From a virus: a stretch of DNA of 41,522 nucleotides. Below are positions 1-41,522 of this stretch, one piece after another; the first letter of the stretch is position 1, and each line of letters begins with the position of its first letter. The stretch is from IMG/VR virus record IMGVR_UViG_3300012944_000035, positions 1 through 41,522 of that record. One strand, given 5' to 3'. The translations under genes were made by a program, and so were the position numbers. The notes beneath the pieces were generated by a model. The model searched no databases, had not been told where the DNA came from, and saw only the letters and a list, made by a program, of their open reading frames with translations.

Positions 1-2306
1 CCGGCTTCAGCTGTCGTGAGACTAGTACCTGACGTTAGCTTCAGTGGTGCAGATCCAGCCGCTGCCGCTCCAGCACCAATGTGAACCCATGCCGTAGGCG
101 CAGGGTAAGAGGACGCCGTCGGAGGCCGGAAGTAAAAGGCGCCATAGTGTTGGCTCGGAATGTCGGCCTGGAGATCAACGAATCGGCCATTTGTAACCTC
201 ACCTCCCAACGGAAGCGCAAAACTACGGTATATCCCAGACCAGTAGACAGTCGTTCCCCACACATCGACAGACGTTCCAGCTCCAGTGGCATTATTGTTC
301 AGTGTAACTATGAGCATGACATTGTCTGTGGCGATTACGTAGGAGCCGGACGGGATGTTGGTACCGGATACGTACTGGCCAACTTGGATCTGTCCAGCAT
401 TGGTGAAAGATGTCAAATTGGCACTACCGCCAGTCACGACACATGGCCAGTTCGTCTTGCCCCACGATGTGTTGCCCGTATTTCCGAAAAGATCCAAGTT
501 AATGCCGGCTGTTCGCGTCGTAAGACTGTAGGACTTGTTAGCCGTGTCCATGGTCAGATTGAGACCATTCATAGCTTGCGTCTTACCAGTCCCAGAGGAC
601 ACAACACTGAGGGCACCCGATATTTGGGTATTTACAAAAGTGTCCCCCATGTTGCTCGCGCCGCCACGCGCCCCGCCACGGAACCCAGCGATCAAATTTG
701 CCGTTGATCCCGTAGCAGTAATTTGGATAGTGGCACTCATATCCAAACCAAGACAATCGCCCACCGACACGCTGCTACCGGAGGTTATCGCAGGACTAAC
801 GGTAAAAAATGCCCCTACAAAACTAGGAGAATTACTTGTTATAGAACTACCACCTGTAATTTGGCAAAGTAAGGCACGATAGGTTGCAGTAGAGCCACCA
901 ACAGCAGTAACACTGGGAGTGAGTCTTGCAAGATTGACCACGCCTGTTATTGCGGAAAGTACGTCAGAGACAACTAATTTCTGCCCTAGCTGATATGCGC
1001 CAGTTCCAATGCTCAGCCGTCCTGAAATAGCAACGTCATCGCTATTCCCAGTTTGGGTAGCCGTCCCAATCCGCTGCCCAGTGGCCCGATTCAGTGCCGC
1101 GGTATTCAGCAAAAGATACTGCGTGTGATCGTCAGCTGAGAGCCCGGTCAGCGCACTGTGCGACAACGTCACGCTGGTCGCTGTGTCACTCCACGTCATC
1201 CCGAAGAAATCGATCGTGCGTGTGAGGTTAGAAGCCGGCCAATTGGCACCCATCGTAATCTGCGTGGGAGAATCCACAGACAGCACGTGCATGTTCTCGG
1301 GAAGAGAGTACGCATTCAGCGTCTCCCTCATCCGCATTCCCTTCACAATACCTGTAGTGCTCGCCATCGTGGCAGTGGGACTCGACAGCGTAAACGTGCA
1401 GCTCTGTGTCACCACCGCATGCCAGATCGGGAAGGAGTTCGTCGCCGGCGCAGCCAGCGTGCCTTGCGCCGTCCCGAACATTGCGTAGAGTTCCTTCCCC
1501 GAAGACGATCCGAAGACTGGTGTTCCCGGCTCGAAGGGAGTCGTGTCGGTATGGTCGCTCTTCAAGATACACCACACGTGGGTGCGGTCCCGTACCCCCA
1601 CCCCACTATCTTTGTAGTCGAGCCCTGGGATCTGGAGTGACGGCACCACGCCCGTGAGGGTGGTCGGTGTCACGGCGCTGCCGCCCCCGGCGGGATAGCC
1701 GCTACCCCACGCGAACTGAAGAACACTCGTCCTCCCCGCGTTGATGATCCCGCTTCCGCCCACGGTGTCTTCGAGCTTCAGGTAGCAGTCGTTGTTCAAC
1801 GTCTTCTTCGACAGCGACTGGTAGTCGTCCTGGTCCACGAAGTAGTGGAGTCCCGTGGACGGTCCCGTGTTGATCTCCGTGAACGACGGAAACGCCCAGT
1901 ACCGCTTTTGGGCCGAAGCGGTAGTACCGACTCGGGAGCCCTGGATGCCGAGGAACACCCGCGCCGGCTGAGCAGAACCGTCGCTGGTCGTTGCCCGAAG
2001 AGAAAGAGTCCTCTCTGTCGTCGGTGCAGAGTCGCTGTACGCAAGCCCGAAGGCGTCGAAGGACACCGGGCCGAGCGACATCTGCTCGTGGGAGCGGCCT
2101 GGAAGATAGAGGAAGGCTCCCGTATCGATTCCTGTCGGAGACGGATTCGTCACCGCAGTGGGCGTTCCCGGCGGCATCTGGACGAGCCTTGCCTGATTGG
2201 TCGAGAGCTGCCGAAGCCAGTCGTCGGTCCCCTGCAACTCGCGGCGAAGCTGAGGATCGGTAATGGCCCCGATCCTCATCGGCCGGTAGCTCCTCATACC
2301 GCTCAT
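1..2306 (-). CDS. Tail fibre / receptor-binding appendage protein, 3' end cut off by the window
   Basis: Reading leftward from an ATG at 2306 the frame is open to the edge (768 codons, no stop). The start overlaps the stop of the upstream gene as ATGA. The N-terminus (about residues 15-40) is helical, as expected for a virion-attachment segment. The rest is Ser/Thr/Gly-rich beta-type sequence. Around the middle is a DDHTQYLLL motif, common in phage fibre proteins, and near the cut end is APLKLTSGTSLTTAEAG, a hallmark of phage fibre or structural proteins that normally precedes a further C-terminal part. Its place after the head-tail adaptor and large tail protein fits a fibre. Inference: host recognition. 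Substrate and enzymatic activity cannot be read. Confidence 0.82.
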   Translation of the reverse strand, partial: MSGMRSYRPMRIGAITDPQLRRELQGTDDWLRQLSTNQARLVQMPPGTPTAVTNPSPTGIDTGAFLYLPGRSHEQMSLGPVSFDAFGLAYSDSAPTTERTLSLRATTSDGSAQPARVFLGIQGSRVGTTASAQKRYWAFPSFTEINTGPSTGLHYFVDQDDYQSLSKKTLNNDCYLKLEDTVGGSGIINAGRTSVLQFAWGSGYPAGGGSAVTPTTLTGVVPSLQIPGLDYKDSGVGVRDRTHVWCILKSDHTDTTPFEPGTPVFGSSSGKELYAMFGTAQGTLAAPATNSFPIWHAVVTQSCTFTLSSPTATMASTTGIVKGMRMRETLNAYSLPENMHVLSVDSPTQITMGANWPASNLTRTIDFFGMTWSDTATSVTLSHSALTGLSADDHTQYLLLNTAALNRATGQRIGTATQTGNSDDVAISGRLSIGTGAYQLGQKLVVSDVLSAITGVVNLARLTPSVTAVGGSTATYRALLCQITGGSSITSNSPSFVGAFFTVSPAITSGSSVSVGDCLGLDMSATIQITATGSTANLIAGFRGGARGGASNMGDTFVNTQISGALSVVSSGTGKTQAMNGLNLTMDTANKSYSLTTRTAGINLDLFGNTGNTSWGKTNWPCVVTGGSANLTSFTNAGQIQVGQYVSGTNIPSGSYVIATDNVMLIVTLNNNATGAGTSVDVWGTTVYWSGIYRSFALPLGGEVTNGRFVDLQADIPSQHYGAFYFRPPTASSYPAPTAWVHIGAGAAAAGSAPLKLTSGTSLTTAEA

Positions 2307-4750
2307 GTGCGGCTCTCCGGGAGACCGTGACCAGTTAGCTCCATCGCCAGAGCCGTGAGACGAACCGCTCCTCCGCCATTTGTTCCCGGCTCAGAGAGCT
2401 GGACTTGCAGTGATCCGAAGATATGCGACCACGCAATCATCGCTGCGCCGCCGTTAGTATTTGCGAAGGTCTTTGCTGCCCGCGTCACTTGGGCCGCCGA
2501 GTCGGTCCTCGTGATCGGCGTCACGGTGACTGTCCCCACGGGACTGTCAGCCCGGTGTCTCACGTACATCGAGTTCATCGTGATCTGGTCGGCAAACCCG
2601 CCTGGGTACATCTCCCTCGTCTGCACAGCGAAAGGAATCGTCCCTCCCGCGTTGTGGTCGTAGCCGCGATCCTCCACATACACAAAGCCGCCGCTCTGCC
2701 CAGTAAGGAGAACGTCCGCCCCGGACAGACGTGCAAGACAGGCCGAGAACGCCGCGACATCGATCGGCCCCGTCGCCTTGAACGACCCGTCCTCCTTCCG
2801 GTGCTGCGTGTTGTAGTGATAGACCAGCGCCTTGTTCACCCCCGAGACGGTGTAGTAGAGCCATAGCTGCTCCAGAATAGGGAAGTTAACGAGAATGGAG
2901 GCCTTCAACGACGACGCCGTTACCGTGGTTCTCCAGTCAAGATCCTTGTTCAGAACCTTCGTCTGGAAGGCGTCTGTTGCATGAAGGCCCTCGTGAGCGA
3001 CGTAACCCAGGAGGAGCGGTCCGCCGTCCGGAGAGAACAACGTCCCCGCCATGGGACCCACGATCCCATGGCTCTCCGATATAGCCTCGAAGCATCGGCC
3101 TCGGTCGAACTCGGCATCGGTCTCCCGCGGGAAGTAGTTCAGCCTGTAGAGCTGGTGGGACAACGCCACGACGGTCTTGTTTCCGACCCGCCGAATCAAC
3201 GTGACCTCGTCCCGTTCTTTCGTCTCAAAGTTCACGAAGTACGGGCCGGGGAAAGAGTCCACCTCGTCGGGAAGAGAGGCCCTCAACATGGAGGGATCCT
3301 GCACATCGTTCAATAGCAACTGCCCCTCGAAGATATCCCCCGTACTGGCCGTCGGCGGCGGCATGTCGGCTGGGTAGACCGTCACAATGCCGGCCTCGGC
3401 GACCGTGACGACGCGGAACGCCTTCCCTTCTAGGTTGACTGGTCTCGTCGAACCGGTGGAGTGGACGGCAATCTTCACCCAGTCCACATCCAGCGTGGCG
3501 TTAGAGGCCCCCACGTACTCTTGCCCGTACTTGAAACGGATGCCGAAGGAGGCGTTCGCATTCAGGTCGGCCAACGCCCAACTGCTCCGCCCCCACAGGT
3601 TGTGGGGATCCCCAATAATCACAGTGACATATCCGCTGGTAACGCCTTGTATCTGTCGGATTACAGGAGCAGTGGTGTTGTTCCCAGGAAAGAAGTTCGT
3701 CCCGTTGTAGGTCAGGTCCATGATGAGCAGCGGGCTGTTCGACCCGAGGAAGAACTTCGGAGTGAAGCCCGTCATCTTGAGCCGAATGGCTACTTCAAAA
3801 CCGGTAATCGTGCCGCTCACGCCAGAGAACCCGAATGTGTTGAGCAGCACGCTAGCCAGGTTCGTCGAAGTGGTCATTCCTGCGTTGTCGGTATTCGAGA
3901 ACACGTTACTGGTGTTCGTCCATCCAGTAGCCCCGTTTGCCGTAGGGAGACGTCCCGCCACAAGGGCTTGGTTTCCAATCAGTGCCGTCGTGTTGGAGAT
4001 GTCCTGCTCTGCCACCTGGTGGAAGTCGCTCAGAAGAGGAATCGGCGTCTCCGTCACCGTTGGCCCAGCCATATAGACGCGCCACTGGGTTGCGTTTGGG
4101 TTCGACAGTGTGGATCTCGTCACCGTGACTTGCTGCGACGCCACCGCGGTGACATTCACACTTTGCGGCGTGCCTGTGAAAGCGCTCTCCAGCTCATCGC
4201 CGTTTAACGCATCGATGAAGACTTCCGTCGTGAAGAAATGGAAGAAGCCGGTCCCGAGCTGCGTGGACCAGGCGCCGGCACTGATCGCCGGCGGCGTGGT
4301 GAGTTCCGGCACCGGCACCATTCCGTGGTTCCGGAACGTGCCGTCTCCCTTGACGACCTGGTTCTGTCCCGCGCCGATTAGCAGGTAGTGCTTGTTAGCG
4401 TACTGGATGGAGTCCATCGACTGGCCTGATCCCACGGAAGAGATCGGCGTCAGCGTGGAGAAATCTCCCGTCTCGGCGGCAAAGGTGCTGAGACGGATGC
4501 TGCTTGCCTCGTGCGCCGCCACAATGGCCGTGGCGTCGTCAAACTCTAAGTATCTGAGCCCCTTTACATTGCCGGCAGAACCCAGAGCCACAGTGTTATA
4601 CTTTGTTCTGCCTTTGACCTTGTGGATTGCGGAGTCGTTGGGGAGGTAATAGGCGTTGTTAGCGAGGGTCAGCTCGCCCGGCGTCAGCGTAGCGGGGTCT
4701 CGTGCGGTTACAAGGCCGCCATCAAGGGGCTCAGGTGTGAGTTCTGGCAA
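2303..4750 (-). CDS. Large phage structural (tail) protein, 815 aa
   Basis: The protein starts with a TTG at 4750, ten bases after the stop of the upstream adaptor gene; no better in-frame ATG or GTG lies near. The N-terminal part (LTPGELTLANNAYYLPND, then GRTKYN) resembles the opening of podophage tail proteins that coat the portal-tail ring. The remainder is rich in beta-strand-like repeats with short GxxxLL and DGT turns, suggesting a propeller or beta-sandwich body with a jelly-roll-like insert. No enzyme motif is visible. It sits between a P22 gp4-like adaptor and the fibre, so a tail-hub or DNA-stabilising role is the best inference. The exact family is not certain. Confidence 0.7.
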   Translation of the reverse strand: MPELTPEPLDGGLVTARDPATLTPGELTLANNAYYLPNDSAIHKVKGRTKYNTVALGSAGNVKGLRYLEFDDATAIVAAHEASSIRLSTFAAETGDFSTLTPISSVGSGQSMDSIQYANKHYLLIGAGQNQVVKGDGTFRNHGMVPVPELTTPPAISAGAWSTQLGTGFFHFFTTEVFIDALNGDELESAFTGTPQSVNVTAVASQQVTVTRSTLSNPNATQWRVYMAGPTVTETPIPLLSDFHQVAEQDISNTTALIGNQALVAGRLPTANGATGWTNTSNVFSNTDNAGMTTSTNLASVLLNTFGFSGVSGTITGFEVAIRLKMTGFTPKFFLGSNSPLLIMDLTYNGTNFFPGNNTTAPVIRQIQGVTSGYVTVIIGDPHNLWGRSSWALADLNANASFGIRFKYGQEYVGASNATLDVDWVKIAVHSTGSTRPVNLEGKAFRVVTVAEAGIVTVYPADMPPPTASTGDIFEGQLLLNDVQDPSMLRASLPDEVDSFPGPYFVNFETKERDEVTLIRRVGNKTVVALSHQLYRLNYFPRETDAEFDRGRCFEAISESHGIVGPMAGTLFSPDGGPLLLGYVAHEGLHATDAFQTKVLNKDLDWRTTVTASSLKASILVNFPILEQLWLYYTVSGVNKALVYHYNTQHRKEDGSFKATGPIDVAAFSACLARLSGADVLLTGQSGGFVYVEDRGYDHNAGGTIPFAVQTREMYPGGFADQITMNSMYVRHRADSPVGTVTVTPITRTDSAAQVTRAAKTFANTNGGAAMIAWSHIFGSLQVQLSEPGTNGGGAVRLTALAMELTGHGLPESRT

Positions 4751-4760
4751 GGGCTACCGC

Positions 4761-5681
4761 CTACCACCACCCTTCGAGAATAGCGTCCGAGGAGTCAATT
4801 TGCCGGAACTGCCCGTGATCGACGTGCGGAATCAGAAGAATATCATTGTCGGCAGAGCCCTGAGTGTCATCCCAGATTGCCCTGCGAAGCAAATGTTCAG
4901 CCCTTTCCTTTGCTTCCCCGGTCCGTGGATTCTCCGAGTCCAGATCCTTCAAGTAGTTGTATCGGCCCAGCTCTAGAAGCGCGTAGACGTACCGATCCGG
5001 GACGTCTAGATTCAGAGCATCAGAATTGGTTTCAGCAATCGGCCGGTGATACCGTACCCGGAGCGTCTCCGCAGAACTCGGAATAGGGAAAAGACGCACC
5101 TTTCCGTTCTGTGTACTTGTCGAAAAGGATGCCGTGTTGAACACATTGTAGAGGCCGGGCTCTCCTCCTACGCTCAGGTTCGAGAACATCCGATCGATCC
5201 GTCTCTGGTCGCGGAACTCAAGACGTTTGTTGTTGATAAGAAGCCGCGCCGAGTACGGTCGCTTTACCGGTGACGGCAGGTTGTAGGTATCGAAAGTCGC
5301 CCTTACCGGAATGTCAGCGGAGAAAACCAACGTCTCCGGGCCGTTATTGGCGCCTCCCGAGACAGTTACAACCGTCGTCGAGACGATAGCCGTCACGGTG
5401 ACCGTCCCGATCGTGGCTCCGACGGCAGTCTGTCCAACATTGACGGCGGCGAAACCATCAGCCGTTGCCGTCGTAAGTGTATTACCCAGCGTCTGCGTAC
5501 AAGCGGCAACGGAAAAGCCGTTACTGGTGTCCATCAAAAGAAAAGACCAGTCGTTCCGGATATTCCACTCTTGCAGGGCCGCGAAAAGGGCGTCCTGCGC
5601 CTGAGCCAGCCGGTCCGTATCGGAAGATCCAGAAAGGGCTCTTGCGATGTACGTCTTCGCATTGCCCCTCGTCATCGCCAT
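4761..5681 (-). CDS. Head-tail adaptor / tail accessory protein, P22 gp4-like
   Basis: 306 aa starting MAMTRGNAKTYIARAL. The N-terminal helices (1-50) are followed by a Thr/Val-rich beta insert (about 55-125), a segment with KVRLFPIPSSAETLRVRY, and C-terminal helices with DVPDRYVYALLELGRYNYL and a charged KERAEHLLRRAI stretch. This helix - LFPIP...LRVRY - C-terminal helix order is typical of podophage adaptors that bind under the portal and close the channel after packaging. The gene directly follows the glycosyltransferase (stop 5682) and precedes the large tail protein. The beta insert is larger than in minimal adaptors. Function is from family resemblance and position. Confidence 0.7.
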   Translation of the reverse strand: MAMTRGNAKTYIARALSGSSDTDRLAQAQDALFAALQEWNIRNDWSFLLMDTSNGFSVAACTQTLGNTLTTATADGFAAVNVGQTAVGATIGTVTVTAIVSTTVVTVSGGANNGPETLVFSADIPVRATFDTYNLPSPVKRPYSARLLINNKRLEFRDQRRIDRMFSNLSVGGEPGLYNVFNTASFSTSTQNGKVRLFPIPSSAETLRVRYHRPIAETNSDALNLDVPDRYVYALLELGRYNYLKDLDSENPRTGEAKERAEHLLRRAIWDDTQGSADNDILLIPHVDHGQFRQIDSSDAILEGWW

Positions 5682-6995
5682 TTAGGCCGCCAGGGCGACG
5701 CGCTTACGCGCGCGTAAATGTTGGTAGAACTCGAAAAGGCCGGGAACCGTCTTCTCGTAGTGCCGATTGGCGATCACCCAGGAGCGCGCTTCGCGAGCGA
5801 GTGTCTTCCGCAGCTGTACGTTCTCGATGAGGGCGCTCAGTTTTTCGACGAACTCTTCGGGACTGCTGTAGAGGAGCCCGGTCTTTCCGTCTTCAATCTC
5901 GTCACTGTAGGGAGCCGCTTTTGCCGCGAGCGTTGCTTCCGGCTCGAAGGGAAGGACGGACTCGTACCACTTGATGGCACTTTTCCCCTTGTTGAAGACA
6001 TTGTCCACGAGGGGACAGAGGTTGATGTCCACGTCCACGATGCCCCGCATCGGCTTGTAGGCGTCATACGGGACCCAACTCTTCAGTTCCAGTTGCTCCT
6101 TCGGGATGTTGTCGTGGATCCACGGGTAGTGAGTCCCCCAGATGACGAACTTGACCTTCGGATACTTCAACGCAATGGTTCTGACCGCGTCCCGGAGCGG
6201 GAACCAATCCACCATGTGGGACGCACCACCTTGCCACATGATGCGGACCGCCCCTTCGGGGCGCGGAACAAGCTGCGGCGCAGGGTAGTCCTCCGGGATC
6301 ACCGAGTTCGGGAAGATGTACACGTCCTTCGCGCCTAGTTCTCGGTAGAACTCGGCCAGTGCCGGCGACGGCACAGTGACGCCATCGGCCCTTCGGGCCG
6401 TGTCGAAGACTTGGTTAACTCTCCGCCAGTTCCGCTCTACGTCGAACGTGACGACCTCGTGCTGCACCTCGTGCCTTGTGACACCGTCCTCCCAGAGGAT
6501 GACGTCCGTACCGTCCGGAAAGGTCGTCACGAGCCGGTCGCCATTCTTCAACGGCGTGCCGTCGTAAGCCCGAACGCCCAGATGCACAAAGGCCGGGTTG
6601 AACGGGTGTGTGTAGTCGATCCGGTCGTCAAGGTCGAAGACGAACGACGGAGGGAAAATCACCTCGTTGCCGTCATCCGTCTTTCCCGACCTCATGTTCG
6701 AGAGAGCATTGAGCACCGCCTCGACAGAGCCGCCAGAAAGAGCGAAGTTCAGGATGATCTCCGCAGAAAAGAGAGCCCCAATCGACTCGTCTACGGCTCC
6801 ACGGCCCGCGTCTACAAATGCCTCTGCAAGGCCGAGCTTGAAGAGGCCCCGAGTCGGGACTTCCACACGGTAGTAAAGGCAGCCGTTGTTCTCCCCCATC
6901 GATTTGGCGTAGACCCCAAACTTCGGGCGACTGCGCCTCCGAGACGGGTCTTTGAACGCCTCTTCCGACGGCACTCCGTCCTTGTGCTCGGTCAT
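5682..6995 (-). CDS. GT-B glycosyltransferase (GT4-like) in the virion gene cluster
   Basis: 437 aa from the ATG at 6995, which overlaps the previous stop as ATGA; a longer upstream extension would lie inside the preceding gene and is rejected. The N-terminal half carries GVYAKSMGENNGCLYYRVEVP, as in glycosyltransferases acting on phage or cell-surface glycans. The C-terminal half has the GT4 donor-site pattern: FNKGKSAIKWYES, then EPEATLAAKAAPYSDEIEDG followed by KTGLLY. A long C-terminal helix follows. Likely transfers a nucleotide-sugar-derived hexose. The acceptor is unknown; capsid or tail decoration is plausible because it lies between head-completion genes, but this is inference. Confidence 0.8.
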   Translation of the reverse strand: MTEHKDGVPSEEAFKDPSRRRSRPKFGVYAKSMGENNGCLYYRVEVPTRGLFKLGLAEAFVDAGRGAVDESIGALFSAEIILNFALSGGSVEAVLNALSNMRSGKTDDGNEVIFPPSFVFDLDDRIDYTHPFNPAFVHLGVRAYDGTPLKNGDRLVTTFPDGTDVILWEDGVTRHEVQHEVVTFDVERNWRRVNQVFDTARRADGVTVPSPALAEFYRELGAKDVYIFPNSVIPEDYPAPQLVPRPEGAVRIMWQGGASHMVDWFPLRDAVRTIALKYPKVKFVIWGTHYPWIHDNIPKEQLELKSWVPYDAYKPMRGIVDVDINLCPLVDNVFNKGKSAIKWYESVLPFEPEATLAAKAAPYSDEIEDGKTGLLYSSPEEFVEKLSALIENVQLRKTLAREARSWVIANRHYEKTVPGLFEFYQHLRARKRVALAA

Positions 6996-7324
6996 TTCGA
7001 CACCGACGTGACAACGTATTCGGGGTGAGTGGCGAAGAAGCGCATCACTTTCCGCTGATCTTCCCAGAACTCGGGGTCGATCTCTTGAATCGCCATCTTG
7101 ACCGAGATCGGCACAGTACCGAGATACTGCGCCGTCCCGTTCTTCCACCAGCCAGTAGAACCTGTCTTCGGCCCTTTCGTTCCGAGATCGGCCAATGCTC
7201 CGCGTTGTTCTTTGATCCCCTCGAAGAACGTCGCCAGGCGGGGAACCCGCCTGGTCAATTCCTCCGGCTCAAGGACTTGGTTGATGAACTTCTCATCGGC
7301 CATGTTCAGGCTGTAAGTCGGCAT
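6992..7324 (-). CDS. Hypothetical phage protein, 110 aa
   Basis: Starts MPTYSLNMADEKFINQVLEP and ends in TGA overlapping the glycosyltransferase ATG. Mostly helical with an aromatic, Gly-rich middle (GSTGWWKNGTAQYLGT) and an acidic stretch EIDPEFWEDQRKV. No signal peptide, membrane segment or catalytic motif is seen. It lies in the run of small genes after the capsid gene, where head-decoration and head-completion proteins usually lie. I do not recognise the family. Confidence 0.75.
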   Translation of the reverse strand: MPTYSLNMADEKFINQVLEPEELTRRVPRLATFFEGIKEQRGALADLGTKGPKTGSTGWWKNGTAQYLGTVPISVKMAIQEIDPEFWEDQRKVMRFFATHPEYVVTSVSK

Positions 7325-7561
7325 CTAGTTGCCTTTCGTTCTCGTGGGCCGCGGGGCGCGCGGGGCAGGAGGGGCTCCATTAATCATGTTCTCGAAGTCC
7401 GACGTCCCGCCGATCGCGTCTACCATCGCCTTGGTTTGGGCATTGTCGTAGTTGGCTTTTGCGAACTGCTTTGCCCCGGTCTGAGAAGCCGTAAAGTTGC
7501 CCGTGCTGAACTGCTTGGCAGCCTTTTTTACGAACGCTGCCCTGGCATCTCCGTTTGCCAT
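7325..7561 (-). CDS. Small basic hypothetical protein, 78 aa
   Basis: MANGDARAAFVKKAAKQF start, Ala/Lys/Gln-rich helical body and a proline-rich basic tail (PPAPRAPRPTRTKGN). Its stop abuts the start of the next gene (7324) and its start overlaps the stop of the gene before by one base, so it is translationally coupled. Composition resembles small structural or DNA-contacting phage proteins. No family recognised. Confidence 0.7.
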   Translation of the reverse strand: MANGDARAAFVKKAAKQFSTGNFTASQTGAKQFAKANYDNAQTKAMVDAIGGTSDFENMINGAPPAPRAPRPTRTKGN

Positions 7562-7764
7562 TACGCCACTCCTCCAGCGGGCTTCGCCCGCTTGGGACGT
7601 GTCCGCGTTTGTGCGATGACTGTGTCAACACCCGGCTGGCTCTCTCCCGGCGCCCACATCGTGGTATCCGGCGGAGAGAGCGCCTTGAGCCGGTCTTTGG
7701 CCTTTCGGCTCAGCTCTCGAATGAGATCTTGATCGCTCTGTTTCCTGTACTTCAGGTCAGCCAC
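7561..7764 (-). CDS. Small hypothetical protein, 67 aa
   Basis: Starts with GTG at 7764 and overlaps the previous stop by eight bases. Helical N-terminus (KYRKQSDQDLIRELSRKAKD) and a basic C-terminus ending RPKRAKPAGGVA. The part coding for KRAKPAGG is a perfect 7-bp hairpin in the DNA (7576-7592), one of many in this genome. Function unknown. Confidence 0.65.
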   Translation of the reverse strand: MADLKYRKQSDQDLIRELSRKAKDRLKALSPPDTTMWAPGESQPGVDTVIAQTRTRPKRAKPAGGVA

Positions 7765-7918
7765 GGCGCGCCGTCCTTGTGGGCTTCTTCCCCACCCGTT
7801 CTGGCAGTTTCATCCCCTTTGACGCCTGGTCGTACTCCTTCACTGTGGCAGCGTCGATCTCGCCCCTGGCGAGCATCGCGTGGAACTTGCGCTCCTGTGC
7901 CAGGCTCTTGTACGGCAC
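7757..7918 (-). CDS. Short phage protein with PYKSLAQERKFHAML motif, 53 aa
   Basis: A 53-codon frame from GTG at 7918, one base after the previous stop, to TGA at 7757-7759 overlapping the next start. The sequence runs PYKSLAQERKFHAMLARGEI and then TVKEYDQASKGMKLPERVGK. Short proteins of the form YKS-AQ-RKFHA-L...WD.A....LPE are very common in phage structural regions. No enzymatic function is known to me. The in-frame match to that motif, the coupling at both ends and the lack of any other gene in this space support it. Confidence 0.72.
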   Translation of the reverse strand: MPYKSLAQERKFHAMLARGEIDAATVKEYDQASKGMKLPERVGKKPTRTARRG

Positions 7919-7919
7919 G

Positions 7920-8147
7920 TCAGTGGCCTTTGCGGCCTGCAGCTGCCATTGCTTGGAACCGGGCCTTCCCGTACTTCCGGCGGCCTATGGCCGCCGCGAC
8001 GGCACCCGGATTCGTTGCTCCACTCGCTGCCGCTGACGCCTTAACCGCCGCAAATCGTCCGCCCTCGCCGGGGGCAGAGTTGGCCTTGGCCTGCTGATAG
8101 TTAGCCCGAGCAGCCTGCCGAACAGCTGGACTAGCGCGCTTTGCCAT
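7920..8147 (-). CDS. Small basic Ala-rich protein, 75 aa
   Basis: MAKRASPAVRQAARANYQQ start; Ala/Lys/Arg/Gln-rich throughout, low complexity, ends AAAGRKGH. The repeated AA(R/K) pattern suggests a helical or disordered basic peptide, as in phage head-minor or DNA-condensing proteins. It sits two genes downstream of the capsid gene. No family recognised. Confidence 0.68.
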   Translation of the reverse strand: MAKRASPAVRQAARANYQQAKANSAPGEGGRFAAVKASAAASGATNPGAVAAAIGRRKYGKARFQAMAAAGRKGH

Positions 8148-8148
8148 C

Positions 8149-8403
8149 TCAGTTCCAACCTCCGCCTGGGAAAGGATTCCCCTTCTGGGCAGAAACGCCT
8201 TCCACCGTATCGTTGTCGTCGGTCGGTGCCTTCACAGCCGTCCAGCCAGAATTGCCCTGGGTGTCGCCGGGAGCTTCAACTACTTCCATTGGTCCCTGAG
8301 ACACTAAGCCGGGCTCGATATAGCTGGTCGGAATACCGTGATCTGCAACTAGGAAATCCTCTTCTTGGATCTCCTTTACTCCGGTCCGATATGGCTTCGC
8401 CAT
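8149..8403 (-). CDS. Hypothetical head-region protein, 84 aa, acidic
   Basis: Starts MAKPYRTGVKEIQEEDF after a strong ribosome-binding site (GGAGG about six bases before ATG). Acidic, Gly/Pro-rich, probably extended or beta, ending NPFPGGGWN. It is the first gene downstream of the capsid gene, after an 84-base hairpin-rich spacer. This is a usual place for a head decoration protein, but nothing in the sequence proves that. Confidence 0.68.
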   Translation of the reverse strand: MAKPYRTGVKEIQEEDFLVADHGIPTSYIEPGLVSQGPMEVVEAPGDTQGNSGWTAVKAPTDDNDTVEGVSAQKGNPFPGGGWN

Positions 8404-8501
8404 TTGAACCTCCGTTCAGAGGTGCGGCGCGGGCCGGCAGCCCGCACCGCTCTCCTCCAACTGGGCCTTCCCTGGCCCACGTCACTGCTACGCAGTGACG
8501 T
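8404..8501 (-). terminator. Hairpin cluster after the major capsid gene
   Basis: Three structures follow each other. ACGTCACTGC/GCAGTGACGT with loop TAC (8479-8501, 10 bp) contains the capsid stop codon. TGGGCC/GGCCCA with a 6-nt loop lies at 8462-8479, and a GC-rich imperfect stem around 8425-8450. No clear U-tract follows, so partial termination or mRNA end protection for the abundant capsid transcript is more likely than a full terminator. The next gene still has a strong ribosome-binding site. Confidence 0.5.
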
Positions 8502-9504
8502 TACTGACGCGATTGATGCGGTAGTTCGCTCTTTCCGAGAGCACTTCGAGCGTTACTTCTCCGAGAATCGACCCGGCGACACTGTCGCCGCGCTTCCCGA
8601 TGAGCGTGTGAGCCATCGGCCGTAACCATGCGAGACGGTTCTTTGCACGTTCGAGGAAGAAGATGTTCCCCGAGACGTCCGTAGCCTGCGCCGTCGCGGT
8701 GCTCGTGCTCGCCGCTTGAGGAACCCAACGGTCGAGAATCAGCTGAATCATTCCGAAGTCGCTGAGGTAGAAATCCACCGAGTTGACGAGCTTCTTCTCG
8801 ATCGCAGCGATGTTTCGGTTTTGCTGGGTGACAGTGAATGCACTAATCTGCCGCTTGATGGCCGGAGAGACAAAAACCAGCTCCGGATCGGCACCGTTGG
8901 TAAAGGCGTCCTGCAGAGCGTTGTTGATGTCGTTCTGCGTAAGCACACCGCTGTTGTTCGTTGCAGAGCCGAGGGAGGAAACGGTACGGTTTGTGGCAGC
9001 CGTCGTTGTGATGAAGCCCTGGAAGCCGATCGCGCGGCGCACCGCGGCACTCGACCCCGTATCGCCCGTCGCACAGACGTGGAAGAACCAAACTTCCATG
9101 TTCCTGGCGAGTTCTTTCGTCGCCTTCGCGATTTCGTAGCTGTACGCGTCCTTGAAGCCGGCCGGATTGACGGCTCGCTGTGTCTCAGACACCGCGATGT
9201 CCTTCCGGAAAATCATCGTCTGATTCGTCACCCGCGTCGGGCGTGTCGTGAGCGTGTTGTACGCCCAGTCGTCACCTTCAACGGCAATGGCGCCTGCGGC
9301 GCCAGAAGCGGTGCTCGTGGCGGCAAGCGTGTCCCTCAGCCACTCGTGGACCACGTGCATGGCGCGCACCTTCGGCGCCTGAGACACCCACGGAGTGTCC
9401 CACGGATCCACGTTGGTGATGAGGTCTAGCAGGTCCTCTCGATTCGCCCCCGCTCCTGCGAGAAAGCCGAATCCATAGACCCCAAAATTACCAGGAGCTG
9501 CCAT
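8488..9504 (-). CDS. Major capsid protein, SU10/DUF5309-like HK97-fold
   Basis: 338 aa. After the N-terminal peptide GNFGVYGFGFLAGAGAN comes NREDLLDLITNVDPWDTPW, the characteristic N-terminal block of the SU10-type major capsid family. The middle has SETQRAVNPAGFKDAYSYEIAK and then KELARNMEVWFF (spine-helix-like). The last third holds PELVFVSPAIKRQISAF and LDRWVPQ. The start is preceded by GGAGG at a good distance. Scaffold lies upstream and head-completion genes downstream, the usual order. The VYGFGF peptide at residues 9-14 also occurs in four small proteins near the terminase genes. Capsid assignment is firm. Confidence 0.92.
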   Translation of the reverse strand: MAAPGNFGVYGFGFLAGAGANREDLLDLITNVDPWDTPWVSQAPKVRAMHVVHEWLRDTLAATSTASGAAGAIAVEGDDWAYNTLTTRPTRVTNQTMIFRKDIAVSETQRAVNPAGFKDAYSYEIAKATKELARNMEVWFFHVCATGDTGSSAAVRRAIGFQGFITTTAATNRTVSSLGSATNNSGVLTQNDINNALQDAFTNGADPELVFVSPAIKRQISAFTVTQQNRNIAAIEKKLVNSVDFYLSDFGMIQLILDRWVPQAASTSTATAQATDVSGNIFFLERAKNRLAWLRPMAHTLIGKRGDSVAGSILGEVTLEVLSERANYRINRVSNVTA

Positions 9505-9516
9505 CCTTGGCCCTCC

Positions 9517-9533
9517 GCGGCGCTACGCGCCGC
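9517..9533. repeat. 7-bp perfect hairpin between scaffold and capsid genes
   Basis: GCGGCGC-TAC-GCGCCGC overlaps the last base of the scaffold stop codon and lies just upstream of the capsid ribosome-binding site. It may tune capsid versus scaffold expression. It belongs to the genome-wide set of 3-nt-loop hairpins. Confidence 0.6.
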
Positions 9534-10507
9534 TAATTCGAATCTGGAAACACGTCTTTAGACAGCGTCTCTCCGATCGTTCTGCGCCAGAGCGGCTGCT
9601 CGTAGCCCGCCCTCGCAAGGTCCGTTAGCTTCTGAAACTCGTCTTTGCCGATCACATTCCGGTTTTCCGCTGGAGGCGGGATACGAGCTTCCGTTGTCTG
9701 GCTGGGTTGAAAGGTCCTCGCGTCACTTCTCTTCTCTGTGCGCTTCACGGCGGTTTCCGCTGCCGCATCGGTTGTTTGGGTCTCTGTCCTCGCTGCCTTG
9801 TCTCGATCGAATTGGAGCCAGGCGAATTCTCTCGCCAGCGTGTAGTGGCCCGCGTTCTCCGCAAGAAGCACCTGCTTTTCGATGTCTTTGTGTTGCCCGA
9901 GCCAGCTGCTCAGCTCATCGAATTGCTTCTCATAGTCGGGGTACTTTCCGACGATCTCCTTGTCCGCAGCCACGCGCTCATTGAAGGGCTTAGCATCCGC
10001 TGCGATAACAGCTCGCAGCTTGTGTTCAATCGCCCTCTCCATGATGTCCTTCGGGAATCCGAGCATCTCCAGCTCCGACATAGGGTCCGGCGGCGGCTCT
10101 GCCGCTGCGTGGCCATTCGCTACAACGGCACCGCGGATACGCTCTAGCTCAGCATGAGCGTTCGTCGCAGAGTCTTGCGCCGCCTTCCGGTCTTGGAGCA
10201 GCTGGTGGATGCCCTTCTCCGCCTCTTCGATCGAGGTGTACTTATTGCCGAGAAGCCGCCCAAGTCTATCGAGCGGTTCCTCAGCCTTCGGCTGAGAAGA
10301 GGAGGTCTCTTCGCCGCCAGCGGCGGCATCAGCCGCCGCTTTTGCAGGGGCCACAGGGGGCTGGTCCGGAGTCGCGAGGGGCTGACCCGCGCGATACACG
10401 TCCCCGCCAGTGGCATCGAGAGCCTGCTGGGAGATAGCATCCAGCAAACTGCCTTTTGCCTCTTCTGCGGTCTGCTCTTTTGTAGGAGGTGCTACTTCGT
10501 CACTCAT
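9533..10507 (-). CDS. Capsid scaffolding protein
   Basis: 324 aa, acidic, very rich in Ala, Glu, Gln and Lys, with long predicted helices and coiled coil (about residues 90-130 and 190-250), a disordered N-terminus and a positively charged C-terminal part. This composition and its position immediately before the capsid gene and after portal are typical of tailed-phage scaffolds. No protease motif is visible. DNA hairpins at 10280-10296 and 10313-10327 fall inside its low-complexity Ala/Glu-rich linker. Its start overlaps the end of the previous gene by eight bases. Confidence 0.85.
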   Translation of the reverse strand: MSDEVAPPTKEQTAEEAKGSLLDAISQQALDATGGDVYRAGQPLATPDQPPVAPAKAAADAAAGGEETSSSQPKAEEPLDRLGRLLGNKYTSIEEAEKGIHQLLQDRKAAQDSATNAHAELERIRGAVVANGHAAAEPPPDPMSELEMLGFPKDIMERAIEHKLRAVIAADAKPFNERVAADKEIVGKYPDYEKQFDELSSWLGQHKDIEKQVLLAENAGHYTLAREFAWLQFDRDKAARTETQTTDAAAETAVKRTEKRSDARTFQPSQTTEARIPPPAENRNVIGKDEFQKLTDLARAGYEQPLWRRTIGETLSKDVFPDSN

Positions 10508-10805
10508 TGGGCGTCCTTCCTTGGTCGCCGAACAGCGGCGGAGGCGGAGGAGGCTCCGCCTCCATTAGGATCTCCGTTACTGCGTGGTTCATCTCCTCGT
10601 CGGGGAACGTCACAACCCACTTCAGAGCCTGTATCTGTCCCCGAATGAAGTCGTCACTTGCTCTGTCCTTCCGGTTCTGCGACGGGTCGATGATCTGATT
10701 GTACAGCGTTTTCACCATCAAGTTAATCCGGGTTTTGATAACCCCGTCCCAAGCCGGATTCAAGAGCAGCCTTGACAGCGCCTCGTGAGCCTCGTCGAGT
10801 GGCAT
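10500..10805 (-). CDS. Small conserved-type protein between portal and scaffold, 101 aa
   Basis: MPLDEAHEALSRLLLNPAWD start, followed by helices with ALKWVVTFPDEE and ending in a proline run (EPPPPPPLFGDQ). Starts on the portal stop codon (one-base overlap). Proteins of this size and place are frequent in podophage and siphophage head modules. The function is unknown. A GGAGGCGGAG/CTCCGCCTCC hairpin (10540-10563) encodes the proline run. Confidence 0.72.
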   Translation of the reverse strand: MPLDEAHEALSRLLLNPAWDGVIKTRINLMVKTLYNQIIDPSQNRKDRASDDFIRGQIQALKWVVTFPDEEMNHAVTEILMEAEPPPPPPLFGDQGRTPNE

Positions 10806-12721
10806 TACTGTATCGTCTCAGTGCCCTGACCCGGCAGAGTCGGCAATCCGCCGCTAACCACAAGCCGCGGTTCTGCTGCCTGGCCGGGGACGGCAGGTCC
10901 CGGAGCCGCTCCGGCGCCTTGCTGGGCCTGCATCATTGCCGCCTGTTGCGCCGGCGTGTTGATGATCTCGTTCACGTTGGCGATCTCGAACTCACGAAGC
11001 GTGTCCCGGAAGAAGTTGATCCAGTTCACGGCAGACGCCACCATCGGATTCGACCCCATCGCCTGCATGAGGAACGTCAACGTCTGCTGGCGCTGACTCC
11101 GAGCCAGCTTTGTCGTCGATCCAAGAGCCCGTGCTTCGTAGTTCGGCACAAGATCGAAGCCGGTAACAAGAAGACGGGTTTGGGCTGGGACCGGCTCGCC
11201 AGTGACGGGATCCTGGTCGGCACTCTGCCCGAGGATAAAGACCTCTTTGTCGTGCTCAAGGAACTGGCGGTTTAGATCGACGAAAGTGTCGGCAAGCGGC
11301 TCCAGGAAGATCTCCTCGAACATGCGAGACTCCATCAGAAGCCGCGTGGCGACAGCTTCGCTCCGCCCTAAGAACTCCCGCGCTGTCTGTCTCTGCGCGC
11401 CGCCCCCCATGACGGTGTCTTCGACGATGCCAGAGCCTTGCTGCATCCACCGCCAGACAGACTCTGTCATCTGCCCGCCCAGCTGGAGGCCAGTCAGGTT
11501 CGGCTGGAGCGGCATGATCATCTCGGCCGGGTTTCCGTCCATCGGGATAAACTTGCCCGGTCGGATAAACAGATTCCTCGTATCGAGGCCGCTATTCAAG
11601 TTCACGAAGAAGACCGGATCGATGAAGATCTCCAGCGCATCGAGCTGCTGGTTGGTGAAACGGTTTGCGAGCACCTGCAACTTCGCCGCCACTTCGGCCT
11701 TTCCCGCGGCAAAAAAGTAGTGCGGATCCGGCATTGGAGAATACGCAAAGAACGGTTTCTGTCCTGCCCAGAAGGGAATCGGTCGGTTCCGGAGGACGTA
11801 TTTGCCGTTGGCCACAGTGATCACGCGATCCACGATACCGTCCGGGGCCAACTCCGACGGAATCTTTCCCCACATCGTGATCAGTTTTACTGGACGGGCG
11901 TATCGCTCGCTCTGCCGAGCGTCTTCCTCGACCATCGTGCGGCTTTGCGTCCTCCAGCTCTTGTAGTCCTGCGTGTCGATCTCTGTGACCGACGTTCCGC
12001 CGTCAGTTCTCATCCTTTCGACCTCTGCAGGGTCGAAAAAGTACCCTCCGCTCATCGGCATCTCAGAATACATGCGGATCAGGTCCCAATCCATGTAGTC
12101 CTGCTCACAGAACCAGCCCATCGTCTCGATTGTGCGGAAACCGGGCTGCGGAAAGCAGTCGAGGAGATCCTTTACCACGAAGTTCGGGCCGTCGAAGATG
12201 GTAACGGTCTGCTGATTCGCTACTCGGACCATCTTCCCGCTCAGCGGAAGGCGATCGAACCGTTCGACATCCATCTCTTGGTCTCTTCGGTCCCACCCGT
12301 AGCGAATAACGGCCGTTCCGTAGAGATCCGCCGTGAGAAACACCTCGTAGCCCTTCCTAAAGATGCCCATGTCGCGCATTTGCGCCGAGATGAGGGCCTC
12401 GCGCTTCCGAGCAAGCGACGCATCACCCGGATCGTAGCCAACGAACGACACAATCGGCCAAGAGCCGAAGGACGTCTGGGTTTTCCGCGCCACGTCGCTC
12501 TGAATGGTGCTAAAAATCAGCGGGATGTGGATGTTGTTCTTGTGCGGGGTGTGCCGGCCCGTGATGACGCCGCGATAGAGATCGTAGTACTGGGGGAGTT
12601 CTCTCCGGATCCCCGAAAAGTGGTTCTCCGAGTGCTCTTTTCTTGCCCGAACTAGCCCGGCAATCTGGTCCCGGCGCCCTTCGGCGGTTGGGTCCAGCCT
12701 TACCTCACTCATAGAGGTCAC
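10805..12721 (-). CDS. Portal protein
   Basis: 638 aa. N-terminal helices with RRELPQYYDLYRGVITGR, then IHIPLIFSTIQSDVARK, then a core with YRVGWD-like YGTAVIRYGWDRRDQ. The C-terminal half has long helices (SVWRWMQQGSGIVEDTVMGG, TAREFLGRSEAVATRLLMES) forming the portal crown and ends in a disordered Gln/Pro/Gly tail. The length is usual for podophage-type portals. GTG at 12721 overlaps the upstream stop as GTGA and has GGAG upstream; an ATG nine bases on is an alternative. The dodecameric portal is the DNA entry channel and motor dock. Confidence 0.88.
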   Translation of the reverse strand: MTSMSEVRLDPTAEGRRDQIAGLVRARKEHSENHFSGIRRELPQYYDLYRGVITGRHTPHKNNIHIPLIFSTIQSDVARKTQTSFGSWPIVSFVGYDPGDASLARKREALISAQMRDMGIFRKGYEVFLTADLYGTAVIRYGWDRRDQEMDVERFDRLPLSGKMVRVANQQTVTIFDGPNFVVKDLLDCFPQPGFRTIETMGWFCEQDYMDWDLIRMYSEMPMSGGYFFDPAEVERMRTDGGTSVTEIDTQDYKSWRTQSRTMVEEDARQSERYARPVKLITMWGKIPSELAPDGIVDRVITVANGKYVLRNRPIPFWAGQKPFFAYSPMPDPHYFFAAGKAEVAAKLQVLANRFTNQQLDALEIFIDPVFFVNLNSGLDTRNLFIRPGKFIPMDGNPAEMIMPLQPNLTGLQLGGQMTESVWRWMQQGSGIVEDTVMGGGAQRQTAREFLGRSEAVATRLLMESRMFEEIFLEPLADTFVDLNRQFLEHDKEVFILGQSADQDPVTGEPVPAQTRLLVTGFDLVPNYEARALGSTTKLARSQRQQTLTFLMQAMGSNPMVASAVNWINFFRDTLREFEIANVNEIINTPAQQAAMMQAQQGAGAAPGPAVPGQAAEPRLVVSGGLPTLPGQGTETIQ

Positions 12722-13431
12722 TTGGGCGTTACTCCGGGGCGCAGCTGCAGCCAGCTCGGGACATCTAGAGGCAAGACTTGGCCGTCCTTATCGAAGATGT
12801 AGCCGTTTCGGCGGGCAAAGGTGAGCAAATCGCGGGTGAGAACCACGTCTCGAAGGCAGTAGGTGAACAACTCCGCCCAGTGGCCCTCCGCAACGAGTTG
12901 CGGAGCGTGGGAACCTACGCCGTTCTTTCCGCGATGGACCGTTTTCGATGATAGAGCATCGAGACCGTTGCCCTTCCACGGCTTGCCGTATCGCTCAAGG
13001 CCCTTCTTCGCCAGCTCGAAGACGTCGATGTGCTCTTTCAGGTGAAGGGTGCGCCGGAGATGCCGCTCGATAAGCGGCACGTCGAAAGCCTTCCCGTTGA
13101 AAGACACAACGACGTCGGCATCTTCGAGGTGGAGAGCTGCAGTATCGAGGCAGTGGTCGTCGTAGAAGACGGCGTTTTCGTCGATCGAGTCCCAGAGACA
13201 AAGAGCTGAGACTCCGCCTTGGCTGATGGCGCCTTCCCAGCCCCCGCAAGACTCGATGGAGTTACGGATCTCTAGATCGAAGTAGACGACGCGAAAATCA
13301 GCGTCGTGCGGTGGCCTTGGGTAACCAGCTGGAACCGTCTCGGGGGGGAGGAGAGGCGCGGCAATGTCCGGAGGCGCCGCTGGCGCCTCCGGTGCTAGGT
13401 CTTCAACAATCTGCTGATACTCGTCCGCCAC
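12718..13431 (-). CDS. DnaQ/RNase H-fold 3'-5' exonuclease between terminase and portal
   Basis: All three DEDD motifs are visible: Exo I YFDLEI, Exo II VVSFNGKAFDVPLIERH and Exo III YCLRDVVLTRDLL (the D of a YxxxD-type motif). The fold resembles YprB-like ribonuclease-H exonucleases. The best start is GTG at 13431 (VADEYQQIVED), preceded by a strong GGGAGGGG site. A TTG at 13497 overlapping the TerL stop is possible but would place a perfect 12-bp hairpin (13442-13468) inside the coding region. An exonuclease here might process DNA ends during packaging; that role is inference. Confidence 0.8.
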   Translation of the reverse strand: MADEYQQIVEDLAPEAPAAPPDIAAPLLPPETVPAGYPRPPHDADFRVVYFDLEIRNSIESCGGWEGAISQGGVSALCLWDSIDENAVFYDDHCLDTAALHLEDADVVVSFNGKAFDVPLIERHLRRTLHLKEHIDVFELAKKGLERYGKPWKGNGLDALSSKTVHRGKNGVGSHAPQLVAEGHWAELFTYCLRDVVLTRDLLTFARRNGYIFDKDGQVLPLDVPSWLQLRPGVTPK

Positions 13432-13441
13432 CCGCTGCCCC

Positions 13442-13468
13442 TCCCGTGTGGCCTTTGGCCACACGGGA
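13442..13468. repeat. 12-bp perfect hairpin between TerL and exonuclease genes
   Basis: TCCCGTGTGGCC-TTT-GGCCACACGGGA. With the GTG start at 13431 it is an intergenic stem just before the ribosome-binding site, so it may insulate or control exonuclease translation. A sister 11-bp hairpin (13368-13392) lies inside the exonuclease linker. Confidence 0.7.
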
Positions 13469-13493
13469 AACGATACGGCGCACTTCGCGTGTG

Positions 13494-15296
13494 TCAAGAG
13501 ACATCTTTAATGTTTGCAGCCCATTTGCTCATTTCCTCTTCTCTTTCGTCGAAGAACTTGTTCACCCACTGACCATTCGCGACGTCATAGAACTTCCGGA
13601 CGGCGTCGTTCGTCAAACGCCGGCCGAGGAAGTCGTCACCTGGCTGGACGGGATAGGCACCATCGTCCCCGGAGCTGCGCTCCGGGTTGAGCATCGGCTT
13701 GTAGACTTCGGGGGCGAAGGTGTCGGCAGCAGCGTCGGCCCAGTCGTCGTGGGCCGAAACGCCGATCCGAATCATCTGGGTAAGGAGGCGGTGGACGCCC
13801 GGTGCGCCGCGAATCAGCCTGACGTGGCCATCAACCCAGAAGCCTGCGGCTTCCCGGATGCGGAGTTCCTTCTTCAGTTTCGACCTGTTGAGCAGTTGAA
13901 ATGGCGGCATCAGCACGCCGGCTCCCGCGAAGGCACTTCGGAGCCACGACTCCCAAGTGCCGGTCTTCCCGCCCATCTCCCGCTCGTCCGTGAGGATCCG
14001 AATCCGCTTCCCTTGCCGCTTGTAGTTCTGGCAGATCTTCAACAGCTCGTCAGTGAACTCTTCTATGCGCCAGGTGTTCGATCCGTAGCCCTCGATGTAG
14101 TACACGTCCCCGTTGCCGCGCATGTCGTGGCCGAAGACCACGACGACCGACTCGTCCCCGCGGCCCATCCTCGCCATCGCCTTAAAAGCCGTGTCGCAGT
14201 GGATCGAGTAGGAGAGATAACTTGGGAGGTTCTCCTTCTCCACCCAGAGCTGGTCCACCTGTTCCATCGTGAGGACCATATGCTCCCCCGAGGCGGGATC
14301 ATTCATCATCTGCGAGGCGAACTCGATCGACTTCGACCCTTGGTACTTACGTAGTTCCTCCGTCGGCCACATCTCGGGGAAAGTGCTCTCCCCATTGTTG
14401 TCGAGGGCCTGGAGGTAGTACACGTCCCACTCTCCCCTCTCCTGCGGGGAGAGGCGAGCCTCAGGGCACTGCATTCCCGACCAGGTCTTTACCCCTTCCA
14501 TCGGAAGGTAGGTCCCGATGGCGTCGTTGTCCCGGTAACGGGTGCCGACCAACACAAAGAAAGAATCCGTGCGAAATGCCGGGCGGAGAGCCGCAATCGC
14601 GGTGTTGACGGAACTGATCCAGGCCCCACTGTCCTTGAGCTTCTCTTCCGAGATCGGGTCATCGAAGACTCCCCAGTCGGGGTGGGCGCCGGTGATGCCC
14701 TGCTCCACTCCCCAAGTGTCAAACGATGGCTCTGAACGGCCTACTTGTTCACGCATCGCGTGAACAAGTGTTCTGTGAGTCCACAGCCGTTCTGGGTTGT
14801 ACCAGTTGCCGTAGAGCTTCGTGAAGCGAGAAAAACCATCGCTTCCGTCGAGGACCGCCTTCACGGGCCGGAGGAAGTCGAGGGCCTTCTCAGCAGTTTC
14901 GCTGCCGATGTAGGTGGCGATGTTAGGATTTCTGATGTGAGCCCAGAGCGTGAGGGCCTTCGTCACGATGACCGTCTTCCCGTAGGACCGGGGAAGGATG
15001 ACGGCGAGCTTCTTCCTCTCCTTCAAGCCGGCGGCGCGCCGGCCCTCCCAGTCCCGGGCGTGCCGCTCCAGCCAGTCGCAGATCGGCTTGTGGAGGCGCT
15101 CGGTTAGCCAGCGGTCGTGGGGATTGGCCTCCATGTAGAAGGCCGCACCCCAGGCAATTTGGAGGAACCACCAGAAGGACTCCCGGCAGATGTCGGCCCA
15201 AAGAGCCGCTTCGTCGTCGGAGGACCAAGCGCCGAAGGCGCCGGCTACACTATCCGGCTCAGGGAGAGGAGGGCTGGGCGGGGCGTTTATCGTCAT
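13494..15296 (-). CDS. terL: Terminase large subunit
   Basis: 600 aa from ATG 15296, chosen because AGGA sits eight bases upstream; ATG 15305 is nearly equivalent. The ATPase half has Walker A LPRSYGKT (about 101-108), an adenine-type Q/R region before it, and Walker B GVFDDP followed by ISEEK. The C-terminal RNase H-fold nuclease has HCDTAFKAM (first Asp) and VVVVFGHD. Hairpin-coded segments lie at 13668-13686 and 14743-14769. The next genes (exonuclease, portal) give the standard packaging order. It couples ATP hydrolysis to DNA translocation and cuts concatemers. Confidence 0.92.
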   Translation of the reverse strand: MTINAPPSPPLPEPDSVAGAFGAWSSDDEAALWADICRESFWWFLQIAWGAAFYMEANPHDRWLTERLHKPICDWLERHARDWEGRRAAGLKERKKLAVILPRSYGKTVIVTKALTLWAHIRNPNIATYIGSETAEKALDFLRPVKAVLDGSDGFSRFTKLYGNWYNPERLWTHRTLVHAMREQVGRSEPSFDTWGVEQGITGAHPDWGVFDDPISEEKLKDSGAWISSVNTAIAALRPAFRTDSFFVLVGTRYRDNDAIGTYLPMEGVKTWSGMQCPEARLSPQERGEWDVYYLQALDNNGESTFPEMWPTEELRKYQGSKSIEFASQMMNDPASGEHMVLTMEQVDQLWVEKENLPSYLSYSIHCDTAFKAMARMGRGDESVVVVFGHDMRGNGDVYYIEGYGSNTWRIEEFTDELLKICQNYKRQGKRIRILTDEREMGGKTGTWESWLRSAFAGAGVLMPPFQLLNRSKLKKELRIREAAGFWVDGHVRLIRGAPGVHRLLTQMIRIGVSAHDDWADAAADTFAPEVYKPMLNPERSSGDDGAYPVQPGDDFLGRRLTNDAVRKFYDVANGQWVNKFFDEREEEMSKWAANIKDVS

Positions 15297-15441
15297 CAAC
15301 TCCATCCTTGGAGTAGAGGGCGAAGATGTCGGTTTCGATGCGTTCCAGCAGATGACCGGTCATGCCAGCCACTATGACGTGGTAATCCCGTGCCAGGTCG
15401 TAGCCGTAAACCCCGATCTCAGAAAGAGAAGCCATATCCAT
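15259..15441 (-). CDS. Small hypothetical protein with VYGYDL motif, 60 aa
   Basis: MDMASLSEIGVYGYDLARDY start at ATG 15441, with GAAGG about eleven bases upstream; a longer frame upstream is rejected because it lies inside the neighbouring gene. Helical middle (GHLLERIETDIFALYSKDG) and acidic/proline tail. It overlaps TerL by 38 bases. The VYGYDL peptide at residues 11-16 is a variant of the VYGFGF motif found in neighbours and in the capsid protein. Function unknown. Confidence 0.65.
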   Translation of the reverse strand: MDMASLSEIGVYGYDLARDYHVIVAGMTGHLLERIETDIFALYSKDGVDDDKRPAQPSSP

Positions 15442-15616
15442 AGACTGGCAGTCCTTCGAGGTCGGGGGTTCTCCATCCGTCCTTCGGTAAGAGCAATGGT
15501 GGATAGTAACGCGTATCGTATACATCAACTGCCGTAATAAAGCGGACCAGATCGTCCGACGTCTTGAATTCGAACTTCGAGACGTGCGTTTTGGTGCGTC
15601 TAGACTTCGTGGCCAT
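15419..15616 (-). CDS. Small hypothetical protein ending in VYGYGFSF, 65 aa
   Basis: Starts MATKSRRTKTHVSKFEFKT. A basic N-terminus is followed by a segment with DDLVRFITAVDVYDTRYYPP and a C-terminus GLPVYGYGFSF immediately before TGA. The same peptide motif sits at the N-terminus of other small proteins, so here it is at the opposite end. It overlaps the next gene by 23 bases and the previous one by 17. Function unknown. Confidence 0.68.
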   Translation of the reverse strand: MATKSRRTKTHVSKFEFKTSDDLVRFITAVDVYDTRYYPPLLLPKDGWRTPDLEGLPVYGYGFSF

Positions 15617-15770
15617 AGCTCCTCAGTAGGTCCTTCATGTCCTCGATTGCGGCGCGGAGCATCTTGTTGGTTATCGCGAGCCGGGTAACGCGCTCTTCGT
15701 TCTCCCGGATCTTGGCCAACAGTTGCCGCTCGTGGTCGGAATAGATAGGTATGGGAGGAGTGTCATTCAC
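15600..15770 (-). CDS. Small coiled-coil protein, 56 aa
   Basis: GTG start at 15770 overlapping the TerS-like stop by eight bases (GTGAATGA). Sequence: PPIPIYSDHERQLLAKIREN, then heptad-like helices RVTRLAITNKMLRAAIEDMK, ending YGHEV. A short amphipathic or coiled-coil protein between small and large terminase genes. No family recognised. Confidence 0.62.
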   Translation of the reverse strand: MNDTPPIPIYSDHERQLLAKIRENEERVTRLAITNKMLRAAIEDMKDLLRSYGHEV

Positions 15771-16362
15771 GGTTGAAGGCCATCTTGAACGCAAGTCGAG
15801 CCACGCTTTCACCGACGGCCCGGCAAAGAACTGATAGCCGCGCAATGCGGTCCTCCTCCGTGAGAGGCGGTGGAATGCCGGCACCAACTTGAGAGCCGGT
15901 CATGGAGTCGAGACGTGCGAGCGCGCTTAGCGCGCTGACGCGGACTTCGTCGCGAGAGGCGTCGCGGGCAAGACGAGACAGCTCTTCGCGCTGCTCCTCC
16001 GGAGAGAGAGATACCGAGATGGCGCGGAGGACTTCGTCCTCGTCCTTACTTTGTGAACTATCCGGCTCAGGAGAGGAGGGAAGAGACGGGACGGCGGGCC
16101 GCACCGCGGCAGGATGGCCTTGGTCGGAGGCTGACGGCGACTCCGTTGCGACCCGCACGGCCCGAGGCGGCTTGTAAGAGCGCGGCGGTGCGGGGAGCTG
16201 GCCGGTGTTCACGAGCGAAGCTCGTGCTCGCGAGACCGTCATGTAGTGGGCCTTCGTCGCGTCGGCCGCTTCCCACAAAGTGGGATGGCGGCCGAGAGCC
16301 GCCTCAACCAGCAGGTACTGCTGGATCTCCTTCAACTTTGTCGCCGGCCGTCCCTTGCCCAT
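15763..16362 (-). CDS. Putative terminase small subunit (TerS-like), 199 aa
   Basis: Best start is ATG 16362 (MGKGRPATKLKEIQQYL); a longer frame begins inside the upstream gene. The N-terminal 50 residues form a helix-turn-helix-like region (LWEAADATKAHYMTVSRAR). A charged, disordered Ser/Pro/Asp linker (about 65-110) and C-terminal helices (SPEEQREELSRLARD...ALARLDSMT) follow, which fits HTH - oligomerisation. Position before TerL supports TerS. It lacks a strong family signature, so this is inferred. Hairpins at 15920-15936 and 16210-16226 lie inside the gene. Confidence 0.6.
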   Translation of the reverse strand: MGKGRPATKLKEIQQYLLVEAALGRHPTLWEAADATKAHYMTVSRARASLVNTGQLPAPPRSYKPPRAVRVATESPSASDQGHPAAVRPAVPSLPSSPEPDSSQSKDEDEVLRAISVSLSPEEQREELSRLARDASRDEVRVSALSALARLDSMTGSQVGAGIPPPLTEEDRIARLSVLCRAVGESVARLAFKMAFNRE

Positions 16363-16513
16363 TGCCCGTTCCCACCGTGAAGTAGCCCGTCGTAAAACCT
16401 GCCGTATCACCCAGCCAGTCGAGCCAATAATCTGTCCAGATTATACCATTGTGCATCCTGAAGGATCCAACTTCGGCCCACCGCCGAAAGCCGAAGCCGT
16501 AGACTGGAATCAT
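16304..16513 (-). CDS. Small protein beginning MIPVYGFGF, 69 aa
   Basis: ATG 16513 overlaps the previous stop as ATGA and puts VYGFGF at residues 4-9. The body is Trp/Gly/Tyr-rich (GIIWTDYWLDWLGDTAGFTT) with a Gly/acidic tail. It overlaps the TerS-like start by 59 bases. No signal peptide or catalytic motif. Translational coupling and the shared motif support it as real. Function unknown. Confidence 0.65.
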   Translation of the reverse strand: MIPVYGFGFRRWAEVGSFRMHNGIIWTDYWLDWLGDTAGFTTGYFTVGTGNGQGTAGDKVEGDPAVPAG

Positions 16514-16734
16514 CGGGGAGAGCGTTGCCACTGCGGGTGCTGCTGCTCGAAGATGGCGCGCTGTTGCAGAAGGCGTTGCTGCTGCTGGAAGAAGAAGGCG
16601 CTACCGATGCCGGAGGCGTAGCCCGATGTCGTTACGGGATAGCGGCGCCCAGGCTGGGAGTAGGAACGGTACAGCTCGGCCTCCATCCGAGTCGGATACC
16701 GCACCACGAAGCCGAAACCGTAGACGGAGATCAT
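16510..16734 (-). CDS. Small protein beginning MISVYGFGF, Gln-rich, 74 aa
   Basis: ATG 16734 overlaps the previous stop (ATGA). VYGFGF at residues 4-9, then a Tyr/Arg/Ser region and a Gln-rich C-terminus (FFFQQQQRLLQQRAIFEQQ), likely disordered or self-associating. Second member of the VYGFGF leader genes. Function unknown. Confidence 0.65.
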   Translation of the reverse strand: MISVYGFGFVVRYPTRMEAELYRSYSQPGRRYPVTTSGYASGIGSAFFFQQQQRLLQQRAIFEQQHPQWQRSPR

Positions 16735-16856
16735 TCTGGCGGAGCCAGCCTCGCGATGCGATGGAGCCAGGTGGTCCACAGCTGGCAGTCGTGGCATGGG
16801 CAGTCGGGCTTCCAGAAATAATAGCCAAAAGTACGAGTACAGATCCCGTAGATCAT
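16731..16856 (-). CDS. First gene of the minus-strand late operon, Cys/Trp-rich, 41 aa
   Basis: ATG 16856 has AAGG seven bases upstream; the ribosome-binding site chooses it over longer frames. The protein starts MIYGICTRTFGYYFW, contains CPCHDCQLW and ends LAPPE, with TGA overlapping the next start. MIYG...FGYYF may be a diverged form of the VYGFGF motif. The CxCxxC cluster could bind metal. It is short, so confidence is moderate. Confidence 0.5.
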   Translation of the reverse strand: MIYGICTRTFGYYFWKPDCPCHDCQLWTTWLHRIARLAPPE

Positions 16857-16884
16857 CGAGCCCTTCGATGCGCCGGAATGAAAC

Positions 16885-16911
16885 GGGGTGCGGCTAGAAC
16901 CACCGCACCCC
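16885..16911. promoter_or_regulatory. 9-bp hairpin in the 5' leader of the late operon
   Basis: GGGGTGCGG - 9-nt loop - CCGCACCCC, 28 bases before the first late gene start on the minus strand. Could be a leader RNA structure or the target of a regulator; no U-run follows, so simple termination is unlikely. Confidence 0.45.
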
Positions 16912-17194
16912 TGGAAGGCGCGGTTCGCTTCGCGCCCCTCCTCCAGCCAGGGAACAAACCAGCCCTGGCACTGGCAGCTGCAGGAACCCTCACGAGGATC
17001 CAAACTGTGAGATGCCGAGAAGATCACAAAGATTCAAACCGGAATGTTGCTGTCACGCCCGAAGGGCGTAAGTCAAAGTGGGCGCGGGAGTAAGAGGGGG
17101 CTAGGAATGCGAATTGCATCCGGCCGCGGGGGACGAGGGGTGGTAGGGGTCTGGAATGATGGTAACTGTAACAGTAGCAATGAGTACCAGCTAG

Positions 17195-17223
17195 TTGACA
17201 TAATGGTCCTTATCCGACATAGA
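17195..17223 (+). promoter_or_regulatory. Candidate sigma-70 promoter for the early module
   Basis: A consensus -35 TTGACA (17195-17200) is followed after 17 bases by CATAGA, which matches only three positions of TATAAT. The first plus-strand gene starts about 370 bases downstream, so a long leader would be needed. Weak but the best match in the region. Confidence 0.3.
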
Positions 17224-17318
17224 AGGCTGTAAGTCCTTTCGCCATAAGCGTTTATCAATAGTTGCGACACAGTCTCAACAAGCTCTCCTTTCCCGCTCCA
17301 GTAGCGCGCGCGAAAACC

Positions 17319-17371
17319 TTGCAACTTGCAATGCGCCTTGCGTTTTGCGCGACATTGCATCTTGCCGTTGC
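17319..17371. repeat. Cluster of seven TTGC repeats
   Basis: TTGC occurs at 17319, 17326, 17338, 17345, 17355, 17362 and 17368, then more sparsely at 17421, 17436 and 17468. Spacings are mostly 6-12 bases, several exactly 7. No reading frame explains the pattern. It may be binding sites for a protein or part of an origin. Confidence 0.45.
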
Positions 17372-17595
17372 GTATCGTGCGAAAGGCCCGACAAACCGCG
17401 CCGTGCAAAAAGAGAACCAGTTGCGGCGCAACGACTTGCGACTTGGCACGCCGTTCGCTAGGTCGGCTTGCGTCGCCGGTCGCCGCGCCGCGCTGAGCAT
17501 CGCCGCATGGCAAGCGGAGTAGCAGGGCGCAAAGAGCCCGAAACCGTGCGTGCTGTCATTCGCCGGAACGGCCTGGCGACGTGCAGGAGAGCACC

Positions 17596-17808
17596 GTGCA
17601 GAACGTCACCGTCTCACGCAACGGCAACAAGCTGACGCTGGTAGTGGACTTGTCCCAGAACATCGGGCCGTCCAAGGCCACGTTGGCGGGCAAGGCGAAG
17701 AACCTGCTAATCGGTTCGACGCAGGGAACGCACAAGGTCACAGTTGACGGCAAGACCATCCATATCGGCATGAACGTATGGACGGAACAAGCCCCTGCTG
17801 CGATCTAA
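17596..17808 (+). CDS. Hypothetical protein, 70 aa, possible small beta protein
   Basis: GTG 17596 is preceded by AGGAG six bases upstream, so I prefer it to the GTG 15 bases earlier. Sequence VQNVTVSRNGNKLTLVVDL, then GKAKNLLIGSTQGTHKVTV. Alternating hydrophobic residues suggest a beta-barrel-like fold. First gene of the plus-strand module. Not recognised. Confidence 0.6.
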   Translation: MQNVTVSRNGNKLTLVVDLSQNIGPSKATLAGKAKNLLIGSTQGTHKVTVDGKTIHIGMNVWTEQAPAAI

Positions 17809-17891
17809 CCCCTTGCTGGCGGGGACCAACGCCGGGCCGCGTCCTTCTAGCGAAGGCCGGTCCGGCCCCTGCCGAAAGGAAAGACCACGCC

Positions 17892-18071
17892 ATGACACCG
17901 ACCCGCTGGACGCTGGAACGCCTTACCGGCCTGCTTCTCAAGGCCAACATTGACCCCGCCACGGGACGGCCGCTACCGCGACCGTTCCGTACCGTCCCGC
18001 TGCGCCTGCTTCCCGCTTCCCACAGCTACTCCGCCGCGCTGTCCAACGTCTACCGGGCGGCTGCACGATGA
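17892..18071 (+). CDS. Small hypothetical protein, 59 aa
   Basis: MTPTRWTLERLTGLLLKANI start; Arg/Leu/Pro-rich (PLPRPFRTVPLRLLPASHSY). Preceded by a hairpin (GGCCG-GTC-CGGCC) and AAAGGAAAGACCA, a leader found before several genes of this module. TGA overlaps the next ATG. Not recognised. Confidence 0.6.
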   Translation: MTPTRWTLERLTGLLLKANIDPATGRPLPRPFRTVPLRLLPASHSYSAALSNVYRAAAR

Positions 18072-18160
18072 CGCCTACCTGGATCATCGTCCCGCCCGGT
18101 CCTATCTCCCCCGAGATGCTCGCGGCCTTGACGGCACTCCGAGACGCGCTTCGTTCGTGA
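18068..18160 (+). CDS. Very small hypothetical protein, 30 aa
   Basis: MTPTWIIVPPGPISPEMLAA start, then TALRDALRS. Overlaps its neighbours as ATGA and GTGA, so it forms a translationally coupled chain. Too short to judge function; credible mainly because of the tight coupling. Confidence 0.4.
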   Translation: MTPTWIIVPPGPISPEMLAALTALRDALRS

Positions 18161-18324
18161 TTATCCTCGCCGTTTGGGCATGGGCGGCCGGAATCATCGC
18201 CGCTTTGCAATTCTGGCCGTCCTGCCCGCAGCCGCCGAAACCGGCTTCGCCGTCCGCCCACAATCGCGCGGAAGGCGTCTCCGGTGGCTCAGGACCAACG
18301 ATCGACCGGGGGTCGGCATCTTGA
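18157..18324 (+). CDS. Small membrane protein, 55 aa
   Basis: GTG start overlapping the previous stop (GTGA). Residues 1-19 (IILAVWAWAAGIIAALQFW) form a membrane helix or uncleaved signal, followed by PSCPQPPKPASPS, a proline-rich periplasmic-like tail. The shape recalls small spanin or accessory lysis proteins, but the early position argues against a late lysis role. Unproven. Confidence 0.5.
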   Translation: MIILAVWAWAAGIIAALQFWPSCPQPPKPASPSAHNRAEGVSGGSGPTIDRGSAS

Positions 18325-18602
18325 CCTTGACCGCCAGCCGATCGTCGGTCCTAGCGCCCCGCGTTCGGTTTCATGCTGCAATACCAAAGCACGGTTCCGG
18401 GCTGTGGAAACTATCGAAGTCTTTACTAGGTCCGTATTGGGAGTGTGGCGACGATCAAAGCGATGGTGAAGGAAAAGTAATTCGGCCTAGTTGGCTAGAA
18501 CCGTATCCGCTCAAACTGTGGCTAGATCATCCCTTCGGCCCCGACTCGGGAGACGACGAACGTGTATCCCGCATATCCCGAAAACAGCCAGACAATGCCT
18601 GA
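18321..18602 (+). CDS. Hypothetical protein upstream of the amidoligase, 93 aa
   Basis: TTG 18321 overlaps the previous stop (TTGA). The C-terminal two thirds look like a real globular segment (HGSGLWKLSKSLLGPYWE, then RPSWLEPYPLKLWLDHPFGP). The stop overlaps the amidoligase ATG by eight bases. It could be a small accessory of the amidoligase pair; this is from position only. Confidence 0.5.
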   Translation: MTLTASRSSVLAPRVRFHAAIPKHGSGLWKLSKSLLGPYWECGDDQSDGEGKVIRPSWLEPYPLKLWLDHPFGPDSGDDERVSRISRKQPDNA

Positions 18603-19884
18603 TCCCTCACAGCTGACCCCAAACAAGCCGATCCCGTGGCAATGCTCCCAATGCGGCGTGCAATGGGTAAAGGCACCATTTACCCATCAGTCCGTTGCGG
18701 GAGCTAAATTCTGCCGGAAATGTGCAAAACTCTATTTCTCTAATTGCTTAACTTGTAACACATTGCTATACAAAAGCAATTCCCAACTGTTAGCAGTTTG
18801 GGTTCTCCCGACAGGCCCGGATATGGATTGGCATCTCGCCACTAGAGAGACTCGTCACCTTTGCTCTAACTGCTGCTCAGACGAACAATGGATCACGTGC
18901 CGCCAATGTAAAGGGCATGAATTGACAAATGAATCCCGCCTTGTCAATTACGCCGGTATCGGCCAGCGACATTGCTGCCGCCGTTGCTACGCGGTAGAAG
19001 GATGCGATAGATGCATAAACTGCGACCACCATTTCACGGCCAATAACCTCGTAACCATAGATAGCAGTAAGTTTTGCGCTGTATGCTCCCAAAGATTCCC
19101 GATTCCCGACACGACTTTCATGCAGAACAAGAGTAAACTATTCGTAGGTTTTGAATTAGAATTTCTACATTGTCTCTCCGACTTGCCTTTTGTCGGCCCC
19201 TTTGGCCATTTGAAATCCGACGGCTCGATAAAGGCCACCGCCGCCAAAGGCGGATATCCTCGCGAGTTTGCATCCCGCATCGCGAGAGGCGACACCTTGC
19301 TCTCGCAAGTGACTTCCGTTTGCGATGCTTTGAAGGCATCGCAGTCTTACTCCAACCGTTCTTGTGGCTTTCACGTGCATATTGATATGCGAACCGTGAC
19401 GGCATCACAACGCAAACAAATCGAGTACTGGTGGTTCCTTTACGAGCCGATCTTTTTCGCCATGGTGCGCCAGCAACGGCGGAAGAACACTTATTGCACT
19501 TCCGTCAAACTGGAAGGGAGATTCCGTCCGGAACACACACGCTACCAAGCCCTTAATACATCGGCCTATTCAAAGCACAAAAGTTACGAATTCCGACTCC
19601 ATCACGGCACAGTTAACTCCACACTAATCCGGAAATGGATCCTTCTCTTGCTCCGTTTCGTCACAAAGGCGATAGCGGCTCCAGTCTTAATCACTGACGA
19701 GCGTCTAACCGGCCGGCAACTTCTCATCTCCTTCTATCGCTTTCTCGACTTGCCTCTCAAAGGCCGAAAGTACGTCATCCGGCGCATCCGCCGCTTCGAG
19801 CGTTACGTCCGCATCACAGAGTACATCCAATTATCAAAGGAAGGAACCCCGCAACGTGTGCAGCATCAGCGGCTTCGCGTCTAG
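18595..19884 (+). CDS. Amidoligase (COOH-NH2 ligase, glutamine-synthetase-like) with Cys-rich N-terminus
   Basis: 429 aa from ATG 18595. Residues 17-164 hold four CxxC...CxxC pairs (17/20-40/43, 51/54-90/93, 102/105-128/131, 140/143-161/164), probably zinc ribbons or knuckles. From residue 183 comes the Amidoligase_2 pattern: FVGFELEF (E187, E189), SDGS (208-211), REF (E224), GFHVHID (258-264), RYQALN (317-321) and YEFRLHHGT (E332, R334). This family uses a glutamine-synthetase fold to form amide bonds with ATP. The next gene is a class II glutamine amidotransferase, a known pairing (Iyer and colleagues on amidoligases). Stretches are AT-richer than neighbours, hinting at transfer. Substrate unknown. 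Confidence 0.85.
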   Translation: MPDPSQLTPNKPIPWQCSQCGVQWVKAPFTHQSVAGAKFCRKCAKLYFSNCLTCNTLLYKSNSQLLAVWVLPTGPDMDWHLATRETRHLCSNCCSDEQWITCRQCKGHELTNESRLVNYAGIGQRHCCRRCYAVEGCDRCINCDHHFTANNLVTIDSSKFCAVCSQRFPIPDTTFMQNKSKLFVGFELEFLHCLSDLPFVGPFGHLKSDGSIKATAAKGGYPREFASRIARGDTLLSQVTSVCDALKASQSYSNRSCGFHVHIDMRTVTASQRKQIEYWWFLYEPIFFAMVRQQRRKNTYCTSVKLEGRFRPEHTRYQALNTSAYSKHKSYEFRLHHGTVNSTLIRKWILLLLRFVTKAIAAPVLITDERLTGRQLLISFYRFLDLPLKGRKYVIRRIRRFERYVRITEYIQLSKEGTPQRVQHQRLRV

Positions 19885-20830
19885 TAAACCGCTTTCCTAC
19901 GAGACGGCGCTGCGCTTATGCCGCGCGCTCTTGTTCTTCGGCCAAGAGCGCGGAAAGCAGAGTGCCGGGATTCACACGAACGGCAAACTACTCAAACGCG
20001 CCATATCTCCTGACGAATTCGGCGTTCTTCCCGAATTCGCCGCGCTTCTCGAAGGCGGCGCAAGTTACGCCTTGCTCCATACCCGCGCCCCAACTTGCGG
20101 GGAGAAAGGCAACGAACAAGCGCAACCTTTTGTCTCCGCTTCCGGCATCGCCACAATCCACAACGGCGTTATCGGAAATCCCGAAAAAGTCGCAGAGACG
20201 CACAGCCTTCTCTGGCCGTCCGGCGTAGACAGCGAACTATTTTCGGCTTACGCCGAAAAGAACGGCATCTTTAAGGTGCCGCGCTTCTTACGCTCCATCT
20301 TTGGCAGTGCCGCCGTCGCCGTCTACCACGAAAACAAGGTCTATCTCATTCGAGACGGAAACCCGATCGAAAGCTACCGCGTTGACTTGACCAACGGCAC
20401 GCGCGTCATGCTATTTGCCTCGACAGAAGGCATCATCGACCGAGCCGCCCATTACGTCTGGCTTATGGACTATCGCATCAAATCCGACACCGTACCCGAC
20501 AAAGTACTGTGCCGTTTGGATCCGCAGCAAGGCCGAGTCCGGGAAATCGGACTGTGTTACCAGCCCAACTACAAGAGCACAGACTATGGCCGGTTCAATT
20601 GGGATACATGGCGAAAGGAAAACGCCAAACTACCCAAGTCATGGGCTGACAACAACATCGGTTACGTAAACGGCGTCTGTGGCCGTTGGGTACGGAAGAA
20701 AGGCAAGCAAATCTTCCGCCCGGAGCCGTTGCCTGAATCCAAAGGCCAGCCACTCGGCGCACTACCGCCGCCGCCGCCGCCTGCGGCAGAAAAAGACAGC
20801 AGCAACGAAGAAGCGCAGTTTTACGAGTAG
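19856..20830 (+). CDS. Class II glutamine amidotransferase
   Basis: 324 aa, GTG start preceded by AAGGAAGGAA and overlapping the amidoligase by 29 bases. MCSISGF puts the nucleophilic Cys at position 2, exposed after Met removal (Ntn hydrolase). HTRAPT (R77), NEQAQPF, IHNGVI (H102 N103 G104) and D125 form the glutamine pocket. A proline run and acidic tail end the protein. No synthase domain is fused, so ammonia would go to a partner, most plausibly the adjacent amidoligase. Together they could amidate carboxylates of a protein, peptide or cell-wall component. Confidence 0.88.
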   Translation: MCSISGFASSKPLSYETALRLCRALLFFGQERGKQSAGIHTNGKLLKRAISPDEFGVLPEFAALLEGGASYALLHTRAPTCGEKGNEQAQPFVSASGIATIHNGVIGNPEKVAETHSLLWPSGVDSELFSAYAEKNGIFKVPRFLRSIFGSAAVAVYHENKVYLIRDGNPIESYRVDLTNGTRVMLFASTEGIIDRAAHYVWLMDYRIKSDTVPDKVLCRLDPQQGRVREIGLCYQPNYKSTDYGRFNWDTWRKENAKLPKSWADNNIGYVNGVCGRWVRKKGKQIFRPEPLPESKGQPLGALPPPPPPAAEKDSSNEEAQFYE

Positions 20831-20864
20831 TCACGTCATAGCTTGAGAGGGGGTGATTCAACGC

Positions 20865-21086
20865 ATGGATAAAAGCCTTTTCGTCTACCTGGTGGCAGCA
20901 ATCGAGGAGCCTACGGTAGTGGCAGAGCAAGGCGGCACCATGGCCGTTGTGACGGTCGCGCCGAAACTGATCCTTGCCGGGAGCAAGGCGGCGGCGCTTG
21001 TTGCCTTGGGACGGATGTTGACCGGCGACCCGACGCCTCGGACGCGTCTTGTGGCTATCAACATTAAAGATACGGACAGCTACTAA
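20865..21086 (+). CDS. Small hypothetical protein, 73 aa
   Basis: ATG 20865 with GAGGGGG about eleven bases upstream; an earlier GTG (20853) overlaps that site and is rejected. MDKSLFVYLVAAIEEPTVVA, then GGTMAVVTVAPKLILAGSKA: beta-alpha-like, with no membrane span of full length. It follows the amidoligase pair by 34 bases. Not recognised. Confidence 0.6.
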   Translation: MDKSLFVYLVAAIEEPTVVAEQGGTMAVVTVAPKLILAGSKAAALVALGRMLTGDPTPRTRLVAINIKDTDSY

Positions 21087-21104
21087 CAGCCCCGCAGGGA
21101 CTGT

Positions 21105-21182
21105 GTTTCGGCCGAAACTGGGGGGCGAAAGGCCTCCAGTCGCCACGGAGAAGCCGTGGCCTGACGACCCGCCTGCGGCGGG
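21105..21182 (+). ncRNA. Structured RNA leader with four hairpins
   Basis: P1 GTTTCGGCCGAAAC (21105-21118) overlaps the start of P2, an ACTGG...CCAGT stem with a GAAA tetraloop (21117-21140), so the two compete. P3 is GCCACGG-AGAAG-CCGTGGC (21142-21160), P4 CCCGCC-TGC-GGCGGG (21168-21182). A ribosome-binding site and TTG start follow at 21207-21222. It resembles a regulatory leader but no known riboswitch class was matched by eye. Confidence 0.4.
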
Positions 21183-21219
21183 AGGGTGAAGGATCACTCT
21201 GGCCTAAAGGAAAAGACCA

Positions 21220-21363
21220 TTGAAGTTAGAGCATGACGGCATGGTGCTAATAGAACGGCTAGATGGTGGATTGAAGGCTACTTTACGCGAGGCTCTCGAT
21301 TGGCTTATTACAATCGAGATACTACATCGAACTGGCATATCTCTAAAGGATTGGCTCCCTTAA
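21220..21363 (+). CDS. Small hypothetical protein, 47 aa
   Basis: TTG start chosen because of the leader AAAGGAAAAGACCA just before it, the same leader as other genes here. Sequence: KLEHDGMVLIERLDGGLKAT, then ALDWLITIEILHRTGIS, ending DWLP. Short helical protein. Its stop overlaps the next ATG. Confidence 0.5.
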   Translation: MKLEHDGMVLIERLDGGLKATLREALDWLITIEILHRTGISLKDWLP

Positions 21364-21659
21364 TGGCCAAGGCCGACCTTGGACAATCCACCGCAGCCAT
21401 ACAGGGGGCGAAAGCTGCGGATAGCGACCTTTATGAATACCCAGAAAGTGGCTCAGAACCGGTGCTCGCTTACAAGCCGCCTCCGGGGCCGTCAGAGCGA
21501 TCGGACCCTCCGGGCGACCCATGGGGTCGCTGGTTCCGCGTTCGTGTCTCCACGGGGCTGGATTTAGTTCTGGCGGCTGTTGTAGCTATCATCCTGATCC
21601 TTGGATCGTACCGGGGCGGGGGACCAAGGAATCGCAGAGGGAAAGGCTGGAATTGGTAA
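21363..21659 (+). CDS. Small membrane-anchored protein, 98 aa
   Basis: Pro/Ser/Glu-rich soluble N-terminus (about 1-65) and one C-terminal membrane helix (LDLVLAAVVAIILILGSY, about 66-83), ending in a basic tail RNRRGKGW. Tail-anchored layout. Starts on the previous stop (TAATG). Function unknown; membrane location is the safe conclusion. Confidence 0.6.
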   Translation: MAKADLGQSTAAIQGAKAADSDLYEYPESGSEPVLAYKPPPGPSERSDPPGDPWGRWFRVRVSTGLDLVLAAVVAIILILGSYRGGGPRNRRGKGWNW

Positions 21660-21834
21660 AAGGCATGTCCTTTCATGGGCCGTAAAGCAATGCGGCCCAT
21701 GCAGTAACTCCATTAACCCTACTCAAAGGGATAGGCAAAGGCCGGGCCCTGCGGCCCGGTGGATAAGCGTCTATCCCGCGCGGCGCCAACAGCCTTCGGC
21801 TAAAAATTGGCCGGTAATGTAAAAAGAGGTCCGA

Positions 21835-21935
21835 GGTGTACTCCGCCGTCGGGGGTACACGGTCCTCCCCGCAGTCCCTGCGGGTGGCCCCAAGTCCACC
21901 CGCATGCGGGGGTGTACCCCCATAGGGGGTACACC
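21835..21935. promoter_or_regulatory. Two inverted repeats sharing the half-site GGGGGTACAC
   Basis: Distal copy: GTGTACTCC - gccgtc - GGGGGTACAC (about 21836-21860, one mismatch). Proximal copy: GGTGTACCCCC-ATA-GGGGGTACACC (21911-21935, perfect 11 bp). Four half-sites in 100 bases suggest a dimeric regulator or origin-binding protein. The XRE protein (23824) is a candidate binder by location only. Confidence 0.5.
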
Positions 21936-22017
21936 TTTGCAGGGAACGCCTTATTTCCCTAACGTTTAGAGAATCGTCGAACACCTGAATCGGCAAGGCC
22001 AACAATCACATCCAAAT

Positions 22018-22042
22018 ATCAGAATAAAAACACATCAGAATA
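22018..22042. repeat. AT-rich direct repeat ATCAGAATA
   Basis: Two copies (22018-22026 and 22034-22042) sixteen bases apart in an AT-rich island within a GC-rich genome, immediately before the helicase gene. Compatible with a DNA-unwinding element or promoter. Confidence 0.35.
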
Positions 22043-22093
22043 TTTATTCAGTTTCACCTGTTTTCCCCGTCTCGGGGGGCATTGGAGGCTTTC

Positions 22094-23170
22094 GTGGACA
22101 GTGAAACGACAGTTGACACCACAGAAGACGTGCGTCACAATGACACACCTGTCGGCCCTTTCGAAACGATCTATCGCCCACTCCGCGGCTACGAGATCTT
22201 GGGCCATGCGGCTTCGCCGCCCCCAATGCTCGTTGCCGACTTGCTCCGCAGCCAGTCCCTGATCGCCATCACCGGCGAACCCTACTGCGGAAAGACCCTC
22301 TTCCTACTCGATCTGATGATTTCCCTCGATACCGGCGCCCTTTTCCTCAATGCGCTTATCCCGGCGAAGAACCACCGCGCCCTCTTCATCGGCCAAGACG
22401 CTCCGACGTGGGACTACATCGGCGGCTATTCCGCCCTTGTCCGCGGCCTCGGCTACGCCGAGGAACCACCACTCAACAGCGTCTTCATCTTGAATCGCGG
22501 CATGGCCTTCGGCCAGAACAACGTGGCTTTTATTCGCTGTATCGAACAGGCGATCGACCTCTACGACATCAACGTCGTGATGCTCGATACGTTGAAGGCG
22601 TTCCACGACTTCAACGAGAACAACAACCAAGAAATGGATCGCGTGATGACGCTGCTCAAATACCTCCGCGATCACCACGGCCTCACTGTGCTTTTCACCC
22701 ATCACACAGCAAAACCCACCTTCACGAAAGGCGGACTCAACGAAATAAGTGGAAACTATCGTGCTCGCGGCGCATCTGTAATCGCAGGATCCATCGACCA
22801 GCACCTAATCCTGACCAAGACGAAAGGGCTCATTTCGATGTCGCTCGCAAAAGCGCGAGGCTCAGCTGGAAACCTACCAACGTCCAGCTTCCGAATCACG
22901 TCGGCTTCGCCGACAACTCTTGACCTGGACGCCGATTCCGGCGGCAACTCTATCGTCCGTAGTGTCCTGCGAGCCCTTCGGGCTTCGCAAGAAGTACAGC
23001 TCAGAACCATTAGCGAAGCTCTTCGCGCCGACGTGGCCTTCAAAGATCTCACTGACTCTCAGCTATACTCTCGCATCAGTGGCGCTCTTCTTTCTCTCGA
23101 AAGATCCGGCTCCGCCCGACGCGTTTCTCACGGCACCTGGAGCACCATAACCACAAAGGAGACAACGTAA
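22094..23170 (+). CDS. RepA-like hexameric DNA helicase (RecA fold)
   Basis: 358 aa, GTG 22094 with GGAGG five to six bases upstream (22084-22088). RecA-like core: Walker A GEPYCGKT (61-68), a Walker B region NVVMLDTLKAF, a sensor segment VLFTHHTAKP. A C-terminal winged-helix-like part (about 275-350; RSVLRALRASQEVQ...RISGALLSLERSG) follows. Layout matches RepA/AAA_25-type replicative helicases of plasmids and phages. It lies immediately after an origin-like region, as expected for a replication initiator/helicase. Confidence 0.8.
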   Translation: MDSETTVDTTEDVRHNDTPVGPFETIYRPLRGYEILGHAASPPPMLVADLLRSQSLIAITGEPYCGKTLFLLDLMISLDTGALFLNALIPAKNHRALFIGQDAPTWDYIGGYSALVRGLGYAEEPPLNSVFILNRGMAFGQNNVAFIRCIEQAIDLYDINVVMLDTLKAFHDFNENNNQEMDRVMTLLKYLRDHHGLTVLFTHHTAKPTFTKGGLNEISGNYRARGASVIAGSIDQHLILTKTKGLISMSLAKARGSAGNLPTSSFRITSASPTTLDLDADSGGNSIVRSVLRALRASQEVQLRTISEALRADVAFKDLTDSQLYSRISGALLSLERSGSARRVSHGTWSTITTKETT

Positions 23171-23619
23171 TGCAGATTTCCACTTTGAAGAATGTGCAGA
23201 AGTTCTACCCGAGGGTGAAGACTCTCGTCGATGCTGACAAACCGGTGGTGATCACCGTTACAGAAAACGATCAAATAACCGGTCACATCATGGAAGAGAC
23301 CGAGTGCGCCCTTGCCGTCGCCTGCAAGCGCCAGTTCAAAGGCGGCGCAATCATCGGCCTTTCAGCCTCTTACATCATCAAAGGCACACGAGCAATCCGC
23401 TACAAAACCAGTAATTCCATCTCCCGTGAGATCGTGACATTCGACCGTCACAAAGACTTCTCACCGGGTGTTTACACTCTTGTCCCATTCTCTCCGGCGA
23501 ACCGACTCCAGAACCGGACCAGAAAATACAAACCAGGATCCGGAGAAACTCCCACAAAATCCCGTATCGCCTATCATCTGACCACCCGTGTTCGGAGGAA
23601 GAATACGGTGAAAGAATGA
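23170..23619 (+). CDS. Conserved-type phage protein, 149 aa
   Basis: Starts MQISTLKNVQKFYPRVKTLV on the last base of the helicase stop. Contains ECALAVACKRQF, GAIIGLSASYIIKGTRAIRY and REIVTFDRHKDFSPGVYTLV. I have seen this pattern in phage proteins of unknown role, often near replication genes. The last ~25 residues are basic and disordered. Function unknown. Confidence 0.72.
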   Translation: MQISTLKNVQKFYPRVKTLVDADKPVVITVTENDQITGHIMEETECALAVACKRQFKGGAIIGLSASYIIKGTRAIRYKTSNSISREIVTFDRHKDFSPGVYTLVPFSPANRLQNRTRKYKPGSGETPTKSRIAYHLTTRVRRKNTVKE

Positions 23620-23840
23620 AGGCCACTGCCGTTGTTGCCACAACCGGCACGGCAGGTCCTTTCCTGGAGTACATCCAAGAGTCCGACGGAGTCTACTGGC
23701 TCATCCATGCCGGCTCCGCAACCCTTCGCCTCGACGAAGAGGCAATGGACCACATTACAACCGAAAGAACTCGACTTCTCCGTCAAGGGCCGGGCCTGCG
23801 GCCCGTAACCGAAAGGAAGACCAATGACCGATCACGATAG
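23616..23840 (+). CDS. Small hypothetical protein, 74 aa
   Basis: ATG overlaps the previous stop (ATGA). MKATAVVATTGTAGPFLEYI, then SDGVYWLIHAGSATLRLDEE: mixed alpha/beta. The last 17 bases overlap the next gene. Its 3' end contains a CGGGCC-TGC-GGCCCG hairpin placed right before the next ribosome-binding site. Confidence 0.6.
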   Translation: MKATAVVATTGTAGPFLEYIQESDGVYWLIHAGSATLRLDEEAMDHITTERTRLLRQGPGLRPVTERKTNDRSR

Positions 23841-24294
23841 TTTCATGGCCAATTTCGAAACAGCCCTCAAAATCAAGACTCTTTACGACTCGGCGCAGGA
23901 CCGAGACACTGTCAACGAAATCCTAAAGCGATTTAGCAGCACAGCTAATGGAGCTGTCGCTTCAATGCAAGGCAAAGCACGGACAGAAAAGCCGAAAAAG
24001 CACAGGGGCGTCGATTGGCTGCATCTCCGAGAGCGCAACAGATCCATTCCAGGCTTTGTGGCTTATACCGAAAAGTTGAGAGAAGTTCGGCAGGAGAAAC
24101 AGATGAGCCAAGCTCGGCTCTCAAAACTTGCTGGCCTTACTCCTACAGCGCTCAGCACTATCGAATCCGGTTTCCGGATCCCGTCTCAGGAGCGGATGAA
24201 AATCCTTGCCAAGGCCCTTGGGGTGTCCCTCGCGACGTTCGGCGACATCTCTTGGGCTCCGAAACATCATGGCGATCATCTCGCAAAGCCTTGA
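23824..24294 (+). CDS. XRE-family helix-turn-helix regulator
   Basis: 156 aa. N-terminal helical arm (1-60). From about residue 80 comes the HTH: EKLREVRQEKQMSQARLSKL, then AGLTPTALSTIESGFRIPSQ and LAKALGVSLATF, a classic XRE/Cro layout. Leader AAAGGAAGACCA directly before ATG. Probable transcription regulator of the early module. The operator is unknown; the GGGGGTACAC inverted repeats are a candidate. No lysogeny genes accompany it. Confidence 0.82.
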   Translation: MTDHDSFMANFETALKIKTLYDSAQDRDTVNEILKRFSSTANGAVASMQGKARTEKPKKHRGVDWLHLRERNRSIPGFVAYTEKLREVRQEKQMSQARLSKLAGLTPTALSTIESGFRIPSQERMKILAKALGVSLATFGDISWAPKHHGDHLAKP

Positions 24295-24329
24295 CACAAA
24301 TGCCGCACCGTTCCGCCAAGGACGGCATC

Positions 24330-24363
24330 CCAAGCCCTGGCGGGCTTGGTCAAAGACCAAGCC
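24330..24363 (+). promoter_or_regulatory. Mutually exclusive hairpins before the lipoprotein gene (attenuator-like)
   Basis: Stem A: CCAAGCCC-TGGC-GGGCTTGG (24330-24349). Stem B: GGCTTGGTC-AAA-GACCAAGCC (24343-24363). They share 24343-24349, so only one can form at a time. The gene starts at 24400 after AGGAGG. Suggests transcription or translation control; ligand and mechanism unknown. Confidence 0.45.
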
Positions 24364-24399
24364 TTTGGGGTCCCAACACCGTAACAGGAGGATAGTCCC

Positions 24400-24720
24400 A
24401 TGCGTCTGCTCGCTTCGCTCGCAGTACTAGGTATCGTTCTATTCGGCTGTTCGAAGACCACCGATACGGTCCTTGCGCCGGCTCCGCCGTCTGGCATCCA
24501 CGCCGTTGGCGATCCAACCGCTGACGACGCAGTGAGCTGGACCTGGATCGACGCCACACACATCCAAAAGACCATCCACTACTCCCGCTGGGACGCTAAG
24601 CTCCAAAGGGTGGTCGTCGGCGACATAAAAGTGCTCTATTACTGCACTTATCCAGTCGGCTTCATCGGTCCGCTCCCGGCAGGCTATTGTTGGGAAGACG
24701 GCACCCATTGCAGCGGCTGA
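24400..24720 (+). CDS. Phage-encoded lipoprotein, 106 aa
   Basis: Signal peptide MRLLASLAVLGIVLF followed by lipobox LFGC with lipidated Cys 17. Mature part (about 90 aa) has SWTWIDATHIQKTIHYS and two Cys near the C-terminus (CTYP, CWED, HCSG) that may pair. AGGAGG precedes ATG. Phage lipoproteins often block superinfection or alter the host surface; that role is inference. Confidence 0.75.
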   Translation: MRLLASLAVLGIVLFGCSKTTDTVLAPAPPSGIHAVGDPTADDAVSWTWIDATHIQKTIHYSRWDAKLQRVVVGDIKVLYYCTYPVGFIGPLPAGYCWEDGTHCSG

Positions 24721-24735
24721 GCCCGAAGGGCTCAG
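24717..24735 (+). terminator. 8-bp hairpin spanning the lipoprotein stop codon
   Basis: CTGAGCCC-GAA-GGGCTCAG with TGA in the stem, followed by TAAAA rather than a U-tract. Could be a weak terminator or mRNA end-stabilising stem before the secreted-protein gene. Confidence 0.5.
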
Positions 24736-24775
24736 TAAAAACGGGTCGGGATAGTGCTCGGCTCAGGGGGGAGGG

Positions 24776-25285
24776 GTGGGGTGGAAAACCTTAGCAACAG
24801 CACTAGCAGTGTTCCTCTGGGCGCCCTGCGTGGGCGCCCAGCCATGGACGATGACGTGGACGAACCCGGACAGCGCCCAATTGATCGCCGACTCAACGAC
24901 CTATGACTGTAACGGCGGCGGTCCGCCGATCCATCAACTAGAGACCATCGAGATCTGGCAGGTCCCGATCACCGGCGGCGCAGCACGGCTTGCAGCCACA
25001 GTCCCAGCCGTCGGTCGCGAAGGCTTAACTGAAAGTTGGACCACGGCCGAAGCGGGCCATTACTACGTAGTAGCCCGCAACACTGCCGGCCCAAGTTGCG
25101 CCTCGACAACCATTTACTTCGGCCCGGTAACGGGAGTGGCCTTGCCATCCTCCCCCCCCGAGCCGGCCCCAACTGTGCGGTACTACGACGTCTTCGGCCG
25201 TCGTGTGAATCGCCCGACGAGGAGTGGCATCTATTGGAAAGTCGTGAAAGGCAGAAAACCGGTGAAGATCGTCTACTTGAAGTGA
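24776..25285 (+). CDS. Secreted protein with fibronectin-like domain and FlgD/T9SS-like C-terminus
   Basis: 169 aa, GTG start in a G-rich ribosome-binding context. Signal peptide KTLATALAVFLWAPCVGA (cleavage near AQP). Mature part WTMTWTNPDSAQLI...HYYVVARNTAGPSC looks like a fibronectin-III-type beta sandwich. The last 34 residues (YYDVFGRRVNRPTRSGIYWK, then PVKIVYLK) resemble the C-terminal part of FlgD-like or type IX sorting domains (YDxxGRxV...SGIY...KKxVxLK). Such domains are typical of host surface proteins, so this may be a captured host gene acting at the cell surface. Confidence 0.65.
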   Translation: MGWKTLATALAVFLWAPCVGAQPWTMTWTNPDSAQLIADSTTYDCNGGGPPIHQLETIEIWQVPITGGAARLAATVPAVGREGLTESWTTAEAGHYYVVARNTAGPSCASTTIYFGPVTGVALPSSPPEPAPTVRYYDVFGRRVNRPTRSGIYWKVVKGRKPVKIVYLK

Positions 25286-25608
25286 AGGGACGACCACATC
25301 AGTCCAGAACCAAGGAACGACTGGATCTCCAAGAACGCGTAGAAGCAGCCTTGACAGCTCTGGGCTCTTCTCCCGACGAATGCGCCGCATCTCTTCATAA
25401 GCTCGGCATCAAAGGAGAAAGAGGTAAGTCTCTTTCTTGCCCATTGGCCCAATACATCACCTCCGTCGTTCCGAAAGGAGAAGTTGCGACTGACGAATTC
25501 TTCTTTTTCCGGCGGCCAATTGCCGTGAAAACCATGGCACGCAACTTCGACCAAGGACAATATCCTTTCCTGGAAGGACCGGGAGCTGAGACCCGCATAC
25601 GTGTATAG
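25282..25608 (+). CDS. Paralogue A flanking the tRNA gene, 108 aa
   Basis: GTG 25282 overlaps the previous stop. The core EAALTALGSSPDECAASLHK...SCPLAQYI matches paralogue B (25702) at TALKALGTS...ACPVAQYM. Both share a helical N-half with a Cys-Pro-x-AQY element and an (F/L)xRPxxxxxxxFDxxxxP C-half. The stop codon's last base is the first base of the tRNA. No known function. The start is uncertain because the 25 N-terminal residues have no counterpart. Confidence 0.65.
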   Translation: MKGRPHQSRTKERLDLQERVEAALTALGSSPDECAASLHKLGIKGERGKSLSCPLAQYITSVVPKGEVATDEFFFFRRPIAVKTMARNFDQGQYPFLEGPGAETRIRV

Positions 25609-25679
25609 GCGCCGTGGCGGAAGGGTTGACGCGACGGATTGCAACCCCGTTGACGTGGGTTCGAGTCCCACCGGCGCCT
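25608..25679 (+). tRNA. tRNA-Cys (GCA)
   Basis: 72 nt. Acceptor GGCGCCG/CGGCGCC (7 bp), D-stem GCG/CGC, anticodon arm ACGGA-TTGCAAC-CCCGT with GCA at 25641-25643 (one A.C mismatch at the loop end), T-arm GTGGG-TTCGAGT-CCCAC (5 bp), discriminator U73 typical of tRNA-Cys. CCA is not encoded. Sits between two paralogous genes in the same direction with no own promoter, so it is probably cut from the long transcript. Confidence 0.93.
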
Positions 25680-25701
25680 GCCTTCGGCAGAAAGGAACGA
25701 C

Positions 25702-26031
25702 GTGAAAGGAATGAAAGAGACACCGGAAGCCATAAAAGAGAAAGCCTATACCGCTTTAAAAGCGCTCGGCACTTCCCGAGTAATTGTTGCCCGCCGCTTA
25801 AAGGCGATGAACTGCTACGGAATACCGAGCGATGGCTCGGCGTGCCCAGTCGCCCAGTACATGAAGCGAAAGACCTTCAGAAATCGTTACCCCGTGGTTG
25901 GACTTAAGTTCTTTCAATACATAGACACAAACTACAAAGTGACAATCCCTCTCCCGAGACCGGTGCGAATGTTCGTAACGGCCTTCGACAATAAGAGATT
26001 CCCTTCCCTGATCCTGAAACGCAAACGGTGA
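25702..26031 (+). CDS. Paralogue B flanking the tRNA gene, 109 aa
   Basis: GTG 25702 with AAAGGA six bases upstream. Contains YTALKALGTSRVIVARRLKA and ACPVAQYMKRKTF, homologous to paralogue A, and a C-terminal half with LPRPVRMFVTAFDN. Highly basic and ends KRKR. Likely arose by duplication; role unknown, possibly nucleic-acid binding because of the charge. Confidence 0.7.
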   Translation: MKGMKETPEAIKEKAYTALKALGTSRVIVARRLKAMNCYGIPSDGSACPVAQYMKRKTFRNRYPVVGLKFFQYIDTNYKVTIPLPRPVRMFVTAFDNKRFPSLILKRKR

Positions 26032-26065
26032 ATCCGGCCGTAGGTGCCGGCATCAAAGGACCCAC

Positions 26066-26338
26066 ATGAAGAAAAACGACGACGACAAAGACTTCGCCGG
26101 CGCAATGAACATCTCGATCGTGTGCGGTTTTGAATCCTCCACGGTCTTCGTGGTACGTGCCACCATGGCACAACCTTTCCCGGACACGGTTCCGGCAAAG
26201 CTGAAAGAGTCGATGATGATGGCACTCCTCTCCGAGTCGCTTCGCTTAGAGGCCAGCCGACTAACGAAGGAGCTGGAGAAGGACGACTGGGCAGTAGAGA
26301 CCCACGAGGTGGACGGCAGCACAGAGCAGCAACACTAA
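26066..26338 (+). CDS. Small acidic hypothetical protein, 90 aa
   Basis: ATG after AAAGGACCCAC. MKKNDDDKDFAGAMNISIVC, then a central beta/alpha region and a long C-terminal helix (LRLEASRLTKELEKDDW). No catalytic motif. Position between the tRNA paralogues and a cupin-like gene gives no clue. Confidence 0.65.
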   Translation: MKKNDDDKDFAGAMNISIVCGFESSTVFVVRATMAQPFPDTVPAKLKESMMMALLSESLRLEASRLTKELEKDDWAVETHEVDGSTEQQH

Positions 26339-26355
26339 AGGCACAGGAGGCTCAA

Positions 26356-26748
26356 ATGGCGAAGAAAGAGAAGGATGCACAGCCGCCGCTCCAGGCCCAT
26401 CAGGGCGACATCTTCTTCGAGAAGATCGACTCGATCCCGAAGGGCTTCCGTTACAGCCCTACGAAGACGGCCTACGGCCGGATCGTCCTCGCTGAGGGCG
26501 AGATCACCGGACACTTCCACGCACTCGAAGAGGACAAGGAAACTGTCGTCCTGACTGCCGACGACAACGCTGCGATCGAGGAGATGATTCTCCATGTTCG
26601 GAATCCCGAAGGCGTTACGGTCACTCATCCTGAGCATGGCCCGATCACCCTCGAACCCGGTCTCTGGAAGGTCACCCGGCAGCGCGAGTACGAGCACGGC
26701 TCCGAGACCCGAGACAGAGAAGCAAAAGCCCGTCAGGTCGCTGACTGA
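26356..26748 (+). CDS. His-rich cupin-like phage protein, 130 aa
   Basis: Has HQGDIFFEKI, LAEGEITGHFHAL, HPEHGPITLEPGLWKVTRQRE. The AEGE-TGH-H and HPEH-I-L-PG pattern matches short proteins often found next to DUF6745-type genes in phages and bacteria, as here. The His/Glu cluster could bind metal in a cupin barrel. Biochemical role not known. Confidence 0.65.
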   Translation: MAKKEKDAQPPLQAHQGDIFFEKIDSIPKGFRYSPTKTAYGRIVLAEGEITGHFHALEEDKETVVLTADDNAAIEEMILHVRNPEGVTVTHPEHGPITLEPGLWKVTRQREYEHGSETRDREAKARQVAD

Positions 26749-26763
26749 GGCGCCTTCGGCGCA

Positions 26764-26796
26764 GGTGGCGGGGGTACCGCAAGAGCCCCCGCCACC
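26764..26796. terminator. 11-bp hairpin after the cupin-like gene
   Basis: GGTGGCGGGGG - 11-nt loop - CCCCCGCCACC, 15 bases after the stop. A smaller GCGCC-TTC-GGCGC hairpin (26750-26762) lies just before it. No U-tract, so termination is uncertain. It also precedes the DUF6745-type gene leader. Confidence 0.45.
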
Positions 26797-26905
26797 CCGG
26801 TGGCAGGTCTTTGCCGCCCGCGAGTGGCAGCAACTCGCTTCACAACAACAACATTGGGCACCAACTCCTGGCTGGACACAAATTCAACAGGATCCATCTC
26901 TAATC

Positions 26906-27613
26906 ATGGATACAGAACCAATCAACACTGACACTGCGACAATGACCGAAATAGATCGCGCTCGTCTCGCGGCGCACCGTGCCGCAAAGGCTCTCTTTCC
27001 GACCTACGGCACAGAGGCGATCCACTATCGCGGAGACGTCGCACCGTTCAAGCCACGCACTCAGCCCGATGCCTGGGCTCTATCGAACAACGTGCTAACC
27101 GTCTGGCGGCAGGCCTGTTACTTCTCTCCGATCGGCGACAAGTCCGACTTCTTCCCGGTGACAGTTCACTTCAACCAGACCGGTTCTCTCCACAGTACGA
27201 AAGGCCCAGCGATCACTTTCAGTGACGGCTTGAAGGTCTACTTCATCCGTGGCATCGAAGTCGGCGAACTGGCCGTGATGCGCCCCCACGAGATCCCGAT
27301 CTCGATGATCCGTGATTGTAAAAACATCGAGCAGAGAAGGATCTTGATCGATTGCTACGGGAAGGAGAACTACATCTCTTCGATGGGGCTGAAGCCCATC
27401 CACCAGGACGACTGGGGCCAACTCTTCCGTGCCGAGATCCCCAACGACGAACCTCTCTGTATGCTAAAAGTCGTAAACAACACGCCAGAAAAGGACGGCA
27501 CCTACAAGGACTACTGGCTCTGTGTGCCTTCTTCCATTACAACGGCCAAAGCCGGTGTCGCCTGGACCTGGGCAAGAGCCGAGCAAGCCTTCAATCCAGT
27601 TCAGCGTAGCTGA
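26906..27613 (+). CDS. DUF6745-like protein, 235 aa
   Basis: ATG 26906 is the best start; a GTG near 26764 would add a low-complexity N-terminus. Pattern: TKGPAITFSDGLKVYFIRGI, then HEIPISMIRDCKNIEQRRIL and IDCYGKENYISSMGLKPIHQ, and MLKVVNNTPEKDGTYKDYWL. This order (GPA-x-DG-KVY-xxG, (I/V)ExYG, E/VVN-TPE-DG) is typical of DUF6745. The role is unknown; phages often keep the gene next to the cupin-like one, as here. Confidence 0.7.
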   Translation: MDTEPINTDTATMTEIDRARLAAHRAAKALFPTYGTEAIHYRGDVAPFKPRTQPDAWALSNNVLTVWRQACYFSPIGDKSDFFPVTVHFNQTGSLHSTKGPAITFSDGLKVYFIRGIEVGELAVMRPHEIPISMIRDCKNIEQRRILIDCYGKENYISSMGLKPIHQDDWGQLFRAEIPNDEPLCMLKVVNNTPEKDGTYKDYWLCVPSSITTAKAGVAWTWARAEQAFNPVQRS

Positions 27614-27618
27614 ACTGG
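27596..27618. repeat. 10-bp perfect hairpin spanning the stop codon of the DUF6745-like gene
   Basis: CCAGTTCAGC-GTA-GCTGAACTGG. The TGA stop lies in the 3' arm. Directly followed by AAAGGA and the next start. Member of the genome-wide 3-nt-loop set. Confidence 0.6.
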
Positions 27619-27632
27619 AGAAAGGACCCGAA

Positions 27633-28052
27633 ATGAAGACCCGCTTAGAGACAGCTGAGGTGTTGCGTGCTCACCTTCTAGAGAACTGGGACGTCGCACA
27701 CGAATGGAAACGCCACTCTTTCGCTTCAAATAACACACCGTGTTTCCACATGTTCAATGATGGAACACTCCACAGTAGGACCGTCAGCGCTGCCTATCTG
27801 GCTCTCTATTGGCCTCCTGGAAGCCCCAATGGATCTGCCTTACGGACGCTGAACAACATCATCATCATGGAAAACTACGGCTCTATGTCCCGTTACCGTC
27901 TTTCGAGGGTGCAAGGATGCGTCTCTCGGTATCTGACATCAATTCGTTCCTGGTTTGCGAATGGGACTGGTGGGCGCGCGCCGTCGTCCGACGCATCCCG
28001 CGTCGTCCCGCAGCCGAGCTTTACGTCGGCACCTTCTGGCACGGCCTCCTAG
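27633..28052 (+). CDS. Hypothetical protein with unusually long overlap, 139 aa
   Basis: ATG 27633 after AAAGGACCCGAA. Real-looking up to about residue 90 (RLETAEVLRAHLLENWDVAH, then DGTLHSRTVSAAYLALYWPP). After that the frame runs 136 bases into the nuclease gene, where its sequence looks like a shadow (Ser/Pro/Ala). Either a true long overlap or a frameshift near 27910 that removed an earlier stop. Confidence 0.5.
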   Translation: MKTRLETAEVLRAHLLENWDVAHEWKRHSFASNNTPCFHMFNDGTLHSRTVSAAYLALYWPPGSPNGSALRTLNNIIIMENYGSMSRYRLSRVQGCVSRYLTSIRSWFANGTGGRAPSSDASRVVPQPSFTSAPSGTAS

Positions 28053-28852
28053 CGGAGGCCACAAAGACCGGGAGTAAAACCGCGGCCCTTGCTTCTGCCA
28101 TCCCAAGGATGGCCGAGATGCGCGACAAAATCGCAGTCTTCGGCGACGAAGAAGAAGTCCAGCAGTTCGTCGATCAGGCGGAAAGACTCCTTTCGCTCTT
28201 CGATCACTACAGCGACTTCGTTGCCGATCAGGAGACGCTCTTCATAGAGACGCCATTGGAGGCACCTCTTCCGTACTGGGCCGGCTCCAAGGCCGACCAC
28301 ACACTTCTCGGCACGCCTGACCGCGTGCTCCGCACGCGGGACGGCAAAGTGTGGAACGTCCAATACAAGACCATCAGTGACAGAACACCGATCGCCGTCT
28401 ATGTGGCCTCACAGGAGCGGTCTCTTCACGAGCTGGTGTACAGCTTTCTCATCGAGCAGAAATTGGCCCTCGGAGATGGTCAATACGGCGGAACAATCCT
28501 CAACGTGACACGAAAGCTGTCCCACAAAGCCATCAAGGAACGCCCCGAGACGGCTTTCATCCAAGAGATGATCCCGATTCGTCCGGAGGAAGTGAAAAAT
28601 GCCCTCTTCGACATCGCAGTTTGGGCCGATCGAATGGACGACATTGCCAACGGCCGACGTCAACCTACCCAGAACCGGCTGGCAGATCTCAATCGATTCG
28701 GCAACGTCCTCTCACCATATTGGGATGCACGTAGGGGACTCGTGGACTTACGCGACGATCGATTCTTCCAAAATGCCGAACAGAGATATGATAATGGAAG
28801 CCCAAGAGCAGCTGATGCTAAGTCACATTTTGCGGAAGAGGAATCCCGATGA
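27917..28852 (+). CDS. PD-(D/E)XK nuclease (RecB/Cas4-like)
   Basis: 311 aa. RLSVSDINSFLVCEWDWW start is the usual SxSxxxxFxxC-xxW opening of Cas4/RecB nucleases, here with one early Cys and not the three C-terminal Cys of Cas4. Catalytic block GTPDRV (D135) and WNVQYKT (Q149-Y-K151); Q replaces the first acidic residue of (D/E)XK, as in a subset of the superfamily. GAGG eight bases before ATG. Likely processes DNA ends for recombination with the Sak4-like ATPase. Confidence 0.78.
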   Translation: MRLSVSDINSFLVCEWDWWARAVVRRIPRRPAAELYVGTFWHGLLAEATKTGSKTAALASAIPRMAEMRDKIAVFGDEEEVQQFVDQAERLLSLFDHYSDFVADQETLFIETPLEAPLPYWAGSKADHTLLGTPDRVLRTRDGKVWNVQYKTISDRTPIAVYVASQERSLHELVYSFLIEQKLALGDGQYGGTILNVTRKLSHKAIKERPETAFIQEMIPIRPEEVKNALFDIAVWADRMDDIANGRRQPTQNRLADLNRFGNVLSPYWDARRGLVDLRDDRFFQNAEQRYDNGSPRAADAKSHFAEEESR

Positions 28853-28901
28853 AATCAACATCTACGGTCTTTTGGTGACATTCCTATGGTATCCGTCGTA
28901 G
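28773..28901 (+). CDS. Possible tiny protein, 42 aa
   Basis: MPNRDMIMEAQEQLMLSHIL, then IYGLLVTFLWYPS. Overlaps both neighbours, has no clear ribosome-binding site, but its sequence is more protein-like than the nuclease tail in the other frame. Kept as a low-confidence call. Confidence 0.3.
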   Translation: MPNRDMIMEAQEQLMLSHILRKRNPDEINIYGLLVTFLWYPS

Positions 28902-29806
28902 CCGTTAACCCATCAGCCAGTGCCCTTCGGGCATTCTCCAACCAGATCTGGCTTCCTTCCGACGAGCTGATCCTCGTCCTTGATCCCGGCTCGGAGGGGG
29001 AGGCGGCGCTCCGCGCCGCAAAAGACGTATTTGGCGACTTGAAGATCACCGTAATGGATCGACCACTGACGTGGTCGATGTTCTGGGACTCATTTCCGCC
29101 AGCCTTCCAGGCTGCTAGAAATGATTGGATTTGGGCTTTGCCGCTCGACACGGTCCCGGCACCTACGGCGTTAGAGACCATCCGTGCCGGCCTCTCCGAA
29201 GATTCCGGCGCAAAGATCCACTTGTTCCGCGGCTTTGGTCCGGGCAACGTGCTAATGCCGTCCCACCACGGCACCAGCGCCTTGCTCGGCCCGAAGACCA
29301 TCACCATGTCCTGCGCCGTCGTGCCCCGCGGACTAGCCCAGTTCGCCACTTTCGGCGCCAACGAGTGGGGCGACGCCTTCTGGCTCGCGGAGATGCACCG
29401 CCTCCACATCTCCGGAGAAGAGGCCATCGTCTGGCACAACAAACTGACGTCGCTGCGCGACGTTGAAAGACCTATCCGGGAGAAGCGACAACGACCGATC
29501 GACAAGCCAGTCATCTGGCCCAATAGCTGGTCGATTTATCCCGCCTTCGACTCCTCTTCTGAGCCGGTCGCAACAGTCACAATTTCCGTAGAGGGCGATG
29601 ACGGCTTTATCGATCTGAAGCCAGCGTGGCGAGGCCGCGGCCTCTTCGTGTTTCTCCTCCACTTTCTTCTAGAGGCCCGCGCCGGAGGGCCGGTGTCCCT
29701 TTCGACATCAGACGCCACCGAGGGCGAACGGGTGGCACTCGAAGGTGCGGGCTTCGCGCTTCGCGCGGGAACGGCAGTCCATCCAGGACTGTGCGAGCGA
29801 TGGTAA
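28886..29806 (+). CDS. Glycosyltransferase-like protein fused to a GNAT-like acetyltransferase domain
   Basis: 306 aa. N-terminal 210 residues resemble a GT-A domain: SVVAVNPSASALRAF, ILVLDPGSE, ARNDWIWALPLDTVPAP (DxD-like L-D-T in the right place) and GDAFWLAEM. The C-terminal ~80 residues have the GNAT motif A pattern DLKPAWRGRGLFVFLLHFLL followed by SDATEGERVALEGAGF. The GNAT part is short, missing the first strands. Likely acts on a sugar or glycan. The combination is unusual. Followed by a small membrane protein and a methyltransferase, so perhaps a surface-modification set. Confidence 0.55.
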   Translation: MVSVVAVNPSASALRAFSNQIWLPSDELILVLDPGSEGEAALRAAKDVFGDLKITVMDRPLTWSMFWDSFPPAFQAARNDWIWALPLDTVPAPTALETIRAGLSEDSGAKIHLFRGFGPGNVLMPSHHGTSALLGPKTITMSCAVVPRGLAQFATFGANEWGDAFWLAEMHRLHISGEEAIVWHNKLTSLRDVERPIREKRQRPIDKPVIWPNSWSIYPAFDSSSEPVATVTISVEGDDGFIDLKPAWRGRGLFVFLLHFLLEARAGGPVSLSTSDATEGERVALEGAGFALRAGTAVHPGLCERW

Positions 29807-29904
29807 AAGCGTTCGTCGAATTACTCTGGTATCTATTGATGGGAGCAGCCTTAATTTGCTTTATTGTGTGTTGTATCCAGCTGGCGATGTGGGGAAGAGA
29901 ATAG
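29800..29904 (+). CDS. Very small membrane protein, 34 aa
   Basis: ATG overlaps the previous stop. MVKAFVELLWYLLMGAALIC continues into FIVCCIQLAMWGRE: one membrane helix flanked by charged ends, three Cys. Small toxin- or holin-accessory-like shape; role unknown. Confidence 0.5.
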   Translation: MVKAFVELLWYLLMGAALICFIVCCIQLAMWGRE

Positions 29905-30662
29905 TGTTTAACATCGTTCAGTATCCGACAATTCTCTCTCTTCCCGACCGCCTTACTGGCGTGAACGATTACCACCCATCCTTGCCATGTCTCTCTCTCG
30001 CCGTTGCCCTGGTGCGACCTTCAGTCGCGGTAGAACTTGGCGTCTACCGCGGCGACAGCCTCTGTACCATCGCCCAGATCTGCCGAGAGCTGGCACTTAA
30101 GACGCGCATCTATGGCATCGACACCTTCCACGGTGACGAGAACAGCGGCTTCTACGGTGACGCCGTGATTGAAGACCTCCAACGTTACCTTCGAGAGAAC
30201 GACTACCACAGCGTGCAGCTGATCCGTTCGACCCTCGACGAAGCTCGTCCCAAGTTCAACGACATCTCCATCGACTTACTCCACATCGACGCCGGCCACA
30301 GCTACGAAGAAGTAAAGCACGACTTCGAAACGTGGGCGCCGCGGCTCTCGTCCCGCGGCTGCGTTGTGTTCCACGACACGCACTTACTCATCAACCCCAA
30401 CTGTCACGTCTGGAAGTTCTGGGCGGAGCTTCGCGCCGCCCATCCAGATCTTACTTTCGAGTTCCCCTGGGCATGGGGTGTCGGCCTCTTCCAGGCCGGC
30501 CCCACAATGTCCCCCGGCATGAAAGATCTTCTCGCCCTGCGAGGCAAGGAAATGGAGAATGTACAGACTTTCGTCCGGCACATCGGCCACACTGTCGTCG
30601 ATCACTACGCCACCCGTCACAACATGCAGCAGATCGTCGCAGGCTTCGGCTCCGCCGGATGA
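29904..30662 (+). CDS. SAM-dependent methyltransferase (Methyltransf_24-like)
   Basis: 252 aa, GTG start on the previous stop. Motif I ELGVYRGDSL (SAM Gly loop), then IYGIDTFHGDEN (acidic motif II), IDLLHIDAGHSYEEVKHDFE and GCVVFHDTHLL (motif IV/V). This is the class I family acting on sugars or small glycans, often O-methylation. The C-terminal part holds GLFQAGP. Neighbouring glycosyltransferase-like gene supports glycan modification. Confidence 0.8.
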   Translation: MFNIVQYPTILSLPDRLTGVNDYHPSLPCLSLAVALVRPSVAVELGVYRGDSLCTIAQICRELALKTRIYGIDTFHGDENSGFYGDAVIEDLQRYLRENDYHSVQLIRSTLDEARPKFNDISIDLLHIDAGHSYEEVKHDFETWAPRLSSRGCVVFHDTHLLINPNCHVWKFWAELRAAHPDLTFEFPWAWGVGLFQAGPTMSPGMKDLLALRGKEMENVQTFVRHIGHTVVDHYATRHNMQQIVAGFGSAG

Positions 30663-30681
30663 TTGGGAAGCGCTCTGGGAG

Positions 30682-31599
30682 ATGGTCCGGCCTTCGGCCG
30701 GATTCCTCCGCTGGTTCGCTCGTCGCCCTTCGGGCGAGGTACTTGGTGGACACGTGGAGCGCCCCTCCGGGCTACAACGAATCGCTGCGAACATGGACCG
30801 ACTCGGCTACAATACCTACATCGGGTTAAATCACACGAACCAGTGGCGTGGAATCCGCATCAAAGGGACCGACATTGACCGAATTGGAGCAATCGTTCTC
30901 GACCTGGATCCAGTTGATGGGGAATGTGCCCCAGTTGCCGCGGCCCTTGCCGCAATCGACCTGGCCGAAGGTCTTTTGGGACGGAGAATCTATCCGGCTG
31001 TCATTGACACAGGAAGAGGCGTCCAAGCTTGGGTTCTTCTTGACACAGAACCACATAGTGCTCCACTGGTGGCAAGAGCGTTTGAACACGGCGTGCGCCG
31101 TTTACTCGTTACCGTCAGAGATCAACTTGGCGATTCTTTCGGTTGTCGTCTCGATACAACCGTCAGTGACGCAGCAAGGGTCGCCCGTTGTCCATTCACA
31201 ACAAACACAAAGACAGGAAGGACTGCCCGAGTCCTCCAGTGGGGAGAGCCAGTCGGCTTCGCCGACTGGGAACACCACCCCATTTGGAGAGCAGCTGGAG
31301 ATGAACGAGAACATCGATCCCTTCTTCGTAGGGACAAAGAGTCCGGTCATCCCGTAACCCTCGACAAGATTTGGGGCCGTCTCACCGTCACAGCAAGGAG
31401 GTTTCTCAGCCATGGAGTTCACGAGCCGGGCCGACATGCAGCTGCGTTCGCAACAGCCGCGTCATTGGCAGAGTCCAACATCGATGAGTCATATGCACAT
31501 CATGTCGTACTCTCTGGCGCCAGGAGGAGTACACCCTCTCTCTCCGACGCCGACGCTCGCCGTTGCGTGGCAAATGCCTATTTACGCGTGCAAACGTGA
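30682..31599 (+). CDS. Archaeo-eukaryotic-type primase (AEP, PriCT/prim-pol-like)
   Basis: ATG 30682 chosen; longer frame upstream overlaps the methyltransferase. Catalytic core: IVLDLDPVDG (D74, D76), IDTGRGVQAWVLL (Gly-rich motif; Q in place of His) and DAARVARCPFTTNTKTG (third acidic/Arg motif). 305 aa, the size of phage AEP primases. Would make primers for the helicase. A perfect hairpin TCCGGCC-TTC-GGCCGGA at 30686-30702 lies within its first codons, and two more at 30723 and 31249-31269. Confidence 0.75.
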   Translation: MVRPSAGFLRWFARRPSGEVLGGHVERPSGLQRIAANMDRLGYNTYIGLNHTNQWRGIRIKGTDIDRIGAIVLDLDPVDGECAPVAAALAAIDLAEGLLGRRIYPAVIDTGRGVQAWVLLDTEPHSAPLVARAFEHGVRRLLVTVRDQLGDSFGCRLDTTVSDAARVARCPFTTNTKTGRTARVLQWGEPVGFADWEHHPIWRAAGDEREHRSLLRRDKESGHPVTLDKIWGRLTVTARRFLSHGVHEPGRHAAAFATAASLAESNIDESYAHHVVLSGARRSTPSLSDADARRCVANAYLRVQT

Positions 31600-31703
31600 C
31601 CCAGTTCCATTTTCGTGGAAGGGCTGGTTCTGGTGGAATGAATGGACCTACAAGTTCGTGAGAGGTTGGGTCTTCTGGATTTAGCAGTTCCCAAGGATCG
31701 GGG

Positions 31704-32564
31704 GTGGCAGTGGGAGTCACAGATCTCTCCGCAGTCGAGAACCGCTTCGAACGCATCCTAATCTACGGCGCTCCAAAGACGGGCAAGACTCGTTTTGCCA
31801 CCTCGCTCCCGCCTCGGTGGGGGGAGATCGTCTACGTTGCCGCGGATCCGACCTCCGAGCGCCTTGACTCGATCTTCCCCGCGATCCGCCCCCGGTTCCA
31901 CGTAGTCGGCTCTCGCCCAAAGGCCGGCGAGCTTTACAATCCCCGTACCGACGCCTTCGTGATGGCCCAGGAAACCTGGCGCGCCCGCTTCGCGGGCGTA
32001 AAAACGATCGTCTGGGACACGATTACGGCCACCGGCTGGGACATCCTGGTCAGCATCGCCGACCAGGGCTCCTTCTCCGAGTCGAAGCACATCATCATGG
32101 GATCCAAGGCGACGAAAGACCTCCAGTCGATCCCCATGCAGGGCGACTACATGGCCGCTCAGAACGCCATAGACCGAATCACGACGTTCCTCTTCCTCCA
32201 GCCCCTGAACGTCATTGTCGTGGCCCACGAAGGCTACAAGGAGGCCCAGGAAGCCGGGTCAAAGACCCTCACGGGTGGTCCTCTAACGGTCGGCTCTGCC
32301 ACAATCGGCTCCTACGCAGGCCGCTTTCCGACCTGTATCCGTCTCACAAGGCAGTCCACGGGCTACGGCAAGGACGCGAAGCCCAAGATCACGGCTTGGA
32401 CCGAGACCCAGAATATCTGGCTAGCTGGCATTCGCAGCGGGCACGACTACAACCCAATGCCTGTCTGCGACTTACAACCTAACCCGATCAACTTCTGGCT
32501 GGAACATGACCGCCACTTTGCGCCGGCACAGCCGGCGCAAGCCAGGGAGGGTGTCAGTGGATGA
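31704..32564 (+). CDS. Sak4-like RecA-fold recombination ATPase
   Basis: 286 aa, GTG 31704 with AAGGA six bases upstream. Walker A GAPKTGKT (22-29), Walker B KTIVWDTITATGW, then IVVAHEGYK (sensor). AAA_24/Sak4 proteins are phage single-strand annealing or RecA-like ATPases that work with an SSB protein; the next gene may be that partner. C-terminus disordered. A perfect CGCCCGC-TTC-GCGGGCG (31982-31998) and a 10-bp hairpin (32518-32540) lie in the gene. Confidence 0.75.
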   Translation: MAVGVTDLSAVENRFERILIYGAPKTGKTRFATSLPPRWGEIVYVAADPTSERLDSIFPAIRPRFHVVGSRPKAGELYNPRTDAFVMAQETWRARFAGVKTIVWDTITATGWDILVSIADQGSFSESKHIIMGSKATKDLQSIPMQGDYMAAQNAIDRITTFLFLQPLNVIVVAHEGYKEAQEAGSKTLTGGPLTVGSATIGSYAGRFPTCIRLTRQSTGYGKDAKPKITAWTETQNIWLAGIRSGHDYNPMPVCDLQPNPINFWLEHDRHFAPAQPAQAREGVSG

Positions 32565-33126
32565 TTTCTTTTCGATCTCGGGCGATGTCTTACGCGACGC
32601 GGAGAAAGCCTCCGAGTATAAGATGCGAGTCCCGCCTACGGCGCGACCTTCTAACCGCAACCCCGACGTTCACTTCTGGGAAGAGGCGGGAACGATAACG
32701 GCCACCAACAGCGGCACTTACACCGCCGATAACGGCGTGATAGTAAAGACGTTCGTCTACGAAGTGACCTGTTCTGCAGAGGGCTCAGGAGAGAACATCG
32801 GCTTTGTCATCAAGAACACCCTTCGGCTTGCGCCGTCTGCAATCGCTACTGGCCAGCCGGAGGGCTACGCCAAGATGAGCTACATGTCGATCAACAGACT
32901 GATGGCGCTCCTTCGCGGCGTCGGCATCCAGCCAGACGGCCCAGACGGCGGCTTCACTTCCGCTCTCCTGAAAACCTGCTTCCCGCCGGAGGACGCCTTC
33001 GCCACGGCAGCTTCGCCGCTCGTGGGAAAGACGATCCGTTTCGAGTTGAAGCACGGTCCTCTGGACGGCCGAGACGGAAAGCGCCGTTGGATCCCCGAGA
33101 TCACCACAATCTTCGAACCCGTTTGA
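32557..33126 (+). CDS. Conserved hypothetical, possible ssDNA-binding partner, 189 aa
   Basis: GTG 32557 has GGGAGG six bases upstream; GTG 32551 is the alternative. Overlaps the ATPase by eight bases. VHFWEEAGTITATNSGTYTA and MSINRLMALLRGVGIQ give a beta-strand then helix layout. Position directly after a Sak4-like ATPase is where phage SSB-like proteins often lie, but no OB-fold signature is visible. The stop codon lies in a hairpin at 33120-33143. Confidence 0.5.
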   Translation: MDDFFSISGDVLRDAEKASEYKMRVPPTARPSNRNPDVHFWEEAGTITATNSGTYTADNGVIVKTFVYEVTCSAEGSGENIGFVIKNTLRLAPSAIATGQPEGYAKMSYMSINRLMALLRGVGIQPDGPDGGFTSALLKTCFPPEDAFATAASPLVGKTIRFELKHGPLDGRDGKRRWIPEITTIFEPV

Positions 33127-33162
33127 CGGCCTACGGCGTCAAACAAGAGGACGGTACCGTTC

Positions 33163-33606
33163 ATGGAAGAGAACCCGCAAATCACTGACATGGCTGACTT
33201 TGTACGAAAGGAGCAGGAGCGGAGGACAGCCCCTGATCTGGCCGGAATCGAAGGAGCAGACTGGCGACCGCCTACGGCGGTCGAGACGATACCGGTACCT
33301 GGAGTGCCGGCCAATGGAGGAGCGGAGGCACAGCAGCCCATCGTACCCACGGGACCCGTGGAACCAAAGATTCTCGGGGTGGATCTCACAGCAGGGCTTG
33401 TCCACACAACTATCGGCAACTTCGAGATCCCGTTAGCCGAAAGAAATAGGATCACTAGATCATGCTTACGCGTGACAAAGACAGCCATGGCAGCCACCTA
33501 CACGACGATGGCAAAGGCGGCGATCATCCGACGACGTGGTCGCCCGCCCGTTGGAAAGCCGAAAGGGAAGCAAAAGAAGACGCCTCGCAAGGCGCCGAAA
33601 GAGTAG
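33163..33606 (+). CDS. Basic protein with AT-hook-like C-terminus, 147 aa
   Basis: Disordered acidic/proline first half, then AERNRITRSCLRVTKTAMAA and a C-terminus with RRRGRPPVGKPKGKQKKTPR, a GRP-type AT-hook-like DNA-contact motif. The last 145 bases overlap the next gene in another frame. Hairpin CGACCGCC-TAC-GGCGGTCG (33265-33283) lies in the linker. Possible DNA-binding role near the polymerase-like gene. Confidence 0.55.
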   Translation: MEENPQITDMADFVRKEQERRTAPDLAGIEGADWRPPTAVETIPVPGVPANGGAEAQQPIVPTGPVEPKILGVDLTAGLVHTTIGNFEIPLAERNRITRSCLRVTKTAMAATYTTMAKAAIIRRRGRPPVGKPKGKQKKTPRKAPKE

Positions 33607-33890
33607 CCAAGTGTCGCAACTGCGGCCGGGAAGACATCGATCGCGGAGACGGACAAACCCTGTTCAAGTCGCTCCGTGACGATGGTATTCTAGCTGAACT
33701 TAGGCCACACGATCTTTGTGTAGATTGCACAGCGGTCGCCACTTACTTTACGAACCGGGGTCTGGCAGCCTTTAAGTCTCATCTGTCGGTGGACAAGGCC
33801 GCCGGACCTCTTGTGGGGAAGAGCCCATCACAGAGACGGGCATCACTTCGGAACATTCTGAAGAGCGGCTTCAAAATAGGCGCCGCTTAG
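33462..33890 (+). CDS. Zinc-ribbon protein overlapping the previous gene, 142 aa
   Basis: ATG 33462 has AGGA eleven bases upstream. N-terminal 45 residues are charged (overlap region), then KCRNCGRED...LCVDCTAVATYF, a CxxC...CxxC zinc ribbon, and C-terminal helices with RRASLRNILKSGFK. The stop TAG lies in the loop of a 14-bp hairpin. Dual coding over 145 bases is unusual; a later start is possible but none is in frame before the first Cys pair. Confidence 0.6.
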   Translation: MLTRDKDSHGSHLHDDGKGGDHPTTWSPARWKAEREAKEDASQGAERVAKCRNCGREDIDRGDGQTLFKSLRDDGILAELRPHDLCVDCTAVATYFTNRGLAAFKSHLSVDKAAGPLVGKSPSQRRASLRNILKSGFKIGAA

Positions 33891-33904
33891 AAGCGGCGCC
33901 TATT
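33875..33904. terminator. 14-bp hairpin after the zinc-ribbon gene
   Basis: AATAGGCGCCGCTT-AG-AAGCGGCGCCTATT. Strongest hairpin in the window. The TAG stop lies in it and TTGG follows. Terminator-like but without a U-tract; separates the zinc-ribbon gene from the polymerase-like gene. Confidence 0.55.
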
Positions 33905-33913
33905 GGCTCTATC

Positions 33914-35578
33914 TTGCTGATCGTTCCTCTCGGAGAGACGATCGACTTCCAAGGAGCGCGTCATTTCTGGAAACTTGCCGCGGAGGCGGGCCTCGACCGG
34001 ACGGCTTTCGTCGTCACCACGACAGCTGACTACGAGTGCCACGCAATCAACGGTGACATTCGCGTCATCGCTTGTCTGGGCGGAGTCACCTTCGGGGCTC
34101 TTACCGGAGTTTCCGGGCGTTTCGATTCACTTCGGGGATTTCTCTTTCGGCCAGACGAGTGCCGACCTATACAGCGAACTGTCACCGAACAATCCGGTTT
34201 CTACCGCACTACACGAAAAGCTCCTGATGGCAGCATTCTTCGCCGTCGAGGGGATCCAAAGTATCGGCGTGTTCGGACTCTTGGCCTTCCGCCCCTTCCG
34301 CCCCGAGCAGACTACATCACTTGTCTATCTCCTCCTCGATCCGTCCAGCGGGGGCAGTTCAAAGCCTTACCAATACTAATCGCGGATCTGATGCGCCTAC
34401 GGCGCATCATCTCAGGGGAAGCGCAGCCGATCATTGTGGAGATGACAGCTGCCTTCCCCACCGTCGCCACCGAGCTAACTCTCGACATCGAAACAATTGG
34501 CCACTCCGTAGCCATCGAACGAGTAGGAATTGCTGGGCCTACCGGTCCGGTCACAACTGTTGCGTGGTCGGCAGAACTTCGTCGCTGGTTAGCCGACGCT
34601 GTCGCTCGTCCCAACGTCACCATCATCGGCCACCATCTCCAGTTCGACTTGGCGCGGCTGCGCCGCGCTGGCGTCCGAGTGCCGCGGGAGACAGCCCTCT
34701 TCGACACGATGTTCGCGGCAAAACTCCTCCTTCCAGACTCTCCGATGGGCCTTGGATCCGTCGCCTCGATCTACGCCGACACGTTCCGCTGGAAGCACAA
34801 GAGCGAAACGAACCCGGCCCTTTACAACGCCTACGACGTAGCAATCACCAGAGCCATCGCCGCAAAACAGCGCGCCGTCATCGCCGCCGAAGGAATGTCT
34901 TCCCTCTTCCACGACATGATGATGCCCGGCCTCCACGTCCTGCTCGACATGACGGAAAGAGGCATCCCCATCCATCCCGGTTTCGTCTTGGGTGGCGTCC
35001 CCATCTCCCACTTGTCGGCTCTTCAACCGGTCGGCCCCGACAACTGCATCCACCCCACCTACATCCCCGATCCAGATCTCTGGAAGACTGACGATCTCGA
35101 ACCACCCACGGGACGGCTTGCAGCAATGAACCCGCAGCTTTCGGAAATACCATCTCTCCTCGTCCCCCACAGGACCGAAAATCAGCTCGCCCACATCTTC
35201 TTCCAAGAGCCGAGCCGATCCATCCCGAGCCTCGAACCGCTCGTCACCGACGGCTTCATCACCAACGCCTTCGGCCGAAGGAAACGCTTCTACGGCTACT
35301 ACAAGAACAAAGCCGGCGTCATCACCGGCCCAAACCGGCTTGCACCGGAACAGTTCCTCGTTGCCTCCACCATCACCGACGCAATCTGGTCCCGTCTCGG
35401 GGGAATGGAGGCAATCTCCACCGCCTTGGGCGGCTGGCTTCTGGCCATCTCCCGAGCCGGATTCATCGTCGAGCTGCCAAAAACCGCAAAGCTGCAGCCT
35501 CTCGTGGCCCACATGGAGACCGGCACTGGGCTAAAGACACGCGTGGTCTTAGGTCCGACCGTCGGCTCGATATGGTAG
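33914..35578 (+). CDS. Uracil-DNA-glycosylase-like / 3'-5' exonuclease / collapsed family A DNA polymerase
   Basis: 554 aa. Residues 1-165: UDG-like fold (VIACLGGVTFGALTG, then SLRGFLF, and RGQFKALPILIADLMRL). Residues 175-330: intact DnaQ-type exonuclease (LTLDIETIG D191/E193; GHHLQFDLARL D245; YNAYDVAITR D308). Residues 335-554 align with family A polymerases at TGRLAAMNPQLSEIP (399-413) and at GFITNAFGRRKRF (447-459), but only about 33 residues separate them, whereas E. coli Pol I has about 140. Motifs A and B are missing and the C motif HDE is replaced by SRAGF. Exonuclease likely active, polymerase not. Confidence 0.8.
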   Translation: MLIVPLGETIDFQGARHFWKLAAEAGLDRTAFVVTTTADYECHAINGDIRVIACLGGVTFGALTGVSGRFDSLRGFLFRPDECRPIQRTVTEQSGFYRTTRKAPDGSILRRRGDPKYRRVRTLGLPPLPPRADYITCLSPPRSVQRGQFKALPILIADLMRLRRIISGEAQPIIVEMTAAFPTVATELTLDIETIGHSVAIERVGIAGPTGPVTTVAWSAELRRWLADAVARPNVTIIGHHLQFDLARLRRAGVRVPRETALFDTMFAAKLLLPDSPMGLGSVASIYADTFRWKHKSETNPALYNAYDVAITRAIAAKQRAVIAAEGMSSLFHDMMMPGLHVLLDMTERGIPIHPGFVLGGVPISHLSALQPVGPDNCIHPTYIPDPDLWKTDDLEPPTGRLAAMNPQLSEIPSLLVPHRTENQLAHIFFQEPSRSIPSLEPLVTDGFITNAFGRRKRFYGYYKNKAGVITGPNRLAPEQFLVASTITDAIWSRLGGMEAISTALGGWLLAISRAGFIVELPKTAKLQPLVAHMETGTGLKTRVVLGPTVGSIW

Positions 35579-36123
35579 ACGGCACCGACTCAATCGAGAT
35601 CCACGAAGAGCGGAAAACCTACAACTGCTCGTGGGCGCGCTGCGCGCTGCCGAAGTGGGAAGGAACTCCTCATTGCCTAACCCACTACGTGATCCACGGC
35701 CTGATGAAGTTCGGCATCATCCGACCCCTGTCTGGGACAAGATCAGAGCGCGGTATCCGCGCCATCAACTGGGAGAAGGTAAAGGCCGACTACGTGGCCT
35801 TCTTCACGGCGCGTGCAAAGGGCCTTCTCTCCGGCGACGTGACACCTTGCAAAAAGCCAATGGAGGCCGTTGCCCTTGCCCATCAGCTTCACCGAGAACG
35901 GGACCACTCCCACGGCGTAAAGATCACCTTCGACCATTTCATTTCTCTGATCGAGTACATCTGGAAGTTCGACCGCCGTATCAAGATCCGCACGACCGGC
36001 GGCGACTGCTGGATGGTTCCTAAGCACGGTGTAGTCAAATGGCCGAGTCGCCGACGGTATCTGAAGAAAGAGAAACTCCTAGCCTACAAAGCGGAATTCA
36101 GAAAGAGGAGGGCACAACAGTGA
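35572..36123 (+). CDS. Hypothetical Cys/His protein, 183 aa
   Basis: ATG overlaps the polymerase-like stop. Early CSWARCALP...HCLTH (CxxxxC...HCxxxH) could be a metal site. The rest is basic with an aromatic middle (VKITFDHFISLIEYIWKF) and a Lys/Arg tail (KKEKLLAYKAEFRKRRA). It might bind nucleic acid. Not recognised. Confidence 0.6.
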   Translation: MVDGTDSIEIHEERKTYNCSWARCALPKWEGTPHCLTHYVIHGLMKFGIIRPLSGTRSERGIRAINWEKVKADYVAFFTARAKGLLSGDVTPCKKPMEAVALAHQLHRERDHSHGVKITFDHFISLIEYIWKFDRRIKIRTTGGDCWMVPKHGVVKWPSRRRYLKKEKLLAYKAEFRKRRAQQ

Positions 36124-36581
36124 GAGAGACGACCGCCTTTGACCTAGCCAGCCGTTTCATCGGAACAAAAGAGATTGCAGGGACAGCCTCGAACCCGCTC
36201 GTCTTGGCCATGCTCCGTCTCGACAACACCTGGCCTGACGACGACGAAGTCCCTTGGTGCTCGGCCTTCGTGAACTTCGTCGCGTGGATGCTCCGTCTCC
36301 CTCGATCGAAATCCCTCGCAGCCCGTTCCTGGCTCCAAGTGGGAAAAGCAGTCGAGAAGGCCCTTGCCATTCCAGGCTACGACGTGGTCATCCTCCAACG
36401 GGGAGACGGCGCACAGCCCGGAGCCGAGGTAATCTCGGCCCCTGGACACGTTGGATTCTTTGCCGGAGACGACAGGACAAACGTCCACATCGTGGGAGGA
36501 AACCAGAACAATTCCGTCAGCGTGGAAGCATTCCCAGTCACTCGCATCTTGGGCATTCGGCGACTGGGCTCGTATGAATGA
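36120..36581 (+). CDS. Endolysin, CHAP/NlpC-P60-type peptidase (TIGR02594-like)
   Basis: 153 aa, GTG start with GGAGGG nine bases upstream, overlapping the previous stop. EVPWCSAFVNFVAWM holds the catalytic Cys, APGHVGFFAGDD the His, HIVGGNQNNSVSV the Asn. This is the compact TIGR02594 amidase/endopeptidase used as an endolysin. No signal peptide. The holin gene begins on the opposite strand 0.6 kb away; together they make the lysis cassette. Confidence 0.85.
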   Translation: MRETTAFDLASRFIGTKEIAGTASNPLVLAMLRLDNTWPDDDEVPWCSAFVNFVAWMLRLPRSKSLAARSWLQVGKAVEKALAIPGYDVVILQRGDGAQPGAEVISAPGHVGFFAGDDRTNVHIVGGNQNNSVSVEAFPVTRILGIRRLGSYE

Positions 36582-36837
36582 GAAACTAAAGGTCACACTG
36601 GGGAAGGGCGAGACAATCCACATCACGCTCGAATCGGAGAACGGAGCCAGAGTCCGCCAGATTGCTCGGTGGCTCGTCGCAGCTTGCGCCAACGGCTCTT
36701 TAGAGGCCCACAACGACGAGATCGAAGAAGCGAAGATGCTACGGACAGACCGTGCGAAACGCGGGTCTCTTGCTGCCCGAGCATCTGCCCCCTTGAGACG
36801 GAAACGGCGAGAGGAAAAGAAGCCCTCCCGCCGTTAG
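36574..36837 (+). CDS. Small basic hypothetical protein, 87 aa
   Basis: ATG overlaps the endolysin stop by eight bases. MNEKLKVTLGKGETIHITLE gives beta strands, then a helix (RQIARWLVAACANGSLEAHN) and a Lys/Arg-rich tail (RRKRREEKKPSRR). No membrane segment. Its stop is four bases from the convergent holin stop, with no visible terminator. Confidence 0.6.
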   Translation: MNEKLKVTLGKGETIHITLESENGARVRQIARWLVAACANGSLEAHNDEIEEAKMLRTDRAKRGSLAARASAPLRRKRREEKKPSRR

Positions 36838-36841
36838 GGAC

Positions 36842-37195
36842 CTACAGCCAGCTAGGCAGCTTCAGCTTGAAGACGTCCTTTAGAACCTTGAAGGCGAGAT
36901 GAACGACCTGAGTGCCGACCCAGACCGCGGTTCCGTAGAGCACCACGCTTGGGTCGATACTGACTCCCGGAATCGGTACGATTGCCGCCGCAGCAAACGA
37001 CGTGTGCACAGCCGGCACTGGCGGCACCGGTCCAACAGACGACGCCAGCGCCTTGTTGATGGCCTCGAAGAGCACCCCCATCACCCACAGCACCCGCGGG
37101 ATGTACTCATTCTTAAACGCCGGCCACTTGTTCAGAACCATCCCTAGTCCCCACGTCAATGCGAAGATCAGAATCTGATCGAGTTTCAAAATCAC
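36842..37195 (-). CDS. Putative holin, 117 aa
   Basis: Membrane helix at LDQILIFALTWGLGMVL (about 4-22), a second at PRVLWVMGVLFEAINKALAS (about 33-52), a Pro/Val-rich stretch and a third hydrophobic segment (VVLYGTAVWVGTQVVHLAF, about 84-102) with a basic tail. Three-span class-I-like holin shape. Located next to a spanin-like gene and opposite the endolysin. Controls endolysin release. Confidence 0.65.
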   Translation of the reverse strand: MILKLDQILIFALTWGLGMVLNKWPAFKNEYIPRVLWVMGVLFEAINKALASSVGPVPPVPAVHTSFAAAAIVPIPGVSIDPSVVLYGTAVWVGTQVVHLAFKVLKDVFKLKLPSWL

Positions 37196-37217
37196 CTCCC
37201 GGTCCGCCGTGCGGACC

Positions 37218-37529
37218 TCATTCGATGCTTCTCGGCACGTATCCTCGGATCAACTTTCCCACTTCTTTGAACTCCTGATTTGCCTCTCTCGTCCTGCGAT
37301 CAACAATGTCCCTCACCTGGTAGTTGTTCACCGAGTCCCGTTCCGCCACCCGATTGATGGCCTTCACCAGTCGATCGGTCGAGGTTCTCTGCTCCTCTGC
37401 GAGCCGTTCAATGGCGCCGTTTTGCCCATAGACGATCGTAGCTCCTTGTATCCCCAGCAGAATCCCAAGAGCCACAAAGTAAACCCAGTTCGGCAGCCGT
37501 TTCCCGTTCAACGCGTCTGGCAAGGTCAT
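37218..37529 (-). CDS. Spanin- or inner-membrane-type protein, 103 aa
   Basis: One N-terminal membrane helix (LPNWVYFVALGILLGIQGAT, about 12-31) and a long periplasmic coiled coil (IERLAEEQRTSTDRLVKAIN and on). This is the shape of an i-spanin (Rz-like). No outer-membrane lipoprotein partner is seen nearby, so a holin-like or accessory role is possible. Hairpin GGTCCG-ccgtg-CGGACC lies between it and the holin. Confidence 0.6.
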   Translation of the reverse strand: MTLPDALNGKRLPNWVYFVALGILLGIQGATIVYGQNGAIERLAEEQRTSTDRLVKAINRVAERDSVNNYQVRDIVDRRTREANQEFKEVGKLIRGYVPRSIE

Positions 37530-40447
37530 TTGTTGGGATTCGCCTTGGTCGGAAAGATGACGTTAGAAAGGGCCGGCGCAACTGCCGCGGCAAACGGCGC
37601 CGTCCCCGGCGCTACCTGATTCGCTAGCACCGGAAGTCCGTACTCGATTGCAAACTTCCCACTCTTCTGGAACTTCCCCGCCTTGGCCTCGCCGATAGCG
37701 GCGCCCAGTTTACCTGCCGTCCCCCCGATCGGCCCGCTCATTAACCCAAGCGATCCACCGACTCCAAAATCAACGGCCCGAAGAGCGTCTGCCGCAAATC
37801 CAAACCCAGCCGCATTCCCGATATTCTCGGAGATCCGGAGAACCGGATCCGTGGGACGCTCACGGGCTCGCGCAATCGCCTTCAAATCCGAGATCGCTTC
37901 TCCCCCTCCCGGCATCAAAGTAGCGAACCTCATCAACGGTCCCGGATCTCCGTCTGGCTTTCCAGCGATCCAGGCCGCGAACGGCTTTATCATCTGGTCC
38001 TTTACGAGGCGCGTCTGTTGGAATCCGAACGACTTGAACATTGTGAGATACCGGCCATACGCACTCTTGTAGAAAGGTGGGAGGCTGAGCTGGTCTCCCC
38101 AGAAATTCACGTCTGTGGATACGGTCTGGCCCGCTACCAGCAACTGCTCATTGGTCAGTGTGCCGCCGTTCTTCACGACCTCGACGGGATCAATCCCCAG
38201 TTTGATAAAGCGGGACTCCAGCTGGGCCACTTTATTACGCAAGACGGGAGACATCCCAAGCACTTTTGCCCCTATCTGCCGGAGACCCTGCAGCTGTGCG
38301 ACCCTCTGCGCCTGCGACACAGTATTGGCGAGTTCGTGTCCCATATATTCAGCATGAGTAGCACCCTGCACAGCGCCGTATATACGGCTCGCTACGTCAA
38401 ACTGGGTAAAAAGTACCTTGTCAAGGAAATCGGTCCTCTGTCCAGTTAGCGACTGTTGTGCCTCCCGTACAACGCTCCGCAGCGTAACTCCAGTCCGTAA
38501 CACGAAATCCAGTATCTCCGGGTCCTGCGCCGCCGTCGCCACAAGCCACTTCAAAGACCCTCTGTACCCCGTCCTCACGACGCCAGAGAGCATCTGGCTC
38601 GGCTGAGAAATCGCTCCCAACGCCAACTTCGTAACGACCTCATTCTGTGCCAGCCAGTCGAGAGCCTTCTTTCCGAACTGCGGCTGATCCGAAACTCCGA
38701 GCTGGCCTCGCACGATCGTCGTGGCCAGCTTCTGCTGTTCCGGATCCTTGATCCCTTGGAGTGGCGCAAAAGCCCGCGGGTACTTGAACTCGATTGCCTG
38801 GTCGCGCCGTGCCGCAGCCTCTGCCGCGTTCTTCCTTGCGTAGATGATCTGCCACATCGACTGAGTCGGCTCTTTTGGAGCCGGCAAAGGCACGGCATCC
38901 GGCCTTCCGATCATCATCGCCGACGGCGGCAACACGCCTTTCGGCGCAACTTCTTGGATGGCCTGATCCACCGCCTCGGGGAGCGGCTGCGGCCCGAAGA
39001 ACATGTGGTTCGTCAGCCTGCGGCTGACGTGCTCGTAATACTGGGGAAGGATTCGATCGAGCTGCGTCTCAAAACCATCGAGGTTAAGGGCACGTCCAAT
39101 CAGGTAATGCCCTGCGGTCCCCACCGGGAACCGTCCCTCGACGACTCCGTTGTTCCAGTTCTCGATCCGGTTGGCGAACTGGTCCATCCAGACCTCGGCG
39201 TCCGGCCTGACCATATTCTTTACTTTCATCACCTTGGCGATGTTTACATCGTAGGCTTCTCCACCTGGTCTCATTGCGTCCGGGTTCACGAACCGGTGCG
39301 GGATGTAGTTCTTCCGCAACGCGAACCGATGGAAAGCCTCGTCCGTCGGGTCGTAAACCTGCATCCCGGTCTTTTCCATCATTTTGCCAAGTTCCTGCAT
39401 CCGGGTCGCTTCCCGCTGCGCTACTCCGAAGAGCCGGGCATCGGAGGCGTTCGTCGTGTACTCGTGCGCCACACCGAATAGTTCGGGGTCGCTAAAGTCA
39501 AACTTCTCAATGAACCAACCGACTCGTTTGATTTCGTCTGGAGAAAGGCCCTCGATGTTCTTGTAGAAGCCGGCAACTGACTCTCCGGCCTTCAGAGCGG
39601 CAACCTTCCTCGCCGCCTTGAAACCGTTCGCCAGATCTCCCAGACCAGCCTTCTGCAGAATCACTTCCCCGCTGGTCATCACTGGATCCCAAGCCTTGGA
39701 AAAGGCACCACTTATAAACTCGGCCGTCTTTGCTCTGACCTGCCGCCCAGCCGGCACCAGATCGATCAGCCGATTCATCCCTTTGAAGGGCAACGCGGCA
39801 GCAAAACCGGCCGTTCTTGCCACCGGCGGCACCATCGCCAGAGCCCCACCGGTAAGAGCCCCAAACGTTGCCGTAGTAGCGATTTCCCCAGCATACGTCC
39901 TCGGATCTTCGTGCCCATGCTGCAGTGACGGCGCATTGTTCAGCGCCGAGTACACGGCGCCGCCAGCCGCCCCGGAAGCGGCCAACCTCCAAACCAATGC
40001 AATGGGCAGCTTTGTCATCGGCCCGCCGGCCAGCATCGACCCCCAGAACGCCGCACCCTTCCAGCCGAGGCGTTCCGCCTCGGCAAGATGCTTCGCCTCG
40101 TCCTCGTACGGCAACACCCGGAACATGGGATCCGCAAGGAGCCCAGCGATCGCGTGTCCGGCCCCCGTAAAGGGCGCTACAGCCCCTTCGGCCATGTCCC
40201 CGAGGATTGACCCAAGGGAGATGCCGTTCGTGATTCCTGGAGTCCCCGGGACCGGCTCGGGGGGGGCTGGAGCAGCCGCTGGCGCCCCACCGAGCATCCC
40301 GGCCATAGAACGACCGACCGGCGCTGCCGGCGGCGGCGCAAGTGCAACCCCGGTACTATCCGCCGGAGCTGCGCCTGCGCCTAGCGGCGCAGTTACCGGC
40401 GGCGCTTCTGACGCCGCCGTCCCCAGCATGGAGGCCATACTTCTCAC
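37526..40447 (-). CDS. Large virion/ejection protein, 973 aa
   Basis: GTG start overlapping the previous stop. The N-terminus has two near-repeats (RSMASMLG at 2-9 and RSMAGMLGG at 46-54) in a Pro/Ala-rich linker. Then Gly/Ala-rich hydrophobic stretches (GAVAPFTGAGHAIAGLL and ALVWRLAASGAAGGAV) likely to cross membranes, and a long helical region with many Arg/Gln. The composition and place beside a coiled-coil protein fit a podophage internal ejection protein (P22 gp16/gp20-like role). Family match is not exact; inferred. Confidence 0.65.
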   Translation of the reverse strand: MRSMASMLGTAASEAPPVTAPLGAGAAPADSTGVALAPPPAAPVGRSMAGMLGGAPAAAPAPPEPVPGTPGITNGISLGSILGDMAEGAVAPFTGAGHAIAGLLADPMFRVLPYEDEAKHLAEAERLGWKGAAFWGSMLAGGPMTKLPIALVWRLAASGAAGGAVYSALNNAPSLQHGHEDPRTYAGEIATTATFGALTGGALAMVPPVARTAGFAAALPFKGMNRLIDLVPAGRQVRAKTAEFISGAFSKAWDPVMTSGEVILQKAGLGDLANGFKAARKVAALKAGESVAGFYKNIEGLSPDEIKRVGWFIEKFDFSDPELFGVAHEYTTNASDARLFGVAQREATRMQELGKMMEKTGMQVYDPTDEAFHRFALRKNYIPHRFVNPDAMRPGGEAYDVNIAKVMKVKNMVRPDAEVWMDQFANRIENWNNGVVEGRFPVGTAGHYLIGRALNLDGFETQLDRILPQYYEHVSRRLTNHMFFGPQPLPEAVDQAIQEVAPKGVLPPSAMMIGRPDAVPLPAPKEPTQSMWQIIYARKNAAEAAARRDQAIEFKYPRAFAPLQGIKDPEQQKLATTIVRGQLGVSDQPQFGKKALDWLAQNEVVTKLALGAISQPSQMLSGVVRTGYRGSLKWLVATAAQDPEILDFVLRTGVTLRSVVREAQQSLTGQRTDFLDKVLFTQFDVASRIYGAVQGATHAEYMGHELANTVSQAQRVAQLQGLRQIGAKVLGMSPVLRNKVAQLESRFIKLGIDPVEVVKNGGTLTNEQLLVAGQTVSTDVNFWGDQLSLPPFYKSAYGRYLTMFKSFGFQQTRLVKDQMIKPFAAWIAGKPDGDPGPLMRFATLMPGGGEAISDLKAIARARERPTDPVLRISENIGNAAGFGFAADALRAVDFGVGGSLGLMSGPIGGTAGKLGAAIGEAKAGKFQKSGKFAIEYGLPVLANQVAPGTAPFAAAVAPALSNVIFPTKANPNK

Positions 40448-41490
40448 TTGATGTTATCCAGCATGTCGAACGTAACCCCGTATTCCGCCAGCTTGTTGGA
40501 GAGCTGGGCCTCTTCCTGCGGGGTAAGAATTTTCGACACGTCCTTCTTCCCGAGCCAGCCGAGGTCCGAGTAGACCGTCATCAAGAGCCGGCGCTTTGCG
40601 TCGGCCTTCACGCCCGGATCCCCGGCCATGATCCCCGTAACAAAAGACGCCTTCAGCATGTCTTTCTTCGAGACCTTCTTATCTCCGCCAAAGATGCCTT
40701 GCAGGAGCCCGCCAAGGAGACCGTTTTCGTGGGTCGTGAGTTCCTTATTCTTGTTAATGTCGTCGATCGATTTGAGGAAGTCTTTCCCCGTGATCGGCTG
40801 CAGTTTGCCGGAGGCAGTCGTTGCCTCCAGCTTCATCTTGATCTGATCCGCCAGCGTAAGTCTTTGTTGCCGACCGATCTCTTTAGCCTTTTCGATCTGG
40901 AGGCTCGACATCGCCGGAATCACGGTCTGAGCCTGGGTCTCGGCCTGCAGCCTGTGGAGGTTCTCCGCGATCTTCGCAGCCCGCTCCGCGTCGTTCGACT
41001 GGATCGCCACCTGAAGTGCCGTCTCAAGGGCCTTCCCGCGGATCGCCACCAGCTGCGCCTTCTTGTTCTCGTTAAAGGCAAGATTCTGCGCGTAGTTCTG
41101 GTCTTCGATCGCCTGTCTCTGCTGTTCCTTTTCCTGCATGTAGCCGAAGATCTTGTCCGCAGCTCCGGGGTCCCGGAGAAGAGAGGCCCCCAAGTTCGCC
41201 CCCAAGAGCGAAAGGAAGGAGTTCAGCGCAGGAGGCGGCGGCGGCACTGGTCGTGCCGCAGGCGGCGGCAACGTCTCGATGTCGTGCCGGAGTGGCTGAT
41301 AGAGCGACTCGATCGTCGCTGTGGAGAGCGGAGGCGGCAATGCCACAGCAGGTTGAGCCTTCGGCGTTGGCGCTCTTCCGCCAGGCCCCGCGTCTCCCCC
41401 TCCCGAGCCGGACAGAGTAAAGCTCTCCTTCACCGCAGCGACAGGATCCGCCGTGTAGGTCTGATGGGTCGGCTGCATCTGGAGGGCCAT
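40444..41490 (-). CDS. Coiled-coil virion/ejection protein, 348 aa
   Basis: Proline-rich N-terminus (about 40-100), then long helices rich in Gln/Ala/Lys (DKIFGYMQEKEQQRQAIEDQ, then RQQRLTLADQIKMKLEA) and a globular C-terminus. ATG starts on the previous stop (TAATG). Typical of a second internal or ejection protein that partners the large one downstream. Confidence 0.65.
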   Translation of the reverse strand: MALQMQPTHQTYTADPVAAVKESFTLSGSGGGDAGPGGRAPTPKAQPAVALPPPLSTATIESLYQPLRHDIETLPPPAARPVPPPPPALNSFLSLLGANLGASLLRDPGAADKIFGYMQEKEQQRQAIEDQNYAQNLAFNENKKAQLVAIRGKALETALQVAIQSNDAERAAKIAENLHRLQAETQAQTVIPAMSSLQIEKAKEIGRQQRLTLADQIKMKLEATTASGKLQPITGKDFLKSIDDINKNKELTTHENGLLGGLLQGIFGGDKKVSKKDMLKASFVTGIMAGDPGVKADAKRRLLMTVYSDLGWLGKKDVSKILTPQEEAQLSNKLAEYGVTFDMLDNIK

Positions 41491-41522
41491 TACTTACCCC
41501 CGAACAGGCTCTGGAACTGCCC
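41490..41522 (-). CDS. C-terminus of an upstream virion protein, truncated by the window edge
   Basis: The last ten codons (GQFQSLFGGK then TAA) of a gene entering from the right. Small hydrophobic/Gly ending like the tails of other phage ejection proteins. Only this much is visible. Confidence 0.6.
   Translation of the reverse strand, partial: GQFQSLFGGK

Follow-up and report, generated by a model that had tools for sequence, protein, structure and literature searches.

A phage amidoligase with a LIM-like N-terminal array and its linked class II glutamine amidotransferase

The two-gene locus

Record IMGVR_UViG_3300012944_000035 of IMG/VR is a 41,522-bp uncultured virus, the whole of which was analysed and is called the window below. 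Two overlapping open reading frames are present on its + strand, the first an amidoligase gene and the second that of a class II glutamine amidotransferase (Table 1), and the overlap of 29 bases described in an earlier reading of the letters alone (the sequence-only reading) was seen. Both possible starts of the ligase lie upstream of its first cysteine. A Shine-Dalgarno-like AAGGAAGG is found ~11 nt upstream of the amidotransferase GTG, and a scan for promoters and terminators gave a site count no higher than in shuffles.

Table 1. Features of the amidoligase and amidotransferase locus (window coordinates).
Feature	Position	Strand	Details
Amidoligase_2 (PF12224) gene	18562..19884	+	440 aa from GTG 18562; Pfam, full-length homologue matches
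Alternative ligase start	ATG 18595	+	429 aa; start chosen in the sequence-only reading
LIM-like zinc-finger array, four CxxC...CxxC pairs	18643..19086	+	Residues 28-175 of the 440-aa form
Glutamine-synthetase/YbdK-like amidoligase core (predicted)	19117..19809	+	Residues ~186-416; AlphaFold2 model, fold comparison
Class II glutamine amidotransferase gene	19856..20830	+	324 aa, GTG start, Cys after initial Met; Pfam
Ligase/amidotransferase gene overlap	19856..19884	+	29 bp

Ligase core and amidotransferase

The ligase matches Amidoligase_2 (PF12224) in Pfam with 63 bits against a cut-off of 22 (E 5.1e-17). The ELE, SDGS, GFHVHID and EFR motifs of an amidoligase that had been picked out by eye are all present in the ORF, as GFELEF (E198/E200), SDGS (D220, S222), CGFHVHID (C268, H271, H273) and EFR (E343, R345), and the window ligase has the conserved ExE, HxH and ExR residues of the family. 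Searched as a single sequence against solved structures, the ligase gave no match. An AlphaFold2 model made from an alignment of 17 sequences reaches pLDDT values of ~90 or above across most of the stretches 190-310 and 330-370, with lower values elsewhere and poor ends. Compared with Foldseek and VIA-align, the core of this predicted model resembles glutamine synthetase 5dm3 (Z 12.7 over 203 residues) and the YbdK-type structures 1r8g/1tt4 (Z 11.9-12.2). The ligase core is predicted to have the carboxylate-amine ligase fold of glutamine synthetase and YbdK; the feared absence of an amidoligase fold did not occur. YbdK and glutamine synthetase have this core fold in common with the window ligase (Z ~12) at only ~8-14% identity and, to our knowledge, both work without a separate class II amidotransferase.

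Conservation was assessed in 17 array-bearing ligases, the others of which are no more than 17-32% identical to the window ligase. Twelve residues are invariant in this set (E198, E200, S222, E235, C268, H271, H273, R306, R327, N332, E343 and R345), and the same 12 are invariant in nine members of the close family too. Loss of ELE/SDGS residues across homologues, which had been feared, was not seen, with E198, E200 and S222 all retained. The amidotransferase matches GATase_6 in Pfam (40.9 bits against a cut-off of 27, E 2.5e-10), and its sole match among solved structures in a single-sequence search was GlmS at 0.0075. Its N-terminal cysteine site is intact, as proposed: C2, R77 (HTR), N103-G104 and D125 are invariant in 14 homologues and 11 close-family members. 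Since active-site residues are invariant across homologues of both proteins, the two enzymes look intact and under selection.

The N-terminal array

The four zinc-knuckle pairs counted at the N-terminus of the ligase are there in the sequence (C28/C31-C51/C54, C62/C65-C101/C104, C113/C116-C139/C142 and C151/C154-C172/C175). Nine overlapping CxxC matches occur in 194 residues, a number that none of 200,000 shuffles of these residues attained, and on this permutation test a chance origin of the motifs was rejected. All eight cysteines of pairs 3 and 4 are invariant in the 17 array-bearing ligases.

LIM domains are protein-binding modules. In Pfam the window ligase alone has no LIM match, only a match to DUF4379 (treble-clef) below cut-off. 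A profile of the array family (21 sequences) matches tandem LIM domains best, with PINCH LIM4-5 at 1.9e-7 and CRP1 at 7e-6, and Cys-rich proteins of other kinds rank after these two. Modelled on its own, the array has a mean pLDDT of 75; the top Foldseek matches of this model are the LMO2 and PINCH LIM domains, which are weak (6e-4 at best), and in VIA-align the best Z is 4.3, to ribosomal proteins, with LIM domains not among the top rows. As the profile matches are accompanied by weak structural ones, the array is called LIM-like here and not a proven LIM member; this is its best description, and the resemblance rests partly on cysteine spacing.

Two BFVD models, A0A6J7X5D3 (‘Amidoligase enzyme’) and A0A6J7X2B6 (‘LIM domain containing protein’), both proteins of uncultured Caudovirales phages, are among the best viral-model matches. 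Because they align over about the whole length of the ligase model, the array-plus-ligase architecture seems to be in public data already. Their global superposition on the ligase model is poor (rmsd 15), and the entries give no neighbourhood or function. No publication linking a LIM domain with an amidoligase was found, in a scope outside which the founding paper lies (doi 10.1039/b917682a).

Linkage of the pair across phages

Searched singly against IMG/VR, neither of the two window proteins returned relatives; only alignments reached them. An amidotransferase-led scan gave nine distinct contigs with close relatives, a count that leaves out duplicates and one distant match. In 8/8 contigs with enough upstream sequence the amidotransferase is immediately preceded on its strand by a complete array-bearing ligase, the gene ends falling within ~60 bp of each other, and the ninth contig (L241) begins 216 bases before the amidotransferase. 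In L254, which was found through the ligase, a ligase truncated by the end of the contig is just upstream of the amidotransferase. Where upstream sequence is available, no close relative of the amidotransferase was seen without the ligase, an outcome that had been feared.

Ligase-led scans gave 96 dissimilar ligases, the window included, and an amidotransferase was sought within 1.5 kb of each. The zinc N-terminus had been thought unusual: it is indeed uncommon but it recurs, 26 of the 96 ligases having at least three CxxC. An amidotransferase accompanies 25 of the 26, compared with 29 of the 70 others (Fisher p 4e-7, not corrected for common descent), and this near-perfect linkage supports the functional coupling that had been suggested for the two genes. 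The sequence distances of ligases and amidotransferases also correlate (Mantel r 0.47, p 0.03), for which shared descent alone could suffice. Of the ligases at 58 loci from bacterial genomes, none reached three CxxC, and an amidotransferase lay next to four of them; array forms lacking a CG.H[VT]H-type motif would be missed here, as the scan required it.

Several other arrangements were observed. Five tandem array-bearing amidoligase ORFs surround a single class II amidotransferase in L109:776-8275 (IMGVR_UViG_3300035698_019371). A second layout, in which an amidotransferase is followed by a conserved ORF of ~95 aa and then an array-bearing ligase, is found in L018:1353-5933 and also in L023, L025, L026, L035, L062, L063 and L085, and several contigs carry a further array-bearing ligase ahead of the amidotransferase. 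C-terminal CxxC pairs are present in the amidotransferases of this layout too, and the ~95-aa protein, two examples of which were compared with PHROG without a match, may be the substrate or a third component. In L183, L186 and L187 (Nitrospirae and Syntrophaceae MAG contigs), a class II amidotransferase gene comes right after that of an amidoligase of ~600 aa; the amidoligase of L183, the only one of the three scanned, has a C-terminal SWIM zinc finger.

Phage setting and composition

In its structural proteins the window matches the SU10-type families of capsid, portal and adaptor, and its large terminase subunit is remote from all INPHARED phages (best 27%). L104, a phage of IMG/VR, is genuinely related, with a large terminase 59% identical to that of the window. 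It also shares the small terminase, the PDDEXK nuclease and others with the window, and its pair occupies the same site, flanked by terminase and replication genes. An AAA helicase lies downstream of the pair in L237, L242, L243 and L254, as in the window. The pair heads a rightward gene block with helicase and exonuclease genes, and is therefore probably made early in infection. Related phages keep the place of the pair, with the helicase following, which marks it as an old-established component of a phage lineage, most likely an early one. No tyrosine integrase was found in the ten records (window and nine relatives), and a lytic life style is likely, not proven, for the window phage.

The AT-richer stretches remarked on in the sequence-only reading exist for the ligase gene (50.8% GC against 58.5% for the window), but these are not unique: another window gene (23170-23619) has GC as low as the ligase gene, and the amidotransferase gene has 56.7%. 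In relatives the GC of the ligase gene ranges from ~6 points below to 4 above that of its own locus. The hint of horizontal transfer drawn from composition is weakened by this spread on both sides of the locus and by the conserved position; since related phages hold the pair in an unchanged order and position, transfer is not the most economical explanation.

The neighbourhood of helicase and exonuclease genes, in the window phage and its relatives, might point to nucleic acids, with the array binding DNA or RNA and the pair amidating a carboxyl-bearing base or nucleotide precursor. Contact with nucleic acid is conceivable in that the amidoligase of Arthrobacter phage Ottawa has a possible helix-turn-helix N-terminus (HTH_23, E 0.041). 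However, no hydroxymethylase, thymidylate-synthase-like or base-transferase gene was noticed among the scanned window proteins (some small ORFs left out), and the array is closer to LIM than to known DNA-binding zinc fingers. We regard modification of nucleic acids or nucleotides as quite improbable.

Other features of the window were noted. A tRNA-Cys (GCA) at 25607-25682 (+) is its sole tRNA, in a phage encoding a Cys-rich protein. An unusually short DNA polymerase A-like protein (33914-35578, +; 554 aa) has an exonuclease part, to which no more than a short polymerase-like tail is attached. A DUF6745 gene, of a family of unknown function, lies at 26594-27613 (+; E 6.6e-40), and a glycosyltransferase-like gene (5682-7148, −) sits inside the structural module. 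A known defence protein was searched for and not matched.

Comparison with known phage cassettes

Contrary to what had been supposed, a pair of amidoligase and amidotransferase is nothing unusual in a lytic-looking phage: such pairs are on record for LUZ24-like, phiEco32-related, Arthrobacter and OM43 phages, among others. An amidoligase and an amidotransferase are described in UFV-P2 and LUZ24-like phages (PMC3890496), phage tf (PMC3517423) and OM43 phages (PMC10580990), and, together with gamma-glutamyl cyclotransferase (GGCT), in a Planctomycetes chronic phage (PMC10945688). A ‘peptidoglycan modification cassette’ is reported to be common to phiEco32, LUZ24, PaP3, RIO-1 and others (PMC5498523). 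The functions given in the consulted parts of these accounts are proposals, and they contain no assay of any phage member that we could find (PMC3890496, PMC3517423, PMC5498523, PMC10580990, PMC10945688). The pair as such is of a kind well documented in phages.

The cassette of LUZ24-like phages, tf and PAA2 comprises a COOH-NH2 ligase, amidoligase, amidotransferase, ATP-grasp and GGCT. Like the window, these phages have an Amidoligase_2 gene and then a class II amidotransferase gene in a block with replication genes; unlike the window, their amidotransferase is of ~500 aa, three further enzyme genes are present and the ligase has no array. Arthrobacter phages Shrooms (genes 97-98) and Ottawa (65-66) have both families in matching order, with amidotransferases of 313 and 307 aa, respectively, compared with 324 in the window. 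Their ligases have a shorter N-terminus without cysteine pairs in place of the CxxC array, and a GGCT gene lies just upstream of the pair.

Neither COOH-NH2 ligase (PF14395) nor GGCT (PF06094) was found in any of the ten records (window and nine relatives, which may be fragments). The same searches found COOH-NH2 ligase in four cassette phages and GGCT in 5/6 other amidoligase phages. The ATP-grasp RimK family (PF08443) had no match in the window, in a search that also missed the annotated one in PAA2. GGCT acts on gamma-glutamyl amines, and its absence hints that the product of the window pair is not handled by the GGCT route. With its LIM-like array of four CxxC pairs, its near-perfect coupling and no GGCT or COOH-NH2 ligase found, the window pair appears to be a variant that has been little described.

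These comparisons bear on two further readings. A role at the cell envelope, in which the side chains of peptidoglycan are amidated or rearranged by the pair and the infected cell is thereby protected from other phages, follows a proposal made for phage cassettes of amidoligase, amidotransferase, COOH-NH2 ligase, ATP-grasp and GGCT (PMC5498523, PMC10580990). The SU10-type structural proteins of the window phage can be added in its favour. SU10 belongs to the phiEco32-like podoviruses. However, COOH-NH2 ligase and GGCT, found in known cassette phages, are unmatched in the window and its nine relatives, no signal peptide or membrane segment was seen by eye in the ligase or the amidotransferase, and the published phiEco32-type function appears itself to be a proposal; an envelope role is unlikely here. 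The Planctomycetes phage has led to a proposal of auxiliary nitrogen metabolism, in which the pair would make a small amide that aids the nitrogen economy of the host during infection, a claim which rests on growth effects of the whole phage (PMC10945688). A free small substrate needs no four-module zinc array and, as searches of the window and its nine relatives gave no GGCT, we consider this very improbable.

Proposed mechanism

We favour, with a probability of about 0.68, the reading of the pair as a two-subunit glutamine-dependent amide synthetase with the array as binder of target or partner. The N-terminal cysteine of the amidotransferase would release ammonia from glutamine, and this ammonia would pass to the ligase. 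The ligase, with its glutamine-synthetase fold, would activate a carboxylate with ATP and join to it the ammonia, or possibly another amine. The LIM-like array would most likely hold a protein or peptide target, or else dock the amidotransferase. The pair, probably acting early, would in this way alter a host or phage target. The envelope, nucleic-acid and protein-target readings concern the target and are compatible with glutamine-dependent amide chemistry.

A ligase with a glutaminase subunit is known from MurT-GatD, which carries out glutamine-dependent amidation of peptidoglycan (PMC3267633). The proposed window pair would work likewise, with a ligase and a glutaminase subunit together yielding an amide. 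The folds of MurT-GatD, a Mur ligase and a class I amidotransferase, are unrelated to those of the window pair.

A more specific and tentative version of the amide synthetase, which we hold to be rather doubtful, is that the LIM-like array selects specific host or phage proteins whose carboxylates the pair amidates with glutamine ammonia. This would be zinc-finger-guided amidation in a lineage of its own, its chemistry and target distinct from those of GGCT-containing cassettes.

Phage amidoligase cassettes have long been noted, and in the published accounts examined their target is only proposed. Finding it would be simpler in a two-gene form, which lacks the extra enzymes and has a binding module that is large and recognisable. 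Pull-downs with the array and the detection of amides made by just two proteins would then become possible routes to the target.
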